A DNA stretch of 64,000 bases, taken from Undibacterium sp. CCC3.4 (lineage in GTDB: Bacteria > Pseudomonadota > Gammaproteobacteria > Burkholderiales > Burkholderiaceae_D). A program made the position numbers and the translations under genes. The stretch lies in NCBI RefSeq assembly GCF_034347425.1, contig NZ_CP133779.1, positions 992,001 to 1,056,000 of the forward strand, given 5' to 3'. Below, piece after piece: positions 1-64,000 of the stretch (within the stretch, counting starts at the first letter, position 1; each line of letters starts with the position of its first letter). The notes beneath the pieces were generated by a model, which ran no database searches, had not been told where the DNA came from, and saw only the letters and a program-made list of their open reading frames with translations.

Positions 1-733
1 AGACCGGCAAGACTTCCATGATCATCCAATCCGGTTTGATGCCGGAACGTTGGAAGGCTTCCAGCACTTTGAGGCGCTTGGCGTATTTCTTGATCTTGGC
101 TTCGGATTTCGATTCTTTCAATTCCACGCGCAGAGTTTCTGCATCGCGGTCGATATCGATAGAACGCAGCAATTCGCGGATACCTTCGGCACCCATGAAG
201 GCAGTGAATTCGTCGCCATGTTCTTCGTATTTGGCAGCGTAATCATCTTCCGACATGATCTGGCATTTTTTCAACGGAGTCATGCCTGGATCGGTGACGA
301 CATATGCTTCAAAGTACAGTACGCGTTCAATATCGCGCAATGTCATGTCGAGCACCATACCAAGACGCGATGGCAGCGACTTGAGGAACCAGATATGGGC
401 AGTTGGCGAAGCGAGTTCAATATGACCCATGCGCTCACGACGAACTTTGGCCAGAGTAACTTCAACGCCGCATTTTTCGCAGATCACACCGCGATGCTTG
501 AGACGCTTGTATTTGCCGCACAAGCATTCGTAATCCTTGATAGGACCAAAAATCTTGGCGCAGAACAAGCCGTCACGTTCAGGTTTGAAAGTACGATAGT
601 TGATGGTTTCCGGCTTTTTAACTTCGCCGTAGGACCACGAACGGATCTTGTCTGGTGATGCCAGACCGATTTTGATCGCGTCAAACTGTTCGTTCGGTTG
701 GACTTGCTTGAATAAATCGAGCAGGGCTTTCAT
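1..733 (-). CDS. rpoC: RNA polymerase beta' subunit, N-terminal part (runs off the window)
   Basis: This is the amino-terminal 244 or so residues of the largest RNA polymerase subunit. The reading frame starts at an ATG at 731-733 ([12 protein letters not shown]) and continues off the left edge. The N-terminal zinc ribbon is visible at about residues 70-88, with the cysteine pairs of [20 protein letters not shown]. It is followed by the conserved clamp segment [20 protein letters not shown]. The gene lies downstream of rpoB in the same transcript, after a 229-bp gap. The identification is secure; only the 5' part of the gene is present. Confidence 0.98.
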
Positions 734-962
734 GGGTTCACTCCAGTAAAGCGTCGTGAAACGCTGACTTTATGGTGCTGCAACAGAAACGCTCTCGTCT
801 GACCCTGTTCGCATCAACGGGAGAGCCAGGTCGGATGACCTTGGTTCCGCTGATACCGGGAACGAAGAACTGCTTCTAAACTGCCGGCCTAATGACCAAC
901 GCCCGAAGCGAATTCGGGCGGTGGCTGGGTACTGCTGGAGTGGCTTACGCCACCCCTTTACT
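734..962 (-). other. rpoB-rpoC intercistronic region with two hairpins
   Basis: No gene is seen in this 229-bp gap. It holds two short inverted repeats. At 900-920, CGCCCGAA and TTCGGGCG flank a 5-nt loop. At 937-956, eight pairs (one G-U in the minus-strand transcript) close a GUAA tetraloop directly after the rpoB stop. Neither has a U-run, so they are unlikely to be strong terminators. They may be RNA-processing or stabilising structures, which is inference. Confidence 0.5.
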
Positions 963-3900
963 TTAGTTACGTTCGAGATCGATATCGATACCGAGCGAAC
1001 GGATTTCCTTGACCAGGACGTTGAACGATTCCGGCATGCCGGCATCGATCACATGGTCGCCCTTGACCAAGTTTTCATACACTTTGGTACGGCCGTTGAC
1101 GTCATCCGACTTCACCGTCAACATTTCCTGCAACACATACGATGCGCCGTAAGCTTCGAGCGCCCATACTTCCATCTCACCGAAACGCTGACCACCGAAC
1201 TGGGCTTTACCACCGAGCGGTTGTTGCGTGACCAGCGAGTAAGGACCGGTCGAACGGGCATGCATCTTGTCATCAACCAAATGATGCAGTTTCAAGACGT
1301 GCATGTAACCGAGCGTGACCTTGCGTTCGAAGGCTTCACCGGTACGGCCGTCAAACAGGGTGACCTGGTTTTTCGACGGTGTCATACCGAGTTGCTCAGC
1401 GATGTGATCAGGGTAAGCGAGGTCAAGCATGCGACGGATTTCACTTTCGTGAGCACCATCAAACACTGGGGTCGCAAACGGCACACCATGTTTCAAGTTG
1501 TTCGTCAATTCCAAGATTTCGGCATCGGAGAAATTGTCGAGATCTTCAGTTTTACCCGATTCGTTATAAATCTTCTTGAGGAAATCACGCAACTCTTCAA
1601 TTTTTGCTTTTGCTTTGAGCATTTCACCAATGCGCAAGCCCAAACCTTTTGCCGCCCAACCCAGATGGACTTCGAGAACCTGACCAACGTTCATCCGTGA
1701 AGGAACACCCAGAGGGTTCAACACGATGTCAGCCGGGGTACCATCAGCCATGTAAGGCATGTCTTCGATAGGAACGATGCGCGAAACCACACCCTTATTA
1801 CCGTGACGACCCGCCATTTTATCACCTGGCTGCAAACGGCGCTTGACTGCGAGGTAAACCTTGACCATTTTTTGTACGCCTGGCGGCAATTCATCGCCTT
1901 GCGTCAGTTTGGTGCGCTTCTCTTCAAAAGCCAGATCGAACTGATGACGCTTTTCTGCGATCGAATCTTTGATCGCGACGAGCGCAGCAGCGGCATCATC
2001 GGCTGCCAAACGAATATCAAACCAATGGTATTTATCGATGCTGGCCAGGTATTCTTTGCTCAGCTTGCTGCCTTTGCTCAGTTTAGCCGGACCGCCATCA
2101 GCGATTTTGCCATCAAGCATACGTTCGAGACGTTCGAAGGCATCGCCTTCAACGATACGCAACTGATCGTTCAAATCGAGGCGATAACGCTTCAATTCAT
2201 CATCGATAATTTGTTGCGCACGCTTGTCGCGTTGTATACCTTCGCGTGTAAAGACTTGTACGTCGATGACTGTACCAACCATACCGGAAGGCACGCGCAG
2301 CGAAGTATCTTTCACGTCCGAGGCTTTTTCACCGAAAATCGCGCGCAGCAATTTTTCTTCCGGTGTCAGTTGCGTTTCGCCTTTAGGCGTTACTTTACCG
2401 ACCAAGGTATCGCCGGCAGTCACTTCTGCACCGATGTACACGATACCGGATTCATCGAGACGAGCGAGCTGATTTTCAGCAAGATTCGAAATATCGCGAG
2501 TAATTTCTTCGGCGCCAAGCTTGGTATCACGTGCAACAACCGACAACTCTTCGATGTGAATCGAGGTGTAGCGATCATCAGCGACGACTTTTTCGGAGAT
2601 CAAAATCGAATCTTCGAAGTTATAACCATTCCATGGCATGAAGGCAACCAACATGTTTTGGCCGAGTGCGAGTTCGCCCATATCGGTCGAAGCACCATCT
2701 GCCAACACGTCACCCTTAGCAACCACGTCGCCGACCTTGACGATAGGACGTTGGTTGATATTGGTATTCTGATTCGAACGCGTGTACTTGATCAGGTTGT
2801 AAATATCAACACCGACTTCACCAGCTTGCGCTTCAGCATCATTGACGCGAATCACGATACGACCGGCATCGATATAATCGACTTTACCGCCACGCAATGC
2901 TTGTACCGTTGTACCGGAATCGATCGCCACAGTCCGTTCAATGCCGGTACCGACGAAAGCTTTCTCAGGACGCAGACAAGGCACGGCTTGACGTTGCATG
3001 TTGGCACCCATCAAGGCACGGTTCGCATCATCATGTTCCAAGAATGGAATCAAGGAAGCCGCAACCGATACCACCTGACCAGTGGCCACGTCCATGTACT
3101 GGACACGTTCCGGCGAGACCAAGATGGTTTCGCCAGCTTGACGCGAAGAAACCAATTCATCGGTCAGCGTACCGCCTTCATTGATGGTCGCATTCGCCTG
3201 AGCGATGATGTAACGACCTTCTTCAATCGCCGACAGATAATCGATCTGTTGAGTGATCTTGCTGTCAGTAACTTTACGATACGGTGTTTCGAGGAAGCCG
3301 TATTCATTCAAACGCGCATACAAAGCCAGCGAGTTGATCAGACCAATGTTCGGTCCCTCTGGTGTTTCAATAGGGCAAACACGACCATAGTGGGTTGGAT
3401 GAACGTCACGTACTTCAAAGCCGGCACGTTCACGTGTCAAACCACCAGGTCCGAGCGCAGAAATACGACGTTTATGCGTAATTTCCGACAAAGGATTGGT
3501 TTGATCCATAAACTGTGACAACTGCGAGGAACCGAAGAATTCACGGATCGCGGCAGAAATCGGCTTGGAATTGATCAAGTCATGCGGCATCAAGTTATCG
3601 GCTTCGGCTTGGCCGAGGCGTTCTTTGACGGCACGTTCAACCCGTACCAAACCGGCACGGAATTGATTCTCAGCCAATTCACCGACGCAACGTACACGAC
3701 GATTACCCAAGTGATCGATATCATCGACTTCGCCGCGACCATTGCGCAGTTCTACCAAAATCTTGATCACGGCCAACACGTCTTCGTTCGACAAAGTCAT
3801 GGCACCAGTCAATTCATCGCGACCAATGCGGCGATTGAATTTCATGCGACCAACAGCCGACAAATCGTAACGCTCTTCGCTGTAGAACAAACCGTTGAAC

Positions 3901-5069
3901 AAAGCTTCGACGGAATCTTCGGTCGGTGGTTCGCCAGGACGCATCATGCGATAGATCGCCACACGTGCTGCCATCTGATCGGCCGTATCATCGGCACGCA
4001 GAGTTTGGGAAATGTAGGCACCTTGATCGAGATCGTTGGTGTACAGCGTTTGGATATCGCTGACATGCGCTTCGCGCAAACGGCCGAGCAATTCTTCGGT
4101 CAGTTCATCGTTGGCATTGGCGATGATTTCGCCGGTGTCATTATCGATGATGTTTTTAGCGATCACGCGGCCGAGCAAATAATCTTCCGGTACGGAAATA
4201 TGCTTGATACCACCGGCTTCGATTTCACGCACATGCTTGGCGTTCACACGTTTGTCTTTAGCGACAATGATCTTGCCAGATTTATCAGCAATATCAAAAC
4301 GTGCTACTTCACCACGCAAACGCTCAGGAACGAATTCCATTTCAGCGCCATCGTTATGCAAAGTAAAGTTATCGAAGACAAAGAAATTCGCCAAGATCTG
4401 CTCATTGTTCATGCCTATGGCACGCAACAAGATCGTGACCGGCATCTTGCGACGACGATCGATACGGAAGAACAGAATATCTTTCGGGTCGAACTCAAAA
4501 TCGAGCCACGAACCACGGTAAGGAATGATACGGGCCGAGAACAAGAGCTTGCCCGAAGAATGCGTCTTGCCGCGGTCATGTTCAAAGAACACACCCGGGG
4601 AACGATGCAACTGGGAAACGATTACACGCTCGGTACCATTGACAACAAACGAACCAGTCGTCGTCATGAGCGGCAATTCGCCCATGTAGACTTCTTGTTC
4701 TTTCATTTCTTTGACGACCGGCTTGGTTGGCGATTCTTTATCCAGAATCACCAGACGTACTTTCGCACGCAATGGCGAAGCATAGGTCAAACCGCGCAAT
4801 TGGCATTCCTTGACGTCAAAAGCAGGATCGCCTAAAACGTAAGATAAGAATTCCAGGCGTGCAAATCCATTGTGCGAAACAATAGGGAAAATCGATGTGA
4901 AAGCAGACTGCAAGCCTTCATTTTTACGGTTGGCCGGCGTTCTTTCTTCTTGCAAAAAGCTTTGATACGACTCGATTTGAGTCGCCAACAAGAACGGAAC
5001 GTTGTGGACGTTGGCGCGTTTCGCAAAAGATTTACGAATACGCTTCTTCTCAGTAAATGAGTAGTGCAT
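963..5069 (-). CDS. rpoB: RNA polymerase beta subunit
   Basis: This is the full-length beta subunit, 1368 residues, which with beta' forms the catalytic core. The start is ATG at 5067-5069 ([18 protein letters not shown]). It is preceded by a GGAG ribosome-binding site and matches the usual family N-terminus; a longer frame opening at 5120 lacks family similarity. Rifampicin-region residues are visible ([18 protein letters not shown], with [19 protein letters not shown] after it). The C-terminal [20 protein letters not shown] and [18 protein letters not shown] blocks are intact. The rifampicin-region residues look wild type. The gene is co-transcribed with rplL upstream and rpoC downstream. 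Confidence 0.98.
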
Positions 5070-5225
5070 GGACACTCCGTGAGTGACAAGGAAGGATGGA
5101 GAATTCAGAATTCCTGTCACAAATTAATCAACTCTGCGACAAAAAACCTCAAGTCTCAGCCCTCGGTCTTATCTTGATAAACAGCTCAACAACCCGAAAC
5201 GACGTAGTAACGGCAAAGAGCCAAA

Positions 5226-5286
5226 GAGGAACCCTCTCTTGCGAGAGGATTCCTGCCTTTGACTGTGGCCAATCCGAAGATTGGCC
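5226..5286 (-). promoter_or_regulatory. two hairpins in the rplL-rpoB gap (possible attenuator/processing site)
   Basis: The 231-bp gap between rplL and rpoB holds two inverted repeats just after the rplL stop. One at 5226-5254 pairs AGGAA..CTCTC with GAGAG..TTCCT around TTGC. One at 5267-5286 pairs GGCCAATC with GATTGGCC around CGAA. In enterobacteria this gap carries a partial attenuator and an RNase III site that set the ribosomal-protein to polymerase ratio. A similar role here is inference from position and structure; no U-run is present. Confidence 0.45.
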
Positions 5287-5297
5287 GTGCTATCGTA

Positions 5298-5666
5298 TTA
5301 CTTGATTTCAGCTTTAGCGCCGGCTTCTTCAAGTTTTTTCTTCGCAGCATCAGCATCCGCTTTGGAAACGGCTTCTTTAACTGTTTTTGGTGCACCGTCA
5401 ACAACGTCTTTGGCTTCTTTCAAGCCCAGACCTGTCAATTCACGCACTGCTTTAATCACGCCAACTTTGTTTGCGCCGATTTCAGTCAGGATAACGTTGA
5501 ATTCAGTTTGCTCTTCAACTGCAGCAGCAGGACCAGCAGCTGGGCCGGAAGACATTGCAGCAGCGGAAACACCAAATTTTTCTTCGAAAGCTTTAACCAG
5601 GTCGTTCAGGTCCATTACGGACATCGCGCCTACGGCTTCCAGGATATCGTCTTTGCTAATTGCCAT
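5298..5666 (-). CDS. rplL: 50S ribosomal protein L7/L12
   Basis: This is the ribosomal stalk protein, 122 residues, which recruits translation GTPases. The chosen start is ATG at 5664-5666 ([15 protein letters not shown]), the conserved N-terminus; a four-codon longer frame is possible but unlikely. The N-terminal dimerisation helices, a flexible Ala/Gly/Pro hinge (about residues 38-50) and the C-terminal factor-binding domain ([20 protein letters not shown]) are all visible. It lies 52 bp downstream of rplJ, as expected for the L10 operon. Confidence 0.98.
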
Positions 5667-5718
5667 TTGAAACTCCAATTAATTAATTACATTGATACGG
5701 TATTTGACGGAAAAAATC

Positions 5719-6297
5719 TTATTCAGCGGCAACGTCAGCTGCTGCAACTACTTCAGCAACTTCTGCAACGTCAGCAACTTCTGCTGCCGGTGCTGCTGGC
5801 GATTCAGATTCTTTCTTCGCGGAAAGAGCTGCCAATGCACGAGCGAAGCCAGATACAGGAGCCTGCATCATGCCCAACACTTGTGCCAACAGAACTTCAC
5901 GACTAGGAATGCTTGCCAATGCGATAACGCCAGCTTTATCCAGCGACTTACCTGCATAGTTACCTGCTTTAACAACCAGTTTGTCATTGCTTTTTGCAAA
6001 GTCTTGAACGACTTTAGCAGCAGCAACAGCATCGACCGAGATCGCATAGATCAACGGACCGGTCATTTCAGAAGCGAGGCTCGCAAATACAGTTCCCTCT
6101 ACAGCGCGACGTGCGAGTGTGTTTTTCAACACGCGCATGTAAACGCCTTGAGCACGTGCGCTAGCACGTAATTGCGTCAAATGACCGACCTGGATGCCAC
6201 GATATTCAGCCACGACGATAGTCTGAGCAGTTGCTACTTTTGCAGAGACTTCAGCGACAACGGCTTTTTTGTCATTCAGATTGAGACTCACGGTCAA
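5719..6297 (-). CDS. rplJ: 50S ribosomal protein L10 with Ala/Glu/Val-rich tail
   Basis: L10 anchors the L7/L12 stalk to 23S rRNA and represses its own operon by binding the mRNA leader. The core ([21 protein letters not shown] to about residue 165) is typical. The protein is 192 residues, longer than the roughly 165-175 residues usual for the family. The excess is a C-terminal low-complexity tail with repeated [25 protein letters not shown] units. The tail follows the L7/L12-binding helix and contains no known domain. The start ATG is followed by a typical N-terminus, and the frame is intact. Confidence 0.97.
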
Positions 6298-6583
6298 CCT
6301 CCATTAATGATACTCAGTCGGCACACCGGAATGATGTGCTTCCCTCATATCGTTTCGAACACGGCGTCCGAAGTTAGGAGTTTCACTGGCGGGCCAGTAT
6401 TCACTACAAAACTTGTTCGGGTACACCATCTGCGTTGGGTACTGTCGATTGCTCTCCAGTTGTTTAACTGCTCACGAATGAACAGCCCCACGGTCTTTGA
6501 CACTCCGTTTGCCGCCATGATGCCAGCAACAAACGGCCCAAAGATGCGCCTACCACAAGGTGACAGGACTTGATTCTTACAGC
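6298..6583 (-). promoter_or_regulatory. rplJ 5' leader (putative L10 autoregulatory leader)
   Basis: This is a 286-bp untranslated stretch between rplA and rplJ with no credible gene. In proteobacteria this position carries an operon promoter and the structured leader to which the L10-L12 complex binds. The length and position fit that role. The fold itself was not verified here, so the call rests on synteny. Confidence 0.5.
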
Positions 6584-7276
6584 TTAAGCCAGGTTACCGT
6601 GATCAACACGTACGCCTGCACCCATCGTCGATGAGATAGAGACTTTACGCAGATACACGCCTTTGCTTGAGGCTGGTTTTGCTTTGTTCAATGCTTCGAT
6701 CAAGGCCACCAGATTCGATTTCAAATCGCCATCAGCGAAGGATTTGCGACCGATTGTGGTGTGGATGATACCTGCTTTATCTGTACGATACTGAACTTGA
6801 CCGGCTTTGGCATTTTTAACTGCTGTAGCGACGTCAGGAGTAACAGTACCGACTTTCGGATTTGGCATCAAACCGCGTGGGCCGAGGATCTGACCCAGGG
6901 TACCGACGATACGCATGGTGTCAGGCGAGGCGATGACGACGTCAAACGGCATGTCGCCGGCTTTGATGCGCTCAGCCAAATCTTCCATACCAACGATATC
7001 AGCACCGGCAGCTTTCGCTTCTTCAGCTTTTGCACCTTGTGCAAAAACCGCTACGCGTACCGATTTACCTGTACCAGCTGGCAAAACAACAGCGCCACGA
7101 ACGACTTGATCAGATTTCTTAGGATCAACACCGAGTTGTACCGATACGTCGATCGATTCATTGAATTTTGCTGTAGCACATTCTTTGATCAAAGCGATAG
7201 CATTGTCAAATGGATATACTTTCAAACGGTCAACTTTAGTTGCCAGCAATTTTGCTTTTTTAGATAACTTAGCCAT
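6584..7276 (-). CDS. rplA: 50S ribosomal protein L1
   Basis: L1 is the 230-residue protein of the ribosomal L1 stalk and also a translational repressor of the L11 operon. It starts [16 protein letters not shown]. The L1 signature region around [17 protein letters not shown] is intact, as is the C-terminal [20 protein letters not shown]. Its start overlaps the rplK stop by one base (TAATG), which indicates translational coupling in the rplKA operon. Confidence 0.98.
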
Positions 7277-7707
7277 TACAGACCCTCTACCGTGATGCCC
7301 ATCGAGCGAGCGGAACCGGCGATTGTACGCACTGCAGCGTCCATATCGGCGGCTGTCAAATCAGCGCGTTTAACGGTCGCGATTTCTTCAGCTTGAGCAC
7401 GAGTGATGGAACCGACTTTGTCAGTATGTGGCTTTGGTGAACCTTTAGTGATACCGGCTGCTTTTTTGATCATGTAAGTTGCAGGAGGCGTCTTCATCAC
7501 GAATGTGAAAGACTTGTCCGCAAATGCTGTGATCACAACAGGAATAGGCATACCTGGCTCAACACCTTGAGTCTGCGCATTGAAAGCTTTGCAGAATTCC
7601 ATGATGTTCAGACCACGTTGACCCAAAGCAGGGCCAATCGGTGGGGATGGGTTTGCTTTACCAGCTGGCACTTGCAGCTTGATAAAACCAATGATTTTCT
7701 TTGCCAT
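7276..7707 (-). CDS. rplK: 50S ribosomal protein L11
   Basis: L11 (143 residues) forms the GTPase-associated centre and is needed for RelA activation. The start is ATG at 7705-7707 ([20 protein letters not shown]). A frame opening five codons earlier overlaps the ribosome-binding site and is rejected. Both domains are visible: the proline-rich N-terminal [20 protein letters not shown] and the rRNA-binding C-terminal part ending SMGITVEGL. It lies 118 bp downstream of nusG and overlaps rplA by one base. Confidence 0.98.
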
Positions 7708-7825
7708 GTTTGGCTCCTTCATGAATTGAGTAGTAGCGCCTCGTCGATATGATCGGCCAGGCTCCTCTTTACTGCTATCTCAGTTTCAGAGAAATTGCTT
7801 TCTCTCCGTACTGAACAACGAAAAC

Positions 7826-8419
7826 TTAGACTTTTTCGACCTGCGCGAAATCGAGCTCAACCGGGGTAGCACGACCAAAGATTGTTACTGTCACACGCAC
7901 TTTTGATTTCTCGTAATTGACTTCTTCAACATTGCCGTTGAAATCAGTGAACGGACCTTCTTTGATGCGTACCACTTCGCCAACTTCGTAAAGCACTTTC
8001 GGCCGTGGCTTTTCTACGCCATCTTGCATTTGCTGCAGAATCTTATCGATTTCATGCTGCGGAATCGGCGATGGCTTGTTCGACTTACCGCCGATGAAAC
8101 CGGTAACTTTGCTGGTGTTTTTTACCAAATGCCAAGTGTCATCAGTCATATCCATCTCGACAAACACATAGCTTGGGAACAAGCGGCGCTCAGTGACAGC
8201 TTTGCGGCCGTTACGAACTTCAATCACTTCTTCCGTCGGCACCAGAATACGACCGAACAAATCTTGCATCTCAGCACGATCAATACGCTCTACCAGAGCG
8301 CGATGTACACTTTTTTCCATACCGGAATAAGCGTGTACGGCATACCATTTTTTAGTACTTTTAGGTACAGACACCTCTGGCGCTGTACCTTGTTCGTTTT
8401 CCTGAATGTTCTCGCTCAT
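7826..8419 (-). CDS. nusG: transcription termination/antitermination factor NusG
   Basis: NusG binds the polymerase clamp, suppresses pausing and links transcription to Rho or to ribosomes. The NGN domain ([20 protein letters not shown]) follows a short acidic N-terminal extension. The C-terminal KOW domain has [21 protein letters not shown] take the ATG at 8417-8419, which overlaps the secE stop by one base (TAATG) and gives 197 residues. A start four codons upstream inside secE is possible. Confidence 0.97.
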
Positions 8420-8802
8420 TATTTTTTCCATCCGAGGATTACGTCATATAACACAAACTCGAGGAGCTTATCTGCCCCCCAGAGAAAGATTGCCATAACA
8501 AGAACAAAACCGAATACCACGGCTGTGATCTGAGTAGCTTCTTTACGTGTAGGCCAAACAACCTTTTTCGTTTCACGAACAGATTCTTTGGCGAATTCAA
8601 CAAAATTTTTGCCCATGTCCGAGATTGCAACCAAACCAACGGCAACCAACAAACCTGCCAGCAATGCGGCGACACGGATCAATGTAGACTGCCCGGCGAG
8701 AATATAAAAAGCAGCGATTCCAATAAGCATAGCAGCCACTGCCAGAATGACTTTGTACTTGTCATTGGAAGTACTGACTGTTTGAACGGAATGATTAGAC
8801 AT
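8419..8802 (-). CDS. secE: preprotein translocase subunit SecE
   Basis: This is the essential small subunit of the SecYEG channel in the inner membrane. It has 127 residues and three predicted membrane segments, at about 20-37, 42-61 and 93-115. The conserved cytosolic amphipathic stretch [20 protein letters not shown] precedes the last helix. The three-helix form is the usual one in proteobacteria. The gene lies between tRNA-Trp and nusG, the standard order. Confidence 0.97.
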
Positions 8803-8837
8803 ACTTGTTTACTTTCGGTGCCCTGCGGCCTTGATGG

Positions 8838-8913
8838 TGGCAGGGGCGGTAGGAATCGAACCTACAACCTTCGGTTTTGGAGACCGACGCTCTGCCAATT
8901 GAGCTACACCCCT
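8838..8913 (-). tRNA. tRNA-Trp (CCA anticodon)
   Basis: The minus strand folds into a complete cloverleaf with acceptor stem AGGGGTG/CGCCCCT and anticodon loop CTCCAAA, giving anticodon CCA. The T-loop reads TTCGATT. The 3' CCA is encoded (8838-8840). It sits between tuf and secE, its standard place in many betaproteobacteria. Confidence 0.97.
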
Positions 8914-8934
8914 ACTGCTTAGAACCACTTGAAG

Positions 8935-8964
8935 AATGCGATGACTTTGGCCAGTCACCGCATT
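8935..8964 (-). other. 12-bp hairpin between tuf and tRNA-Trp
   Basis: On the minus strand AATGCGGTGACT and AGTCATCGCATT pair over 12 bp (one G-U) around a 6-nt loop, directly after the tuf stop. There is no U-run, so it is more likely a partial terminator or a processing hairpin that separates the tuf mRNA from the downstream tRNA. Confidence 0.5.
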
Positions 8965-8976
8965 ATTTCCTAACTA

Positions 8977-10167
8977 TTACTCAATAATTTTTGCAACAAC
9001 ACCAGCACCAACAGTACGACCACCTTCACGGATAGCGAAGCGCAAGCCTTCTTCCATCGCAATCGGGTTGATCAATTTTACTGTGATCGACACGTTGTCG
9101 CCTGGCATAACCATTTCTTTATCCGCTGGCAACTCGATCGAACCAGTGACGTCCGTAGTACGGAAGTAGAACTGTGGACGATAGTTGTTGAAGAATGGTG
9201 TATGACGGCCGCCTTCATCTTTCGACAGGACATAGATCTCGCCTGTGAAATGCGCATGCGGTTTGATCGAACCTGGTTTTGCCAACACTTGACCACGTTG
9301 GATATCTTCACGCTTAGTACCGCGCAACAGAACACCGACGTTATCGCCAGCTTGACCTTGGTCGAGCAATTTACGGAACATTTCAACGCCAGTACAAGTT
9401 GTCTTGACCGTGTCTTTGATACCGATGATTTCGATTTCTTCGCCGACTTTAACGATACCGCGTTCGATACGACCGGTTACCACTGTACCGCGACCGGAGA
9501 TCGAGAATACATCTTCCACTGGCAACAAGAAGGCGCCGTCGATAGCACGTTCCGGTGTAGGGATGTAAGTATCGAGTGCATTCGCCAATTTCATGATGGC
9601 TTCTTCGCCCAATGGGCCCGTGTCGCCTTCGAGTGCCAATTTAGCCGAACCTTGGATGATAGGCACGTCGTCGCCTGGGAAGTCATACTTCACCAGTAAC
9701 TCGCGCACTTCCATCTCTACCAATTCGAGCAATTCTGCATCATCAACCATGTCGCATTTGTTCAGGAATACGATGATGTATGGAACGCCAACTTGACGAG
9801 CCAACAAGATGTGTTCGCGTGTTTGTGGCATAGGACCATCAGCTGCCGAACAAACCAAGATCGCGCCATCCATCTGTGCCGCGCCGGTGATCATGTTTTT
9901 AACATAATCGGCATGGCCTGGGCAATCAACGTGCGCATAGTGACGCGCAGCTGTTTCGTATTCGACGTGAGCAGTATTGATCGTAATACCGCGTGCTTTT
10001 TCTTCCGGTGCTGCATCGATCTGGTCGTAGGCTTTCGCTTCGCCGCCGAATTTTTTCGACAAGACGGTGGCAATCGCTGCTGTCAGTGTAGTTTTACCGT
10101 GATCAACGTGACCAATTGTGCCGACGTTGACGTGCGGCTTGGTGCGTTCGAACTTACCTTTTGCCAT
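8977..10167 (-). CDS. tuf: translation elongation factor Tu
   Basis: This 396-residue GTPase delivers aminoacyl-tRNA to the ribosome. The G motifs are all present: GHVDHGKT (about 19-26), DCPGH (about 81-85) and NKCD (about 136-139). Domains 2 and 3 follow ([35 protein letters not shown]) and the protein ends [11 protein letters not shown]. It is preceded by three tRNA genes and followed by tRNA-Trp-secE, the tufB-type context. A second tuf copy near fusA is common in such genomes but lies outside this window. Confidence 0.98.
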
Positions 10168-10248
10168 TTTGGACTCCTAACGATTTTGATGAGAATACTC
10201 AGGCACGCGCCCGACGACTTCAGACTTTTGAATACACCAGCTCTATTT

Positions 10249-10323
<75 letters not shown>

Positions 10324-10357
10324 ATATACTACACACATTAATCGTGCAAAATAAGAC

Positions 10358-10431
10358 TGGAGCGGGTGAAGGGAATCGAACCCTCGTCATAAGCTTGGAA
10401 GGCTTCAGCTCTACCATTGAGCTACACCCGC
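10358..10431 (-). tRNA. tRNA-Gly (TCC anticodon)
   Basis: The minus strand starts GCGGGTGTAGCTCAATGGTA and folds into a cloverleaf with anticodon loop CTTCCAA (anticodon TCC). The T-loop is TTCGATT and the 3' CCA is encoded at 10358-10360. It lies between tRNA-Tyr and tRNA-Thr in one transcript. Confidence 0.97.
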
Positions 10432-10477
10432 AGGGGCCACCACTTCAGCCGTTACTTATTAAAAAAATTCTTTCCTA

Positions 10478-10562
<85 letters not shown>

Positions 10563-10576
10563 GTAGGGAACCCCGA

Positions 10577-10605
10577 ACTATAGAGATCAAAGGCTTCAGT
10601 GTCAA
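10577..10605 (-). promoter_or_regulatory. sigma70 promoter of the tRNA-tuf operon
   Basis: On the minus strand a perfect -35 hexamer TTGACA (10600-10605) is separated by exactly 17 bp from TATAGT (10577-10582). A GC-rich discriminator (TCGGGG) follows before tRNA-Tyr. Near-consensus hexamers plus a GC-rich discriminator are typical of stable-RNA promoters under growth-rate and stringent control. The control mode is inferred. Confidence 0.9.
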
Positions 10606-10656
10606 GCACTAAATGTGAAAACACGGCAAAAAGTGCAGTGATGCTCCTGCGCAATC

Positions 10657-11403
10657 TTAATTTTTCGCGTGCGCTAACTGGAACGACTCGACCCCTTCAA
10701 ATTTTTGCAGATCCGCTGACAGGGCGGTTATCGAGCGTGCGAGCTTTTTATCGGCGGCAATCGCGACGAAGCGCCATTCATCCGCACCGTTGGTGTGGAT
10801 AATGAACAACGTGCCGCTCATGATGTCGTAGCCGCGTTCGCGTGCTTTGGCACTGAGATAGCCCTCTTGCGGCGCAAAACCAGGCTTAAAGCGCAAAGTA
10901 ATGGCAATCGCTGCGCGCGATGGCAGCCAGGCTTCCAGTTTCTGCACCAACACCATACAGGCGGCCGACAGCAAAGCCAACAAGATCGCCGCCGCATAAA
11001 AACCGACTCCAACCATGATGCCGATGGCCGACGAAGCCCATAGCGAAGCAGCGGTAGTCAGGCCACTGATCGTAAAACCATCTTTCATAATGACCCCGGC
11101 CCCAAGAAAGCCGACGCCGGTGACTATCCCTTGCATGACCCGGGTCGGATCGAGGTTGACCGGGTGTAAAGCGCGCCCACCGTACCAAAAATCCGGGTAA
11201 CCGGCGATCACAACCAAGGCCGCCGAGGCCATGCAGACCAGACCATAGGTGCGCATGCCGGCGGCGCGGCCATGGTAAAAACGTTCATAACCGACTACAA
11301 AGCCAAGCAACATCGCGCCGGCCAAGTTGAGAAAAATGATGATATTGGCATTTAACTCTTCGACTGACCAAAACACCATGAAATGGCTGAAAAACGCACT
11401 CAT
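10657..11403 (-). CDS. MgtC/SapB family inner-membrane protein
   Basis: This is a 248-residue protein of the MgtC family. The N-terminal hydrophobic domain (to about residue 150) carries the family signatures GFVVGYERFYHGRAAGMRTY, TGVGFLGAGVIMKDGF and GLTTAASLWASSAIG. A soluble C-terminal domain follows. MgtC proteins modulate magnesium homeostasis, intracellular survival or the F1Fo ATPase in pathogens. The role in this organism is unknown. It is a single gene pointing toward the tRNA promoter. A second family member lies at 51313-52011. Confidence 0.85.
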   Translation of the reverse strand: MSAFFSHFMVFWSVEELNANIIIFLNLAGAMLLGFVVGYERFYHGRAAGMRTYGLVCMASAALVVIAGYPDFWYGGRALHPVNLDPTRVMQGIVTGVGFLGAGVIMKDGFTISGLTTAASLWASSAIGIMVGVGFYAAAILLALLSAACMVLVQKLEAWLPSRAAIAITLRFKPGFAPQEGYLSAKARERGYDIMSGTLFIIHTNGADEWRFVAIAADKKLARSITALSADLQKFEGVESFQLAHAKN

Positions 11404-11526
11404 ACGGACACCCTTGCTGACTTATGTTTTTGCAATTATAACAATATAAACTAAATTTGCGTCAATTACTCTACGGCGCACCAAGCTGCCCCGCTGGCAA
11501 GTAGCTTTTCCTACATCATGATGCGG

Positions 11527-11532
11527 TATAAT
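11527..11532 (+). promoter_or_regulatory. possible -10 box upstream of the Gdt1-family gene
   Basis: A perfect TATAAT lies 92 bp upstream of the next start codon, in the context GCGGTATAATGCGCG. No good -35 is seen at 16-18 bp (best TTTTC-like), so this is only a candidate. The GC-rich leader that follows (11533-11624) could be structured. Confidence 0.35.
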
Positions 11533-11624
11533 GCGCGCTCTCTGAGCGGCCCGCCACATGCGAGGCCGACCGGCCCTGCGACGCTGGCCGTCAGCCCTAC
11601 TGCCGGTCCCGCGAAAATACCATC

Positions 11625-12197
11625 ATGGAAGCCTTCCTCGTTTCAGTCTTAGCCATCACCATCGGTGAAATCGGCGACAAAACCCAGTTGCTGGCCTTAT
11701 TGCTGGCGGCACGTTACAAAAAGCCGCTGCCCATCATACTCGGCATTCTGGTCGCGACGCTGGCCAATCACCTCTTGGCCGGCCTGTTCGGGCAATGGGT
11801 TGCCAGCCATGTGCCGGCACATATCTTACGCTGGGCGCTGGGACTGTCTTTCCTTGGCATTGCCGCCTGGACGCTCAAACCCGACGATATCGACGCTACC
11901 GGCATCAATGAAAGCCGTTACGGCGTCTTCATGCTCACGGTGGCGAGTTTCTTCATCGCCGAAATCGGCGACAAGACCCAACTCGCCACCGTCGCGTTGG
12001 CGGCCAAGTACAGCAATCTCGCCATGGTCATCGCCGGCAGCACGCTGGGCATGCTCATCGCCGATGTGCCGGCGGTGTTTCTCGGTAAGATCGCGGCACC
12101 GAATTTCCCCTTCAAATTAGTCCGCATCGTCGCCGCCACCCTGTTTGCCGTGCTCGGCATCTTGGTGCTGAGCGGCGTCGGAGCCGCTTTCGCTTGA
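11625..12197 (+). CDS. UPF0016/Gdt1-TMEM165 family cation transporter
   Basis: This is a 190-residue membrane protein built of two homologous three-helix halves. Each half carries the family motif E-x-G-D-K-T/S-Q (EIGDKTQLLALLLAARY near residue 13; EIGDKTQLATVALAAKY near 112). The family exports Mn2+ or exchanges Ca2+/Mn2+; bacterial members such as MneA are manganese exporters. The substrate here is inferred from the family. The gene follows a TATAAT-containing leader and precedes an unknown protein by 67 bp. Confidence 0.85.
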   Translation: MEAFLVSVLAITIGEIGDKTQLLALLLAARYKKPLPIILGILVATLANHLLAGLFGQWVASHVPAHILRWALGLSFLGIAAWTLKPDDIDATGINESRYGVFMLTVASFFIAEIGDKTQLATVALAAKYSNLAMVIAGSTLGMLIADVPAVFLGKIAAPNFPFKLVRIVAATLFAVLGILVLSGVGAAFA

Positions 12198-12264
12198 ACC
12201 TCAGCGAACCGGATAGCCAGAGCGCCGCAAGCTCTACCGTCACTATTCAAGAAAGTACACAAGC

Positions 12265-13077
12265 ATGAGTCAATTCAAACTTGCCGCCGGCAGCACCGTT
12301 AAATTCGGCGCTATTTCGACCGAACTCTATCCACTGTTACGCAACGGCATCCCCGGTAACCGACCCGGCCATGTGTTTGCCGACGCCGATCAAAGCGCCG
12401 TCGATGGCGTTGCCATCGGCGAGTTGATGGCGTACTTCTCAGCCTGCGCCGGTTTTTGTCGCAATACCGGTGAGCTGCATCAGCGCTATCCGGAGACGAT
12501 GGGCCAATTCGTAACTGCCTTGCAAGAGCATCGCGGCGACAAGCCACAATTTCCTGAACTCGAAGAAATTGCCCAGCAAGTCGGTTTGCCTATCGTGGTG
12601 GAGATGGTGCTTGAGGAAGATTGCGAATTGCAAGCCGATGCGCACTTTGTCAGTACCGAGCAAGCCGAAAGAAGTTGGAAATTATGGCGTAGCGGTACTT
12701 TGCAGCGCGCCGGCGGCATTCCACCCAGCTGGATCAAACAGTTCTACTTTCCACGCCTGCTCGATTACCGCGATGTCAGTGCGGCGCGCAATCCACGCAG
12801 CTTGGAACAAACGACTGACACCGCCTTAATGGTCGGCGGTTTGATGCAAAATTGGCATAAAGATACGCCAGGAGATTTGTTGGCAGCTTTCCGGAAACAA
12901 TATGGCCGCATCAATTTCTCTCAGCGCAGCAATATGGATGAGACGGCACTCGAACGTTTTTTCAACCTCAATGCGCTGATCGACCCGGCGACGCGCTTGC
13001 TCAATCAAATGACGATCTGGCAAGATGTTCACGCTTTGGCGAAGAAACAAGGTTTGAGCTTGGGCAGTGCGGATTAA
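12265..13077 (+). CDS. protein of unknown function, 270 residues
   Basis: I do not recognise a family. The protein starts MSQFKLAAGSTVKFGAISTE. It has no signal peptide or membrane segment and is probably cytosolic. It is mixed alpha/beta with several Trp and Tyr residues in the middle (IPPSWIKQFYFPRLLDYRDV) and ends with a helical stretch. Codon use resembles the neighbours, so it is likely a genuine gene. It follows the Gdt1-family gene on the same strand and could be co-transcribed. Confidence 0.7.
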   Translation: MSQFKLAAGSTVKFGAISTELYPLLRNGIPGNRPGHVFADADQSAVDGVAIGELMAYFSACAGFCRNTGELHQRYPETMGQFVTALQEHRGDKPQFPELEEIAQQVGLPIVVEMVLEEDCELQADAHFVSTEQAERSWKLWRSGTLQRAGGIPPSWIKQFYFPRLLDYRDVSAARNPRSLEQTTDTALMVGGLMQNWHKDTPGDLLAAFRKQYGRINFSQRSNMDETALERFFNLNALIDPATRLLNQMTIWQDVHALAKKQGLSLGSAD

Positions 13078-13237
13078 CTTACTTTCGCCCCTCATTATTT
13101 TCAGAAAATTCCTACATCGATAGCGCTTCACACCGCACGGCTCTTTATGGTATTTTTTATCTGTCTCTCGGTTTACTGCATGCGAGTTGGACAGAGAAAT
13201 GGCCGACGACAGCATTTCCCAGCTGTCTTCTTAGTAC

Positions 13238-13266
13238 TTGTTACTATCCTTTCGATATCCTATGTT
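13238..13266 (+). promoter_or_regulatory. candidate promoter of the small peptide gene
   Basis: TTGTTA and TATGTT, each 4/6 to consensus, are spaced by exactly 17 bp. They end 30 bp before the start of the double-glycine peptide gene. This is weak but well placed. Confidence 0.35.
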
Positions 13267-13296
13267 CACTCTGATTGATATATTGGAGAATTCAAT

Positions 13297-13455
13297 ATGA
13301 CTCAAACCTCAAATTTGTATCAGCCCGGCATACAAGAAATGACGACTCAGGAAATAGAGCAGGTATCGGGTGGGATAGTCCCAATGTTGGCGTTTGCTTA
13401 CGGATTCGGATCAGGTGCGGCAGCAGCGGCTGTCGGTCTTTGGCTGTCAAAATAA
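13297..13455 (+). CDS. double-glycine-leader (bacteriocin-type) precursor peptide
   Basis: This small gene encodes 52 residues behind a clear GGAG ribosome-binding site (TTGGAGAATTCAATATG). Residues 1-26 look like a classic leader ending QEMTTQEIEQVSGG, with hydrophobic residues at the usual spacing before Gly-Gly. Such leaders are cut by C39-peptidase ABC exporters. The predicted mature part is 26 residues, hydrophobic and Gly/Ala-rich (FAYGFGSGAAAAAVGLWLSK at its end), like small class II bacteriocins. No exporter or peptidase gene is in this window, so export would rely on genes elsewhere. It could be a bacteriocin, a microcin-like peptide or a signalling peptide. The leader call is strong; the function is open. 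Confidence 0.7.
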   Translation: MTQTSNLYQPGIQEMTTQEIEQVSGGIVPMLAFAYGFGSGAAAAAVGLWLSK

Positions 13456-13493
13456 ACCCTCGATCACATCTTATTTTTTAGCGGCTCCTCATC

Positions 13494-13598
13494 ATGAGTT
13501 CCAAACAAACACCCGATAAGCTTTTTTTCGCTTTTTCCAATGGGTTTCTATTTGGTGCCACGCTTGCGGCACTAGTGATCTACTGCTTCTTTCGATAA
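13494..13598 (+). CDS. possible one-helix membrane peptide downstream of the GG-leader peptide
   Basis: This is a 34-residue reading frame that begins MSSKQTPDKLFFAFSNGFLF. It holds one strongly hydrophobic segment (about residues 10-32) after a charged N-terminus and ends with Arg. It starts 38 bp after the peptide gene and is followed by a stable hairpin. Immunity proteins of small bacteriocins are often short membrane proteins encoded right after the precursor, so an immunity role is an attractive inference. No good ribosome-binding site is seen, which lowers confidence. Confidence 0.4.
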   Translation: MSSKQTPDKLFFAFSNGFLFGATLAALVIYCFFR

Positions 13599-13613
13599 GT
13601 AATTTTTTGAAAG

Positions 13614-13653
13614 GCGCTCGCTGATCCAATGCATCAATCGGATCAGTGAGCGC
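13614..13653 (+). terminator. 14-bp hairpin closing the peptide locus
   Basis: GCGCTCGCTGATCC and GGATCAGTGAGCGC pair over 14 positions (one G-T) around a 12-nt loop. There is no T-run after it, so it may be a weak or bidirectional terminator between the peptide locus and the convergent HDOD gene. Confidence 0.5.
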
Positions 13654-13737
13654 TCCCGAAACGGGGCATTCGATCCGATTTCGCAGGCTGCAGGATTAAG
13701 AATCAACATCAGGTTCTCGCCGAGAGTCTATGTTGAC

Positions 13738-15291
13738 TCAGCCACGCAGCATGGCCGCTTGCAACTGACTTTTCAGCGTTTTGATCAAGGCAGTTTCATC
13801 GGGCGAGACACCTTCGTCGGCGCAGACGGCGCGATCGGCATAGAACAAGCCCAGCGGTTTTTTTTGTATCACCAAGGGTAAGATGATGAAGCTGTGCACA
13901 TCGGGCATGCTTTCCTGGTACCAGGCCGGCAACAGGCTACGTATTTTTGCGGTCTGGGCATCGGCGATCATGACATCGACATTGTTTGTCATCGACAGGT
14001 GAAACAAATCGGCTTCATGCTTAACTGGAAAGTGAAAATGTTTTTGTCGCTGCGCGTACTGTTCACCGACCGCCACTCTGGCCACGTAACGGTTGCTGCT
14101 CAAATCGCGCAGACACACGGTGGCAAAGCGAAATCCCATGGCTGAGTAGAGCGTTTCAAGTACCAACAAGATCAAATCATTGAGTTTCAGTTCTTCCGAA
14201 GCCAGCATCTGCGTCACATCCTGCACGCCGGCGAGCAGTAACTCGCGCGCATTGCGTGGTTTGCCACTGGGATAGCGCTCCGATTCTTGTGACGGCAAGA
14301 CATCCTCGGTGCGCAGTAAAAACTCACTCGGTATGCCGTTTTGGCCACTGCTCTGCGTCGCTTCACCATGCAAGGGTGGCAGCGCCAAGTCCATGCTTTT
14401 GGCCATTTGCCGGGTCTCGCTGTCGACCTGCATGAGCATATTGGTCAATAGGCTGCGGTCGAGCTCCAGGCCTTTGCCATAACGCTGTAATATCGCCTCC
14501 ACTTGGCCATGCTCGTGCTGTTTGCCCGATAAAATCAGGGTCGCCAGGGTATCGGCAAAACTGGCGACTTGCTTGAGCCAATCTATCCTGTGCACCGGCT
14601 TTTTCAATTCAGCATGGGGCAGCGGGGCCAAGGACTGAATGATGGCTTCGGGAATTTTCCATTCTTGCAAAGCCATTTCACCGAAGCGCTCAAAACTGCA
14701 GCCCAGCAAGGTCGCGGCCGCCTCGGGCAAGCTGACTTGAGCACTGTCTGCGAGTGCGACAATGCGGCCGTACAGCGCATGATCGTAAGAGGCAATCAAG
14801 ACCCGTCCAATATTTTTGAATAAGGCCGCAACGGCCGCCTCTTCGGCATTTTGGAATTTCCCACGTTGCGCCATCTGACGGCCAATGATGCTGGCACACA
14901 AAGAATGGATCAATTCTTTACGCACATGGCCAGCTTGCGCCTTGTTTTTAAAACAATCGACCAACAACATCGCCATGGCGCTGGCTTTGACGGTATCGAA
15001 ACCGAGCAAGAAGATCGAGCGCGACACGGTCGTCACCGCGCTGCCAGCGCTGGCGCGGTATTGAACGGTATTCGAGAGACGCAGAATTTTTTGCGTAAGT
15101 GCCACATCCGACAACACGAAATGCGCCAAGCGTGCCACCGAATCTTCGCCCGACGAGGTGATCTGCAAGACTTGCGCAATGGCTACCCCGAGCGAGGGTA
15201 AATCCGTTTCGTCGTTGATTTTACGCAGCAAAGCCTCACGCGGCGATTCCGCTGCGTGAAAAATAGGAAACGACATGTCAGGATTGGCCAT
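13738..15291 (-). CDS. HDOD domain and GAF-like sensor protein
   Basis: This is a 517-residue signalling protein. The N-terminal half (about 20-240) is an HDOD domain: LPSLGVAIAQVLQITSSGED, then DVALTQKILRLSNTVQYR and SRSIFLLGFDTVKASAMAML. HDOD lacks the metal-binding His-Asp pairs of HD-GYP enzymes and acts as a signalling scaffold. The C-terminal part (about 355-510) resembles a GAF domain (LNDLILLVLETLYSAMGFRF; KPLGLFYADRA). It lies 43 bp downstream of the receiver-TPR gene on the same strand, so the two probably form a regulatory pair. The ligand and output are unknown. Confidence 0.75.
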   Translation of the reverse strand: MANPDMSFPIFHAAESPREALLRKINDETDLPSLGVAIAQVLQITSSGEDSVARLAHFVLSDVALTQKILRLSNTVQYRASAGSAVTTVSRSIFLLGFDTVKASAMAMLLVDCFKNKAQAGHVRKELIHSLCASIIGRQMAQRGKFQNAEEAAVAALFKNIGRVLIASYDHALYGRIVALADSAQVSLPEAAATLLGCSFERFGEMALQEWKIPEAIIQSLAPLPHAELKKPVHRIDWLKQVASFADTLATLILSGKQHEHGQVEAILQRYGKGLELDRSLLTNMLMQVDSETRQMAKSMDLALPPLHGEATQSSGQNGIPSEFLLRTEDVLPSQESERYPSGKPRNARELLLAGVQDVTQMLASEELKLNDLILLVLETLYSAMGFRFATVCLRDLSSNRYVARVAVGEQYAQRQKHFHFPVKHEADLFHLSMTNNVDVMIADAQTAKIRSLLPAWYQESMPDVHSFIILPLVIQKKPLGLFYADRAVCADEGVSPDETALIKTLKSQLQAAMLRG

Positions 15292-15334
15292 TATTGTGGT
15301 CTTTTCGCCTATCAGAGTCAGGGTAAGCTCAGGA

Positions 15335-16966
15335 TCAGAGTTTCTGTTGACGCGTTGCGCTCATCCCATATTTTTTCTGCAAATCATCATACAAACCGCG
15401 AATCGCTTTCAAGCGTGGATTCATCGGATCAAGCCGACGCCCAGCTTCGATCAGTACTCTGGCTTGTTCACCGATAGTGCTGTCCCAACCGAGATTTTCC
15501 AGGCACTTCAAGGCTGCCAAAGCGGCATTCATCACCACCTGCGGGTTATCCGGTGACTTGCGCGCAGCGGCAAACATCAAATCGACCGAGCCGCGGAAAT
15601 CGCCCTGCTTGGCCTTTTGCACACCCATCGCCACCAAATCCATCACCTCTTTCTGGCTGCGATGCGCCAGGTCCTTGGCCATTTGGCCCTTGCCCGCTTT
15701 TTCAAACACATCCATGGCGCGGCTCATGACGGCCTGATTGCTGGCGTTCTTCATGACGCCGAGGACGATGTCGGAAGCGTGCTCTTCTTTATTATTTTCC
15801 AAACAACTTCTGGCCAGACCGAGTTTGGCACCGGTCGACAAGCCTACATCTTCTCGTGCCGCTTCGACCGCGACATTGAGTTCATCACTCAAGCGCACAT
15901 CGCCCGTTTTGGCGTGCACCATGGCGCTTGAAATGGCGCGACAGGCGGCGGTCTTTTTCAAGCCGACCATGTTCTTTTCCATGTCGCGTATCACCGATTT
16001 GGCTTGCTCAGTATCGCCCTTTTTGACCAAGGCATCGACCAAATTCATATGATCTTCGGGGTCGCGGAACTCAGAGAACTTAGCTTTAGTGACAACTTTT
16101 TTAAATGCCGTTTCGGCTCCGGCAAGATCTCCCGTTTCCATCGCGAGTCGGCCTAAATTGCGCAAACGCCGCACCGCATGCGGTGACACGGCAACCGCCG
16201 TATCGAGTACCACTTTCGCTTCCGGCAACTCACCGATGGCTTCATGGGTTTTCGCCAGCCAATCGTAGGCATCCATGAATTTATTATTCTCGGCCACCAA
16301 ATTTTTGAGTATTGCTTCGGCTTCTTGATATTTGCCTTGCATGAACAGGGTTTTCGCCAAGCCCAGACGCGCCCAAGCCACGGCTTTCATCTCAAATAAC
16401 AGCACATAGAGCGCTTCGGCTTCGCTCGCTTCACCTAACACCACATGCAATTCGGCGCGCAAGCGCATGAAGTCGATCGCATAGCGCGGATATTCGCGCT
16501 CGCCGTGATGACAGGCGGTAATCGCTTCGCTGACCGCGCCGGTCTCCATGAGCGCATAGACTTCGACGAAGGCCTTGCGCTTCTCGATCGCACGAATCAC
16601 GCGCTCAAGCAGCATGTCCGCGGTAAATGGCTTAAGCAAGTAATCGGAAGGTGCCAATTCGGCTGCGCTGACGACTTTGGCATACGAACGCTCGGCTGTC
16701 ACCATGATGAAAATGGTCGACAAGGGTGAGAGCTTGTGATGACGCATGTCTTCGAGCAATTGCTGACCATCTTGACCAACGCCGAGGTCATACTCACATA
16801 AAATCAAATCAAATACTTTGGACTGTATGGTCCGTACAGCTGTTCCGGCAGTCAACGAATGTTCGATTTTCGTGATGCCGCATAAATTGAGCATATTGTG
16901 CAAACTGACCCGCATGCCCTGATGCGGTTCAATGAGCAATGCCCGAATGTCGCTGAGTTCGCTCAT
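15335..16966 (-). CDS. atypical response-regulator receiver with TPR repeats
   Basis: This is a 543-residue protein. Residues about 7-125 form a CheY-like receiver with phospho-acceptor Asp60 (FDLILCEYDLGVGQDG) and the C-terminal Lys of LLKPF. The usual acidic pair at the end of strand 1 is reduced to Glu13 followed by Pro (LLIEPH), so phosphorylation may be altered. From about 140 onward there are tetratricopeptide-like repeats (VSEAITACHHGEREYPRYA; ARLGLAKTLFMQGKYQEAEA) for protein contacts, and no DNA-binding output domain. It probably works with the HDOD-GAF protein encoded 43 bp downstream. Confidence 0.8.
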   Translation of the reverse strand: MSELSDIRALLIEPHQGMRVSLHNMLNLCGITKIEHSLTAGTAVRTIQSKVFDLILCEYDLGVGQDGQQLLEDMRHHKLSPLSTIFIMVTAERSYAKVVSAAELAPSDYLLKPFTADMLLERVIRAIEKRKAFVEVYALMETGAVSEAITACHHGEREYPRYAIDFMRLRAELHVVLGEASEAEALYVLLFEMKAVAWARLGLAKTLFMQGKYQEAEAILKNLVAENNKFMDAYDWLAKTHEAIGELPEAKVVLDTAVAVSPHAVRRLRNLGRLAMETGDLAGAETAFKKVVTKAKFSEFRDPEDHMNLVDALVKKGDTEQAKSVIRDMEKNMVGLKKTAACRAISSAMVHAKTGDVRLSDELNVAVEAAREDVGLSTGAKLGLARSCLENNKEEHASDIVLGVMKNASNQAVMSRAMDVFEKAGKGQMAKDLAHRSQKEVMDLVAMGVQKAKQGDFRGSVDLMFAAARKSPDNPQVVMNAALAALKCLENLGWDSTIGEQARVLIEAGRRLDPMNPRLKAIRGLYDDLQKKYGMSATRQQKL

Positions 16967-17093
16967 GTCACCCTTTTCTGTTTTTGTCTGTGTCGGCAGT
17001 TGGACCGCCTTAACACCATGTCATTATATTAAAGTGATAGAGAATAAGCGTGAATACTTTCTTTGATGCAGCATAGATGAAACACTATCGTCA

Positions 17094-17291
17094 CTATTTA
17101 AAGAATCGGGCTAACAATAAGCACAGCAGAGAAATCACTATCGTCGATGCCAAGGGTAAGGAAAACGACCGACCAAACCAGCGCCAGCGCAAATCGCCCG
17201 GCAAACGGCCCAAACCGAATTTCCCTAACCAAGGTAAGGCGTGCGATAAAACGACCAGCACCAGCATGATCGTCAGCGTCCAACGTAACAT
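17094..17291 (-). CDS. DUF2905 family small membrane protein
   Basis: This is a 65-residue protein with two membrane segments flanking the family core LGKFGLGRLPGDLRWRW, then PLASTIVISLLCLLLARFF. I place the start at ATG 17289-17291 because AAGG lies 9 bases upstream and the length then fits the family; longer frames overlap the preceding gene. The function of DUF2905 is unknown. It follows the MidA-type methyltransferase by 19 bp and is probably in its operon. Confidence 0.75.
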   Translation of the reverse strand: MLRWTLTIMLVLVVLSHALPWLGKFGLGRLPGDLRWRWFGRSFSLPLASTIVISLLCLLLARFFK

Positions 17292-17310
17292 CAATGGCAT
17301 CCTTTCCGGC

Positions 17311-18480
17311 TCAAAGGCGATGACAACGGTCATGCCGCAATAAGCCGACCGGCACGTCGATGCCCGTCCCGACGATCAGCGCTTTGAATAACTCACCCAT
17401 TTCTGCCGGCGAGACCAGTTTTTGCAAGGCATTCGCTTGCGGCAAATAGCGCAGGCTTTCTTGCGCATCTGTACGCGCCAACAAATCGGCGATACCGGAT
17501 TCGAGCAACAAGGCAGCTTGGCTGGTATAACTGAGCAATTCTAAGCCCGCCTCCAAGGCGGCACGTGCGATCGCGCTGAAATCGACGTGCGCGGTGATAT
17601 CTTGCAAACCCGGATAATAGAAGGGATCAGGGTGGGCGTGATGGCGATAATGACACATCAGGCTGCCTTCATTGCGTTGAGGATGATAATACTCATGCGC
17701 TGGGAAACCGTAGTCTATCCACAGCGCCGCGCCGCCTAAACCGGTTTCGGCCCGGCCGGCGCACAACATCTGGGCCACGCTGTGCATGAAGCCTATGGCT
17801 TGCGTATGCACTTCCGTGACGTAGCCTTCGGGTAACAGGTCGGCTGCGGGAATCTGTTGCGCTAATTGCAAGCCATTGCCACGCGCACGGTAAATCAAGC
17901 GCGTCGCATCGGCACTCTCGGCTACGCCGAGTTCGTGCCAGCCCTCGGTGGTCTTGAGCAGCAAGTCGACCGGCATGGCATCGAGCACTTCATTACCGAG
18001 TACCAAACCGGAAAAAGCTGGCGGCATTTGCTGCAGCCATTGCACTTGCGGATAGTCTTTGAGTAAATCTTCCTGACGCGCACGCAATTCGCCGGACAAT
18101 TCCACGATAAAATAGCGCTCTATCGTGATGCCCGACAAGTGACATTCAATTAAGAAGTCGCGCGCCAGCTTGCCGCTGCCAGCACCGAACTCCATGACTT
18201 GCGGCTGAGTTTGCGCCAAGATCGGTGCGGCCAAAGTAGCCAAGGCCGCAGCGAAGAGCGGCGACATTTCCGGTGCCGTTGTAAAATCGCCGTCTTTACC
18301 CAGTTTCGTCGCGCCGCCGCTGTAATAACCCAAATCGGGTGCATACAAGGCCAATTCCATATAACGTGAAAAGGGGATGGAACCCGCAGCAGCGCGGATT
18401 TCTTCGATGATTACTTGTTGCAAGGCTTGCGATGCAGCCAATGCATCGGACGCCGGCAGGGGCAGAGATAATTTTTGCAT
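17311..18480 (-). CDS. class I SAM-dependent methyltransferase, MidA/NDUFAF7 (DUF185) family
   Basis: This protein of 389 residues starts MQKLSLPLPASDALAASQAL at 18478-18480; a longer frame runs into the divergent gene and is rejected. The family block FSRYMELALYAPDLGYYSGG is present. It is followed by KDGDFTTAPEMSPLF and the SAM-binding glycine-rich loop QVMEFGAGSGKLARDFL, then LGNEVLDAMPVDLL. The mitochondrial relative dimethylates an arginine of complex I subunit NDUFS2; the bacterial substrate is not established. The gene is divergent from the folM-like gene, with 45 bp between starts. Confidence 0.85.
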   Translation of the reverse strand: MQKLSLPLPASDALAASQALQQVIIEEIRAAAGSIPFSRYMELALYAPDLGYYSGGATKLGKDGDFTTAPEMSPLFAAALATLAAPILAQTQPQVMEFGAGSGKLARDFLIECHLSGITIERYFIVELSGELRARQEDLLKDYPQVQWLQQMPPAFSGLVLGNEVLDAMPVDLLLKTTEGWHELGVAESADATRLIYRARGNGLQLAQQIPAADLLPEGYVTEVHTQAIGFMHSVAQMLCAGRAETGLGGAALWIDYGFPAHEYYHPQRNEGSLMCHYRHHAHPDPFYYPGLQDITAHVDFSAIARAALEAGLELLSYTSQAALLLESGIADLLARTDAQESLRYLPQANALQKLVSPAEMGELFKALIVGTGIDVPVGLLRHDRCHRL

Positions 18481-18525
18481 ACCGGCATTGTATAAAAAAC
18501 CCAGCAAACTCAGTAAAGAATTTCC

Positions 18526-19329
18526 ATGACACAGTTCATTGCCGGCGACCGACGTGTCGCCCTTGTTACCGGCGCGGCACGCCGCATCGGGCGCCACATC
18601 GCACTCACTCTGGCCGCGCAAGGCTGGGACATCATCGTCCATTTCGGCCAATCGGCCGGCGCGGCCGCACAAGTGGTGGCCGAACTCGAGGCGCTCGGTG
18701 CCCGCGCCTGCGCGCTCGGCGCCGATCTGGCCGACGAAACGGCGACGCGGGCACTGTTCGAGCGCGCCCATCAAGTGTGGGGGCGCATCGATTGCATCGT
18801 CAATAACGCCGCCTTGTTTGAAGAAGACCGCGCCGACAGTTTCAGCCACGCTTGCCTTGATCGCCATATGCACGCCAACCTGGCCGCCCCGCTGTTACTG
18901 GCGCAAGCACTGTATGCCGCCACCCCAGTTGGGCAGCAGGCATGTGTGATCAATTTGCTCGATCAGAAACTGTATAATCTTAATCCTGATTTTCTGTCGT
19001 ATACGCTGTCAAAAGCGGCGCTGCAATGTGCTACGACCGTATTGGCGCAAGCCTTGGCACCGCGCGTGCGCGTGGTCGGGGTGGCACCTGGCATCACCAT
19101 GGTGTCTGGCCATCAAAGTGAGGCTGATTTTGAACACGCCCACCAAGTTACGCCCTTAGGACGTTCGAGTAGCCCCGACGACATTGCCCAGACCGTCTGT
19201 TTTATCGCCGCTTGCCCGGCCATTACCGGTACCACCATCGTCGTCGATGGCGGCCAGCACCTTATTGCTTTGCAGCGCGATGTGATGTTTCTCGCTACTG
19301 CCCCCGACTCACCCCTTACTTCTCACTGA
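18526..19329 (+). CDS. short-chain dehydrogenase/reductase, FolM (pteridine reductase)-like
   Basis: This 267-residue SDR has an NADP(H)-binding motif VALVTGAARRIGRHIA, with the Arg-Arg/Arg pattern seen in pteridine reductases. It also has CIVNNAALFEED and the catalytic Tyr-x-x-x-Lys in YTLSKAAL. The C-terminal TGTTIVVDGGQHL is typical. FolM reduces dihydromonapterin or dihydrofolate in the cytosol. The assignment is supported by folB starting 11 bp downstream; a general SDR function cannot be excluded. Confidence 0.8.
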   Translation: MTQFIAGDRRVALVTGAARRIGRHIALTLAAQGWDIIVHFGQSAGAAAQVVAELEALGARACALGADLADETATRALFERAHQVWGRIDCIVNNAALFEEDRADSFSHACLDRHMHANLAAPLLLAQALYAATPVGQQACVINLLDQKLYNLNPDFLSYTLSKAALQCATTVLAQALAPRVRVVGVAPGITMVSGHQSEADFEHAHQVTPLGRSSSPDDIAQTVCFIAACPAITGTTIVVDGGQHLIALQRDVMFLATAPDSPLTSH

Positions 19330-19340
19330 TCGAGCCCCCT

Positions 19341-19739
19341 ATGTTATCCGTACTACATCATCCACAACTCGCCAATTGCCGTCGTCTGTTCTTACGCAAC
19401 TATGAAATCTCCATCAATATTGGTGTACACGAATTCGAAAAGCGCGGCGAACAGCGCGTGCTCATCAATATCGATTTGTATATTCCATTGGCCCTGTCGA
19501 CTCCGCGTGAAGATCAGCTCGATGAAGTAGTCGACTACGATTTCATGCGCTCATCGATTGCCCAGCGCGTAGCCCAAGGCCATATTCATTTGCAAGAAAC
19601 CCTGTGCGACGATGTCGCCCGCATCATGCTGGCCCACCCGCGCGCGCGTGCCGTCTGTGTCTCGACCATGAAGCCCGATGTGTATCCCGATTGCGAAGGC
19701 GTCGGCGTGGAAGTATTTCAAATCAAGAATGAAGCCTGA
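19341..19739 (+). CDS. folB: dihydroneopterin aldolase family protein
   Basis: This is a 132-residue protein of the FolB/FolX fold, which converts or epimerises dihydroneopterin in folate synthesis. The start is ATG 19341 ([20 protein letters not shown]), just after the SDR stop. The family motif [20 protein letters not shown] and the region [11 protein letters not shown] are present. The C-terminal [17 protein letters not shown] carries the lysine region. Pairing with a FolM-like reductase suggests a tetrahydromonapterin/folate role. Confidence 0.88.
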
Positions 19740-19747
19740 GTTTAGAT

Positions 19748-20692
19748 ATGCAAGCAAGCAACGAAACCGTCAGCGCGCCCGTCGATGTGGGCGTGACTGG
19801 CAAATCGCAGGAAAAAATCACCTACGAAAACAACAAACTGCACAAGCGTTTGTGCCGCCAAGTCGGCCAAGCGATCGGTGATTTTAATATGATAGAAGAC
19901 GGCGACCGCGTCATGGTCTGTCTGTCGGGCGGCAAGGATAGCTATGCGCTGCTCGATGTCTTAATGACGCTGCGTCAGCGCGCACCGATCAATTTCGACA
20001 TCATCGCGGTCAACCTGGATCAAAAGCAACCGAATTTTCCGGCCGATATACTACCGGCGTATTTGGAAAAGTTAGGCGTCGCCTACCATATCGAAAATCA
20101 AGATACTTACAGCATCGTCAAGCGGCTTATCCCGGAAGGCAAAACCACTTGCTCCTTGTGTTCACGCCTGCGCCGCGGCATTCTGTACCGCGTCGCCGAT
20201 GAACTCGGGGCGAATAAGATCGCGCTCGGCCATCACCGAGATGATATCTTGGAAACGTTTTTCTTGAATATGTTTTTTGGCGGAAAACTCAAGGGCATGC
20301 CGGCCAAACTGCAGTCGGATGACGGCAAGCACATTGTTATTCGTCCAATGGCGTATGTGAAAGAAGCCGATACCGAACGCTATGCCGAGGTCAAGCAATT
20401 CCCTATCATCCCCTGCGATTTATGCGGTTCACAGGAAAATCTGCAGCGCAAGCAAATCAAGGGTTTGATGCGCGAATGGGACAAGAAATTCCCCGGTCGC
20501 GTCGACAGTATTTTTTCAGCGCTCTCCACCGTGGTGCCTTCGCACTTGATGGATAAAGATTTATTCAATTTCCGCGAACTCAGCATCGACGGTCAGCCGC
20601 GCCTCGATGGCGATATCGCCTTTGATGATGAGCCGTGCGCCACGCCGAGCACGAGCGGCACGGTGATTAACTTGCATCTTGAGAGTGATTAA
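19748..20692 (+). CDS. ttcA: tRNA 2-thiocytidine(32) synthetase TtcA
   Basis: This 314-residue enzyme thiolates C32 of certain tRNAs using ATP and an Fe-S cluster. The PP-loop [15 protein letters not shown] is near residue 58. The paired cysteines [13 protein letters not shown] and the further [19 protein letters not shown] fit the TtcA family. [20 protein letters not shown] is the conserved block after the first pair. It is 8 bp downstream of folB, so probably co-transcribed. Confidence 0.95.
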
Positions 20693-20745
20693 GACTGAGC
20701 GGGCGGCGCTTGAATACCAAGGGAAGCGAGCGCCGATGCACGGCC

Positions 20746-21048
20746 TCAGGACTTACGTACATCCTTTTGCATCGCTTCGCGCAGAATGCTGTTCATTCGG
20801 GTCTGATAACCCTTGCCTTGGCTCTTGAGCCAAGCCAGCACGTCGGCATCCAATCTGACCGTCAGGGGCTTTTTAATGGCTTTGTAGAAGCGTCCCTGTA
20901 CGGCGTTGGCCCACGCTACGTCGCTCAGTACCGGAATGTCGTTGCAGTCGATAGCGTCGTCGGGCAAGGCGGCTAAGACGGCCAGTTCAGCGCGTTGTTC
21001 TTGGCTTAAAGTTGGCAAGTGAGCGTGTTCATATCTCATCGTTTTCAT
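20746..21048 (-). CDS. brnA: BrnA family antitoxin
   Basis: This 100-residue protein ends with a ribbon-helix-helix DNA-binding part (IKKPLTVRLDADVLAWLKSQ, then GYQTRMNSILREAM), as in BrnA antitoxins. The N-terminal part would wrap the BrnT toxin. In intact systems brnT and brnA overlap and the complex represses its own promoter. Here the start overlaps the end of a brnT gene interrupted by an inserted element, so this may be an orphan antitoxin. An alternative start is the Met three codons later. Confidence 0.8.
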   Translation of the reverse strand: MKTMRYEHAHLPTLSQEQRAELAVLAALPDDAIDCNDIPVLSDVAWANAVQGRFYKAIKKPLTVRLDADVLAWLKSQGKGYQTRMNSILREAMQKDVRKS

Positions 21049-21177
21049 CGTACCGTCTCTCCTGTTTCGTCGGTTTGCGTGCTGAAATGATGCGCACTGT
21101 TTCGCTTATGCCATCATCACAGCTCAGCGTGTGTTCCACGAGAAGCAACAAACACCCTTCGACCATGCCTAAGGTTT

Positions 21178-21346
21178 GCCAGGGAAGCGCAGATTTAATC
21201 GCAGTGGAATTGGCCGTTGCCAATGAGGATGCAATGCAAGGCGCCTTTCGCTGTCAATAGTCGACTATTGACAGCGAAAGGCAACGCAGCAGTGCGCCTC
21301 AGTGGCAGCGGACAAACCGCTTGGATTAAATCTGCGCTTCCCTGGC
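21178..21346. mobile_element. 169-bp MITE-like element with 23-bp perfect terminal inverted repeats
   Basis: The ends (21178-21200 and 21324-21346) are exact inverted repeats starting GCCAGGGAAGCGCAGATTTA. No transposase is encoded, so it would be moved in trans. It lies inside brnT. The right-hand 56 bp recur at 46983-47038 with three differences. No clear target duplication is visible because the outermost bases are themselves complementary. Confidence 0.85.
21244..21281. repeat. 38-bp perfect palindrome inside the brnT element
   Basis: Two 19-base arms starting CCTTTCGCTGTCAATAGTC are exact reverse complements with no spacer, centred on GTCGAC at 21262/21263. It would extrude as a cruciform or a long hairpin. 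It is not present in the half copy at 46983. Confidence 0.9.
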
Positions 21347-21617
21347 GTTGTTCTCCGTGCTCAATGCGGTCGGGAACAGATACGGCCAACGGGTCAAAAA
21401 AAACCTGCGCCGCGACCTGAAATAACACACCGTGCTTGTGATAGTTACGGGCGGCTTTTGCTTCGTCCCATTCAAATATTTTGTACATACAATCTTACAC
21501 TACATTTGATTTTTTGTTTTGCTTTCACAAAGCAGGAAACCCAAACTTACGCCTACTCCGCCGAGGAGAAACCGGCCGCAGCTTTCACCGTGCGGCCGTT
21601 GACTGTTGACGCTGCGT

Positions 21618-22952
21618 TCAGACTTCTCGTGCCGGCAACAAAGTGCCACGCACTTCACCGAAACCGATGCGCGGGCAGCCTTCTTTACTGGCCCAAGCAC
21701 GCATGATGACGGTATCGCCGTCGGCCAAGAAAACGCGTTGCTCGCCATTGCTCAGTTGCAGGGTTTTTTTGCCGCCTTCGGACAGTTCCAGCAGCGAGCC
21801 GGCCTCTTCAGGCAGCGGCCCGGACTGGGTGCCGGAGCCGAGTAAATCGCCGGAATTGAGGTTGCAGCCATTAACAGTGTGATGTGCGACCAATTGTGAC
21901 ACGGTCCAATACGAATGTTTGAAATTCGATACCGACAAGCGTTCGGCCGGCTGGCCATCGGCGCGCATGGTTTCTGTCTGCAGTAATACTTCGAGCGCGA
22001 CATCAAAGGCACCGCCGCTGCGCAGCGCGTCTGATTCCAGATACGGCAAAGGTTGTGGGTCGGCCGCGTCACGCGTCCACGCCTGGCGATACGGCAACAG
22101 GGCTTCGAGCGTGACAATCCAAGGTGAGATGGTCGAGGCGAAATTTTTTGCCAAGAATGGACCCAAGGGTTGATATTCCCAGGCTTGCACATCGCGTGCC
22201 GACCAGTCATTCAACAAACACAAACCGAATACATGCGACTCGGCTTGTTCGAGCGCAATCGGCGTGCCGAGCGCATTGCCCTGGCCAATGAAGATGCCAA
22301 CTTCGAGTTCATAATCCATGCGCTTGGCCGGCCCGAAACTCGGCTGCTCGGCATCGGCGGCCTTGGTTTGCGCGCGTGGACGATGAAACTGCTGACCCGA
22401 GATGCCAATCGAAGAGGCGCGGCCGTGGTAACCGATCGGCACCCATTTGTAATTAGGCAGCAAAGGCTGGTCGGGGCGGAATAATTTACCAACCGCGGTG
22501 GCGTGATGTACCGAGGTATAGAAATCGGTGTAATCACCGATTTGTGCTGGCAAAGCGAATTCGGCCGCGCTTTGTGCCAGCAAACAGGCTTGCAAGGTTC
22601 CCATTTGATTCGACCCTTCGCGCAGCACGCGTGAAATCGCCAAACGCAAGGCCGACCAAACCGGCGCACCCAAGCCCATCAGACCATTCAAGCTACTGGC
22701 ATTGATCGCGCCGGTGAAGTAACCACCCTGTAATTCGGTGTACCCGGCAAAGGCATGCACGGCATGGGCCGCGGCCAAATCGAGAATTTGATCACCGATG
22801 GCCACACCGATACGGAAAGCTTGCTTGCTACCAGGCCGGCGAAATACCCCGAACGGCAGATTTTGCAATGGGAAATCGCTCCCGGCCAGATTGGCAGAAG
22901 CCACCCAGCTACGCAGGTTAACGTCATGCGTTTCGTTCAATACTGCTGTCAT
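21618..22952 (-). CDS. fahA: fumarylacetoacetase
   Basis: This is the last enzyme of tyrosine catabolism; it splits fumarylacetoacetate to fumarate and acetoacetate. The protein has 444 residues, with the N-terminal SH3-like part and the C-terminal FAH fold. Visible motifs are [36 protein letters not shown] and the metal-binding [15 protein letters not shown], then [17 protein letters not shown] and [12 protein letters not shown]. The start overlaps the hmgA stop by 4 bp (ATGA), so the two are translationally coupled. Confidence 0.96.
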
Positions 22953-24244
22953 TTTTGCTCCGGATTGAAATGTTTTTTAATGCCTTGCCAACACTGATAA
23001 TAATCCGCCTGCAACTGCGGCGTTTCCATGGCAGCCCGGGTCGGTTTCAGGATAGTACGTGTTTCTATCATGAATGCCATGGTGTCATCGATCTTATGGG
23101 GCAAGCTGGTATCGCTACGACTGGCCGCTTCAAAGGTGCTGGCATCGGGTCCATGACCACTCATGCAATTATGTAAGCTGGCCCCACCCGGCCGGAAACC
23201 GGCCGACTTGGCATCATACTGCCCATGTAGCAAGCCCATGAATTCGCTGGCGATATTACGATGAAACCAAGGTGGACGGAAAGTGTTTTCCGCCGCCAGC
23301 CAACGTGGTGGGAAAATCACAAAATCGATCGCATCAACCCCCGGTGTATCGCTGGGTGATTGCAACACCAGAAAAATCGATGGATCAGGATGATCATAAC
23401 TGATCGAACCTATGGTATTAAAATGGCGTAAATCGTATTTGTAGGGCGCAAAATTGCCATGCCAAGCCACCACGTCGAGCGGCGAATGGCCGATCGCGGC
23501 GCGCCACAGATTGCCGCTGAATTTGGCCACCAGTTCAAACTCGCCTTCTTGGTCTTCATACCACGCCACCGGCGTGTGAAAATCACGCGGGTTGGCCAAG
23601 CCATTCGAGCCGATCACGCCAAGATCAGGCAATTTGAACATGGCACCAAAATTTTCGCACACATAGCCGCGCGCCGCGCCGTCCGGCAGTTGCACTTGGA
23701 AACGGATGCCGCGTGGGATCACCGCGATTTGCTGCGGCTCGATATCGAGCAAACCGAGCTCTGTGCGCAGATGCAAACGCCCTTGCTGTGGAATGATCAG
23801 CAATTCGGCATCGGCATTATAGTAAAAGCGCGTCGTCATGTCGGAGCTAGCCGCATACATGTGGATGGCACAACCATTCTGCGCATCGGCCGAACCGGTG
23901 CCGGCCATGCTGACCCAGCCATCGATGAAATCGGTGGCCAGCGCGGGCAACGGCAGCGGATCCCAACGTAGTTGGTTGGGGCTGCTCGGCACGGCAGAAA
24001 AATTATTACTCATGTTGCCGTTGCCACAGAGTTGAAACGGCTGATGCAGCGCCGCCGGCCGTATTCGGTACAACCAAGAACGACGATTGGTATGCCGTGG
24101 TGCAGTAAAAGCGCTGCCGGAAATTTGTTCGGCATATAAGCCATAGGCACAGCGCTGCGGCGAATTCTGGTGCTGCGGCAGTGCATCAGGCAAGGCCTCG
24201 CTGGCGAACTCATTGGCAAAGCCGGTTTGATAAAGCAAAGTCAT
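22949..24244 (-). CDS. hmgA: homogentisate 1,2-dioxygenase
   Basis: This is a ring-cleaving Fe(II) dioxygenase of tyrosine/phenylalanine catabolism, 431 residues. It opens [20 protein letters not shown]. The family block [20 protein letters not shown] is present, as are the iron-ligand region [20 protein letters not shown] and [14 protein letters not shown], and [16 protein letters not shown]. It is the first gene of the hmgA-fahA operon. A LysR regulator is divergently encoded 104 bp away and probably controls it. No maleylacetoacetate isomerase gene is in the window. Confidence 0.96.
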
Positions 24245-24348
24245 GTTTTTTCCTGAGCAGTGAAGGAGCAGATCAGTGCAAACTTTAATGCAAGCGCCGC
24301 GCTTTTCCTATATAAATGAGGGAATACAGTTCATTCATAAAATCAATA

Positions 24349-25269
24349 ATGCTAGAAGCCAAAGATATCGATCTGAATTTACTGGTGGTGTTTCAAGAAA
24401 TTTTTCAACACCGTCAGATTTCAAGCGTGGCGCGCCGGCTCGGCCTGTCGCAGCCGGCGGTCAGCAATGCCTTGGCGCGGCTGCGGCGCAGCATAGGCGA
24501 TGAATTATTTGTGCGTACCGCCGCCGGTATGCAACCGACCGCGCGCGCCGAACAACTGGCCGATGCGGTGGCACTGGCCTTGACGGGCATTACCGGCGCC
24601 CTCAATGCTGCGCCCGGGTTTGACGCGGCCGCGAGTCGCCGTCGTTTCACCATCGCCATGACGGATGTGGGCGAAGTGTATTTCATGCCGGTACTGGCCG
24701 AATACTTGCATTGTGTTGCGCCGCAGATACAAATCGCCACCGTCCGCGCCAGTAGCATCGATCTGCGCACGGAAATGGAAGCGGGCCGGGTCGATCTGGC
24801 GATTGGTGCCTTCGATCATTTATCGCAAGCTTGGTATCAACGTCGCCTGTTTGCTCAACATTACGTCTGCATGTACCGCAGCGCACACCCGCTGGCCGCG
24901 GCAACCCTGAGCTTGGCCGACTTCACGGCGGCGCGTCACCTGATTGTCGACTCGCGCGAAGAACCGTATGTGCGTATCAATCAAGCCTTGCAAAAAGCCG
25001 GCATTTCTGCCGCAGCACATTTACAAGTACCGCACTTCGTCGCCGTCCCGTATATCGTCAGCCGCAGCGACTTACTCGTGACCGTGCCGCACAAGCTGGC
25101 CGAACGTGCCGCCGCACCGTTCGACTTGCTCTACAGCGCAGCGCCGCTGCCGCTGCCGGAACTCGAAACGCATATGTTTTGGCATCGCCGCTATCATCAA
25201 GACCATGGCAATCAATGGTTGCGCAGTTTTGTCTGTGAACATTTTTTGGAGCAGACGGCACTGGCCTGA
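24349..25269 (+). CDS. LysR family transcriptional regulator
   Basis: This 306-residue regulator has an N-terminal winged helix-turn-helix (DIDLNLLVVFQEIFQHRQIS; ARRLGLSQPAVSNALARLRR) and a periplasmic-binding-like effector domain. I choose ATG 24349 (MLEAKDIDLNLL) because it fits the family N-terminus; an in-frame ATG at 24316 would add 11 residues, and neither has a strong ribosome-binding site. It is divergent from hmgA-fahA, so homogentisate or a related aromatic is a likely effector (inference). Confidence 0.88.
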   Translation: MLEAKDIDLNLLVVFQEIFQHRQISSVARRLGLSQPAVSNALARLRRSIGDELFVRTAAGMQPTARAEQLADAVALALTGITGALNAAPGFDAAASRRRFTIAMTDVGEVYFMPVLAEYLHCVAPQIQIATVRASSIDLRTEMEAGRVDLAIGAFDHLSQAWYQRRLFAQHYVCMYRSAHPLAAATLSLADFTAARHLIVDSREEPYVRINQALQKAGISAAAHLQVPHFVAVPYIVSRSDLLVTVPHKLAERAAAPFDLLYSAAPLPLPELETHMFWHRRYHQDHGNQWLRSFVCEHFLEQTALA

Positions 25270-25365
25270 AAATACTTCATCTGATCGCTGCAAGCTTTTC
25301 CCCCATCACCGAGCAGAAATCCCCTACACTTTGCAGACTATTTACCCTCCCTCAGAGAGCGCCCC

Positions 25366-26514
25366 ATGCCAGTCATCACCTGTGTAGAAGATTTACGTCT
25401 GCTAGCTAAAAAACGTGTACCGAAAGCGTTCTACGATTACGCCGACAGCGGCTCGTACACGGAAAGCACCTACCGCGCCAATACCGATGACTTGGCCGCC
25501 CTCAAGCTGCGCCAACGAGTCGCCATCAATGTCGAACACCGCTCGACCCGCACCACCATGGTCGGCCAAGAGGTGACGATGCCGGTGGCGATCGCGCCGA
25601 CCGGCTTGACCGGTATGCAGTGGGCGAACGGCGAAATGCTCGGTGCCATCGCCGCCGAAAAATTCGGGATTCCCTTCACACTCTCGACGATGAGCATTTG
25701 CTCGATCGAAGACATCGTCAGCGTTACTACCAAACCGTTTTGGTTCCAGCTCTATGTGATGCGTGATCGCGGCTTCGTGAGAGAAATGATACAGCGCGCG
25801 AAAGCTGCCAAATGCTCGGCGCTGGTGCTGACGCTCGATTTACAAATTCTCGGCCAACGCCATAAAGATATCAAGAACGGCATGTCGGTGCCGCCCAAGC
25901 TGACCTTGGCCAATCTGCTCGATCTGGCGACCAAGCCGGCTTGGGCGCTGCGCGCGCTGACCGGTCGCAAGACCTTCGGCAATCTGGTCGGCCATGTCGC
26001 CGGCGGCGACGGTATCCTGACGCTCAGTCAATGGACGGCCAGTCAGTTCGACCCTAGCTTGAATTGGGAGGATGTGGCTTGGATCAAGCAAGAATGGGGT
26101 GGTAAATTAGTACTCAAGGGTATCCTCGATGTCGAAGATGCGCGCTTGGCCGTGGCCGCCGGTGCCGACGCTATCGTGGTCAGCAACCATGGCGGCCGCC
26201 AGTTGGATGGCGCGATGTCGTCGATTCAGGCGCTGCCGGCCATCGTCGAAGCGGTCGGTCATCTGACTGAAGTCTGGTTCGACGGTGGCATCCGCAGCGG
26301 TCAAGATATACTCAAAGCCACCGCACTCGGGGCCAAGGGCAGCATGATAGGACGGGCGTTTTTATATGCGCTCGGTGCCATGGGCGAGCAAGGCGTCACC
26401 ACCATGCTGGAAATTTTGCACAAAGAATTAGATGTCAGTATGGCCTTGACCGGCACCCGCGATATCCGCGAGGTCGGCCCGGACAATTTGATCAAAAATC
26501 TGACTAGGGTTTGA
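25366..26514 (+). CDS. lldD: FMN-dependent alpha-hydroxy-acid dehydrogenase, L-lactate dehydrogenase (LldD) type
   Basis: This 382-residue enzyme oxidises L-lactate, or a related 2-hydroxy acid, to the keto acid and passes electrons to the quinone pool. The start MPVITCVEDLRLLAKKRVPK is typical. Active-site and FMN motifs are present: YDYADSGSYTE, PVAIAPTGLTGMQW, the IVVSNHGGRQLDG stretch with catalytic His and substrate Arg, and WFDGGIRSGQDILKATALGA. The gene ends in a palindrome that carries a mobile element. Mandelate or glycolate specificity cannot be excluded by eye. Confidence 0.88.
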   Translation: MPVITCVEDLRLLAKKRVPKAFYDYADSGSYTESTYRANTDDLAALKLRQRVAINVEHRSTRTTMVGQEVTMPVAIAPTGLTGMQWANGEMLGAIAAEKFGIPFTLSTMSICSIEDIVSVTTKPFWFQLYVMRDRGFVREMIQRAKAAKCSALVLTLDLQILGQRHKDIKNGMSVPPKLTLANLLDLATKPAWALRALTGRKTFGNLVGHVAGGDGILTLSQWTASQFDPSLNWEDVAWIKQEWGGKLVLKGILDVEDARLAVAAGADAIVVSNHGGRQLDGAMSSIQALPAIVEAVGHLTEVWFDGGIRSGQDILKATALGAKGSMIGRAFLYALGAMGEQGVTTMLEILHKELDVSMALTGTRDIREVGPDNLIKNLTRV

Positions 26515-26528
26515 AACCCCGGCCTTCA

Positions 26529-26763
26529 GAGGCTGTCGCAAAAGCCTGATGGACGTTTTTTACACCTGAAACACCGCATACCTCGTCATTCCCGCATGCT
26601 TTTGGCGGGAACCCAGCGTCGTTTTTTACACTGAAAATGCCACAATTTCTGGCATTTTCAGTTAACCACGAACGCCGCTGGGTTCCTGCCAAAAGCGCGC
26701 AGGAATGACGTGGCCACCAGTTAGGGTAATGATACCGACTCAATACCCTTTTGCGACAGCCTC
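26529..26763. mobile_element. 235-bp inverted-repeat element, copy 1 (in the lldD terminator palindrome)
   Basis: The ends are GAGGCTGTCGCAAAAG and its complement. The interior can fold into one long hairpin: GGCGGGAACCCAGCG pairs with CGCTGGGTTCCTGCC around an inner ACTGAAAATGCCA stem. No protein is encoded. The flanks CCGGCCTTCA (26519-26528) and TGAAGGCCGG (26764-26773) are perfect complements, so the element sits in the loop of a pre-existing palindrome between convergent lldD and cheB. The orientation is the same as copies 3 and 4. No 4-bp direct repeat is seen here. Confidence 0.9.
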
Positions 26764-26875
26764 TGAAGGCCGGTGAGCGACGAAGGAGCGACCCGATGGG
26801 AGCGGATGCAAACCCCTTCCAGAGTCTTTTCCATCGTCGCTTGCGACGATCCATTTAGTTGTTACCTCGCTGACC

Positions 26876-27964
26876 TCAGCGGTGCTGCCGACCATAGGCT
26901 TCGATGTCGGCAGCAATCTCACCGAGCGGCACGATGCGGTCGACCGCACCAAGCTTGACCGCTTCTTTCGGCATGCCATACACCACGCAAGTCTTTTCAT
27001 CTTGCGCCAAGGTGCCGGCACCAGCCTTGTGTAAGTCGAGCATGCCAAGCGCACCGTCATCGCCCATACCGGTCATGATGATGCCGAAGGCATTGGCACC
27101 GGCACATTTGGCGACCGAGCGAAACAATACATCAACCGAAGGGCGATGCCGGTTAACCGGTGGCCCATCCATGATCGCTACATGGTACTGAGCACCGCTG
27201 CGTTTGACTTGCATATGTCGGCCACCCGGCGCAATCAGGGCACGCCCGGCAATCACGCGGTCGCCGTTACTGGCTTCGAGTACTTCGATGGCACAGACCT
27301 TGTTAAGTCGTTCAGCAAACGCTGCCGTGAATTTCTCCGGCATATGCTGCACGATCACGATACCCGGTGCGGTACGGTTCAATTGTTTGAGAACCAATTC
27401 CAGCGCCTGGGTGCCACCGGTCGAGGTACCGATGGCGACGATTTTATCGGTGGTTTCCGACATCGCCGCGCCAGCACGAATATCGAGTTCCGGCATGGCC
27501 TGTGACAAGCTCAGCTTGGCTGGTACCTGCAGCGCGCTCATCGACATCGCTTTCACGCGGCGCATATCTGCCTGCGCGGCCGCTTTTACGGCCTGTACGA
27601 TGTCGCCGGCATCTTGCTCCAAAAATCCTTTCAGACCGGCCTTCGGTTTGGTAACAATCCCGACCGCGCCGGCGGCCAGCGCCTGCATCGAGGTAGTGGC
27701 ACCTTTTTCGGTCAAGGTGGAGCAAATGATGACCGGGGTCGGCCGCACGGACATCAGCTTTTTTAAAAAAGTAATGCCATCCATACGCGGCATTTCGACA
27801 TCCAGCACCACCACATCGGGCCAGCGCAGATTCATTTTATCCATCGCAAAGATCGGGTCGGAAGCCGAACCGATGACCTCAATTTCCGGGTCCAGAGCGA
27901 GTACGGCCGCCAGTACCTGCCGCACCACGGCCGAATCATCCACCAACATCACTTTGATCGTCAC
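26876..27964 (-). CDS. cheB: chemotaxis protein-glutamate methylesterase CheB
   Basis: This 362-residue protein removes methyl groups from chemoreceptors. It has an N-terminal receiver with Asp55 ([13 protein letters not shown]) and a C-terminal methylesterase with the catalytic regions [12 protein letters not shown] (Ser), [18 protein letters not shown] (His) and [12 protein letters not shown] (Asp). It is last in the che operon and overlaps cheD by 4 bp. CheA would phosphorylate it for adaptation. Confidence 0.96.
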
Positions 27965-28470
27965 GGTGTGCTCACTTTCTCAACATGCTTGACCCAAACA
28001 TCGCCGGACCACAAGTCAAACATCACATTCCGGTGCCCTACCCCGCCTAAATGCTGCGATTTCAACTGCAGCCCGTGCTGCGCGAGTAAACTGCTGCCGA
28101 GCTCGATATTGCGATCCGAGATAGGAAACAAGCCGCTGTTTTGTTGTGGGAATTGGTTGCCACCACCAAACATTTTAATTTCAAAGTCGCGCGGATGGGT
28201 GTGTGATTTTTTTATTTCTTTTAAAAACATTTGCACCGCATCTTCGGCATAGCGGCCATCGAGAGGGTGGTGTTGCTGGCGTTGCGCAGTTTTCGGCAGC
28301 ATATAATGACACATGCCGCCGATGCGTAAGATCGGATGCCAAATTGTGATCGCCACACAAGAGCCGAGAATGGTGCGTATGCGCGTGTCACTGTCACCGA
28401 AATAAAAATCTCCGGGCTGCAAAAAAATATCGATATAAAACGGCGGTGCCGGCATACGAGAGTCGGCCAT
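27961..28470 (-). CDS. cheD: chemoreceptor glutamine deamidase CheD
   Basis: This 169-residue protein deamidates receptor glutamines. It has the catalytic Cys/His region ([20 protein letters not shown] then MCHYMLPK) and the C-terminal [15 protein letters not shown] and [17 protein letters not shown]. It overlaps cheB by 4 bp and abuts cheR with no gap. The order cheR-cheD-cheB is common in betaproteobacteria. Confidence 0.95.
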
Positions 28471-29301
28471 TCAGCTTGGCCGCTGATAAATCGATGGCTG
28501 TATCAAGCTCAGCGCATTGCTGATGCCATTGAGTGATTCTGAATGACTGATGATGAAGTAGCCGCCGGGACGCAGTTTTTCTACGATACGCTGCAACAAG
28601 CGCTGTTTCGTTTCGATATCGAAGTAAATCATTACATTACGCAAAAAAATGATGTCGAACTCGCCGATGTCGGGCAAGTTGCCCACCAAGTTCAGTTCGC
28701 GAAACGTGACTTTGGCCGTCACCAGCGGGTCGACCAAAAAAAAATCTTCGTATTCATCGCGCCCTTTGAGGCAGTATTTTTTCAACATCGACGGCGGAAT
28801 TTTTTCTGCTGCCAGCATAGGGTAAAGCGCGCGCCGGGCTTTATCAAGCATGCGCGTGGAGATATCAGAACCGAGCACTTCCCAGTTATCACCGGGAAAA
28901 AAAGCCGCCAGCGTCATGGCGATAGTATAGGCTTCTTCGCCGCTGGAGCTGGCAGCGCTCCAAACCCGCATCCGTTGCCGCGGATGTTGCGGGAAAATTA
29001 CTTTTTGCAAAAACTCGAAATGCTTATGCTCACGAAAAAAATAGGTTTCGTTGGTGGTCAGCAGATCGATCGCCATCACGGTTTCGTCTTCATAACCGGG
29101 ACGGCCGAGCAGTGAAAAATATTCGCGGTACGAGGACAAACCCTGCTTACGCAGGCGTTTATCCAGCCGCCCCATCACCAGCGCCTGCTTGCCCTCGTTG
29201 AGCGAAATACCGGTACGTTCATATAAAAAACGCGCAATCCAAACAAACTCATCGGGCGTGAGTGTGCGGACTACCGGCACGGCGTGGGCATTACTCGCCA
29301 T
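28471..29301 (-). CDS. cheR: chemotaxis protein methyltransferase CheR
   Basis: This 276-residue SAM-dependent methylase modifies receptor glutamates. The start is ATG 29299-29301 (MASNAHAVPVVRTLTPDEF), overlapping the cheW end by 11 bp; longer frames lie in cheW. The N-terminal helical domain is followed by the SAM fold: RVWSAASSSGEEAYTIAMTL, EVLGSDISTRMLDKARRA and FDIIFLRNVMIYFDIETKQR. All expected parts are present. Confidence 0.95.
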   Translation of the reverse strand: MASNAHAVPVVRTLTPDEFVWIARFLYERTGISLNEGKQALVMGRLDKRLRKQGLSSYREYFSLLGRPGYEDETVMAIDLLTTNETYFFREHKHFEFLQKVIFPQHPRQRMRVWSAASSSGEEAYTIAMTLAAFFPGDNWEVLGSDISTRMLDKARRALYPMLAAEKIPPSMLKKYCLKGRDEYEDFFLVDPLVTAKVTFRELNLVGNLPDIGEFDIIFLRNVMIYFDIETKQRLLQRIVEKLRPGGYFIISHSESLNGISNALSLIQPSIYQRPS

Positions 29302-29872
29302 GCTCCAACTCCGTTGCGGCATGCGCGTCGCCACCGATGAGCGAACTGCCGAACGCCGACATCTCCTCCAGCGACAAGACCTGTGCCAAGTTGAGAACGA
29401 TGATGAAGCGCCCGCCGCGGCGCGCCATGCCGCTGATGAAATCAGGACGTATGCGCGCCCCGAATGCCGGTGGTGGTTCAATATCGGCAGCGGCGATGTC
29501 GACCACTTCATTGACCGCATCGACCATCACCCCCAAACTTTGTACCTCGTCGCCGTCGGCCTGCAGCATCTCTATGATAACAATACTGGTGCGGCGCGCC
29601 ACTGCAGTGACGCCGCGACCAAAGCGTGCCGTCAAATCGACCACCGGCACCACTTTGCCACGCAGATTGATCACGCCGCGTATGAAATTGGGCATCATCG
29701 GTACTTCGGTCAGGTCGCCATACTGGATGATTTCTTTAATATTGAGAATACCGAGCGCATACACTTCGCCGGCCAATATAAACGTCAGATACTGCGCGCT
29801 CTCGGCCACGCCGGCAATGGCCGTGCGCGCCGCGATTGCACTACTCTGTTTGGATTCGCTCAGGCTGCCCAT
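29291..29872 (-). CDS. cheW: chemotaxis coupling protein CheW
   Basis: This 193-residue adaptor couples receptors to CheA. The CheW fold begins at about residue 28 (YLTFILAGEVYALGILNIKE). The core INLRGKVVPVVDLTARFG, GVMVDAVNEVVDI and RFIIVLNLAQVLS are typical. A short Ser/Ala-rich N-terminus precedes it. It is 9 bp downstream of the receptor gene. Confidence 0.95.
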   Translation of the reverse strand: MGSLSESKQSSAIAARTAIAGVAESAQYLTFILAGEVYALGILNIKEIIQYGDLTEVPMMPNFIRGVINLRGKVVPVVDLTARFGRGVTAVARRTSIVIIEMLQADGDEVQSLGVMVDAVNEVVDIAAADIEPPPAFGARIRPDFISGMARRGGRFIIVLNLAQVLSLEEMSAFGSSLIGGDAHAATELEHGE

Positions 29873-29881
29873 AGCGGTCTC

Positions 29882-32542
29882 CTAAAAGCGCTCGAATTTA
29901 GCTTCATCGAAGGCCGCGCCGGCACCAGCTCGACTGCGTTTGCCGCTGCCCGGACGTTGATTCCGGCTTTCCGCAATCCGTGGCGTGACATTGGCGATAC
30001 GGAAGAAGCCGACCAATTCCTTCAACTGCTCGGCTTGACTGGTCATTTCTTCCGCCGTGGCGGCTAACTCTTCGCTCGATGAGGCATTTTGTTGCGTGAT
30101 CTGATTCATCTGGTTCATCGCAGTATTGATCTGCCCAACCCCGGCCGACTGCTCTTGCGAGGCAGCGGCGATTTCCTGCACCAGATCAGAAGTGCGACCA
30201 ATACCTGGCACAATTTCATCGATCAACTCGCCGGCACGTTCCGCCGTTTTCACGCTGCCGCTGGCCAAGTCGCCGATTTCGCGCGCCGCCACCTGACTGC
30301 GTTCGGCCAGCTTACGTACCTCGGCGGCGACCACAGCAAAGCCCTTGCCATGTTCACCGGCACGCGCCGCCTCGATCGCGGCATTGAGCGCCAACATATT
30401 GGTTTGGTAAGCGATATCATCGATAATGCCGATTTTCGAGGCAATATCATTCATCGCCGAGACGGTATGTTTGACCGCCACACCACCTTCAACCGCTTCT
30501 TTGGCCGCCTTGCCGGCGATGCCGTCGGTAACCTTGGCATTTTCGGCATTCTGATTGATGCCGGCTGCCATTTGCTCGATACTGGCGCTGGTTTCTTCCA
30601 CGCTGGCAGCCTGCTCACTGGCCGCCTGCGACAAGGCCTGTGACGTAGCGCTGACTTGTTCCGAGGCGTTCGATAAGGCGTCGGTCGCATTGATCACATC
30701 GGTGACAATTTGCGAGAGCTTATCGACCGTTTCATTACTGGCGGCTTTCAGCGCACCGAAGGTACCGGCATATTCCTTGACAATGGTTTGCGTCAGATCG
30801 CCTTTGGAAATCGCACCCAATACCCGCAGAACTTCATTGAGACCTTCGTCACTGGTCGCCATCAAGCGATTGATGTCTTGACTGAGCTTACCAAAAAAGC
30901 CGGTGCGCCCTTGCTCGTTGAGACGAATCGTAAAGTTACCGGCCACCGCTTGTTCCACCACATCGCTGACCTCATGTTCTATCGCCACTTCCTCGGTACG
31001 ATCGACCCACTCGACCACGCTGCCCAAGCGCTCACCCTGCTCGGTCAATACCGGATTGGCCGAGAGCGAGAAAGTGCGCACACCGACCGTAATTTGGGCG
31101 CGGTGATTGCTGACAAAGGTACCCAATAAGTGCTTTTGATGTGCCGGGTTTTTATGGAATTGGTCGATGTTACCGCCCAACAGTTTCGCCACACTGAAAC
31201 CAGGCAAGGCTTTACGGATATCCGACTCAGCCGCCGACAGCATGTCCACGATGGATTTATTCATGTAAATGATATTGCGGTCGACATCGGCGATCATCAC
31301 ATTGGTAGCACAATTATCGAGTGCAATTTTGATACGCAGGCTTTCTCTGGCGACGCTGGCCGTTTCTTCCATGCGCATTTTTAAATTCCCGACCATCGAT
31401 TGCAAATTCGCCGCGATACTGGTGAGATCATTATCGCGCAGCTTCAGCGAGCTGGAAAAATCACCCGATGAGACTTTGGCGGCAAATTCCACCACCTCGC
31501 TCGGTTCCTGCCCGACTTGGCTGATCACCATATGAATCATGGTCCAGGCCAGCGCAACGACGATCAACAACAGCAGCAAACAGGCTGAAATCATTTTCAA
31601 ACGTTCGGCTTTGAGTGCATGTAAGCGCTCATCGCTGTGCTTGATCATTTCTCGCAACAACAGTTGTTCAAGCTCGTGAGTACTGTCGATAGCGGCCGAA
31701 ATGCGACTCGAATAATTGGCCACTTCGTAGTCATATTTGCTGGCATTGAGAATTTTTTCCGCAATCAATTGCTCGGCTTCTTTGGTGCGGGCGTTTTGCT
31801 CCGCCATTTTTGCCGTAAACAGATCGCGATACGCCGCATTGGTAGCGATGAGCTTGTTGATCACGCGGTCGCTGCGATCGATATCGTTGCGGATCACGGC
31901 ATTGAGGGCGGCCAGTTCACCACGATCGCGATCATTCAAAGTTTTACTATTGAGGACGTTGACACCGGCAGCGCGGGCACGGCGAATTTCTTCGGTAATA
32001 TGCAGCACACTATCGGTTGCCAGCGTGGCGAGGTAATAGATGCCCGAGTCTGGACTCAATAACAAACCGGAATTGTCAGCAGTTTTATCCACCAAATCGA
32101 ATATTTGCGTGATCAAAGCCAGATGCTTACTGCGGCTGTCTTCGAGACTCAAGCGGTCGCGCTCATTGTACAAAGTTTGCCAACTCTGCCGGAATTGCGC
32201 GCCGACTTCCTCGAGCTTGAGATCGGGTGAGAGTTTGAAAGCCGCCAGCATGGCCTCGGTATTGCTGGTAATTTCCTGCGCCGTGCTATCGCGCTGAGTT
32301 TTGGCGTCGGCATTACCACCGAGCACCAAGGTATTCAAGGCAGAATGGCGCTGCAACAGTTGTAAGGCTTTTACCGTCATGGGCAAGACATCCGCACCGG
32401 TTTTTTCGATCACCGCTGTCTGTACATCGGCATTGATGGTATTGAGATAGAGTGTGAAAGGCAGACCGAACAAGGCCAGCACAAACAGACCTACCAGGGA
32501 AAATTTTTGCCACATCCGTAATGATTCCAAGAGCGATTTCAT
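29882..32542 (-). CDS. methyl-accepting chemotaxis protein with PAS-like domain
   Basis: This is an 886-residue transmembrane receptor. TM1 is near residues 13-33 and TM2 near 315-340, with a helical periplasmic sensor between. A HAMP-like stretch follows. Next comes a PAS-like domain ([20 protein letters not shown], about 400-500), then a long coiled coil whose hairpin tip [20 protein letters not shown] is near residue 715. The C-terminus ends KFERF. This resembles the CheR/CheB-docking pentapeptide (aromatic-x-x-aromatic with acidic neighbours), with Phe in place of the usual Trp. The ligand is unknown. Confidence 0.93.
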
Positions 32543-32614
32543 CGGTGCTTCCTTTCTGCGGGGAACAACATTGGTCGGGTCAGCACTGGCTGCGCGAGAA
32601 ACAAACAGGGGTAT

Positions 32615-34789
32615 TCATTTTGTATACGCCAGCGTCGGAGCCGGCGACAACGGGTGCTGCTGTTGTTCTTGTTTGGCGTAATACTGTGTCAAGGCTGGCA
32701 CACTGAGTATCAAGGCGACTTCACCGCTGCCGAGAATAGTCGAGCCGCCGATGCCGCGTACATGGTTGAATAATTTACCCAGCGGTTTGATGACGGTTTG
32801 AAACTCCCCCATCAAGCGATCGACCACCAAGCCGGTCTTGTTGCCGCCATAGCCGACCACCACCACATTCTGTCGACGCGGCAGCGCCCCTTCGATCTCG
32901 AACAAACTGCGCAGGCGAATAAAGGGCAGCACTTCACCGCGCAAATCCATGTAGTCGAGCGCCTCACTTTGCTTAGGCATTTCCAGACATTCAATCACAT
33001 TATCGAGCGGCACGACGAAGGAAGAATCAGCCACCCCGACCAAGAATCCATCGATGATCGCCAAGGTCAGCGGCAAGCGTATGCACATGGTGCTGCCTAT
33101 CCCGCTCTGGCTATCGATATCGATACTACCGCGCAGAGCCGTGACGTTACGCTTAACCACGTCCATGCCGACGCCGCGCCCAGACAGGTTGGAAACCTGA
33201 TCGGCAGTAGAAAAGCCCGGTTCGAAAATCAAGGCATAAATTTCTTTGTCACTCAATTGCGCGTGCGCTGCAACCAAGCCGCGTTCGACCGCTTTGGCCA
33301 GAATTTTGTCACGGTCGAGGCCGCCGCCATCATCACTGACTTCGATGATAATGGTACCCGATTCGTGATAGGCGTTCAGACTCAAGGTGCCCTGTACCGG
33401 CTTGCCGCGTGCTTGCCGCAGCGCCGCCGATTCGATGCCATGATCCATGGAATTGCGCACCAAGTGCATCAAGGGATCACCGATTTTTTCCACCACCGAT
33501 TTGTCGACTTCGGTGTCGCCGCCGGAAATTTCGAGCACAATATCTTTGCCCAATTCCAGGCTGACATCGCGCACCACGCGTTGAAAGCGGCTGAAGGTGG
33601 TACCGATAGGAACCATGCGTAGTTGCAGCGCGCTGTCACGTACTTCTTCAACCAGGCGCATGACTTCCATGGTTGATTCCAGCAAGCCGGCATCACGCGT
33701 TTTGCTGGCGCGTAAGTGTGAGCCGGCCCCGGCGATCACCAACTCACCGACCAGGTCGATGAGCTTATCAAGACGTTCGGCATCGACGCGAATATTTTGG
33801 CGTTCACGGGTTTTGGCTTCTTTAACTTGCTGTTGCTTATTCAAGGCCGCTTGCAATACCGGCCCCTGCAACATGTCTTGCTCGACCAAAATTTCGCCAA
33901 TTGGCCCGCTCTGCTGCGCCTGCATCTGCAAACCGGCCGCCAACTCATTCTTGGTCAACACGCCGCTGGAAATGAGAATTTCGCCGATCAATTCCAATTC
34001 GTCGGGCAGCGCATTGATGATGGCAATGTATTCATCGATCTTACTGCGCGGTGGAAGGATGCGAATCACACTGTCTTCACGCACAAACTCAAACACGTTT
34101 TCTATGGTTTCCTTAGTCGCCTCACTCTTGAGGATGACCTCAAACCCGAGATAACAGGTTTCGGCATCCATGGATTCGATGTCCGGCAAGCGCTCGGCAA
34201 TGGTCAGCAGTTGCACCACCTCGCCGAGCGTACTCAGATAGCGGATGAAAGACAAGGGATCCATGCCATTGCGCAAGCAATCGGCACCGAAGCGCAGTGA
34301 CAGATACCAATTACCGCCATCGAGCTGACTACCGCCCGAGGAACTGGTGGTGGTTTCTGTCGGCGTGGCGCACAGTTCAGCGCGCGGGGCCATGAAAGTG
34401 CGTAATTGTTCGTGTAAGGCGGCACCAGCCAAGGCCGACTCGGCGCTCTCGCCAGTGGCACCGTCCGCCAGGCCTTCAATGAGCTCAGCCAAATGATCAC
34501 GACATGGCAGCAGCACGGCGATCAAGGCCGGCGTCACCGGCACGGCAGCGTCGCGCACGAGATCGAGCACGCTTTCGAGCAGATGTGTGAAGTGTACAAT
34601 GTGCTCAAGACCAAACAGCCCGGATGAGCCTTTGATTGTGTGTGCCGCCCGAAAGATGGCATTGATCGCTTCCGGTGCCGCACCATCTTGCTCCAAACCG
34701 AGCAAGAGTTCTTCCATATCCTGCAGTAATTCGCGGCTTTCCAGCACGAACGTTTCCAGCGCTGCCTTCATTTCACTATCGAAACTCAT
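32615..34789 (-). CDS. cheA: chemotaxis histidine kinase CheA with an MshEN-like tandem repeat
   Basis: This 724-residue kinase has the P1 Hpt domain with His50 (FRAAHTIKGSSG). A P2-like alpha/beta segment lies at about 160-247. Two 24-residue repeats follow at 267-290 (LIGEILISSGVLTKNELAAG..) and 296-319 (PIGEILVEQDMLQGPVLQAA..), separated by exactly five residues. The dimerisation region begins near 330 (RLDKLIDLVGELVIAGAGSH). The kinase domain is marked by HLVRNSMDHGIE (N box), EVSDDGGGLD and GRGVGMDVVK. A CheW-like domain ends the protein. The repeats have the pattern of the cyclic-di-GMP-binding MshEN domain. That reading is inference, but the spacing fits exactly. Confidence 0.95.
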   Translation of the reverse strand: MSFDSEMKAALETFVLESRELLQDMEELLLGLEQDGAAPEAINAIFRAAHTIKGSSGLFGLEHIVHFTHLLESVLDLVRDAAVPVTPALIAVLLPCRDHLAELIEGLADGATGESAESALAGAALHEQLRTFMAPRAELCATPTETTTSSSGGSQLDGGNWYLSLRFGADCLRNGMDPLSFIRYLSTLGEVVQLLTIAERLPDIESMDAETCYLGFEVILKSEATKETIENVFEFVREDSVIRILPPRSKIDEYIAIINALPDELELIGEILISSGVLTKNELAAGLQMQAQQSGPIGEILVEQDMLQGPVLQAALNKQQQVKEAKTRERQNIRVDAERLDKLIDLVGELVIAGAGSHLRASKTRDAGLLESTMEVMRLVEEVRDSALQLRMVPIGTTFSRFQRVVRDVSLELGKDIVLEISGGDTEVDKSVVEKIGDPLMHLVRNSMDHGIESAALRQARGKPVQGTLSLNAYHESGTIIIEVSDDGGGLDRDKILAKAVERGLVAAHAQLSDKEIYALIFEPGFSTADQVSNLSGRGVGMDVVKRNVTALRGSIDIDSQSGIGSTMCIRLPLTLAIIDGFLVGVADSSFVVPLDNVIECLEMPKQSEALDYMDLRGEVLPFIRLRSLFEIEGALPRRQNVVVVGYGGNKTGLVVDRLMGEFQTVIKPLGKLFNHVRGIGGSTILGSGEVALILSVPALTQYYAKQEQQQHPLSPAPTLAYTK

Positions 34790-34873
34790 TCTATCCTCCG
34801 CAAGGCGTGGCTATCAAATGCTGTGATGAGAAACAATGCGAGCATGGCGCGACTCGCGGTGCGGGTATGCTGC

Positions 34874-35155
34874 TTAGGTCAGCACGATCTGGTCACCGAA
34901 AGCGGCGATCGTGTGAGATAGTTCTAAGATCTCGAGTACGGCTTTACTATGCATGACGTAGCGCAGCGACTTGCCGCGTCGTGCTGCTTCTTTCTTGAGC
35001 AACATCAGCACTTGCAAACCGGCGGTATCCATTTCCGACACCTTGGCAAGATTGAGTTCGAGCTCGTCGCCGCTCTCAAGAAACGCCTGCAGCCTTTGTT
35101 TTTCCGCTGCGGCCGTATAAATCGTCAGTTCACCGTCTATCGACAAGCTGAGCAT
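34874..35155 (-). CDS. STAS domain protein (CheA-associated)
   Basis: This 93-residue protein has the SpoIIAA/STAS fold: LSIDGELTIYTAAAEKQRLQ, then LNLAKVSEMDTAGLQVLMLL. The phospho-acceptor serine of anti-sigma antagonists is replaced by Thr in MDTAG, as often seen in STAS proteins of chemotaxis operons. It sits 11 bp after the CheY-like gene and before cheA. A role in CheA localisation or signalling is inferred from context. Confidence 0.85.
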   Translation of the reverse strand: MLSLSIDGELTIYTAAAEKQRLQAFLESGDELELNLAKVSEMDTAGLQVLMLLKKEAARRGKSLRYVMHSKAVLEILELSHTIAAFGDQIVLT

Positions 35156-35166
35156 GCTGGACCTCG

Positions 35167-35535
35167 TTAAGGCAGGATCAGTTTGGAAACGGCGGCGAGC
35201 ATTTGCGCCGGCTGAAACGGCTTAACCACCCAAGCTTTGGCACCGGCCGCCTGACCTTGCAATTTTTTACCTTCCTGTGACTCAGTCGTGAGCATGATCA
35301 CAGGCGTAAATTTGTAAGCGGCCAGCTTTTTCACCTCCTGTACGAAAGTGATGCCATCCATATTGGGCATATTGACATCGGAAATGATCAGATGAATCTT
35401 TTGTCCGCTCAACTTGGCCAGCGCATCAACGCCATCGCAGGCCTCGATCACGCCATAGCCAGCACCACGCAAAGCCAAACCCACCACTTGACGGACCGAA
35501 GCAGAATCATCAACAACCATGACAATCTTGGACAT
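35167..35535 (-). CDS. CheY-like single-domain response regulator
   Basis: This 122-residue receiver has acidic pair Asp9/Asp10 (VMVVDDSASVRQVV), phospho-acceptor Asp53 (IISDVNMPNMDGITF) and the conserved Lys in AWVVKPFQP. It is the first gene of the chemotaxis operon and may act on the flagellar motor or as a phosphate sink. The gene symbol cheY is plausible, but a FrzZ/pili-type role is also possible. Confidence 0.9.
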   Translation of the reverse strand: MSKIVMVVDDSASVRQVVGLALRGAGYGVIEACDGVDALAKLSGQKIHLIISDVNMPNMDGITFVQEVKKLAAYKFTPVIMLTTESQEGKKLQGQAAGAKAWVVKPFQPAQMLAAVSKLILP

Positions 35536-35636
35536 ACCACACCTTTTTTTGACGAATTATGTGAGTGACGCGGGATAAACAACACGGCGTCGGCACAGCA
35601 GAATGATTCTCTACTGACAATATGAAGTGTAGATCT

Positions 35637-35666
35637 ATAGTAACAATATTGCGCTAAAGATAGCAA
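35637..35666 (-). promoter_or_regulatory. candidate promoter of the che operon
   Basis: On the minus strand TTGCTA (35661-35666) and TACTAT (35637-35642) are 18 bp apart, about 100 bp upstream of the first che gene. Each hexamer matches 4/6. No sigma28-type flagellar promoter (TAAA...GCCGATAA) was seen in the region. Confidence 0.3.
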
Positions 35667-35732
35667 ATACTTATGGAAATATTTTCTTTTTGTTGGAAAA
35701 ACGACATTTTTTTCTGAATGAGAATCAAGCGC

Positions 35733-35767
35733 AAAAAAAAACATGGGGTTTCCCCCATGTTTTTTTG
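35733..35767. terminator. bidirectional intrinsic terminator
   Basis: ACATGGGG and CCCCATGT (35741-35760) form an 8-bp stem with a 4-nt loop. An A-run lies on one side (35733-35740) and a T-run on the other (35761-35766). It would stop hsp20 transcription on the minus strand before the che promoter region. Confidence 0.9.
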
Positions 35768-35823
35768 CTTGCTCTGACGCGGCGCAGCCGCTTGCTCAGA
35801 ATCCGCTGCCGCTCAGCTTACGC

Positions 35824-36270
35824 TCAGGCAGCTACCGCCAATTGCAGGCTATCGTCATCGATGGCGATGCGCCGCGGCTTGCAAGCCTCCGGTACTTCAC
35901 GCACCAACTCGATAGTGAGCAAACCGTTTTCCAAGCGTGCGCCGAGTACCTTGACATGATCGGCCAAACGGAAGCGGTGTTCAAAATCACGCGCAGCGAT
36001 GCCGCGGTGTAAAAAATTTCTTGTACTGTCCTCTTTGGCTTTGCGACCGATGATTTTCAGGGTGTCGCGCTCGCTTTCGATATCGAGTTCGTTGCGTGCG
36101 AAACCGGCAACAGCCATGCTGATGCTGTATTTATCTTCGGCGATGAGCTCGATGTTATACGGCGGATAGCTCGGTGTGGCGTCGCTGCGTTGCGCATCGT
36201 CGAACAACTGGGCCAGACGGTCAAAACCTATCGCTGAGCGATACAGGGGAGCAAAGTCAAAATTACGCAT
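35824..36270 (-). CDS. small heat-shock protein, Hsp20/IbpA family
   Basis: This 148-residue holdase chaperone opens MRNFDFAPLYRSAIGFDRLA, as IbpA proteins do. The alpha-crystallin domain (about 35-125) shows YPPYNIELIAEDKYSISMAV, FLHRGIAARDFEHRFRLADH and the C-terminal strand ARLENGLLTIELVREVPEA. It protects aggregating proteins during heat stress. A sigma32 promoter lies 73 bp upstream and a strong terminator follows, so it is a single-gene heat-shock unit. Confidence 0.93.
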   Translation of the reverse strand: MRNFDFAPLYRSAIGFDRLAQLFDDAQRSDATPSYPPYNIELIAEDKYSISMAVAGFARNELDIESERDTLKIIGRKAKEDSTRNFLHRGIAARDFEHRFRLADHVKVLGARLENGLLTIELVREVPEACKPRRIAIDDDSLQLAVAA

Positions 36271-36342
36271 GATGATATCCTTTAAAAAATAAGCGATATG
36301 AAGTTTTCGCGGACCCCGGATGGGCCTTCCGCTGATCCAAAG

Positions 36343-36370
36343 ATTGGGCAGGGTGAAAAGATTTCAAGGG
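36343..36370 (-). promoter_or_regulatory. sigma32 (RpoH) heat-shock promoter of hsp20
   Basis: On the minus strand CCCTTGAA (36363-36370) is followed after 14 bp by CCCAAT (36343-36348). This is a close match to the RpoH consensus CTTGAA-N13-15-CCCCAT. Its position ahead of an IbpA-type gene fits. It overlaps the 5' leader of the divergent tdk gene. Confidence 0.8.
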
Positions 36371-36496
36371 GCCTGCCAACTGAATCGACATCCAATTAGC
36401 TCTTGTTACCGATGCCACAAAGCACATAAGTCCGCGCTCAGCAGAGAAATTTTTGCTACCATACGCATCCTTCACACCACTTATCAGGACCTGCCT

Positions 36497-37048
36497 GTGG
36501 CCAAGCTCTACTTCCGCTACTCCGCCATGAATGCCGGAAAGTCCACCGCCTTGTTGCAGGTCGCGCACAATTACGAAGAACAAGGCCAGCAGGTTTGCCT
36601 CTACACGGCCGCCATCGATCATCGCTATGGCAGTGGTAAGGTCACTTCACGCTTGGGGCCGCAGCGTGATGCCGCGGTGTTCGACAGTAGTTACGATTTT
36701 TTTCTCAGCGCGCCGCAAGTCAGTTGCGTACTCGTCGATGAGGCGCAGTTTCTTTCGCCCCAACAAGTAGGCCAATTGCACCGACTCGCGCATCTGCGCG
36801 GCGTACCGGTGATTTGCTACGGTTTGCGCAGTGACTTTTTAGGTGAACCGTTTCCCGGCTCCAGTTATTTGCTGGCCTTGGCCGATACCATGGAAGAATT
36901 AAAAAATATTTGTTCCTGCGGAAAAAAAGCCACCATGAATATCCGCGTCAACGCCGCCGGGCAGCGCCAGCATAGCGGTGCCCAGATCGACATCGGCGGT
37001 AACGAAAGCTATTTGCATGTATGCGGGCGCTGTTTCTATGCCAACTGA
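36497..37048 (+). CDS. tdk: thymidine kinase
   Basis: This 183-residue enzyme salvages thymidine to dTMP. I choose the GTG start at 36497 (VAKLYFRYSAMNAGKST). An AGGA ribosome-binding site lies 9 bases before it and the N-terminus matches type II thymidine kinases; a longer ATG frame overlaps the hsp20 promoter. Key parts are the P-loop SAMNAGKSTALLQ, DEAQFLSPQQV, GLRSDFLGEPFPGS, and two structural zinc Cys pairs (CSCGKKA and CGRC). Confidence 0.93.
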   Translation: MAKLYFRYSAMNAGKSTALLQVAHNYEEQGQQVCLYTAAIDHRYGSGKVTSRLGPQRDAAVFDSSYDFFLSAPQVSCVLVDEAQFLSPQQVGQLHRLAHLRGVPVICYGLRSDFLGEPFPGSSYLLALADTMEELKNICSCGKKATMNIRVNAAGQRQHSGAQIDIGGNESYLHVCGRCFYAN

Positions 37049-37053
37049 GCGCG

Positions 37054-37125
37054 TCATAGCACTTTCAAAAACTCACTCAAATCCGTCACTTCCTGCGGCG
37101 TGAAACCGATGGCAAAACGTTTATC
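37054..37125 (-). pseudogene. 3' remnant of a c-type cytochrome/peroxidase-like gene
   Basis: About 24 codons remain (DKRFAIGFTPQEVTDLSEFLKVL then stop). This resembles the C-terminal helix of di-haem peroxidases and other cytochromes c, where an x-L-x-x-FLKTL pattern is typical. The frame ends exactly at TTGAC (37126-37130), where IS605-type sequence begins, so the rest of the gene appears lost at the insertion. The short length keeps the family call tentative. Confidence 0.45.
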
Positions 37126-37130
37126 TTGAC

Positions 37131-37416
37131 ATCCTCCCCGCCCTAAAGAGGCTGTCGCAAAAGGGTTTTCAGTCGGTATCATTACCCCAACTGGTGGCCA
37201 CGTCATTCCTGCGCGCTTTTGGCAGGAACCCAGCGGCGTTCGTGGTTAACTGAAAATGCCAGAAATTGTGGCATTTTCAGTGTAAAAAACGACGCTGGGT
37301 TCCCGCCAAAAGCATGCGGGAATGACGCGGTATGCGGTGTTTCAGGTGTAAAAAACGTGCATCAGGCTTTTGCGACAGCCTCTGAACGACGGGGTTTTAC
37401 GCGCAAATCCGATAAA
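37131..37416. mobile_element. solo IS605-end scar carrying the 235-bp element
   Basis: The left flank (TTGAC then ATCCTCCCCGCCCTAAA) equals the tnpB-side end of the IS605 at 47286. The right flank (TGAACGACGGGGTTTTACG.. to GATAAA) equals its tnpA-side end at 49512-49545. Only the 235-bp element lies between them; both transposase genes are absent. The 4-bp repeats differ (TAAA left, TGAA right). This is what recombination between two elements placed in the two ends of an IS605 copy would leave. Confidence 0.75.
37148..37382. mobile_element. 235-bp inverted-repeat element, copy 2 (inverted orientation)
   Basis: The length and ends match copies 1, 3 and 4, but the interior is in the reverse orientation (GGGTTTTCAGTCGGTATCAT follows the left end). 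It sits between two IS605 end fragments, in what would be a hairpin loop. It contains no coding region. Confidence 0.9.
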
Positions 37417-37503
37417 AATAATGTTAACTTGTTACATTTAATCCACAATTACCATATAGCATGGCTAATTGGCCGAACCAGCACGACGAATTCGTATGCG
37501 CTT

Positions 37504-38757
37504 TCATTCGTCGTTAAGAGTTTTCAAAAAAGCGATCAAATCCTGCATCTCGGCCTCGCTCATATGGCTGGCAGATGAAGCTTTGAACGGTTCATCGACA
37601 TGATTGACATTACCGCGTAAGCGCGCCGGCAAATCATCATAGCGCAGCACTTTTCCGGCGCGCTTGGCATACCATTTTTCCGGGTGTCGGTCGCGCTCGG
37701 CATAAAAATGCACGACTTCATCGAGGCTATGAAATACCCCATTATGAAAAAACACCTGACGCGTAGCGACATTGCGCAGCGTCGGGGTTTTAAACATGCC
37801 ACAGTATTCCGACTCGGCCTTGAGATCGTGGCGATACGGGCCGCACAAGCCGAGATCAAAATATGCCGGATTTTTATTCGCCGGTATCGCCGCATTGCGC
37901 GGCACGCCGAGCGCGGCAAAGGCAAAATCAGTAAATTGCGCCGGCCGCCCACCAGCCCCAACGCGGTCGCTGTGGCACTTGGCACAATTGCCTTTCGCGG
38001 CATCGTGAAACACGATAAAGCCACGCGCTTCGGAATCGCTCAATGTCTGTTTGCCTGCCACGACAGCATCGAATTTACTGCGATAGGGATGAAAGCTGAA
38101 ATCCTCAGTCTGAAACGCTTCCAAGGCCAAACCGGCCTGCGCCAAAGCTTGCTGCGGCTGTTCCAATGTGGCGGCACCGTAGAGCTGGATGAAGGCACTC
38201 GCTGAACTGCTGTGGCGCAGACTTTGCACAAAGCCGGCCGCATCGAGATTGGCCATTTCATGCGCTGCCAACAAAGGCACCGCCGCCTGCGCGGCGCGGC
38301 TGTCGAGCGCACCGTCGTGCGTAAAACCGCCGGTCGGCCCTTCATCTTCTACACCTTCGGCCGAGGGTTGATAGAAGTGCCGCGTAAATTTTGGCGTGTA
38401 ATCGAGATAGCGCAAGGATGGCACGGTACGCGTTCCGCTTTGCTGCATATCGCGGCCACCCAACTGCATGGCCAACTGATTTGGCGCCGCATAGGCATGC
38501 TCCGGACTATGACAACTGGCACAAGACATTTTCCCCGATGCCGACAGGCCTACATCGAAAAACAATTGCTTGCCCAATGTAGCGGCGGCACTCAAGGGAA
38601 TGTTCGGTTCGGGATAGCGCAGCCACGCCGCCGGACTGGCTTTGACGGCGACCGGCGCAGCCGATGCAGTTGGCGCAGCCGGCACCACCGGATCGGCTTT
38701 GGAACAAGCTGTCAGCAATACCACGAGCAGCAAAGAGAAGGACGATGACAGACGCAT
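37504..38757 (-). CDS. di-haem cytochrome c peroxidase/MauG family lipoprotein
   Basis: The protein has 417 residues from ATG 38757 (MRLSSSFSLLLVVLLTACSK), which gives a clean lipobox (LTAC). Two haem-binding CxxCH motifs are present (CASCH near residue 80 and CAKCH near 255). Family blocks are LGKQLFFDVGLSASGKMSCA, FKTPTLRNVATRQVFFHNGV and LRGNVNH. It is probably anchored in a periplasm-facing membrane and reduces peroxide or modifies a protein. It is followed by phosphoesterase-type genes in opposite order on the same strand (upstream). A frame start 17 codons earlier is rejected. Confidence 0.87.
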   Translation of the reverse strand: MRLSSSFSLLLVVLLTACSKADPVVPAAPTASAAPVAVKASPAAWLRYPEPNIPLSAAATLGKQLFFDVGLSASGKMSCASCHSPEHAYAAPNQLAMQLGGRDMQQSGTRTVPSLRYLDYTPKFTRHFYQPSAEGVEDEGPTGGFTHDGALDSRAAQAAVPLLAAHEMANLDAAGFVQSLRHSSSASAFIQLYGAATLEQPQQALAQAGLALEAFQTEDFSFHPYRSKFDAVVAGKQTLSDSEARGFIVFHDAAKGNCAKCHSDRVGAGGRPAQFTDFAFAALGVPRNAAIPANKNPAYFDLGLCGPYRHDLKAESEYCGMFKTPTLRNVATRQVFFHNGVFHSLDEVVHFYAERDRHPEKWYAKRAGKVLRYDDLPARLRGNVNHVDEPFKASSASHMSEAEMQDLIAFLKTLNDE

Positions 38758-38795
38758 AAAAACCGGAAAAATGAGGAATGTAAAAACAAAAAAAA

Positions 38796-38820
38796 ACGGC
38801 GCCGCCAAAGCAGCCCCGTT
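38796..38820 (-). terminator. intrinsic terminator after the phosphoesterase gene
   Basis: On the minus strand ACGGGGC and GCGCCGT form an imperfect stem, followed by a run of nine Ts. It lies 19 bp past the stop of the phosphoesterase lipoprotein gene. Confidence 0.7.
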
Positions 38821-38838
38821 TTCACTCGTACTACGTAA

Positions 38839-41280
38839 TCAGAAATTGAACATACTGGTCAAATCGCCAAGCGCCGACTGATTCACCGGACGATACAAAT
38901 CTGCCGCCGTATTGATAGGGTTAGGACGATTGTCGCGGCTGCGTGCCGACAAAGGCGGCAACTTCCAGTTACGCTCAATGAATTTCAAGACCGACGAGTG
39001 ATCATGATAGGTATGATCGATGAAGTTCGTGCGTGCATACGGTGACACCACCAAGAAGGGAATGCGCGGGCCATCGCCAAAGAAATCGATGTTTTGGATC
39101 GGACCAGTGTCAAAATGGCCGCCACCTTCATCCGTCATGACGATGATGGCAGTATGTGCCCACAAGCTCGGATTGGCCTGAACCTGGCCAATCAGATTTT
39201 GCAAGAAATACTCATACTTGGCCGCCACCGAATACCCAGGATGACCACTGTCGAGATTTTTCGGTACCACAAAAGAGACCGCCGGCAAGGTGCCGTTCTT
39301 TACATCGGCAAAAAAGCTGGTCAAACCAACCAAGCCGGCTTTGAGCGCCGGTGTCGTCATGACTTTGCTCGATGCCACCAAGGGATCACCAATCGCATTG
39401 TATTGAATCGCTTGTGCATACGCAGCCGGCACATGGAATGCGGCGGCGTCGGTGGCGACGTCGGCCAATTCGCGCGCGCCGGTATACCATTTCCACGACA
39501 CGCCTTTATTGGCCAAGGCTTCGGCAATGGTCGGCACGGTTTGCGGTGGGTAGTTGTAATTATTTGGGCCGATAGGCTGCAAATTACCGTTCATATCGTA
39601 GCCGGGGCCGTAGTTATTGACCAGGTAATATTTACCGGCATCGCAGTTACTCGCCACTTTTTTGCTGGCCAAGACCGCTAAAATCGGTGCCACACCCGGC
39701 TGGGTAGAGTCGGAACAATTGACGTAAGAACCGCCGCTGTAACCGTCGCGCGTATAGAAGTTGGCCGTGCCAGCCAAAGGATTCGGATTTTCAATTTGGT
39801 TCGCCGGCGGCACCGCAGGCACGCCGGCCGTATTGAAGTAAGGGACGTCAGCCGTGGCAATGGCAAAGAAATTGGCACCGGTACCACCGAGTATCGATTG
39901 GTGATAGTTATCACTCATCGCATAGGTTTGCGCCAGTGTTTTGAAATACGGTGCATCACCGGTACTCATGTTGAAAAACCCCATCAATTCACCACCCTGG
40001 GAAGGGTTGGCCGGGGTGATGCCGGTGGTATCGCCGCCCTGGCCGACCGAAGCGGCGATCCAAGTGTACATATCGAGCTTGGCATTGTCGCCGCCGGTTT
40101 GCTGCCACATTTGGAAGAAACGATGCACCGGATCACCCGTGGTGGTACCGATGGGATTGGCGATCGACACGCTGTAGGGTACATATTTAGTGATCTGAAA
40201 CGGACCCGGTGCTAAGGTAGCCGGAAATGCCGGATCAGGCGTACCGCCCAGAGTTTGCAAGCTCGCGGTCACTTCACCGATCTGCATAGGTTGAGGTAAA
40301 GTGGCGTAAGCAGCCCCACGCACCGGCGTGACATTGTAAGCAGCTTGATTGCCACCCTGATTTTGCAAGGCCAATTTAAAATTCGGACCAGGCGTGCCGT
40401 CGGCATTGATGATGCCCTGCGATAACAGATTTTTAATCGTCTGACCGCTCGGTGCAGCGTAGGCACCGAATACGCCGTCGAAGGTTTGATTTTCACCGAC
40501 GATGACGATGATATTGGTAATCGGCGTGGTCGTCGCGCTCTTGCTCAATGCGAGCAAGGAAGTGACGGCCGTGGCCGGTACCGCGCTGGCGACCGCGCCG
40601 CTGACCGGCACACTGACGAGCGCGCGATTGGCATCGGTACCGATGCTGACTTGGCCGTTGTGCAGATTAAAGCGCGCCAAATTGAACAGATTATCGAGCG
40701 GATCGGCCGCACCGGCCTGATAACTGGTACTGGCAATCGGGTCGGCAGTTTCGCTGGCAGGAATCGCCATTGCAGTATAAACATTCTGAAACAGCGTGGC
40801 GATATCTTGTTGAGCCGCTGCGAGTTTCGCTGCCGTCAAGCCGGCCACCACACTGGCCGTGCTGGTCGCAACGGTCGGCACGGCACCGAGCACGCGTTGC
40901 GAGATCAAGGAAGTGAGGGGATTGAGATTGGCTTGCACCACATAGGCTTGGCCCGGCACCGCTGCGGCCGGCACCAGTACCGATGACAACAATACCGGCG
41001 TGCCATCGCTATCATTGATCGGCGTGGTCAGCAGGAAAGGACCAGGACCGCTGAGCTTGAGCGTGTAATGACCACTCGCATCGGTCAAGCTCGAGCTGGT
41101 AACGGCGCCGCTGACATCGGTGGCACTGATAGTAACGCCGGCCAAGGCGATGCCGGTCGAAGCGACACCGCTCACACTGTAAGTCGGCGCGGCGGCGGCG
41201 CTGAAAAATGAAGGGCTGCTGCCGCAAGCACTGGCCAACACAGTCATCGCGCAAGCGATGGCGATCGTATGAAGTTTCAT
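38839..41280 (-). CDS. large phosphoesterase-family (phospholipase C/acid phosphatase-like) lipoprotein
   Basis: This 813-residue exported protein has a lipoprotein signal (MKLHTIAIACAMTVLASACG). Residues about 30-110 look like a carboxypeptidase-regulatory-like beta domain (VSGVASTGIALAGVTISATD, DASGHYTLKL). The catalytic domain begins near 260 with NIIVIVGENQTFDGVFGAY, the N-terminal motif of the PlcC/AcpA phosphoesterase family. It continues with SDNYHQSILGGTGANFFAIA, VVPKNLDSGHPGYSVAAKYE and ALVMTDEGGGHFD-like AIIVMTDEGGGHFDTGP. It probably cleaves phosphate esters at the cell surface; the substrate is unknown. Confidence 0.82.
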   Translation of the reverse strand: MKLHTIAIACAMTVLASACGSSPSFFSAAAAPTYSVSGVASTGIALAGVTISATDVSGAVTSSSLTDASGHYTLKLSGPGPFLLTTPINDSDGTPVLLSSVLVPAAAVPGQAYVVQANLNPLTSLISQRVLGAVPTVATSTASVVAGLTAAKLAAAQQDIATLFQNVYTAMAIPASETADPIASTSYQAGAADPLDNLFNLARFNLHNGQVSIGTDANRALVSVPVSGAVASAVPATAVTSLLALSKSATTTPITNIIVIVGENQTFDGVFGAYAAPSGQTIKNLLSQGIINADGTPGPNFKLALQNQGGNQAAYNVTPVRGAAYATLPQPMQIGEVTASLQTLGGTPDPAFPATLAPGPFQITKYVPYSVSIANPIGTTTGDPVHRFFQMWQQTGGDNAKLDMYTWIAASVGQGGDTTGITPANPSQGGELMGFFNMSTGDAPYFKTLAQTYAMSDNYHQSILGGTGANFFAIATADVPYFNTAGVPAVPPANQIENPNPLAGTANFYTRDGYSGGSYVNCSDSTQPGVAPILAVLASKKVASNCDAGKYYLVNNYGPGYDMNGNLQPIGPNNYNYPPQTVPTIAEALANKGVSWKWYTGARELADVATDAAAFHVPAAYAQAIQYNAIGDPLVASSKVMTTPALKAGLVGLTSFFADVKNGTLPAVSFVVPKNLDSGHPGYSVAAKYEYFLQNLIGQVQANPSLWAHTAIIVMTDEGGGHFDTGPIQNIDFFGDGPRIPFLVVSPYARTNFIDHTYHDHSSVLKFIERNWKLPPLSARSRDNRPNPINTAADLYRPVNQSALGDLTSMFNF

Positions 41281-41511
41281 GACTTTCCTGTTTCAATTGT
41301 TTGAAAATGGGAGGGCCGTGAACTGACAGCCGATCCAGACCGACTAGAGTGTGGCAAGGGTTTGTGACGCAATGATGAAAAGAAGGCAAGAGAAAATTAA
41401 TTAGGGTGAGCCCTCTAATGTTCGCCGCAGCCCTGCCCGTTACCATCCCGGCTTACAATACGGGAGGGCGCGTCGCTGTTGACGCGCGCCGACTCCTTAA
41501 GATTGAGAATC

Positions 41512-42456
41512 ATGTCAGAAAACCAGCTGCACCCGCGCAATCGCCATCAAGCTCACTATGATTTCGTCCGCCTCATGCAAGACGATGCGCGCCTGACTGA
41601 ATTTGTGATCCGCAATCCGCACGGCCAACACAGCATAGACTTTGCCGATGCCGCCGCCGTCAAGGCACTCAACCGTGCCCTGTTATTGAGCGACTATGGC
41701 ATTCAAGATTGGGAGCTGCCAGCGCAGCATTTGTGCCCAGCCATTCCCGGACGCGCTGATTACTTGCACTATCTGGCCGATCTGCTCAGCAGTTGCCACC
41801 TCGGTCGCTTGCCGAAAGCGGCCGGCATTCGCGTGCTCGATATCGGCACCGGTGCCAGCGGCGTCTATCCCTTACTCGGTGCGACCAGCTATGGCTGGCA
41901 ATTTGTCGCCAGCGATATCAACCAAACCTCACTCGATAATGTGCAGCACATCTTACAGGCCAACCCCAAGCTGGCGGCACAAATAGAATTGCGGCGGCAA
42001 ACCACACCAACGGCGATTCTGCAGCAGATCATCGGGGCCGATGACTGGTTCGATCTGACCATGTGCAATCCGCCATTTCATGCCTCAGCAGCGGAAGCGG
42101 CCGCCGGCTCGGCGCGCAAATGGCAGCAACTAGGGAAAAACAACGCGCTGCCAGCGGCTGGCCCACGGCTCAACTTCGGCGGGCAGGATGCCGAACTCTG
42201 GTGTCCGGGCGGCGAAGTCGGCTTCATTCAAACCATGATGAACGAGAGCGCGACCTTACGCGGCCAGTGCTTCTGGTTCACTACCCTGGTGTCGAAGGCA
42301 AGCAACCTGGCGGTCCTGAAAGCGACGCTCAAACGCCTCAAGGTGACGGAACAACGCGAAATCAGCATGCAACAGGGGCAAAAACAAAGTCGCTTCTTGG
42401 CTTGGACTTTTTTGACACCGGAACAACAAAAAGCCTGGAAAAAATGGCGCTGGTAA
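41512..42456 (+). CDS. rlmF: 23S rRNA (adenine-1618-N6)-methyltransferase
   Basis: This protein of 314 residues has its start at ATG 41512 (MSENQLHPRNRHQAHYDFVR), which matches the family N-terminus. The SAM-binding part is RVLDIGTGASGVYPLLGATS, and the catalytic motif is DLTMCNPPFH (NPPF of N6-adenine methylases). The region GPRLNFGGQDAELWCPGGEV is characteristic of RlmF. It modifies A1618 of 23S rRNA before 50S assembly is complete. Confidence 0.94.
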   Translation: MSENQLHPRNRHQAHYDFVRLMQDDARLTEFVIRNPHGQHSIDFADAAAVKALNRALLLSDYGIQDWELPAQHLCPAIPGRADYLHYLADLLSSCHLGRLPKAAGIRVLDIGTGASGVYPLLGATSYGWQFVASDINQTSLDNVQHILQANPKLAAQIELRRQTTPTAILQQIIGADDWFDLTMCNPPFHASAAEAAAGSARKWQQLGKNNALPAAGPRLNFGGQDAELWCPGGEVGFIQTMMNESATLRGQCFWFTTLVSKASNLAVLKATLKRLKVTEQREISMQQGQKQSRFLAWTFLTPEQQKAWKKWRW

Positions 42457-42876
42457 TGTTTTCGTGATGTCTTTTCCTGCCGCGCAGGGTATCGTGCAGG
42501 AGCGCTAGCGCTGCGGCAGTTTGACGATGATCAAGCGTAGGTAAGAAAAATTCAGAGGCAAAAAAATCGTTGAAGGCGAGCACCAAGGCGGCAGTGCTGG
42601 TAAAATCAGAATAAAAATTAGGTGAAACACTCTAAATATGACTATTTACCGTGCTTCGTCGCTCTGTTGCCGGCTACTTCACAATTAATAATATTTTGGC
42701 ACTGTTTTACCGAGAAATATTCTCACCGCCCAACACTGCCAAGTTTACCAAAAACGCCTGCTAAATTATTCACAGCACACTCCTAGGCTGGCTTACAATC
42801 TGGGGCGCCGCCATTCTGAATGACGGCTTCACTCAGTCTGGGTGTGAACTTAAAGCTCAATGTGTCAAGGACAGCA
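42457..42876 (+). other. 420-bp gap without a supported gene
   Basis: Only short frames without ribosome-binding sites are seen. The right half is AT-rich (42600-42780) and would suit a promoter region for the downstream flavoenzyme, with a TACAAT box near its end. I see no repeat, RNA gene or terminator that I can support. Confidence 0.4.
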
Positions 42877-44121
42877 ATGAAACGAGTAGATGATTTTCGC
42901 CTGAAATTAGGCAAAGATGAATTGGTACCTATCATGATAGGCGGGATGGGCGTCGACATTTCCACCGCCGAACTGGCGCTGGTGGCAGCGCGTCTCGGTG
43001 GCATCGGCCATATTTCCGATGCGATGGTGCACGATGTCTCCGATCGTCGCTTCGACACCAGCTACATCAAAGAAAAAACCAAATTCTACAAATACAATAT
43101 CAACAACACTGACAAGACCGAGATCAAGTTCAATCTCGAGCACTTGGCAGAAGCGACGCGCCTGCATGTTGGCAAAACCATGGAAGCCAAACAAGGCAGC
43201 GGCATGATTTTTGTCAACTGCATGGAAAAGTTGACGATGAATGGTCCACGCGAAACCCTCAAGGTGCGCTTGGAATCGTCGCTCGATGCCGGCATTGACG
43301 GCATCACCTTGAGCGCCGGTTTGCATCTCGGTTCCTTCGGCCTCATGGCCGAGCATGCGCGCTTTCGTGACGCCAAACTCGGCATCATCGTCTCCTCGGT
43401 ACGCGCACTGCAATTATTTCTGCGCAAAAACGCCAAGCTCAACCGCTTCCCCGATTACATCGTGGTCGAAGGTCCGCTGGCCGGCGGCCATCTCGGTTTC
43501 GGTCCCGATTGGGCCGAGTATGATTTGCAAACCATCGTCACCGAAGTCGTCACCTATCTGCAGGCGGAAAACCTGGCTATCCCGGTGATTGCGGCCGGTG
43601 GCATTTTCACTGGCAGCGATGCCGTCGCCTTCCTCGAAAACGGCGCTGCCGGCGTACAGGTGGCGACGCGTTTCACGGTCACGGACGAATGCGGTTTGCC
43701 AGCCTCGGTGAAACAAGAATATTTCAAGGCCAGCGAAGACGACATCATCGTCAACAACATCTCGCCAACCGGCTACCCGATGCGCATGTTGAAAAGCACT
43801 CCGGCCATTGGCGACGGCGTGCGTCCTGGCTGCGAATCGTATGGTTATCTGCTCGATGGTAACGGCAACTGCGCCTACATCACTTCCTACAACCGCGAAG
43901 TAGCGGCCCATCCGGAAGCGAAAAAAGTCGTGGTCATGGATAAGACTTGCCTGTGCACCCACATGCGCAATTTTAATTGCTGGACTTGCGGTCAACTGAC
44001 CTATCGTCTCAAGGACACCAGCCACAAGAATGCCGATGGCAGCTATCAATTACTGAGCGCCGAACATGTATTCCGCGATTACCAGTTCAGCACCGATCAT
44101 CAGATCGCCCTGCCGGTCTGA
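42877..44121 (+). CDS. nitronate monooxygenase/2-nitropropane dioxygenase-like flavin enzyme
   Basis: The protein has 414 residues from ATG 42877 (MKRVDDFRLKLGKDELVPIM) with AAGGA upstream. It is an FMN TIM barrel: PIMIGGMGVDISTAELALVA at the N-terminus, VVEGPLAGGHLGFGPDW with the catalytic-type His, and VIAAGGIFTGSDAVAFLENG and AAGVQVATRFTVTDEC for phosphate binding. The C-terminal Cys-rich tail (DKTCLCTHMRNFNCWTCGQL) is unusual for nitronate monooxygenases and marks a distinct subgroup. The substrate is uncertain. A strong terminator follows. Confidence 0.8.
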   Translation: MKRVDDFRLKLGKDELVPIMIGGMGVDISTAELALVAARLGGIGHISDAMVHDVSDRRFDTSYIKEKTKFYKYNINNTDKTEIKFNLEHLAEATRLHVGKTMEAKQGSGMIFVNCMEKLTMNGPRETLKVRLESSLDAGIDGITLSAGLHLGSFGLMAEHARFRDAKLGIIVSSVRALQLFLRKNAKLNRFPDYIVVEGPLAGGHLGFGPDWAEYDLQTIVTEVVTYLQAENLAIPVIAAGGIFTGSDAVAFLENGAAGVQVATRFTVTDECGLPASVKQEYFKASEDDIIVNNISPTGYPMRMLKSTPAIGDGVRPGCESYGYLLDGNGNCAYITSYNREVAAHPEAKKVVVMDKTCLCTHMRNFNCWTCGQLTYRLKDTSHKNADGSYQLLSAEHVFRDYQFSTDHQIALPV

Positions 44122-44136
44122 TTGAACCGCCTGAAA

Positions 44137-44168
44137 AACAGAAAGCGCGCCACGGCGCGCTTTCTGTT
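44137..44168. terminator. 15-bp hairpin between convergent genes
   Basis: AACAGAAAGCGCGCC and GGCGCGCTTTCTGTT pair perfectly around a 2-nt loop, with A-rich sequence on the left and TTTCC-like on the right. It separates the flavin enzyme (+) from the ribosomal oxygenase (-) and probably serves both. Confidence 0.8.
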
Positions 44169-44183
44169 TCCCCGCGATGCACC

Positions 44184-45329
44184 TTACTCGTCGAAATACC
44201 AATAACCCTGATTCACCCAAGCCAACAAGGCCGCAGCAAAATCGGCATCTTCGAGCGCGGCGCTGAGTACGGCGCTATCGGGGCGTTTCTGGTCACACAA
44301 AACGCGCACCACTGACGCTGACGCGGCACCGAAAGTCCTACGCTGGCCATCAACATGACAAACCCCGTCGCGCCAGCCCTCGTCAACATAGAAACACCGC
44401 AACCCACCGGTACGCACCAAACCGAACTGCTGCAACTGCTGTGCCAATTGCGCTGATTCCAAGGGCTCTTCGAGTTCTTGCAAATCGAGTTCATTACGCG
44501 TTTTTGACAAGAAACCAGCAATAAAATCAGCGACCAAAGCGTCATCATCAAGCACGGCCTGCATTTGCGCACGCAGCGCCGCCACATCAGCCCGACTGAT
44601 CTGCGCCGGATAAGTCTGCAACGGCCGTCCCGGATCACTGATGAGCGCCTCACCGAGCTCTTCATCGATCAGGTAATCGGCCAAACCGCTGAGCATATCA
44701 CGCGCCGATTTGCTGCGAAAACCGACCGAAAAACTCATGGAATTTTCCAAGCTCACGCCTTCGTGCGGGAAGCCCGGCGGAATATACAGAATATCGCCAC
44801 TGCTGACCTCGACATCGATGAGGGCATCAAACGCTTCGGTATGCCACAAAGCCGGATGGGCGGCGAACTGGCGGTGCGGACCGCGTGCACCAACGCGCCA
44901 ACGGCGGCGGCCCGAGCCCTGACAAATGAAGACATCATACAGATCGATGTGCGGCCCCACGCCACCACCTGGGGTGGCGTAACTGATCATCACATCATCG
45001 AGCCGCCATGTCGGAAGGAAGGAAAATGCGTCAACCAGGCGTGCCACTTCGGGCGACCAATGATCAACCGCCTGCACCACCAGTGTCCAATCTTTATGGC
45101 CAAGCTTGCCGTAATTATCGAACGGCCCGGTTTCGGCTTGCCATTGCTGATCTTTTTTATAAATCAAACGCGAGCTGATTTGCTCCTCGCAGGCCAAACC
45201 GGCCAATTCATCGGGCCGCAACAAATCGTGAAAATACGGAAAACCCTGACGCAGCAAAACCGGTTTTTGCTGCCAGTAATCGGCAAGAAATTCTTCGAGC
45301 GTGAGATCGCTCAATTGTAATGTCAACAT
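44184..45329 (-). CDS. roxA: JmjC-type ribosomal oxygenase, RoxA/YcfD-like
   Basis: This is a 381-residue 2-oxoglutarate/Fe(II) oxygenase. In E. coli the relative hydroxylates an arginine of ribosomal protein L16. The cupin core shows the iron-binding HxD in GGGVGPHIDLYDVFICQGSG and the matching distal part GDILYIPPGFPHEG. N-terminal LEEFLADYWQQKPVLLRQGF is typical. The C-terminal winged-helix region is present, so it is full length. Confidence 0.9.
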   Translation of the reverse strand: MLTLQLSDLTLEEFLADYWQQKPVLLRQGFPYFHDLLRPDELAGLACEEQISSRLIYKKDQQWQAETGPFDNYGKLGHKDWTLVVQAVDHWSPEVARLVDAFSFLPTWRLDDVMISYATPGGGVGPHIDLYDVFICQGSGRRRWRVGARGPHRQFAAHPALWHTEAFDALIDVEVSSGDILYIPPGFPHEGVSLENSMSFSVGFRSKSARDMLSGLADYLIDEELGEALISDPGRPLQTYPAQISRADVAALRAQMQAVLDDDALVADFIAGFLSKTRNELDLQELEEPLESAQLAQQLQQFGLVRTGGLRCFYVDEGWRDGVCHVDGQRRTFGAASASVVRVLCDQKRPDSAVLSAALEDADFAAALLAWVNQGYWYFDE

Positions 45330-45491
45330 GGCATGCTCATGAAAGTAAGAGTAACAGTCAGCATGCTTGTAACATGGACCACGCCGGGCCGCGCTCGACT
45401 AGATCAAACAAGCTGCAGACAGCGCTCAAACAAGGATCGTCGCGACGGATAAGCTGACCGCACGTTACAATACCTCACCTTTTCAGCTTGA

Positions 45492-46913
45492 GTGCTTATT
45501 TTGACCTTACTCGCCAGTCCGCTCGCCTTTCTTGATCTCGAAACCACCGGCACCATCGCCACTCGCGATCGCATTCTCGAAATCGCCATCGTCAGTTTCG
45601 ACGGCGAACAGGTGCAGCGCTGGAGTCAGTTGCTCAATCCGGAATGCAGTATTCCCGCCTTCGTCGAACAATTGACCGGCATTACTGCCGATATGGTGGT
45701 GGCCGAGCCTCAGTTCGCCACACTGGCAGCAGAGATCTTGCAGCGGCTGCAAGGCCATGTCTTGGTCGCGCACAATGCGCGCTTCGATTACAGTTTTTTG
45801 AAAAATGAATTCAAACGCGTCGGTCTGCCGTTTCGCGCCACCGTGCTATGCAGTTTGAAATTATCGCGCTTATTGTTTCCGCAATTCCCCAAACATAATC
45901 TCGACAGCCTGATGGAACGCCACCAGTTAGAGGTAGACGGCCAACGCCATCGCGCCCTCACCGATGCCGAAGCGGTGTACCAATTCTGGCGGCGGCTGGA
46001 AGAAACCATGCCGGCTGAGGAATTACAGGCAATTGTCAAGCAACTGACCTCGCGCAGCAGTTTGCCGTCACAATTGGATCCACATTTAATCGATGAATTA
46101 CCGAAAGGGCACGGCGTCTACTTGTTTTTCGGTGAAAACCAGCTGCCACTCTACATAGGCAAAAGTAATACCGTCCGTCAGCGCGTGTTGTCGCATTTCT
46201 CCTCCGACCATGCGCTGGCCAAAGAACTCAATATTTCGCAGCAAATTCGTGACATCGAATGGCTGGAATGTGAAGGTGAAATCGATGCCTTGATCACCGA
46301 GGCACGCCTGATCAAAGAACGCCAGCCTACCCTCAACCGTCAGTTGCGGCGCAATTCGGAATTTTGTTCCTGGCGTTTGGTCGATACCGGCAGCGGCTTA
46401 TTGCAGCCGCAATTGGCGTATGCGCGCGACCTCGATCTCGGTCGCCAGGAACAGTTATACGGACTGTTCAAAAGCGGCGCGAGCGCGCGCGAATTTCTCA
46501 TGCAAGCAGTGCGACAATTTCAATTGTGTGCGGCCACCCTGGGTTTGGAATCGGGCGGCGCTGGCAAACCCTGCTTCGCCTATCAACTCAAACAATGCAA
46601 GGGCGCTTGCTGCGGCAAAGAATCGCCGCTACAGCATAATTTACGCCTGATCGATGCGCTCAATGAGATGAAACTCAAGGCTTGGCCCTTCGCCGGCCCG
46701 GCCCTGCTTAAAGAAGGCAAGATCTATCATGTGATCGAAGCTTGGTGTTATCTCGGCCGCGCCGGCAACAGTGCCGAACTGTCCGAACTGCTCAGCAACG
46801 GCAAGCCGCGCCTCGATCGCGATACCTATCGAATTTTAGTCAAATACCTGGATCGTATGGTGCCGCTGGAGAAGCATGGAATCGATCACTTTTTTGCCGC
46901 AACAATTTCGTGA
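45492..46913 (+). CDS. DnaQ-like 3'-5' exonuclease fused to a UvrC/Cho-type GIY-YIG nuclease
   Basis: This is a 473-residue fusion. Residues about 10-175 are a DEDDh exonuclease (FLDLETTGTIATRDRILEIA; HNARFDYSFLKNEF; HRALTDAEAVYQFW). From about 205 a GIY-YIG domain begins (LPKGHGVYLFFGENQLPLYI; IGKSNTVRQRVLSHF), followed by a UvrC-like Cys-rich segment (CFAYQLKQCKGACCGKE). It probably makes excision-repair incisions and trims DNA. The start is GTG 45492; TTG 45501 is an alternative. Confidence 0.88.
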   Translation: MLILTLLASPLAFLDLETTGTIATRDRILEIAIVSFDGEQVQRWSQLLNPECSIPAFVEQLTGITADMVVAEPQFATLAAEILQRLQGHVLVAHNARFDYSFLKNEFKRVGLPFRATVLCSLKLSRLLFPQFPKHNLDSLMERHQLEVDGQRHRALTDAEAVYQFWRRLEETMPAEELQAIVKQLTSRSSLPSQLDPHLIDELPKGHGVYLFFGENQLPLYIGKSNTVRQRVLSHFSSDHALAKELNISQQIRDIEWLECEGEIDALITEARLIKERQPTLNRQLRRNSEFCSWRLVDTGSGLLQPQLAYARDLDLGRQEQLYGLFKSGASAREFLMQAVRQFQLCAATLGLESGGAGKPCFAYQLKQCKGACCGKESPLQHNLRLIDALNEMKLKAWPFAGPALLKEGKIYHVIEAWCYLGRAGNSAELSELLSNGKPRLDRDTYRILVKYLDRMVPLEKHGIDHFFAATIS

Positions 46914-46982
46914 CGCGTCAATTCGGACCGCCTTAAGCCACAAGCTAAGCCGCAATCTTGGTCAGGCCACTAGGGCGACGCA

Positions 46983-47038
46983 AGTGCGCCTCAGTGGCGG
47001 CGGGCAAACCACTTGGATTAAATCTGCGCTTCCCTGGC
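46983..47038. mobile_element. half copy of the 169-bp brnT-type element
   Basis: These 56 bp match the right end of the element in brnT (21291-21346) with three substitutions and end in the same TTCCCTGGC terminus. The left half and the palindrome are missing. It lies just past the exonuclease fusion gene, beside the DUF2442 remnant. Confidence 0.85.
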
Positions 47039-47071
47039 GTATTGAAAAAAAATAGACGAAATATGGACCGC

Positions 47072-47285
47072 TCAGGCGATTTTGCCGCCGATTACTCCCA
47101 AGTCCGACAGACTACTAGCATCGCCGCGACCAGCCAGAAGACCCGCCACCGCAATGTCTTCGTCCAGCTCGTCCCAATGAATACCATTAATCGATAGCTC
47201 ATAATGTTGCAGCTGCTCCGGTTTGGCATGCAGCAATCTGGGAAACCACACTAAGGGAATGCCTAGTGTGCGGCCATCCGTTGAC
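47072..47285 (-). pseudogene. DUF2442 protein, 5' end lost at the IS605 insertion
   Basis: The remaining frame reads STDGRTLGIPLVWFPRLLHA, then GIHWDELDEDIAVAGLLAGR, the core and C-terminus of DUF2442. DUF2442 proteins are usually encoded right after a DUF4160 protein, and a DUF4160 remnant lies on the other side of the IS605. The 5' codons are absent because TTGAC at 47281-47285 marks the IS boundary. The function of the DUF4160-DUF2442 pair is not established; a toxin-antitoxin role has been suspected. Confidence 0.75.
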
Positions 47286-47302
47286 ATCCTCCCCGCCCTA
47301 AA

Positions 47303-47537
47303 GAGGCTGTCGCAAAAGCCTGATGGACGTTTTTTACACCTGAAACACCGCATACCGCGTCATTCCCGCATGCTTTTGGCGGGAACCCAGCGTCGTTTTT
47401 TACACTGAAAATGCCACAATTTCTGGCATTTTCAGTTAACCACGAACGCCGCTGGGTTCCTGCCAAAAGCGCGCAGGAATGACGTGGCCACCAGTTAGGG
47501 TAATGATACCGACTCAATACCCTTTTGCGACAGCCTC
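47303..47537. mobile_element. 235-bp inverted-repeat element, copy 3 (tnpB-side IS605 hairpin)
   Basis: The ends are GAGGCTG...CAGCCTC, in forward orientation. TAAA at 47299-47302 is repeated at 47538-47541, a clean 4-bp target duplication. Excising one TAAA plus the element restores the palindrome CCCCGCCCTAAAGGACGGGG. Its last base forms part of the tnpB stop codon. Confidence 0.92.
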
Positions 47538-48778
47538 TAAAGGACGGGGATTCCTACGGCGCTGCGCGATGATTTGCGAGTCGCTTCGGTGGGTTCCTGC
47601 TTCTTCGAGCGGCCTGACTGCACCATCTCTCCACAGGCTAACAAGCGGTATCCCCGCTCTAACACATTGATCGCGCCAACGACATCGGCGTGATTTTCGT
47701 AACCGCAATCGACGCACAAGAATTTCGCTTGTGTTTGCCGATTGTCTTTCGAGACATGGCCGCAGCACGGGCATGTCTGACTGGTATGGTGCGGCGGCAC
47801 GGCTAGCAGAATGCCGCCGTTCCACGCGACCTTGTAGTCGAGCTGCCGCCTGAATTCGCCCCAGCCCTGGTCGAGGATGGCGCGGTTCAGGCCGGACTTC
47901 TGTTTCACCATCTTGCCGTGCTGTTCGCTGTTTCCCTTCGATGACTTGGACATGTTCCGTACCTGCAAATCCTCAATGCAGACGAGCGCGTGGTTTTGGC
48001 TGATCGTCGTTGTGGTTTTGTGCAGGAAGTCTTTCCGGGCATGAGCGATGCCGGCGTGAATCTTTTGAACTTTAGCTTTCGCCTTTTTCCAGTTGTTGCT
48101 GAATTTGAGCTTGCGGCTCATGCGGCGCTGGTAACGAGCCACGCGCTGCTGATGCTTCTTGAAACTATTGAGCGGCGCGATATAGTTTTCGTCGCTCATG
48201 GTGGCGAACCTGGCAATGCCAACATCAATGCCAATGGCGTTTGTGGCTGTCGGCAAAGGTTGAAGAATTTCCCGCTCGGTTTGAATCGACACGAACCACT
48301 TGCCGCCCGACTGGCTCACGGTGGCGTTGCGCACCTCGCCCAGCACGTCCCGGCTGTTTCGATAGCGCAACCAACCGAGTTTCGGCAAGAGAATGCGGCT
48401 ATTGTCCTGATCGAGCTTGATCTGTTTCGGCTCAGGATAGCGGAAGCTGTCGCCGCTGCCTTTTCGCTTGAAGCGCGGAAAGTCGGCGCGTTTGGCGAAG
48501 AAATTCTTGTACGCTTTCTCCAAGTCCTTCAAGGCATGTTGCAGTGCCTGGGATGGTGTTTCTTTGAGCCATTCCGTTCCAGCTTCCCGCTTCCAAATCG
48601 GCAGATTAGCCGCCATTGGCACATAGCCAATGAACTTGTTTCCTGCTTCGTGATTTTCTTTTTACATCGCCAGCGCCTTGTTATAGACGAACCGACACGA
48701 TCCGGCGAAACGGCGCATGTCGCGCTGTTGTTCGCCGTTTGGCATCAATTCGAATTTAAAGGCTTGAAGTCGTTGCAT
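47537..48778 (-). pseudogene. tnpB: IS605 TnpB with a nonsense codon at position 39
   Basis: TnpB is the RNA-guided nuclease ancestor of Cas12. The natural start is ATG 48776-48778 (MQRLQAFKFELMPNGEQQRD). Codon 39 is TAA (48662-48664) where relatives have Gln before KENHEAGNKFIGYV, after which the frame continues intact for 374 codons. RuvC motifs are present (GIDVGIARFATMSD; ALVCIEDLQVRNM; NHADVVGAINVLER), as is the zinc ribbon (TCPCCGHVSKDN, FLCVDCGYENH). A restart at 48622 would give a 361-residue protein lacking the first 52 residues. Confidence 0.9.
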
Positions 48779-48799
48779 GATTCAATCATACTCTGGTCT

Positions 48800-49219
48800 A
48801 TGATCGATGAAAACAACGATATTAGAACTGGCAGGCATTGCATGTTCATGATGCATGTCCATCTGGTCTTCGTGACAAAATACCGTCGCGGAGTGTTTAC
48901 AAAAGAGATTCTTGACGACCTGCGCCCGATATTCGCCAGTGTCTGCGTTGACTTCGAAGCGGAACTGGTAGAGTTCGACGGCGAGGATGACCACGTACAC
49001 TTGCTGGTGAACTATCCTCCGAAAGTGGCCGTGTCGAAACTGGTGAACAGTCTCAAGGGAATATCGAGCCTACTTATCAGGAAGAAGAATGATCCCAGCA
49101 TCAAGAAGAGACTATGGGGCGGCGCTTTGTGGTCGCCCAGCTACTTTGCCGGAAGCTGCGGCGGCGCTCCGATCGCAGTTATTCGCAAGTACATTGAGCA
49201 GCAGCGGACGCCGCATTAA
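48800..49219 (+). CDS. tnpA: IS200/IS605 transposase TnpA (HUH Y1)
   Basis: This is a 139-residue single-strand transposase. The start is ATG 48800 (MIDENNDIRTGRHCMFMMHV), 21 bp from the divergent tnpB start. The HUH motif is DDHVHLLVNYP, and the catalytic Tyr is in IRKYIEQQ near the C-terminus. WGGALWSPSYFAGSCGGAP is typical of the family. It looks intact and could act on this or related copies if their end hairpins still fold. Confidence 0.93.
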   Translation: MIDENNDIRTGRHCMFMMHVHLVFVTKYRRGVFTKEILDDLRPIFASVCVDFEAELVEFDGEDDHVHLLVNYPPKVAVSKLVNSLKGISSLLIRKKNDPSIKKRLWGGALWSPSYFAGSCGGAPIAVIRKYIEQQRTPH

Positions 49220-49276
49220 AGTCAAGGGCAGGTGTAAGGACGGCTTCGCCGTCCGCGCTTACATCCCCGCCCTGAA

Positions 49277-49511
49277 GAGGCTGTCGCAAAAGCCTGATGG
49301 ACGTTTTTTAAACCTGAAACACCGCATACCTCGTCATTCCCGCATGCTTTTGGCGGGAACCCAGCGTCGTTTTTTTCACTGAAAATGCCACAATTTCTGG
49401 CATTTTCAGTTAACCACGAACGCCGCTGGGTTCCTGCCAAAAGCGCGCAGGAATGACGTGGCCACCAGTCAGGGTAATGATACCGACTCACTACCCTTTT
49501 GCGACAGCCTC
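49277..49511. mobile_element. 235-bp inverted-repeat element, copy 4 (tnpA-side IS605 hairpin)
   Basis: This is in forward orientation, identical in length to the other copies. TGAA at 49273-49276 is repeated at 49512-49515, a clean 4-bp target duplication. Removing it restores CCCCGCCCTGAACGACGGGG, the other IS605 end hairpin. Confidence 0.92.
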
Positions 49512-49545
49512 TGAACGACGGGGTTTTACGCGCAAATCCGATAAA

Positions 49546-49733
49546 GGCGGTGTTTTGTTCAACAACATCTGCCAGTTCGCGCAAGGTTCGGGAATCAAAA
49601 CCATCGCTCCGGCTCAAGTGAACGCTTGGGTACAGACAGAACTTCGCTTCGCCATCAGCACCGCGAACATGCACAGGCTCTCGTTAGAGTAAAAGAAGAA
49701 GCGAAATCCCTTATAACGAAATATGACTGGCAT
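49546..49733 (-). pseudogene. DUF4160 gene remnant, frameshifted and cut by IS605
   Basis: The gene starts at ATG 49731-49733 behind GGAAGGAA and reads MPVIFRYKGFRFFFYSNE, the DUF4160 N-terminus. The frame then shifts. EPVHVRGADGEAKFCLYP and SRSDGFDSRTLRELADVVEQ continue in another frame, which indicates a small deletion in the middle. The 3' end is lost at the IS605 boundary. Its usual partner DUF2442 lies beyond the insertion at 47072-47285. Confidence 0.75.
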
Positions 49734-49919
49734 TTCCTTCCTCACCAAGGAAGCGCAAATTCAGGAGCAATCGTCGCCACAAGCTAAAAAGTAGACCAAT
49801 ACGTAAAAATTTAGCACATCTTGGCCGAAATGGCATTGAATTTTTTCATCCGTTTTTGCCCTGAAAAGCATCGTGTTGCAAGCAATGGGCTAAGCCGCAC
49901 TGGCCGCGCTGCCCAATTG

Positions 49920-51275
49920 TTAAAACTCGCCATGCAAACGCAGCGCATAGGTTGAAACCGGTCCACGGTCGCGATTGTAGGCTGGGTTACTGATGCGTTG
50001 AATGTCAAAACTCAAGGCCAATTGGCGGTGTAATTTCAAAGAATAGTAGGCTTCAAGAACAGTCTCATTGCCGTAATTCAGACGACCATCCCCAATCAAA
50101 ACCCCGAGACCACCGGCAGCAAAGTAAGCTTTGGCATCGGCCGACAAGGCATTGATCGCCGTTGCCACGCCTATGGTGTCATCATGGCGGCCCCAACGGT
50201 CACCTTTGATGGCGGCACCGAACGAGAGTGAACGGTTGATGTCGGTGAACTCGTAAGCTTCTTGCACGCCGCGATTCATACTGAAACGCGCGAACACGCC
50301 TACATCGGCGGCCAATTCTTGCTCGGCATTGAGCGACCAGCCGGTGTTACTGCCAAAGCGGCGCGTGGTGCTGACATCGGGTGGGCCGCCGTTGAGGGCC
50401 GCAGCCGCGAGGGCGGCTTGGTAACTGCTCATATTGGCGCGATTCATGAAGGCCAAGAGTTTCACTTTACCTGGGTGACTGTTCCAATCCAGACGCTGTT
50501 CCGCTTCCACTACCAGCGAATACTGGCTGGTTTTGACGCTGGTGATTTTACTGTTCGGTTCCGGCGACAATTGGAACACGCCACCACGCAGCGTGCGCTC
50601 ACCGCGATTCCATTCGGCCACGGCCCCATTGGTATACCCCCAGACATCGGCAGCGTAATCAAACGCACCGGCTTCGATGATGGACCAATTGAGAAAGTCA
50701 GTACGCGGATCATGCGCATAGCTGTTGGCATCGAAAATATCGACCACAGCAAACTTACCGATGGTCAGCGTCAGGTTATCGACGCTGCGGCTGCCAGCTA
50801 ATTGGTTGGCCGCCGCCACCACGGCTTCGCTGTTCTCAGAAAGTCCTATCACATGACGCACGAACAAGCGCGGCAAGCGCACATACGGCGCGTTGGCACC
50901 GAGCTTATACGCGCCGCCACTCGGATAGCCGGCCGCGCCCAAGGTATTGCTGATGCCAAAGCCCTGATCAATTTCCGGGTTGATCCACAGCTCAGTTTGC
51001 GCACCCAGACGTAGCCCGGCAAACAAGGTGATATCAGTGGTTTCTTCGGTGCGGCCGCTCGCTGCCATGCTGTTGGTGCCGCTATAGGGTGCGGTGAAGC
51101 TGGCATGACGCTGAGTGATGTTGGTGAGCTGGCCGTAAACGGCGCTGGTTTGTGCCGGGCTTGGCGTGCCGCGGTCGACTGGCTCAGTCAATTCAGCCGC
51201 TGGTGCCGGCGACACCAACAAGGCGCACAAGGCCGCCGAGTACAACAAGGAAATGGGACGAGTGTATTTGATCAT
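49920..51275 (-). CDS. OprB-like carbohydrate porin
   Basis: This 451-residue outer-membrane protein starts at ATG 51275 (MIKYTRPISLLYSAALCALL), with a signal peptide ending near APAAE. It shows the OprB family pattern: QRHASFTAPYSGTNSMAASG, LWINPEIDQGFGISNTLGAA, FDANSYAHDPRTDFLNWSII and the C-terminal beta strand ending LHGEF with terminal Phe. It would let sugars or other small solutes diffuse across the outer membrane. The frame extends upstream, but the signal peptide fixes the start. Confidence 0.85.
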   Translation of the reverse strand: MIKYTRPISLLYSAALCALLVSPAPAAELTEPVDRGTPSPAQTSAVYGQLTNITQRHASFTAPYSGTNSMAASGRTEETTDITLFAGLRLGAQTELWINPEIDQGFGISNTLGAAGYPSGGAYKLGANAPYVRLPRLFVRHVIGLSENSEAVVAAANQLAGSRSVDNLTLTIGKFAVVDIFDANSYAHDPRTDFLNWSIIEAGAFDYAADVWGYTNGAVAEWNRGERTLRGGVFQLSPEPNSKITSVKTSQYSLVVEAEQRLDWNSHPGKVKLLAFMNRANMSSYQAALAAAALNGGPPDVSTTRRFGSNTGWSLNAEQELAADVGVFARFSMNRGVQEAYEFTDINRSLSFGAAIKGDRWGRHDDTIGVATAINALSADAKAYFAAGGLGVLIGDGRLNYGNETVLEAYYSLKLHRQLALSFDIQRISNPAYNRDRGPVSTYALRLHGEF

Positions 51276-51312
51276 GATGCCTGCTCTTTTGTAAAATAAG
51301 GAATTCGGTAAT

Positions 51313-52011
51313 TCATTCTTCGACTCTATGCAGCACGGCCCAGCGCGCTGCGCTGACCCCTTTTTCCAAGCTGATGCGGCTGACAATCTGCTCGAGCTGT
51401 AACAAGTTATTCGGCGAGGCAATGAGGTCGGCGCGTACCTCGAGTTGCCCACTCATGGCCGTGTCTTCACTGTGCAGCGACTGTATCATCAACTGCGGCA
51501 TACCATTAAGCATGTGCAACATCAGTGTGCGTACATGGACTTCATCATCATTGCGACACACAATCGAGAGCCGGTACATTTGTTCGACTTCGGTCGCACT
51601 GTCCATGCTTTGCTTGTTGATTTGTTGACCGATACTGCGCAATAACAAATTCGCGCCGAGTATCGCCGCCGCGCCTGCCGTAGCGGCCAGACTGTGCCCC
51701 AACCCGGCCAGTACACCGATGGCGGCCGAACACCAGAGCGTGGCGGCGGTATTGAGACCGCGAACATTCAATCCTTCTCGCATAATCACACCGGCGCCTA
51801 GAAAACCTATACCGGACACCACTTGGGCGGCAATACGGGCCTGCCCTTCGGCGTTGTCGCCGGCCACGGCCACGAATAAACTCGCACCAGCCGCCACCAG
51901 TGCATTAGTACGTAAACCAGCCATACGTTGGCGCATTTGACGTTCAGCGCCGATGACAGCGCCTAAAGCGAGTGCCAGCAGCACTCTGAGGGTAAAGACA
52001 TCGATTTCCAT
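51313..52011 (-). CDS. MgtC/SapB family inner-membrane protein
   Basis: The protein has 232 residues from ATG 52011 (MEIDVFTLRVLLALALGAVI). Family signatures are GAERQMRQRMAGLRTNALVA, SGIGFLGAGVIMREGLNVRG and NTAATLWCSAAIGVLAGLG. An ACT-like soluble C-terminal domain (LSIVCRNDDEVHVRTLMLHM) follows. It is closer to the YhiD/MgtC core than the family member at 10657. A role in magnesium or acid stress is family-based inference. It lies 37 bp upstream of the OprB gene on the same strand. Confidence 0.87.
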   Translation of the reverse strand: MEIDVFTLRVLLALALGAVIGAERQMRQRMAGLRTNALVAAGASLFVAVAGDNAEGQARIAAQVVSGIGFLGAGVIMREGLNVRGLNTAATLWCSAAIGVLAGLGHSLAATAGAAAILGANLLLRSIGQQINKQSMDSATEVEQMYRLSIVCRNDDEVHVRTLMLHMLNGMPQLMIQSLHSEDTAMSGQLEVRADLIASPNNLLQLEQIVSRISLEKGVSAARWAVLHRVEE

Positions 52012-52560
52012 CTTGTTGTTTCCCGAAAAAATCGGCGACACGAAGCCAGTGCAACGCGCGCATATGAAAAAATTTTCGGATGGAGCACTCGATGAGGAGC
52101 GCGCTACGGCGGCGAACGCTGGCTTGGCCAGCGCGCGAGAATCAAGCGTGACGAAGACAGCGAGGCGCGATGTAAGTCCATCCGCTGATTTGTAAAATCC
52201 AACTGCTGCAGTCCACGGCCATTCCTGAAAAAAAGATAAGGAGCGAATTGTAAGCGGCTTGTTTTTCACGTGTCAATGCAAAATTTTTCATCGCGTGAGG
52301 AAACCAATCACGCGCGAGCACACGCGCCTCACGATGCCCGATTATTATTTCAAGGCAATGACATGACGCGCGCAAGATGCACGATACAACACTGCTGCAC
52401 TGTTGCTATTGAAGTCATGTTTCAGTCACATACGCTTGTTAGAGTTCGCCCCGTCCAGCAGATCCGCTCTGTTCTCCCGCTCGGTATCCTTGCGGGCAGC
52501 GCTCTGCACGTCAATTCGAACCGAATTTTTTTCATGGTCTCTATCTCAAGGAAAACTGTT
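52012..52560. other. 549-bp divergent regulatory region
   Basis: This separates the minus-strand MgtC gene from the plus-strand TonB receptor. Open frames extend into it from both sides but lack family similarity. I see no clear Fur box, riboswitch core or terminator. It presumably holds both promoters. Confidence 0.4.
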
Positions 52561-54771
52561 GTGAACGCCCAATTTCGATACACCCCGATTTACCTCGTTT
52601 TAATGCACGCCTTCGCTGGTACTGCCCTGGCCCAGCAAGTGCCGTCCGATACCGCGACGGTTACCGTTTCTGCTGAAGGTAAATCGCGTCAAGTGCAAGA
52701 TGTCAGCAAAGACGATTTGATCAAAGTCGTTCCAGGCAGCAGCCCATTGAAAACTCTGGAAAAAATGCCAGGTGTGAGCTTTCAATCGGCCGACCCCTTC
52801 GGCACCTATGAATGGTCGACCCGTTTTTCCGCCCGTGGTTTCAATCAAAACCACATGGGTTTCACACTCGATGAAGTACCGCTGGGCGACATGAGCTACG
52901 GTAACAATAACGGCCTGCATATCAGCCGCGCGATTTCATCGGAAAACATCGGCCACGTCACTCTCTCGCAAGGTTCGGGCGACGTCGGCACGGCCTCGAC
53001 CAGCAATCTTGGCGGCACAGTACAGTTTTATTCCTCGGCACCGGCCGATGTATTCACTATTAGCGGCGCACAGACTCTGGGCAGCAACAGCACTTCGCGC
53101 ACCTTTGCCCGCCTCGATACCGGTTTGTTCGGCAATGGCAGCAAAGCAGATTTGAGTGTCACGCGTCAACGCTCGGAAAAATGGAAAGGAACTGGCGCGC
53201 AAAATCAGGACCAATTCAATTCCAAGTTCGTACAACAATTGGGTAACGATCACAAATTGAGCGCGTTTTTCAATTATTCCGATCGCAAAGAAATCGATTA
53301 CCAAGATATGTCGCTCGACATGATCAAACGTCTTGGCAGTAACTGGGATAACTATGCACCAGACTGGCAGCGCGCAGTCAATGCGGCCCGCGGCATCTTC
53401 ACCGGCGGTGTCAACAGTTTGGATGATGCCTACTACCAAGGCAGCGGTTTGCGTCGCGATTCCTTGCTGGGCGCTACCCTAAACAGCAATTTCGGCAGCA
53501 TGGTCGATCTGAAAACCACGGTCTATCACCATAGCGATGAAGGCCAAGGTCACTGGTACACACCATACACGGCTTCTACCAATGGTGTACCTATCGCCAT
53601 CCGTACTTCCGAATACGGTATCAGCCGCAATGGCGTCTTGTCTGACTTGACGCTGGAATTGACTGGCCATACCGTTAATGCCGGTTTCTGGGTAGAAAGC
53701 AGCCTGCATTCATTGACACGTAATTTCTATAACGCCAGCGGCCCACAAGATACCAATGTATTCTTGAGCAATCCGACCAGCACCGGCTTCAAACAGAATT
53801 TCGCGACCAAGACCACGCAATTCTATGCCCAAGACACAATGAGTTTTGCCGATAACAAACTCAAGCTCAATTACGGTTTCAAATCACCGCATGTAACGGT
53901 CGACGCCATCAGCATCGTCGGCAGCCGTGCCGCTGGCGAAATCAAAGCCGACAAGAGTTTCTTGCCGCAGATCGGGGTCAATTATGCTCTGAGCAAAAAC
54001 AATGAATTGTTTGCCAGCGTATCGCAAAATATGCGCGCCTTCCAACCGGGTGTCGATGGTCCGTTTTCGCAAACTCAAGCGTCGTTCAATCTCAGTTCGG
54101 CTAATTTGAAACCGGAAACCTCGACCACCTTCGACAGCGGTTACCGTTTCAAAACGGCTGACTTGGTTGGTTCAGTCGCTTTGTACTTCACCAAATTCAA
54201 CGACCGTTTGCTGTCGATCGCCCCACCTTGCGCCGGCATTCAAGGCTGTCCTAGCTTGTTTGCCAACGTCGGTGAAGTCGATTCCAAAGGTGCCGAGGCA
54301 GCTTTATCATGGACACCGGTTAAAAATTGGACATGGTTCAATTCGGCTACGTATAACGATGCCCAATACAAGTCGAATTACATCGACAATAATGTGGTAG
54401 TCAACATCGCTGGCAAACAAGTCGTCGATGCGCCTAAGTTCATGCTCAAAACTGAACTGTCGTACGATACCAACACATGGTTCGCCCGCACCGGTGCCAA
54501 GTTCACGGACAAGCGTTTTTATACCTACACCAATGATGCGCAAGTTCCTTCGTATGTCATCGTGAACCTGTCTACCGGTTACAAACAAGCATCGCTCGGT
54601 GGTTTGAAAGATGTTTCCATCCAACTCAATGTGGAAAATCTGCTCAACAAAAACTACATCAGCACCATCGGTTCGAATGGCTTTTCTGCCAAAGACCCAA
54701 CTGGTACGGCACAAACTTTGTTGACTGGCGCACCGCGTCAATTCTTCATTACCTTCAGCGCAAAAATATAA
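52561..54771 (+). CDS. TonB-dependent outer-membrane receptor
   Basis: The protein has 736 residues from GTG 52561, chosen because AAGGA lies 8 bases upstream and the frame then opens with a signal peptide (HAFAGTALAQ). An ATG nine codons earlier is the alternative. The plug domain (about 40-160) shows SPLKTLEKMPGVSFQSADPF, RFSARGFNQNHMGFTLDEVP and NLGGTVQFYS. The barrel ends LTGAPRQFFITFSAKI. The substrate is unknown. A polyamine-type ABC operon starts 168 bp downstream, and no iron-uptake genes adjoin it. Confidence 0.9.
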   Translation: MNAQFRYTPIYLVLMHAFAGTALAQQVPSDTATVTVSAEGKSRQVQDVSKDDLIKVVPGSSPLKTLEKMPGVSFQSADPFGTYEWSTRFSARGFNQNHMGFTLDEVPLGDMSYGNNNGLHISRAISSENIGHVTLSQGSGDVGTASTSNLGGTVQFYSSAPADVFTISGAQTLGSNSTSRTFARLDTGLFGNGSKADLSVTRQRSEKWKGTGAQNQDQFNSKFVQQLGNDHKLSAFFNYSDRKEIDYQDMSLDMIKRLGSNWDNYAPDWQRAVNAARGIFTGGVNSLDDAYYQGSGLRRDSLLGATLNSNFGSMVDLKTTVYHHSDEGQGHWYTPYTASTNGVPIAIRTSEYGISRNGVLSDLTLELTGHTVNAGFWVESSLHSLTRNFYNASGPQDTNVFLSNPTSTGFKQNFATKTTQFYAQDTMSFADNKLKLNYGFKSPHVTVDAISIVGSRAAGEIKADKSFLPQIGVNYALSKNNELFASVSQNMRAFQPGVDGPFSQTQASFNLSSANLKPETSTTFDSGYRFKTADLVGSVALYFTKFNDRLLSIAPPCAGIQGCPSLFANVGEVDSKGAEAALSWTPVKNWTWFNSATYNDAQYKSNYIDNNVVVNIAGKQVVDAPKFMLKTELSYDTNTWFARTGAKFTDKRFYTYTNDAQVPSYVIVNLSTGYKQASLGGLKDVSIQLNVENLLNKNYISTIGSNGFSAKDPTGTAQTLLTGAPRQFFITFSAKI

Positions 54772-54792
54772 GTTTTTTGCCTTAGCATGAAG

Positions 54793-54825
54793 CCGCGACA
54801 AGCTGCCAAGCTGTCGCGGCCTTTT
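54793..54825 (+). terminator. intrinsic terminator after the TonB receptor gene
   Basis: CCGCGAC and GTCGCGG (54793-54819) close a stem with an inner AGCT/AGCT pair and one bulged A. A short CTTTTG run follows. It separates the receptor gene from the ABC transporter operon. Confidence 0.7.
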
Positions 54826-54939
54826 GCATCTCAGACCATCCTGTGGCAAGATGAAGCGGTGACACGCACACTGTCATGCGCTTGTCACAAGGACGTGAAA
54901 CCATCGAAGGTTGCTTGAAATCACATACCGGTTAATCTG

Positions 54940-56010
54940 ATGAAAAAATTTCCCCTGTTGTCTTTGCGGCTGAGCTGTGTCGGCTTGCTGTTAACTTGCT
55001 TGCCGACCCTGTCGATGGCGAACGATAAGTTGCGTATCCTGACTTGGGCCGATTATGTGCCGAAAGATGTCGCGGCTCAATTCACCAAAGAAACCGGCAT
55101 CACGGTTGAATTGACCTTGTCGAACAATGAAGAAATGATTTCCAAATTACGCGCCACCGGTGGTGCTGGGTTTGATTTGGTGCAACCTAGTCAAGACCGT
55201 ATCGCCGCACCGGCGGTGGAATTCGGCATTTACAAAGCGATCGACTTAAGCAAAATCAACACAGCGAATTTCATTCCTGAGATGTGGGAAAGCAGTAAGC
55301 AAGTCACCACAGTCAATGGCAAAACCTATGGCGTACCGTTTTATTGGGGCACCGATGGCTTGGTGGTAGCGAGCGCAGACATTGCCGACTACAGTGATTT
55401 ATGTAAGCCTGCTGTTCGCGGTAAAGTGGCGATACGGCTCAAGCGCCCCAGCCTGATCGCCATGGCTTTTTCCATGGGGCTCGACCCGTTCAAGGCTTAC
55501 GCTACGCCCAAACTCTATGAACAGATCATGCAACAAGCCGGTGACAAGCTCATCGCCTGCAAAAAGAATTACAAATATTTTTGGGAAAGCAAAGACCAAT
55601 TATTGAATGATTTGCGCACCGGCGAGCTGGTAGCGGCACAAATGTGGGATAGCGGTGGCTGGAAATTGAACAGTGAAAACCCGCATCTCAAATTCATCGC
55701 CCCGCGCTCCGGTGCGCTCGGTTGGATCGATGCCTATGCCTTACCGGCCAAAGGAAAAAACGATACTGCCGCGTATGCCTGGATTAATTTTGTGACGCGT
55801 CCCGAGATCGCCGGACGCATGGCTACTTCAGCGCGTACGTTTACGGTGATTAAGCAGGCAGAGAAATTCATGGCCCCCAAAATGCAGCAACAATTCCAAG
55901 AAACGTTTTCTGCTGCTGCTTTAAAAAATATTCATTGGTATCCGGCGATTCCGGCCGGTTTGGAAGAGCTCGATGGAAAAATTCTCGACAAGATCAAAGC
56001 CGCGCCTTGA
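54940..56010 (+). CDS. periplasmic binding protein, polyamine (PotD/PotF) type
   Basis: This 356-residue protein has a signal peptide (MKKFPLLSLRLSCVGLLLTC to SMA) and the family start LRILTWADYVPKDVAAQFTK. It has GFDLVQPSQDRIAAPAVEFG and VPFYWGTDGLVVASADIADY. The fold binds spermidine, putrescine or related amines in the periplasm. It is the first gene of a four-gene ABC operon. Ligand specificity cannot be read by eye, and relatives bind other cations or thiamine-like ligands. Confidence 0.85.
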   Translation: MKKFPLLSLRLSCVGLLLTCLPTLSMANDKLRILTWADYVPKDVAAQFTKETGITVELTLSNNEEMISKLRATGGAGFDLVQPSQDRIAAPAVEFGIYKAIDLSKINTANFIPEMWESSKQVTTVNGKTYGVPFYWGTDGLVVASADIADYSDLCKPAVRGKVAIRLKRPSLIAMAFSMGLDPFKAYATPKLYEQIMQQAGDKLIACKKNYKYFWESKDQLLNDLRTGELVAAQMWDSGGWKLNSENPHLKFIAPRSGALGWIDAYALPAKGKNDTAAYAWINFVTRPEIAGRMATSARTFTVIKQAEKFMAPKMQQQFQETFSAAALKNIHWYPAIPAGLEELDGKILDKIKAAP

Positions 56011-56088
56011 CTTGTTTGCGCTCGCTGATGGCGTACCGACAGGCAGCGGCCCGTGCGCCGCTGCGCCCCATTCCCCTGCCATGATGTT

Positions 56089-57219
56089 ATGAATCCTACT
56101 GATCACGCCACCATCGACCTCGATATTCAAGCCGTATCGAAACGTTACCAACAAAACGGAAAAATTTTTACTGCCGTTGACGCTATCTCGCTGCAAATTC
56201 CGAAAGGCCAGTTCTGCTCCATACTCGGCCCTTCCGGCTGTGGCAAAACCACGTTGCTGCGCATGGTGGCCGGTTTCATCGAGCCCGATGCCGGCGACAT
56301 TGTCGTCGCTGGGAAAAGCATGCATCAGGTGCCGGCCAATCGACGGCCGGTGAATATGGTGTTTCAACATTTGGCCTTGTTTCCGATGATGTCGGTGGCG
56401 GAAAATGTCGCCTATGGCTTACAGCGACGCGGCGATAAAAAAGCCGACATCGCGCACCGCGTCGCCGATATGCTGCGCCGGGTAGGCTTGCCCGATGCCG
56501 GTGGCAAACGCATCGAGCAAATGTCGGGCGGACAAAAGCAACGCGTCGCCATTGCCCGCGCCTTAGTGCTGGAACCGGCGCTGCTGTTACTCGATGAACC
56601 GCTCGGGGCACTCGACATGAAATTGCGCGAGCAAATGAAACTCGAACTCAAGCAATTACAAACCCAAATCGGTACCACGTTTTTGTATATCACCCACGAT
56701 CAGTCCGAAGCCTTGGTGATGTCAGACTTGGTGGCGGTGATGAACCACGGGCGCTTTGAACAAATCGGCACCCCGCAGGATTTATATTACCGGCCACAAA
56801 CAAGTTTCGTCGCCGGCTTCGTCGGCAATGCCAATCAGCTCACTGCGCGGGCGGTAGCGGTCGAGCAGCGCAGCGTACAGGTGGCGCTGGATGGCTCGCA
56901 TGACTTGCATGCCGAATCACAGCAACAACTGAGCGCCGGCCAAGACTTGCAATTATTTATACGACCAGAGAGTATTGCCATCGCACGCAGCCCACATCCG
57001 CCTCAGCAGTATGCCAATCACTTACAGGGCAGCGTACGTCATCTACTGTTTGATGGTGCCAATTCCAGCGTCGTGGTCGGCTTGGCCGACAGTGCACTGA
57101 GCTTGCAAGTCGCGCTGCCACAAAACGGCATGCTGGCCGATTTACAAGCCGGTCAAGCGGTTCATCTGGCCATCGCTGCCGCCCACGTGCTGGCCTTTGC
57201 GGCTGAGTCCGCGCCATGA
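56089..57219 (+). CDS. ABC transporter ATPase, PotA type
   Basis: This 376-residue ATPase starts at ATG 56089 (MNPTDHATIDLDIQAVSKRY). It has Walker A GPSGCGKTTLLR, the signature MSGGQKQRVAIARAL, Walker B LLLLDEPLGALD and switch His in YITHDQSEALV. A C-terminal TOBE domain follows (LFIRPESIAIAR). It drives import with the two permeases. Its stop overlaps the next gene start by 4 bp. Confidence 0.92.
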   Translation: MNPTDHATIDLDIQAVSKRYQQNGKIFTAVDAISLQIPKGQFCSILGPSGCGKTTLLRMVAGFIEPDAGDIVVAGKSMHQVPANRRPVNMVFQHLALFPMMSVAENVAYGLQRRGDKKADIAHRVADMLRRVGLPDAGGKRIEQMSGGQKQRVAIARALVLEPALLLLDEPLGALDMKLREQMKLELKQLQTQIGTTFLYITHDQSEALVMSDLVAVMNHGRFEQIGTPQDLYYRPQTSFVAGFVGNANQLTARAVAVEQRSVQVALDGSHDLHAESQQQLSAGQDLQLFIRPESIAIARSPHPPQQYANHLQGSVRHLLFDGANSSVVVGLADSALSLQVALPQNGMLADLQAGQAVHLAIAAAHVLAFAAESAP

Positions 57220-58082
57220 AACGCCTGCCTAACGCGCTGTTCTTGTGGCTGTTGCTGGCACCGGCGTTGATCTGGCTCGGTGGCTTGATCATCGTGCCGC
57301 ATCTGGAAATGCTCATCCTCTCTTTGCGAATACGCGTCGCGCCACAACAATATACCTACGGCCTAAGCCAATACGCGACCTTTTTCAATGAGCCGCTGTA
57401 CTGGCACACCTTCGTGCGTACCGCCGTACTCTCACTCAGTGCGACGGCGCTGTCCTTGGTGCTGGCATTTCCGGTGGCCTGGCATATCGCAAAAATTGCC
57501 CGCGGTCGTAGCAAAGTCTGCTTGTTTGCACTCGTCCTCATGCCGTTTTGGATCAGCGAAATGGTCAGAACCTTGGGCTGGATGATACTGCTGCGCGCTA
57601 ACGGGGTGCTGCCGCAATTGCTGCAAGCATGCGGCCTCACCACTAGCCCGGTCGAATTGCTTTACAACGACGGTGCCATCCTGCTCGGACTCGTGTATTC
57701 CTCGCTGCTGTTCATGCTCATACCACTGATCAACGCACTCGAAACCTTAGACGACAGCCTGATCGAAGCCGCCTATGACCTCGGTGGCCAAGGCTTCAAT
57801 ATCTTGCGTGAGATTATCATTCCCCATGCGGCACCAGGCATAGCTGCCGGCACCATCATGGTATTCATGCTCACGCTAGGCAATTACCTCACGCCGGTGT
57901 TATTGGGAGGAAAAAATTCCATGTGGTTCACCGAACAAATTTATACCCAATTCATCACGCGGTTTAATTGGGAACAAGGGGCAGCATTTGCCTTCCTGTT
58001 GCTGGCTCTCTCCACTCTGCTGGTATTTTGTGGTTTGAAATTGAGCGGCCAATCATTTGCCGATGTCATGAGGCGCACATGA
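57216..58082 (+). CDS. ABC transporter permease, PotB type
   Basis: This 288-residue inner-membrane permease has about six membrane helices (LFLWLLLAPALIWLGGLIIV at the N-terminus). The EAA loop IEAAYDLGGQGFNILREIII contacts the ATPase. It overlaps both neighbours by 4 bp (ATGA), as in tightly coupled operons. It is one half of the heterodimeric channel. Confidence 0.92.
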   Translation: MKRLPNALFLWLLLAPALIWLGGLIIVPHLEMLILSLRIRVAPQQYTYGLSQYATFFNEPLYWHTFVRTAVLSLSATALSLVLAFPVAWHIAKIARGRSKVCLFALVLMPFWISEMVRTLGWMILLRANGVLPQLLQACGLTTSPVELLYNDGAILLGLVYSSLLFMLIPLINALETLDDSLIEAAYDLGGQGFNILREIIIPHAAPGIAAGTIMVFMLTLGNYLTPVLLGGKNSMWFTEQIYTQFITRFNWEQGAAFAFLLLALSTLLVFCGLKLSGQSFADVMRRT

Positions 58083-58933
58083 TCAACAGCATTCCACAAT
58101 CGCTCGCGCTACGCAGCGCCCGTCGTATTTATCTGGCGGCGTTTCTGTTATTTCTGTTTTTACCGCTGACTGTGGTGGTCATGTTTGCCTTCAACGATGC
58201 CGCCTACCCGATGCCACCATGGCATGGTTGGACTTGGGATTGGTTTTTCGCCGATGGCCAACACGAGCGCACCGGCGTGTTTTTCGATACCGAACTGCTC
58301 ACCAGCTTGCGTTACAGTGTGCAAGTCGCTTGCGCAGTCAGTCTGATCAGTCTTGTGCTCGGCACCGGCAATGCCTTTTTGCTCGAGCGCTTTCGCTTTC
58401 GCGGCCAGCCAGCGCTGGCACTGGCGATGTTACTACCCTTGGTGATACCGGGTGTGATACTCGGCATTTCGATTCTCGCCCTGATGAGCCAATTAGCCCA
58501 GTTTGCCGACGACTATCTCGGTCTGGAACTTGATTTTCTACGACCTGGCTTGGTACTGGTCACATTAGGTCAAGTGTCGTACATCGCCTCGATTGCCACG
58601 TTAACGATCAGCGCGCGCCTCAAACGTTTTGATATCAGCTTGGAAGAAGCGGCGCAGAATCTCGGTGCCAGTCGCAGCGCCATCTTTTTCACCATTTTGC
58701 TGCCGTATTTGCGACCAGCCTTGGCCGGTGCCGCCATCATGGCGTTTCTGTTATCGTTCGAGAATTTCAACACCACCTACATGCTGACCGGTAGCGATGC
58801 ACCGCTCACCGTAATGATCTACGGGCGCATGAAGGAAGGGGCTACGCCAGTGGTCAATGCCATCAGTTTGCTGCTCATGCTGGTGTCGGCCGTATGCGTG
58901 ATCGTGATGAGTCGCGGTAAGCCGGAGCGCTAG
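58079..58933 (+). CDS. ABC transporter permease, PotC type
   Basis: This protein of 284 residues has its start at ATG 58079 (MINSIPQSLALRSARRIYLA). It has about six membrane helices and the EAA loop LEEAAQNLGASRSAIFFTIL. It pairs with the PotB-type permease. Its end is 8 bp from the convergent cytochrome gene, with no obvious terminator between them. Confidence 0.92.
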   Translation: MINSIPQSLALRSARRIYLAAFLLFLFLPLTVVVMFAFNDAAYPMPPWHGWTWDWFFADGQHERTGVFFDTELLTSLRYSVQVACAVSLISLVLGTGNAFLLERFRFRGQPALALAMLLPLVIPGVILGISILALMSQLAQFADDYLGLELDFLRPGLVLVTLGQVSYIASIATLTISARLKRFDISLEEAAQNLGASRSAIFFTILLPYLRPALAGAAIMAFLLSFENFNTTYMLTGSDAPLTVMIYGRMKEGATPVVNAISLLLMLVSAVCVIVMSRGKPER

Positions 58934-58941
58934 CGTCTGTT

Positions 58942-59775
58942 TCAAGGCTGACGTTGACGCGCCATTTGGCGCAAATATAACAGCAAATCGTCGAGCTCCT
59001 GAGCGCTGATGATCTCGACCGAAAAACCGGGCATGCTCGATTGCGCCCAGCTGCGCACTGCCGCCGGCTGACGAATCAAACGACGCAGCATGCCGGCCTC
59101 AAAATACTCGGTCGGACTGTAGGGCAGATTCAAATCTGGCCCGATATGCGCATCGCCGCCGCCATTCAAACTATGGCAGGTGGCGCAATTCTTAGCAAAT
59201 ACTTGTAAGCCGCGCAGTGCACCTCCCTGTTCCGCGGCATCGGCATGCACTTGCAATTGCGGGTAGCGCTGCTCCAAGGCTTGCGTTTCTGCTATTTTTG
59301 CGATTTGATACGGCCACTGTTCGCTGGAAATATGCGCCCCGGCGGTATCGGTCCAAATCAAATACAGGGGCCCGGCACTGGGCTTGCCTGCGGCGAGTGC
59401 TGGCCACGGTGCGGCCGGGTTCTCCAGCGCCAGCCAAGCTTGCGCCTTACCGAGAAAGCTGGCATTCGGGATGGTTGCGACGAACCCATCGTTTGCCGTA
59501 AACAACAGATTTCCTTGCGCCGGCAAAGCCGGCAACAAGACTTTGAGCGGTAAGGCTTGATAGCTGTGGCGGCCGTGATAGGCTGGATCGGTGTCGATGA
59601 CGATGGTCTGCCAGCCTGGCATGGCGCGCAATTGCGCATCGCTCAGCGTGTGCGTGCCACCATGCAGTTGCAGTTCCAGCGTGGCGGCGGCACTGCTGCG
59701 TGCCCCCACCAGCACCATCAACAGCAAAATTGAAGCACAAAAAGTGCTGACGCTGGCGCGTGCAAGTTTTATCAT
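58942..59775 (-). CDS. periplasmic cytochrome c with an oxidoreductase-like N-terminal domain
   Basis: The protein has 277 residues from ATG 59775 (MIKLARASVSTFCASILLLM) with a signal peptide. The N-terminal part (about 30-165) resembles the small molybdopterin-binding oxidoreductase fold: GWQTIVIDTDPAYHGRHSYQ, ALPLKVLL, TANDGFVATIP. It lacks the cysteine that ligates molybdenum, so it is probably not catalytic. The C-terminal cytochrome c domain has CATCHSLNGGGDAHIGPDL and a Met ligand candidate in SSMPGF. The partner is unknown. Confidence 0.75.
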   Translation of the reverse strand: MIKLARASVSTFCASILLLMVLVGARSSAAATLELQLHGGTHTLSDAQLRAMPGWQTIVIDTDPAYHGRHSYQALPLKVLLPALPAQGNLLFTANDGFVATIPNASFLGKAQAWLALENPAAPWPALAAGKPSAGPLYLIWTDTAGAHISSEQWPYQIAKIAETQALEQRYPQLQVHADAAEQGGALRGLQVFAKNCATCHSLNGGGDAHIGPDLNLPYSPTEYFEAGMLRRLIRQPAAVRSWAQSSMPGFSVEIISAQELDDLLLYLRQMARQRQP

Positions 59776-59897
59776 AGAGACCACGATCAAAAAAATTGTT
59801 TGCAATCATGCAGTGCATCAATATGCCATGCCCCGTACAATAGTGCCACGAATAGTCTGCTTTGCTACTTCCTGACTCCACACTTTAGCTCCCCTCC

Positions 59898-60875
59898 ATG
59901 ATGCTCAATAACGATATCGCCAACGAACACGATGATCCGCAATACAGTACCGCCGCCCGTACGGCAGCGACGGCCCGCAGCACTTGGGTCAGCGTCGCGG
60001 TCAACCTGGTATTGACGGTGGCGCAAATTTGCGCCGGTATTTTCAGTAAATCGCAAGGTTTGATTGCCGACGGTGTACATTCCTTGTCAGATTTGGTGGC
60101 CGACTTTGTCGTGCTGTTCGCCAATCGACACAGCCAAAAAGATGCCGACACCGAGCATCCTTATGGCCACCATCGTTTTGAAACCGGTGCCTCGCTGGCA
60201 CTCGGACTGTTACTGTTGGCGGTGGGTTGCGGCATGTTGTGGGCTGCCTTCAAAAAACTCGAAGCGCCGGAAACCATCGCGCAAGTCCATGTACTGGCCT
60301 TATGGGTAGCCGGCGTCGCCTTGGTTGCTAAAGAATTATTGTTCCGCTACATGTTGGCAGTGGCAGAAAAAGTCAAATCGAGCATGCTGGTGGCCAATGC
60401 TTGGCACGCCCGTTCCGATGCCGCCTCCTCGTTGGTGGTAGCGCTCGGCATTATCGGTAACTTGGCTGGCTATCCCCTGCTCGACCCGATCGCCGCAGCC
60501 ATCGTCGGTTTCATGGTCGCTAAAATGGGTTGGCAATTCGGCTGGGATGCCCTCAATGATTTGATGGACCGTGCCGCCGACGAAGAAGAGGTCGCGGCGA
60601 TCCGTGCCACCTTGGCGCAAACCCCGGGCGTGATCGACGTACATGACGTCAATACCCGTAAAATGGGCGATATGATCGTGGTTGATGCGCATATTGAAGT
60701 CAATGCCCTCATTACCGTCGAAGCCGGGCACGATATCGCGGTGGCCGCCCGTCTGCGCGTGATGCAGCATCACCGCGTGCTTAACCTGATGACTCATATC
60801 GACCCATGGAAGCGGCCCGACCGGGATCACCCCGGTGAGCCGGCAAAGCCGCTGGGAGCCAGTGCGCAGCACTAA
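59898..60875 (+). CDS. cation diffusion facilitator family transporter
   Basis: This 325-residue antiporter exports divalent metals (Zn, Fe, Mn or Co) from the cytosol. It has six membrane segments. The metal sites are DGVHSLSDLVADF in TM2 and WHARSDAASSLVV in TM5, plus the His-rich stretch EHPYGHHRFETGA. The C-terminal cytosolic domain (ALNDLMDRAADEEEVAAIRA) ends with MTHIDPW. Two start codons are in tandem (ATGATG). The specific metal cannot be told by eye. Confidence 0.9.
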   Translation: MMLNNDIANEHDDPQYSTAARTAATARSTWVSVAVNLVLTVAQICAGIFSKSQGLIADGVHSLSDLVADFVVLFANRHSQKDADTEHPYGHHRFETGASLALGLLLLAVGCGMLWAAFKKLEAPETIAQVHVLALWVAGVALVAKELLFRYMLAVAEKVKSSMLVANAWHARSDAASSLVVALGIIGNLAGYPLLDPIAAAIVGFMVAKMGWQFGWDALNDLMDRAADEEEVAAIRATLAQTPGVIDVHDVNTRKMGDMIVVDAHIEVNALITVEAGHDIAVAARLRVMQHHRVLNLMTHIDPWKRPDRDHPGEPAKPLGASAQH

Positions 60876-60929
60876 GCCGATGCTGGGAGCTGAGCGCCGC
60901 GATATAAGAAAAACACGCCGTTTCAGGGC

Positions 60930-61370
60930 TCACGGCTTGAGCTTATCTGCCGGTTGTCCGGCTTGTTCCAAGGCTTTTTTAGCGGCTGGAGGCATATAGT
61001 TTTCATCATGTTTGGCCAACACTTCGCTGGCGACAAAACTACCGTCACGCTCTAGCCTACCCTGTACCACCGCGCCCTTACCTTCTTTAAACAGATCCGG
61101 CAAAATACCGGTATAGGCGACGGCTATATCGCTGCGTAAGTCAGTCACGACAAAATGCGCCACCAGTTCCTCACGTGTGAGCGAGCCTTGTTTGACCAGA
61201 CCGCCGATGCGAAACGCTTTTCCACTCGGTGCCTGGCCTGCAATTACCTCACTCGGGGTGATATAAAGAGCGATATTACTGTTGAGCGCATTGAGGATCA
61301 GCGTCGCCGCCACGCCCAAGCATAACAATCCGGCAGCGATGATGAGGCTGCGTTTGGTTCTCGGTTTCAC
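60930..61370 (-). CDS. ccmE: cytochrome c maturation protein CcmE (haem chaperone)
   Basis: This 146-residue membrane-anchored protein covalently binds haem in the periplasm. An N-terminal TM segment ([20 protein letters not shown]) precedes the OB-fold. The haem-binding HxxxY is HDENY in [16 protein letters not shown]. It is the last gene of the visible ccmABCDE order and overlaps ccmD by 4 bp. ccmF-I genes are not in this window and would normally follow. Confidence 0.95.
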
Positions 61371-61555
61371 TTCATTTCCTCGCTAGAGTGTTGAGCCATC
61401 CATTCATGTTCCAAGCGCAGCGCTGCCGCGGTATAGCGACGTCGCAGCAAGCAAGGTTCCAGCACCAGCAGCAGCACAGCCATGCCGAAACTGCTCCAGA
61501 CATACAGGGCATAACCGCCCATGGCGAAAAATTCGGCCAGCGAATGCCAGATCAT
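61367..61555 (-). CDS. ccmD: cytochrome c maturation protein CcmD
   Basis: This 62-residue single-pass protein ([20 protein letters not shown]) links CcmC to CcmE for haem handover. The start at 61555 is supported by the family N-terminus and a 4-bp overlap with ccmC. A Cys in PCLLRRRY follows the membrane segment. Confidence 0.92.
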
Positions 61556-62301
61556 GATTTTGCTCCCAGTGTTTGGCGCAGCCAGTCGGCTTCGCCTTCG
61601 CGCTCCAGAATAATCGCACGCACCCGCATCAGCGACACCGCAATCGTGTACATCCACAGGCACAGCGCCATCAGCAGCATCGCCAGCAGCATGGTGTTGG
61701 CCATGGCCGGTGCCTTACTCAGCGACACCGAGGCTCCTTGGTGCAGGGTATTCCACCATATGACAGAAAAGTAAATGACCGGCACATTGACTACCCCGAC
61801 CAGTGCCAAAATAGCACCAGCCTTATCGGCGCGGCGCGCGTCATCAATCGCCGCTTGCAAGGCGATAAAGCCGAGGTAAAGAAACAGCAGAATCAATTCC
61901 GAAGTCAGCCGTGCATCCCAGATCCACCAGGCACCCCACATCGGTTTGCCCCAGAAAGCCCCGGTCCACAGCGACAGCACAGTCATCAAAGCACCGGTCG
62001 GTGCCAGCGCCTGTGCCATCATGGCCGACAAGCGAGTATTGAAAATCAGGCCGACGGCAGCCCAGGCGGCCATCACCAGATAGATGAACATCGACATCCA
62101 GGAAGCTGGCACATGAATGAAGATAATGCGATAGCCGTTACCCTGTACGGCGTCGACCGGAGCGACAAAAAAACTCAGCCACAAGCCGGCCAGCGCGAAC
62201 AGCGCGGCCAAGCCCCAGAACCAAGGGATGAATTTTCCGGCTAAGTCGAAAAAATATGCCGGACTGGAAAATGTAAACCAATTGAAAAATTTATTGTTCA
62301 T
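61552..62301 (-). CDS. ccmC: haem exporter protein CcmC
   Basis: The protein has 249 residues from ATG 62301 (MNNKFFNWFTFSSPAYFFDL). It has six membrane segments and the haem-handling Trp-rich motif WGAWWIWDARLTSELILLFL. Conserved His residues lie in FIHVPASWMSMFIYL and WWNTLHQGASV. It overlaps ccmB and ccmD by 4 bp each. Confidence 0.95.
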   Translation of the reverse strand: MNNKFFNWFTFSSPAYFFDLAGKFIPWFWGLAALFALAGLWLSFFVAPVDAVQGNGYRIIFIHVPASWMSMFIYLVMAAWAAVGLIFNTRLSAMMAQALAPTGALMTVLSLWTGAFWGKPMWGAWWIWDARLTSELILLFLYLGFIALQAAIDDARRADKAGAILALVGVVNVPVIYFSVIWWNTLHQGASVSLSKAPAMANTMLLAMLLMALCLWMYTIAVSLMRVRAIILEREGEADWLRQTLGAKS

Positions 62302-62963
62302 TCTGTCGCTATCCTTATGGCTGCGGTGGTCGCCCATGGCGCACAAAATAATGTCAAGGCCAGCAGCGCGCCCAATACTGAAAAATGACCGCTGACAGCG
62401 AGTCCGGCACTGTGCGCACTCACCGCACCAGCACCGAAAATCAACACCGGTATATACAAAGGCAGCACCAGCAAACTGAGTAAGGCACCACCGCCACGCA
62501 CCCCCAGCGTGAGCGCAGCACCGATGGCACCGATCAGCGACAGCACCGGTGTGCCGATTAACAGCGACAACAGCAAAACCGGCAAATCGGCCGCGCTGAC
62601 ATCAAACTGCAAGGCCATCAACGGTGCCAGCAAGACCAGCGGCAAACCGGCCACCAGCCAGTGCGCGACGATTTTACCGCCGACCAGCACAAACAAGGGG
62701 CTGGGAGAGAGCACCATTTGTTCCAAGGTGCCGTCGGCATAATCTGCCGCAAACATTTTATGCAAACCGAGTATTGCCGACAGCAATGCCGCAACCCAGA
62801 TGATGCCAGGTGCGATTTTCCTCAGCAAGGCCGGGTCGGCACCGATAGCTAACGGGAACAGGCTGGTGACCACCACAAAGAAGAACAAAGCAGTCAGGGT
62901 TTCACTTTTGCGACGCATGACCAACAACAAGTCGCGCCGGATCGCGGTGAGAAAAGCCGTCAT
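62298..62963 (-). CDS. ccmB: haem exporter protein CcmB
   Basis: This 221-residue membrane subunit of the CcmAB ABC complex has six predicted helices (TALFFFVVVTSLFPLAIGAD). The family segment FAADYADGTLEQMVLSPSPL and LALTLFCAPWATTAAIRIA at the C-terminus are present. Four-base overlaps on both sides show tight coupling. Confidence 0.95.
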   Translation of the reverse strand: MTAFLTAIRRDLLLVMRRKSETLTALFFFVVVTSLFPLAIGADPALLRKIAPGIIWVAALLSAILGLHKMFAADYADGTLEQMVLSPSPLFVLVGGKIVAHWLVAGLPLVLLAPLMALQFDVSAADLPVLLLSLLIGTPVLSLIGAIGAALTLGVRGGGALLSLLVLPLYIPVLIFGAGAVSAHSAGLAVSGHFSVLGALLALTLFCAPWATTAAIRIATE

Positions 62964-63565
62964 AGTTGCAGCACCTTTCCCGCCGCCAAGCCGATGGCTT
63001 GATGGCTGGTCATGATCACCATGCCAGCGCTGCTCAAGTGCTGGGTAATCAATTCCGACAAGGCTGCCACGGCCGCCACATCGAGTGCGGTGAACGGCTC
63101 ATCGAGTATCCACAGCGTGGCATGGCGCGTCAACAGCCGGGCCAATAACACGCGGCGCTTTTGTCCGGCCGACAGACAGCCAACCGGCAGTTGTTCACGC
63201 CCGCGCAAGCCGAAGCGCGCCAAGGCGGCGCACACTTCCACCGCACCCAGCGCCTGGCCATCCAAGGCGGCCGCCAGCAGCAGGTTTTCCAGTGCACTCA
63301 ATTCATCCTTGAGCGCTTCATGATGACCGAGGAACAGCAAGTGGCGATGAAATTCTTCCGGACAAGTCGCGATATCGCGGCCATCCCAAGCAACGCTGCC
63401 GGCAGTTGGCTCGCTCAAGCCGGCCAACATGCGTAACAAACTGGTTTTACCTGCACCGTTATCACCGCGAATATGCAGCCATTCGCCGGGCACCAGCGCC
63501 AAACTCAAACCGCTGAACAGTTGCCGTTTTCCGCGCAGGCAAGTCAAACCGTTCGCACTGAGCAT
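62960..63565 (-). CDS. ccmA: haem exporter ATPase CcmA
   Basis: The protein has 201 residues from ATG 63565 (MLSANGLTCLRGKRQLFSGL), with AGGA just upstream. It has Walker A GDNGAGKTSLLRML, signature LSAGQKRRVLLARLL, Walker B LWILDEPFTALD and switch His in MTSHQAIG. It powers release of haem-loaded CcmE. It is the first ccm gene, right after a terminator hairpin of the upstream gene. Confidence 0.95.
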   Translation of the reverse strand: MLSANGLTCLRGKRQLFSGLSLALVPGEWLHIRGDNGAGKTSLLRMLAGLSEPTAGSVAWDGRDIATCPEEFHRHLLFLGHHEALKDELSALENLLLAAALDGQALGAVEVCAALARFGLRGREQLPVGCLSAGQKRRVLLARLLTRHATLWILDEPFTALDVAAVAALSELITQHLSSAGMVIMTSHQAIGLAAGKVLQL

Positions 63566-63624
63566 GTAAGTCCTCACTCTTTTTGGTTGATTCAATCATC
63601 GTACCGACGCGGCCGAATAACAAA

Positions 63625-63659
63625 AAACAATGGACGGAAGTAAATTCCGTCCATTGTTT
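63625..63659 (-). terminator. intrinsic terminator upstream of ccmA
   Basis: AAACAATGGACGGAA and TTCCGTCCATTGTTT form a perfect 15-bp stem around a 5-nt loop. On the minus strand a T-rich run follows the stem. It ends transcription of the small upstream gene at 63668. Confidence 0.9.
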
Positions 63660-63667
63660 CCGATGCA

Positions 63668-63964
63668 TCATTTTAACTCGATATCCGCTCCGCTCGTTAG
63701 GATCTTAGTATTTACTCGCAAGGCACGATCGCAGACCAAGACGGCGGTGTCGCTCACACGCTTACAACGGGTGGCTTGGTACTGCTCTTGGCTGCGCGCA
63801 CACCCGGCCCAAGCCACAGTGTAGACTCGATGGAGCAATAAGTCTGCCTGAGCCAGCGCAGCCTGCAACGCCATTTCCATGCGGCCGTCGGGTCCGGGAG
63901 CGATGGCCTGATTGATACGCGAGCGCACCGGTGTGGCGGCTGCTTTACTCGCATCACCACACAT
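63668..63964 (-). CDS. hypothetical protein, 98 residues
   Basis: I do not recognise a family. The sequence MCGDASKAAATPVRSRINQA is followed by a helical middle (MEMALQAALAQADLLLHRVY) and a C-terminal part with several Cys (CARSQ, RCKRV, LVCDRA). Codon use fits the neighbours and a strong terminator follows, both of which support a real gene. The start overlaps the end of the upstream frame by 11 bp, and the ribosome-binding site is weak. Confidence 0.5.
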   Translation of the reverse strand: MCGDASKAAATPVRSRINQAIAPGPDGRMEMALQAALAQADLLLHRVYTVAWAGCARSQEQYQATRCKRVSDTAVLVCDRALRVNTKILTSGADIELK

Positions 63965-64000
63965 TCCGTTGAATCAGGTCGCGGAACTGGCCGGCTTCGG
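63954..64000 (-). CDS. 3' end of an unidentified CDS (runs off the window)
   Basis: The frame entering from the right edge reads ..EAGQFRDLIQRNVW and stops at TGA (63954-63956). It is too short to name. It overlaps the start of the 98-residue gene, which suggests an operon. Confidence 0.4.
   Translation of the reverse strand, partial: EAGQFRDLIQRNVW

Follow-up and report, generated by a model that had tools for sequence, protein, structure and literature searches.

A double-glycine bacteriocin-type precursor in a variable slot of an Undibacterium genome, probably orphaned by a broken class A exporter

The window analysed here, a 64,000-nucleotide stretch of the Undibacterium sp. CCC3.4 genome, contains a small gene for a peptide with a double-glycine (GG) leader, lying in a low-GC slot between two conserved genes. 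The features of this locus, in window coordinates, are as follows.

12265..13077, + strand: left flanking gene, 270 aa, found in Undibacterium relatives; no Pfam or NCBIfam match
13078..13737, no strand: low-GC slot (45% GC; window 53%) flanked by two conserved, convergent genes
13285..13288, + strand: Shine-Dalgarno sequence GGAG, read from the sequence, 8 nt upstream of the precursor ATG
13297..13455, + strand: GG-leader bacteriocin-type precursor, 52 aa, with a 26-aa leader and a 26-aa core from I27 (open reading frame, TIGR03949 match, Shine-Dalgarno sequence)
13339..13455, + strand: alternative 38-aa reading from M15, as in protein-database entry P0001, without a Shine-Dalgarno sequence and with a leader that would miss position -15
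13375..13452, + strand: predicted mature core IVPMLAFAYGFGSGAAAAAVGLWLSK; Pro at +3, a single GxxxG
13494..13598, + strand: 34-aa hydrophobic single-helix open reading frame (KD19 1.87), a possible immunity peptide (unproven)
13613..13654, no strand: hairpin of 15 consecutive pairs including G-U (13613-13627 with 13640-13654), single copy
13738..15291, - strand: right flanking gene, HDOD protein, 517 aa, matched in 37 of the 43 Undibacterium genomes with E <= 1e-60

The precursor is an ATG open reading frame on the + strand, and both the 52-codon gene with a good ribosome-binding site and the GG leader with a 26-residue core, as proposed by the first-pass annotation from the same DNA, were borne out. 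The leader, MTQTSNLYQPGIQEMTTQEIEQVSGG, ends in QEMTTQEIEQVSGG and carries I12, M15, I20 and V23 before G25-G26, which places hydrophobic residues at -15, -12, -7 and -4 (52-aa reading, by eye). This reading was preferred over the 38-aa version because the later start lacks a Shine-Dalgarno sequence and loses position -15. A six-frame scan of the window gave the strict leader motif a single time; 60 dinucleotide shuffles of the full window together gave it two times, and a looser scan added one match, in an unrelated 36-aa open reading frame at 29005. Two GG-leader peptides encoded together, the strict mark of class IIb, were thus not found in the window, which holds one strict leader motif. 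The precursor nevertheless scored 31.1 bits against the NCBIfam model TIGR03949, "class IIb bacteriocin, lactobin A/cerein 7B family" (cut-off 21.5), with a match reaching residue 45, well inside the core, and 29.8 bits (E 2.9e-6) in a six-frame search of the genome. This model exceeded its cut-off in 4 of 98 genomes and in none of 14 control genomes. Three Pfam matches all fell below their cut-offs, including Bacteriocin_IIc (18.5 bits, cut-off 27.1). The core GxxxG, GFGSG at residues 36-40, is weak evidence, as 21 of 40 related cores have one. Promoter-like sites at the locus were no more frequent than chance (1 versus a shuffle mean of 1.2). Upstream, a 43-aa open reading frame with a hydrophobic stretch and no Shine-Dalgarno sequence (13147-13278, + strand) stops 18 nt before the precursor start codon.

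The GC content of the slot is reached by only 0.5% of 660-nt stretches. The nearest genes to the locus encode MgtC, GDT1, the 270-aa protein without a family and the HDOD protein, and the last two adjoin each other convergently in 27 of 29 relatives' loci. Our slot survey started from 30 loci returned for 38 HDOD matches and covered 27 after removal of the locus studied here and of two loci (L065, L085) in which the 270-aa gene was not found in the stretch. Between the two neighbours these relatives had a LysE-type gene (18 loci), a spacer of 16-86 nt (8) or a 107-aa WXXGXW protein (1), where Pfam confirmed one LysE gene and the WXXGXW example and the other 17 LysE genes were assigned by shared sequence. 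The precursor locus was absent from the slot in all 27. A separate set of 21 named loci with the 270-aa gene (18 from Undibacterium, including three MAGs, plus MAGs of Burkholderiales (2) and Oxalobacteraceae (1)) had the HDOD neighbour in 15 cases and the strict leader motif in none; weak, short fragments matching the 52-aa and the 34-aa query, at five of the 21 loci each, were taken for chance. HDOD matches at three loci (L120, L122, L130) were likewise set aside as chance, and the slot lengths there are void. In Undibacterium crateris, rugosum and curvum (L121, L122, L125), the 270-aa gene is accompanied by LysE sequence, with no HDOD gene within the stretch examined. A LysE remnant was sought in the slot of our genome by comparison with six relatives' slots, and none was convincing (best blastn E 0.39, tblastx E 0.24). 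The simplest reading, with one strain of the species compared, is a lineage-specific insertion of the precursor locus into the slot.

The 34-aa open reading frame begins 38 nt past the precursor stop codon. The 34-codon membrane peptide reported by the first-pass annotation therefore exists, with a strongly hydrophobic stretch, while its role in immunity is unproven; no Shine-Dalgarno-like sequence lies upstream of it, and its position and hydrophobicity make it a possible immunity protein at most. When the same 282 nt were shuffled 4000 times, 39 shuffles contained an ATG open reading frame that was 30 aa or longer and had a KD19 of 1.85 or more, a threshold chosen after the value of 1.87 was known. 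The expectation that the 52- and 34-residue products form a conserved pair failed: among the other 97 of 98 genomes we judged no match to be an orthologue of either (best E 0.0065 and 0.042, respectively), even though matches at E <= 1 occurred in 30 of 98 genomes for the longer and 11 of 98 for the shorter query, own genome counted. The best foreign match of the 34-aa product (L038) had no comparable ATG open reading frame and no leader motif alongside. The hairpin is also real, although it was described as 14 bp and forms 15 consecutive pairs when G-U is counted; its fold is stable (-33 kcal/mol, z -5.9, 71 nt folded). It was rejected as a repeat, its only genome match being itself, as a known RNA, the Rfam search giving no match, and as an intrinsic terminator, no T-run following it on either strand.

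Searches reaching close relatives only found no close relative of the whole peptide or its core in 84,980 species genomes, IMG/VR and plasmids, and as sole query of a protein database the peptide retrieved only P0001. The cluster of P0001 counts 2 sequences, on 3 contigs, which suggests that the peptide also occurs beyond this single record. Resemblance to relatives is confined to the leader and the start of the core. We built a profile, A1, from 11 GG peptides including this one; it scored 57.7 bits against the window leader, a value obtained with the window peptide in the alignment. In the protein database, the leader profile recovered 41 proteins, P0001 among them, and 10 of these are named "class IIb bacteriocin, lactobin A/cerein 7B family" by some source: NCBI (Chitinimonas, Janthinobacterium and a gammaproteobacterial MAG), UniRef (two from Undibacterium) or JGI (two). 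Among the 40 parsed cores, P0001 included, 22 have Pro at +3, as in the window core. The precursor thus adds one more member to a kind of which Undibacterium, Chitinimonas and Janthinobacterium already have annotated examples.

A1 matched 8 of 43 Undibacterium genomes, own genome counted. In the own genome it gave three matches at E <= 0.05, at 0.541, 1.005 and 4.21 Mb, where in the third case the leader alone matched, and the two further precursors also have open frames. We refer to these leaders (MQELN..E..VSGG) as class A. The window leader lies outside the strict class A pattern, reading IQEM where others read MQEL, and fits the class by its match to the A1 profile. At 9 of 11 other loci examined, the class A peptide gene has a partner open reading frame of 170-300 aa downstream; the window precursor has none. 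These downstream proteins do not represent a common partner, a candidate that we rejected: of five aligned, the first was 11-23% identical to the others, and one of seven scanned has a Pfam family (DUF3267). That one, a putative zincin peptidase, follows one of six class A GG peptides in genome G037 (L030 4006-6954), whose genes neighbour a single full-length class A exporter with its HlyD. The proteins after class A peptides at L029 6161-6919 and L033 5747-6556, in different Undibacterium genomes, have no Pfam match and share T.DPQW.SYR; these two appear related and form a possible partner family. At 4.21 Mb in the own genome (L028 4632-5703), another class A orphan GG peptide is followed by a 260-aa protein without a Pfam or NCBIfam match, whose motifs we take to be reminiscent of ClpP-like serine proteases.

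The genome contains three C39 peptidase matches, listed here with their genome positions.

1,064,374: first C39 match, the genome's sole class A ABC exporter, broken, 58.9 kb right of the peptide and 8.4 kb past the window end
3,741,425: second C39 match, a 717-aa C39-ABC exporter of class B, 1.9-2.7 Mb from the peptide
836,395: third C39 match, a 90-residue C39 peptidase fragment (L026 8345-8614)

None lies inside the window, in agreement with the first-pass annotation, which had seen no C39 exporter nearby and suggested a search of the genome for a C39-peptidase ABC transporter with an HlyD partner. That search yielded one apparently intact exporter with HlyD, consistent with the proposal of a bacteriocin-type precursor needing a distant exporter. 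Of the three observations named there as speaking against the proposal (no homologues with a conserved GG site, no C39 peptidase in the genome, no transcription), two do not hold, because the genome has C39 matches and other peptides do carry a related leader with its GG site. What the earlier annotation did not contain is that the window ends 8.4 kb short of an exporter of the matching class, a broken one. Compared with a 738-codon frame of genome G037, the own class A exporter aligns over residues 16-456 (83%) and then, in another frame, over residues 572-734 (80%), so that 115 residues (457-571) are missing, including Walker A (550). The HlyD of this exporter has lost its N-terminus, its match being limited to residues 84-451 of 451, and on the truncated side stands a transposase pair resembling an IS3 element in our reading.

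The class B exporter has a full-length ABC frame, Walker A and the ABC signature, and the Cys, His and Asp regions of its C39 domain were recognised by eye; as judged from its sequence, it looks intact and is the sole intact C39 exporter found in the genome. Also encoded in its cluster are a 454-aa HlyD and a GG substrate of the cluster's own, 108 aa long, whose leader differs. The cluster (L025, 3,734,000-3,752,000) is nearly identical to one in genome G014 (L154), with tree end branches of about 0.004 and substrates whose first 65 residues differ at one position, despite HDOD proteins that are 64% identical between the two genomes. In L025 it lies amid three copies of one transposase pair, and the whole looks like a recently transferred bacteriocin island. 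The fragment near 0.836 Mb is class B-like by eye, a remnant of another exporter.

Undibacterium has two main exporter/leader classes. In a tree of 34 exporters, clade A comprised 8 rows (support 95/99), including the own broken exporter, and clade B comprised 18 rows (support 99/100), including the own intact one. The tree covers 34 of 36 classified rows (G000c and G008b, with frames below 200 aa, were left out); these 36 of 67 C39 rows are 35 above 105 bits plus the own remnant at 0.836 Mb, leaving out two weaker G014 rows (L161) and the rest, below 90 bits. With leader patterns written after the leaders had been seen, class A leaders (MQELN-type) lay within the fetched stretch of four of the 8 clade A loci and of none of the 18 clade B loci. 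For class B leaders (MRLITNEEL-type), the counts were 0 of 8 in clade A and 16 of 18 in clade B. The own locus is among the four clade A loci without a class A leader in the fetched stretch. The MRLITNEEL pattern was also present at all three loci of a third small clade (G004a, G026a, G034a); at L134, L135 and L137, which belong to this third exporter clade, clusters of very short GG peptides have cores beginning with PEVD or similar. Across 43 genomes, class A peptides and clade A exporters occurred together in 6, the exporter only in 2, the peptide only in 2 and neither in 33 (Fisher p 1.2e-4), a rough test in that the genomes are related, A1 was partly built from them and the own broken exporter was counted. 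One of the two "exporter only" genomes, G002, has a class A leader beside the exporter that A1 missed. By eye, leaders of either class are hydrophobic at -15, -12, -7 and -4, and given these shared positions the class of an exporter may not decide export.

We consider it probable, at roughly 0.7, that the locus encodes a genuine class A GG precursor in a variable slot, orphaned because the class A exporter of this genome is broken. By analogy with its family, a class A C39 peptidase-ABC exporter would bind the precursor via its leader, the C39 peptidase would cut after GG26, and HlyD with an outer-membrane channel would release a 26-residue, putatively membrane-active peptide. With the presumed former partner broken here, the peptide would be either a relict or served by the class B pump.

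Both outcomes have evidence on their side. That the frame is open while the peptide is never exported and will decay is a real possibility, somewhat short of even odds: the matching-class exporter and its HlyD are both broken, promoter-like sites are at chance level and the usual 170-300 aa partner is lacking, whereas the precursor frame, Shine-Dalgarno sequence and leader are all intact, the two other class A precursors are also open, and the P0001 counts suggest that the peptide occurs elsewhere too. We are a little more doubtful of a living orphan bacteriocin still secreted in trans by the exporter at 3.74 Mb. This exporter and its HlyD appear intact, the window leader keeps I, M, I and V at the positions that steer pneumococcal ComAB/BlpAB substrates (PMC7018657, in part), and GG exporters in general are not particularly selective according to the introduction of that paper. 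Moreover, two genomes (G022, G026) have class A peptides and full-length clade B exporters, with no clade A exporter among the classified rows. Against such service stand the absence of MQELN-type leaders beside any clade B exporter, the class B cluster's own substrate with its different leader, and pneumococcus itself, where co-existing RtgAB and ComAB/BlpAB are inefficient on each other's substrates (PMC7018657, in part). It is unlikely, though worth stating, that all three scattered class A precursors (0.54, 1.005 and 4.21 Mb) were kept alive via a horizontally acquired class B exporter after the class A exporter broke; if true, class B service of class A precursors would be a natural exporter replacement across leader classes.

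Other readings concern the nature of the peptide. A two-peptide system, with the 34-aa product as second active peptide or immunity peptide, has in its favour one GxxxG in each product (in the 34-aa product by eye), the position of the second frame 38 nt past the precursor, its strong hydrophobicity and the few shuffles that match it. We regard it as decidedly unlikely, since the second frame has no leader, no Shine-Dalgarno sequence and no orthologue seen in 97 other genomes, and verified microcin immunity proteins measure 51-216 aa (PMC9746304, in part). The first-pass annotation had also raised a signalling role. GG precursors include pheromones, and the ComC and BlpC models gave weak, sub-threshold matches to the precursor; these stop with the leader, at residue 26, whereas the TIGR03949 match runs into the core, and no obvious receptor is found among MgtC, GDT1, the 270-aa protein and the HDOD protein, so that a pheromone in place of a bacteriocin appears improbable. 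As for a chance frame mimicking a GG precursor, the gene is small and its core has no close relative in the databases searched, but the rarity of the motif in shuffles, the TIGR03949 score above cut-off and the Shine-Dalgarno sequence make this very hard to credit.

On the preferred reading, that of an orphaned class A precursor, the locus is of an ordinary kind in an instructive state of decay. GG peptides without an exporter are a known prediction problem, for which sequence-based assignment of transporters to orphan GG peptides would help (PMC7018657, in part). Exporter clade and adjacent leader type go together in the Undibacterium genomes examined, and a broken class A pump together with an intact class B pump in one genome is a natural test of cross-class leader service. 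Our literature search on Undibacterium with bacteriocin or double-glycine returned no Undibacterium among the matches listed, from which we do not claim absence from print.

Compared with known systems, the precursor is like the proteobacterial members of TIGR03949 (Undibacterium, Chitinimonas, Janthinobacterium) in its MQELN..E..VSGG-type leader, short hydrophobic core and Pro at +3. It differs in a leader extended to 26 residues, as in a few relatives, in a core without close relatives, and in the lack of an adjoining exporter or larger partner gene. The Enterobacterales class II microcins of the microcin V type are similar as GG precursors for which export of the C39-ABC plus HlyD type is expected (PMC9746304, in part); unlike them, the window locus has no immunity protein in the verified range, the matching exporter is broken, and no C39-ABC exporter with HlyD, as expected within a class II microcin or bacteriocin cluster, lies in the window. 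The Neisseria nap island has its own C39 peptidase, a FapF homologue and three peptides, where the window locus has one peptide and none of these, and is alike in encoding short betaproteobacterial GG peptides in a low-GC stretch, nap being judged horizontally acquired (PMC11798529, in part). Finally, the pneumococcal rtg and blp loci are regulated clusters of a Gram-positive organism, unlike the lone precursor gene described here. They resemble it in that broken exporters are met at GG peptide loci there too, rtgA being disrupted in 59.1% of 318 genomes, which is a precedent for such loci, and in that ComAB and BlpAB draw on one substrate pool (PMC7018657, in part).
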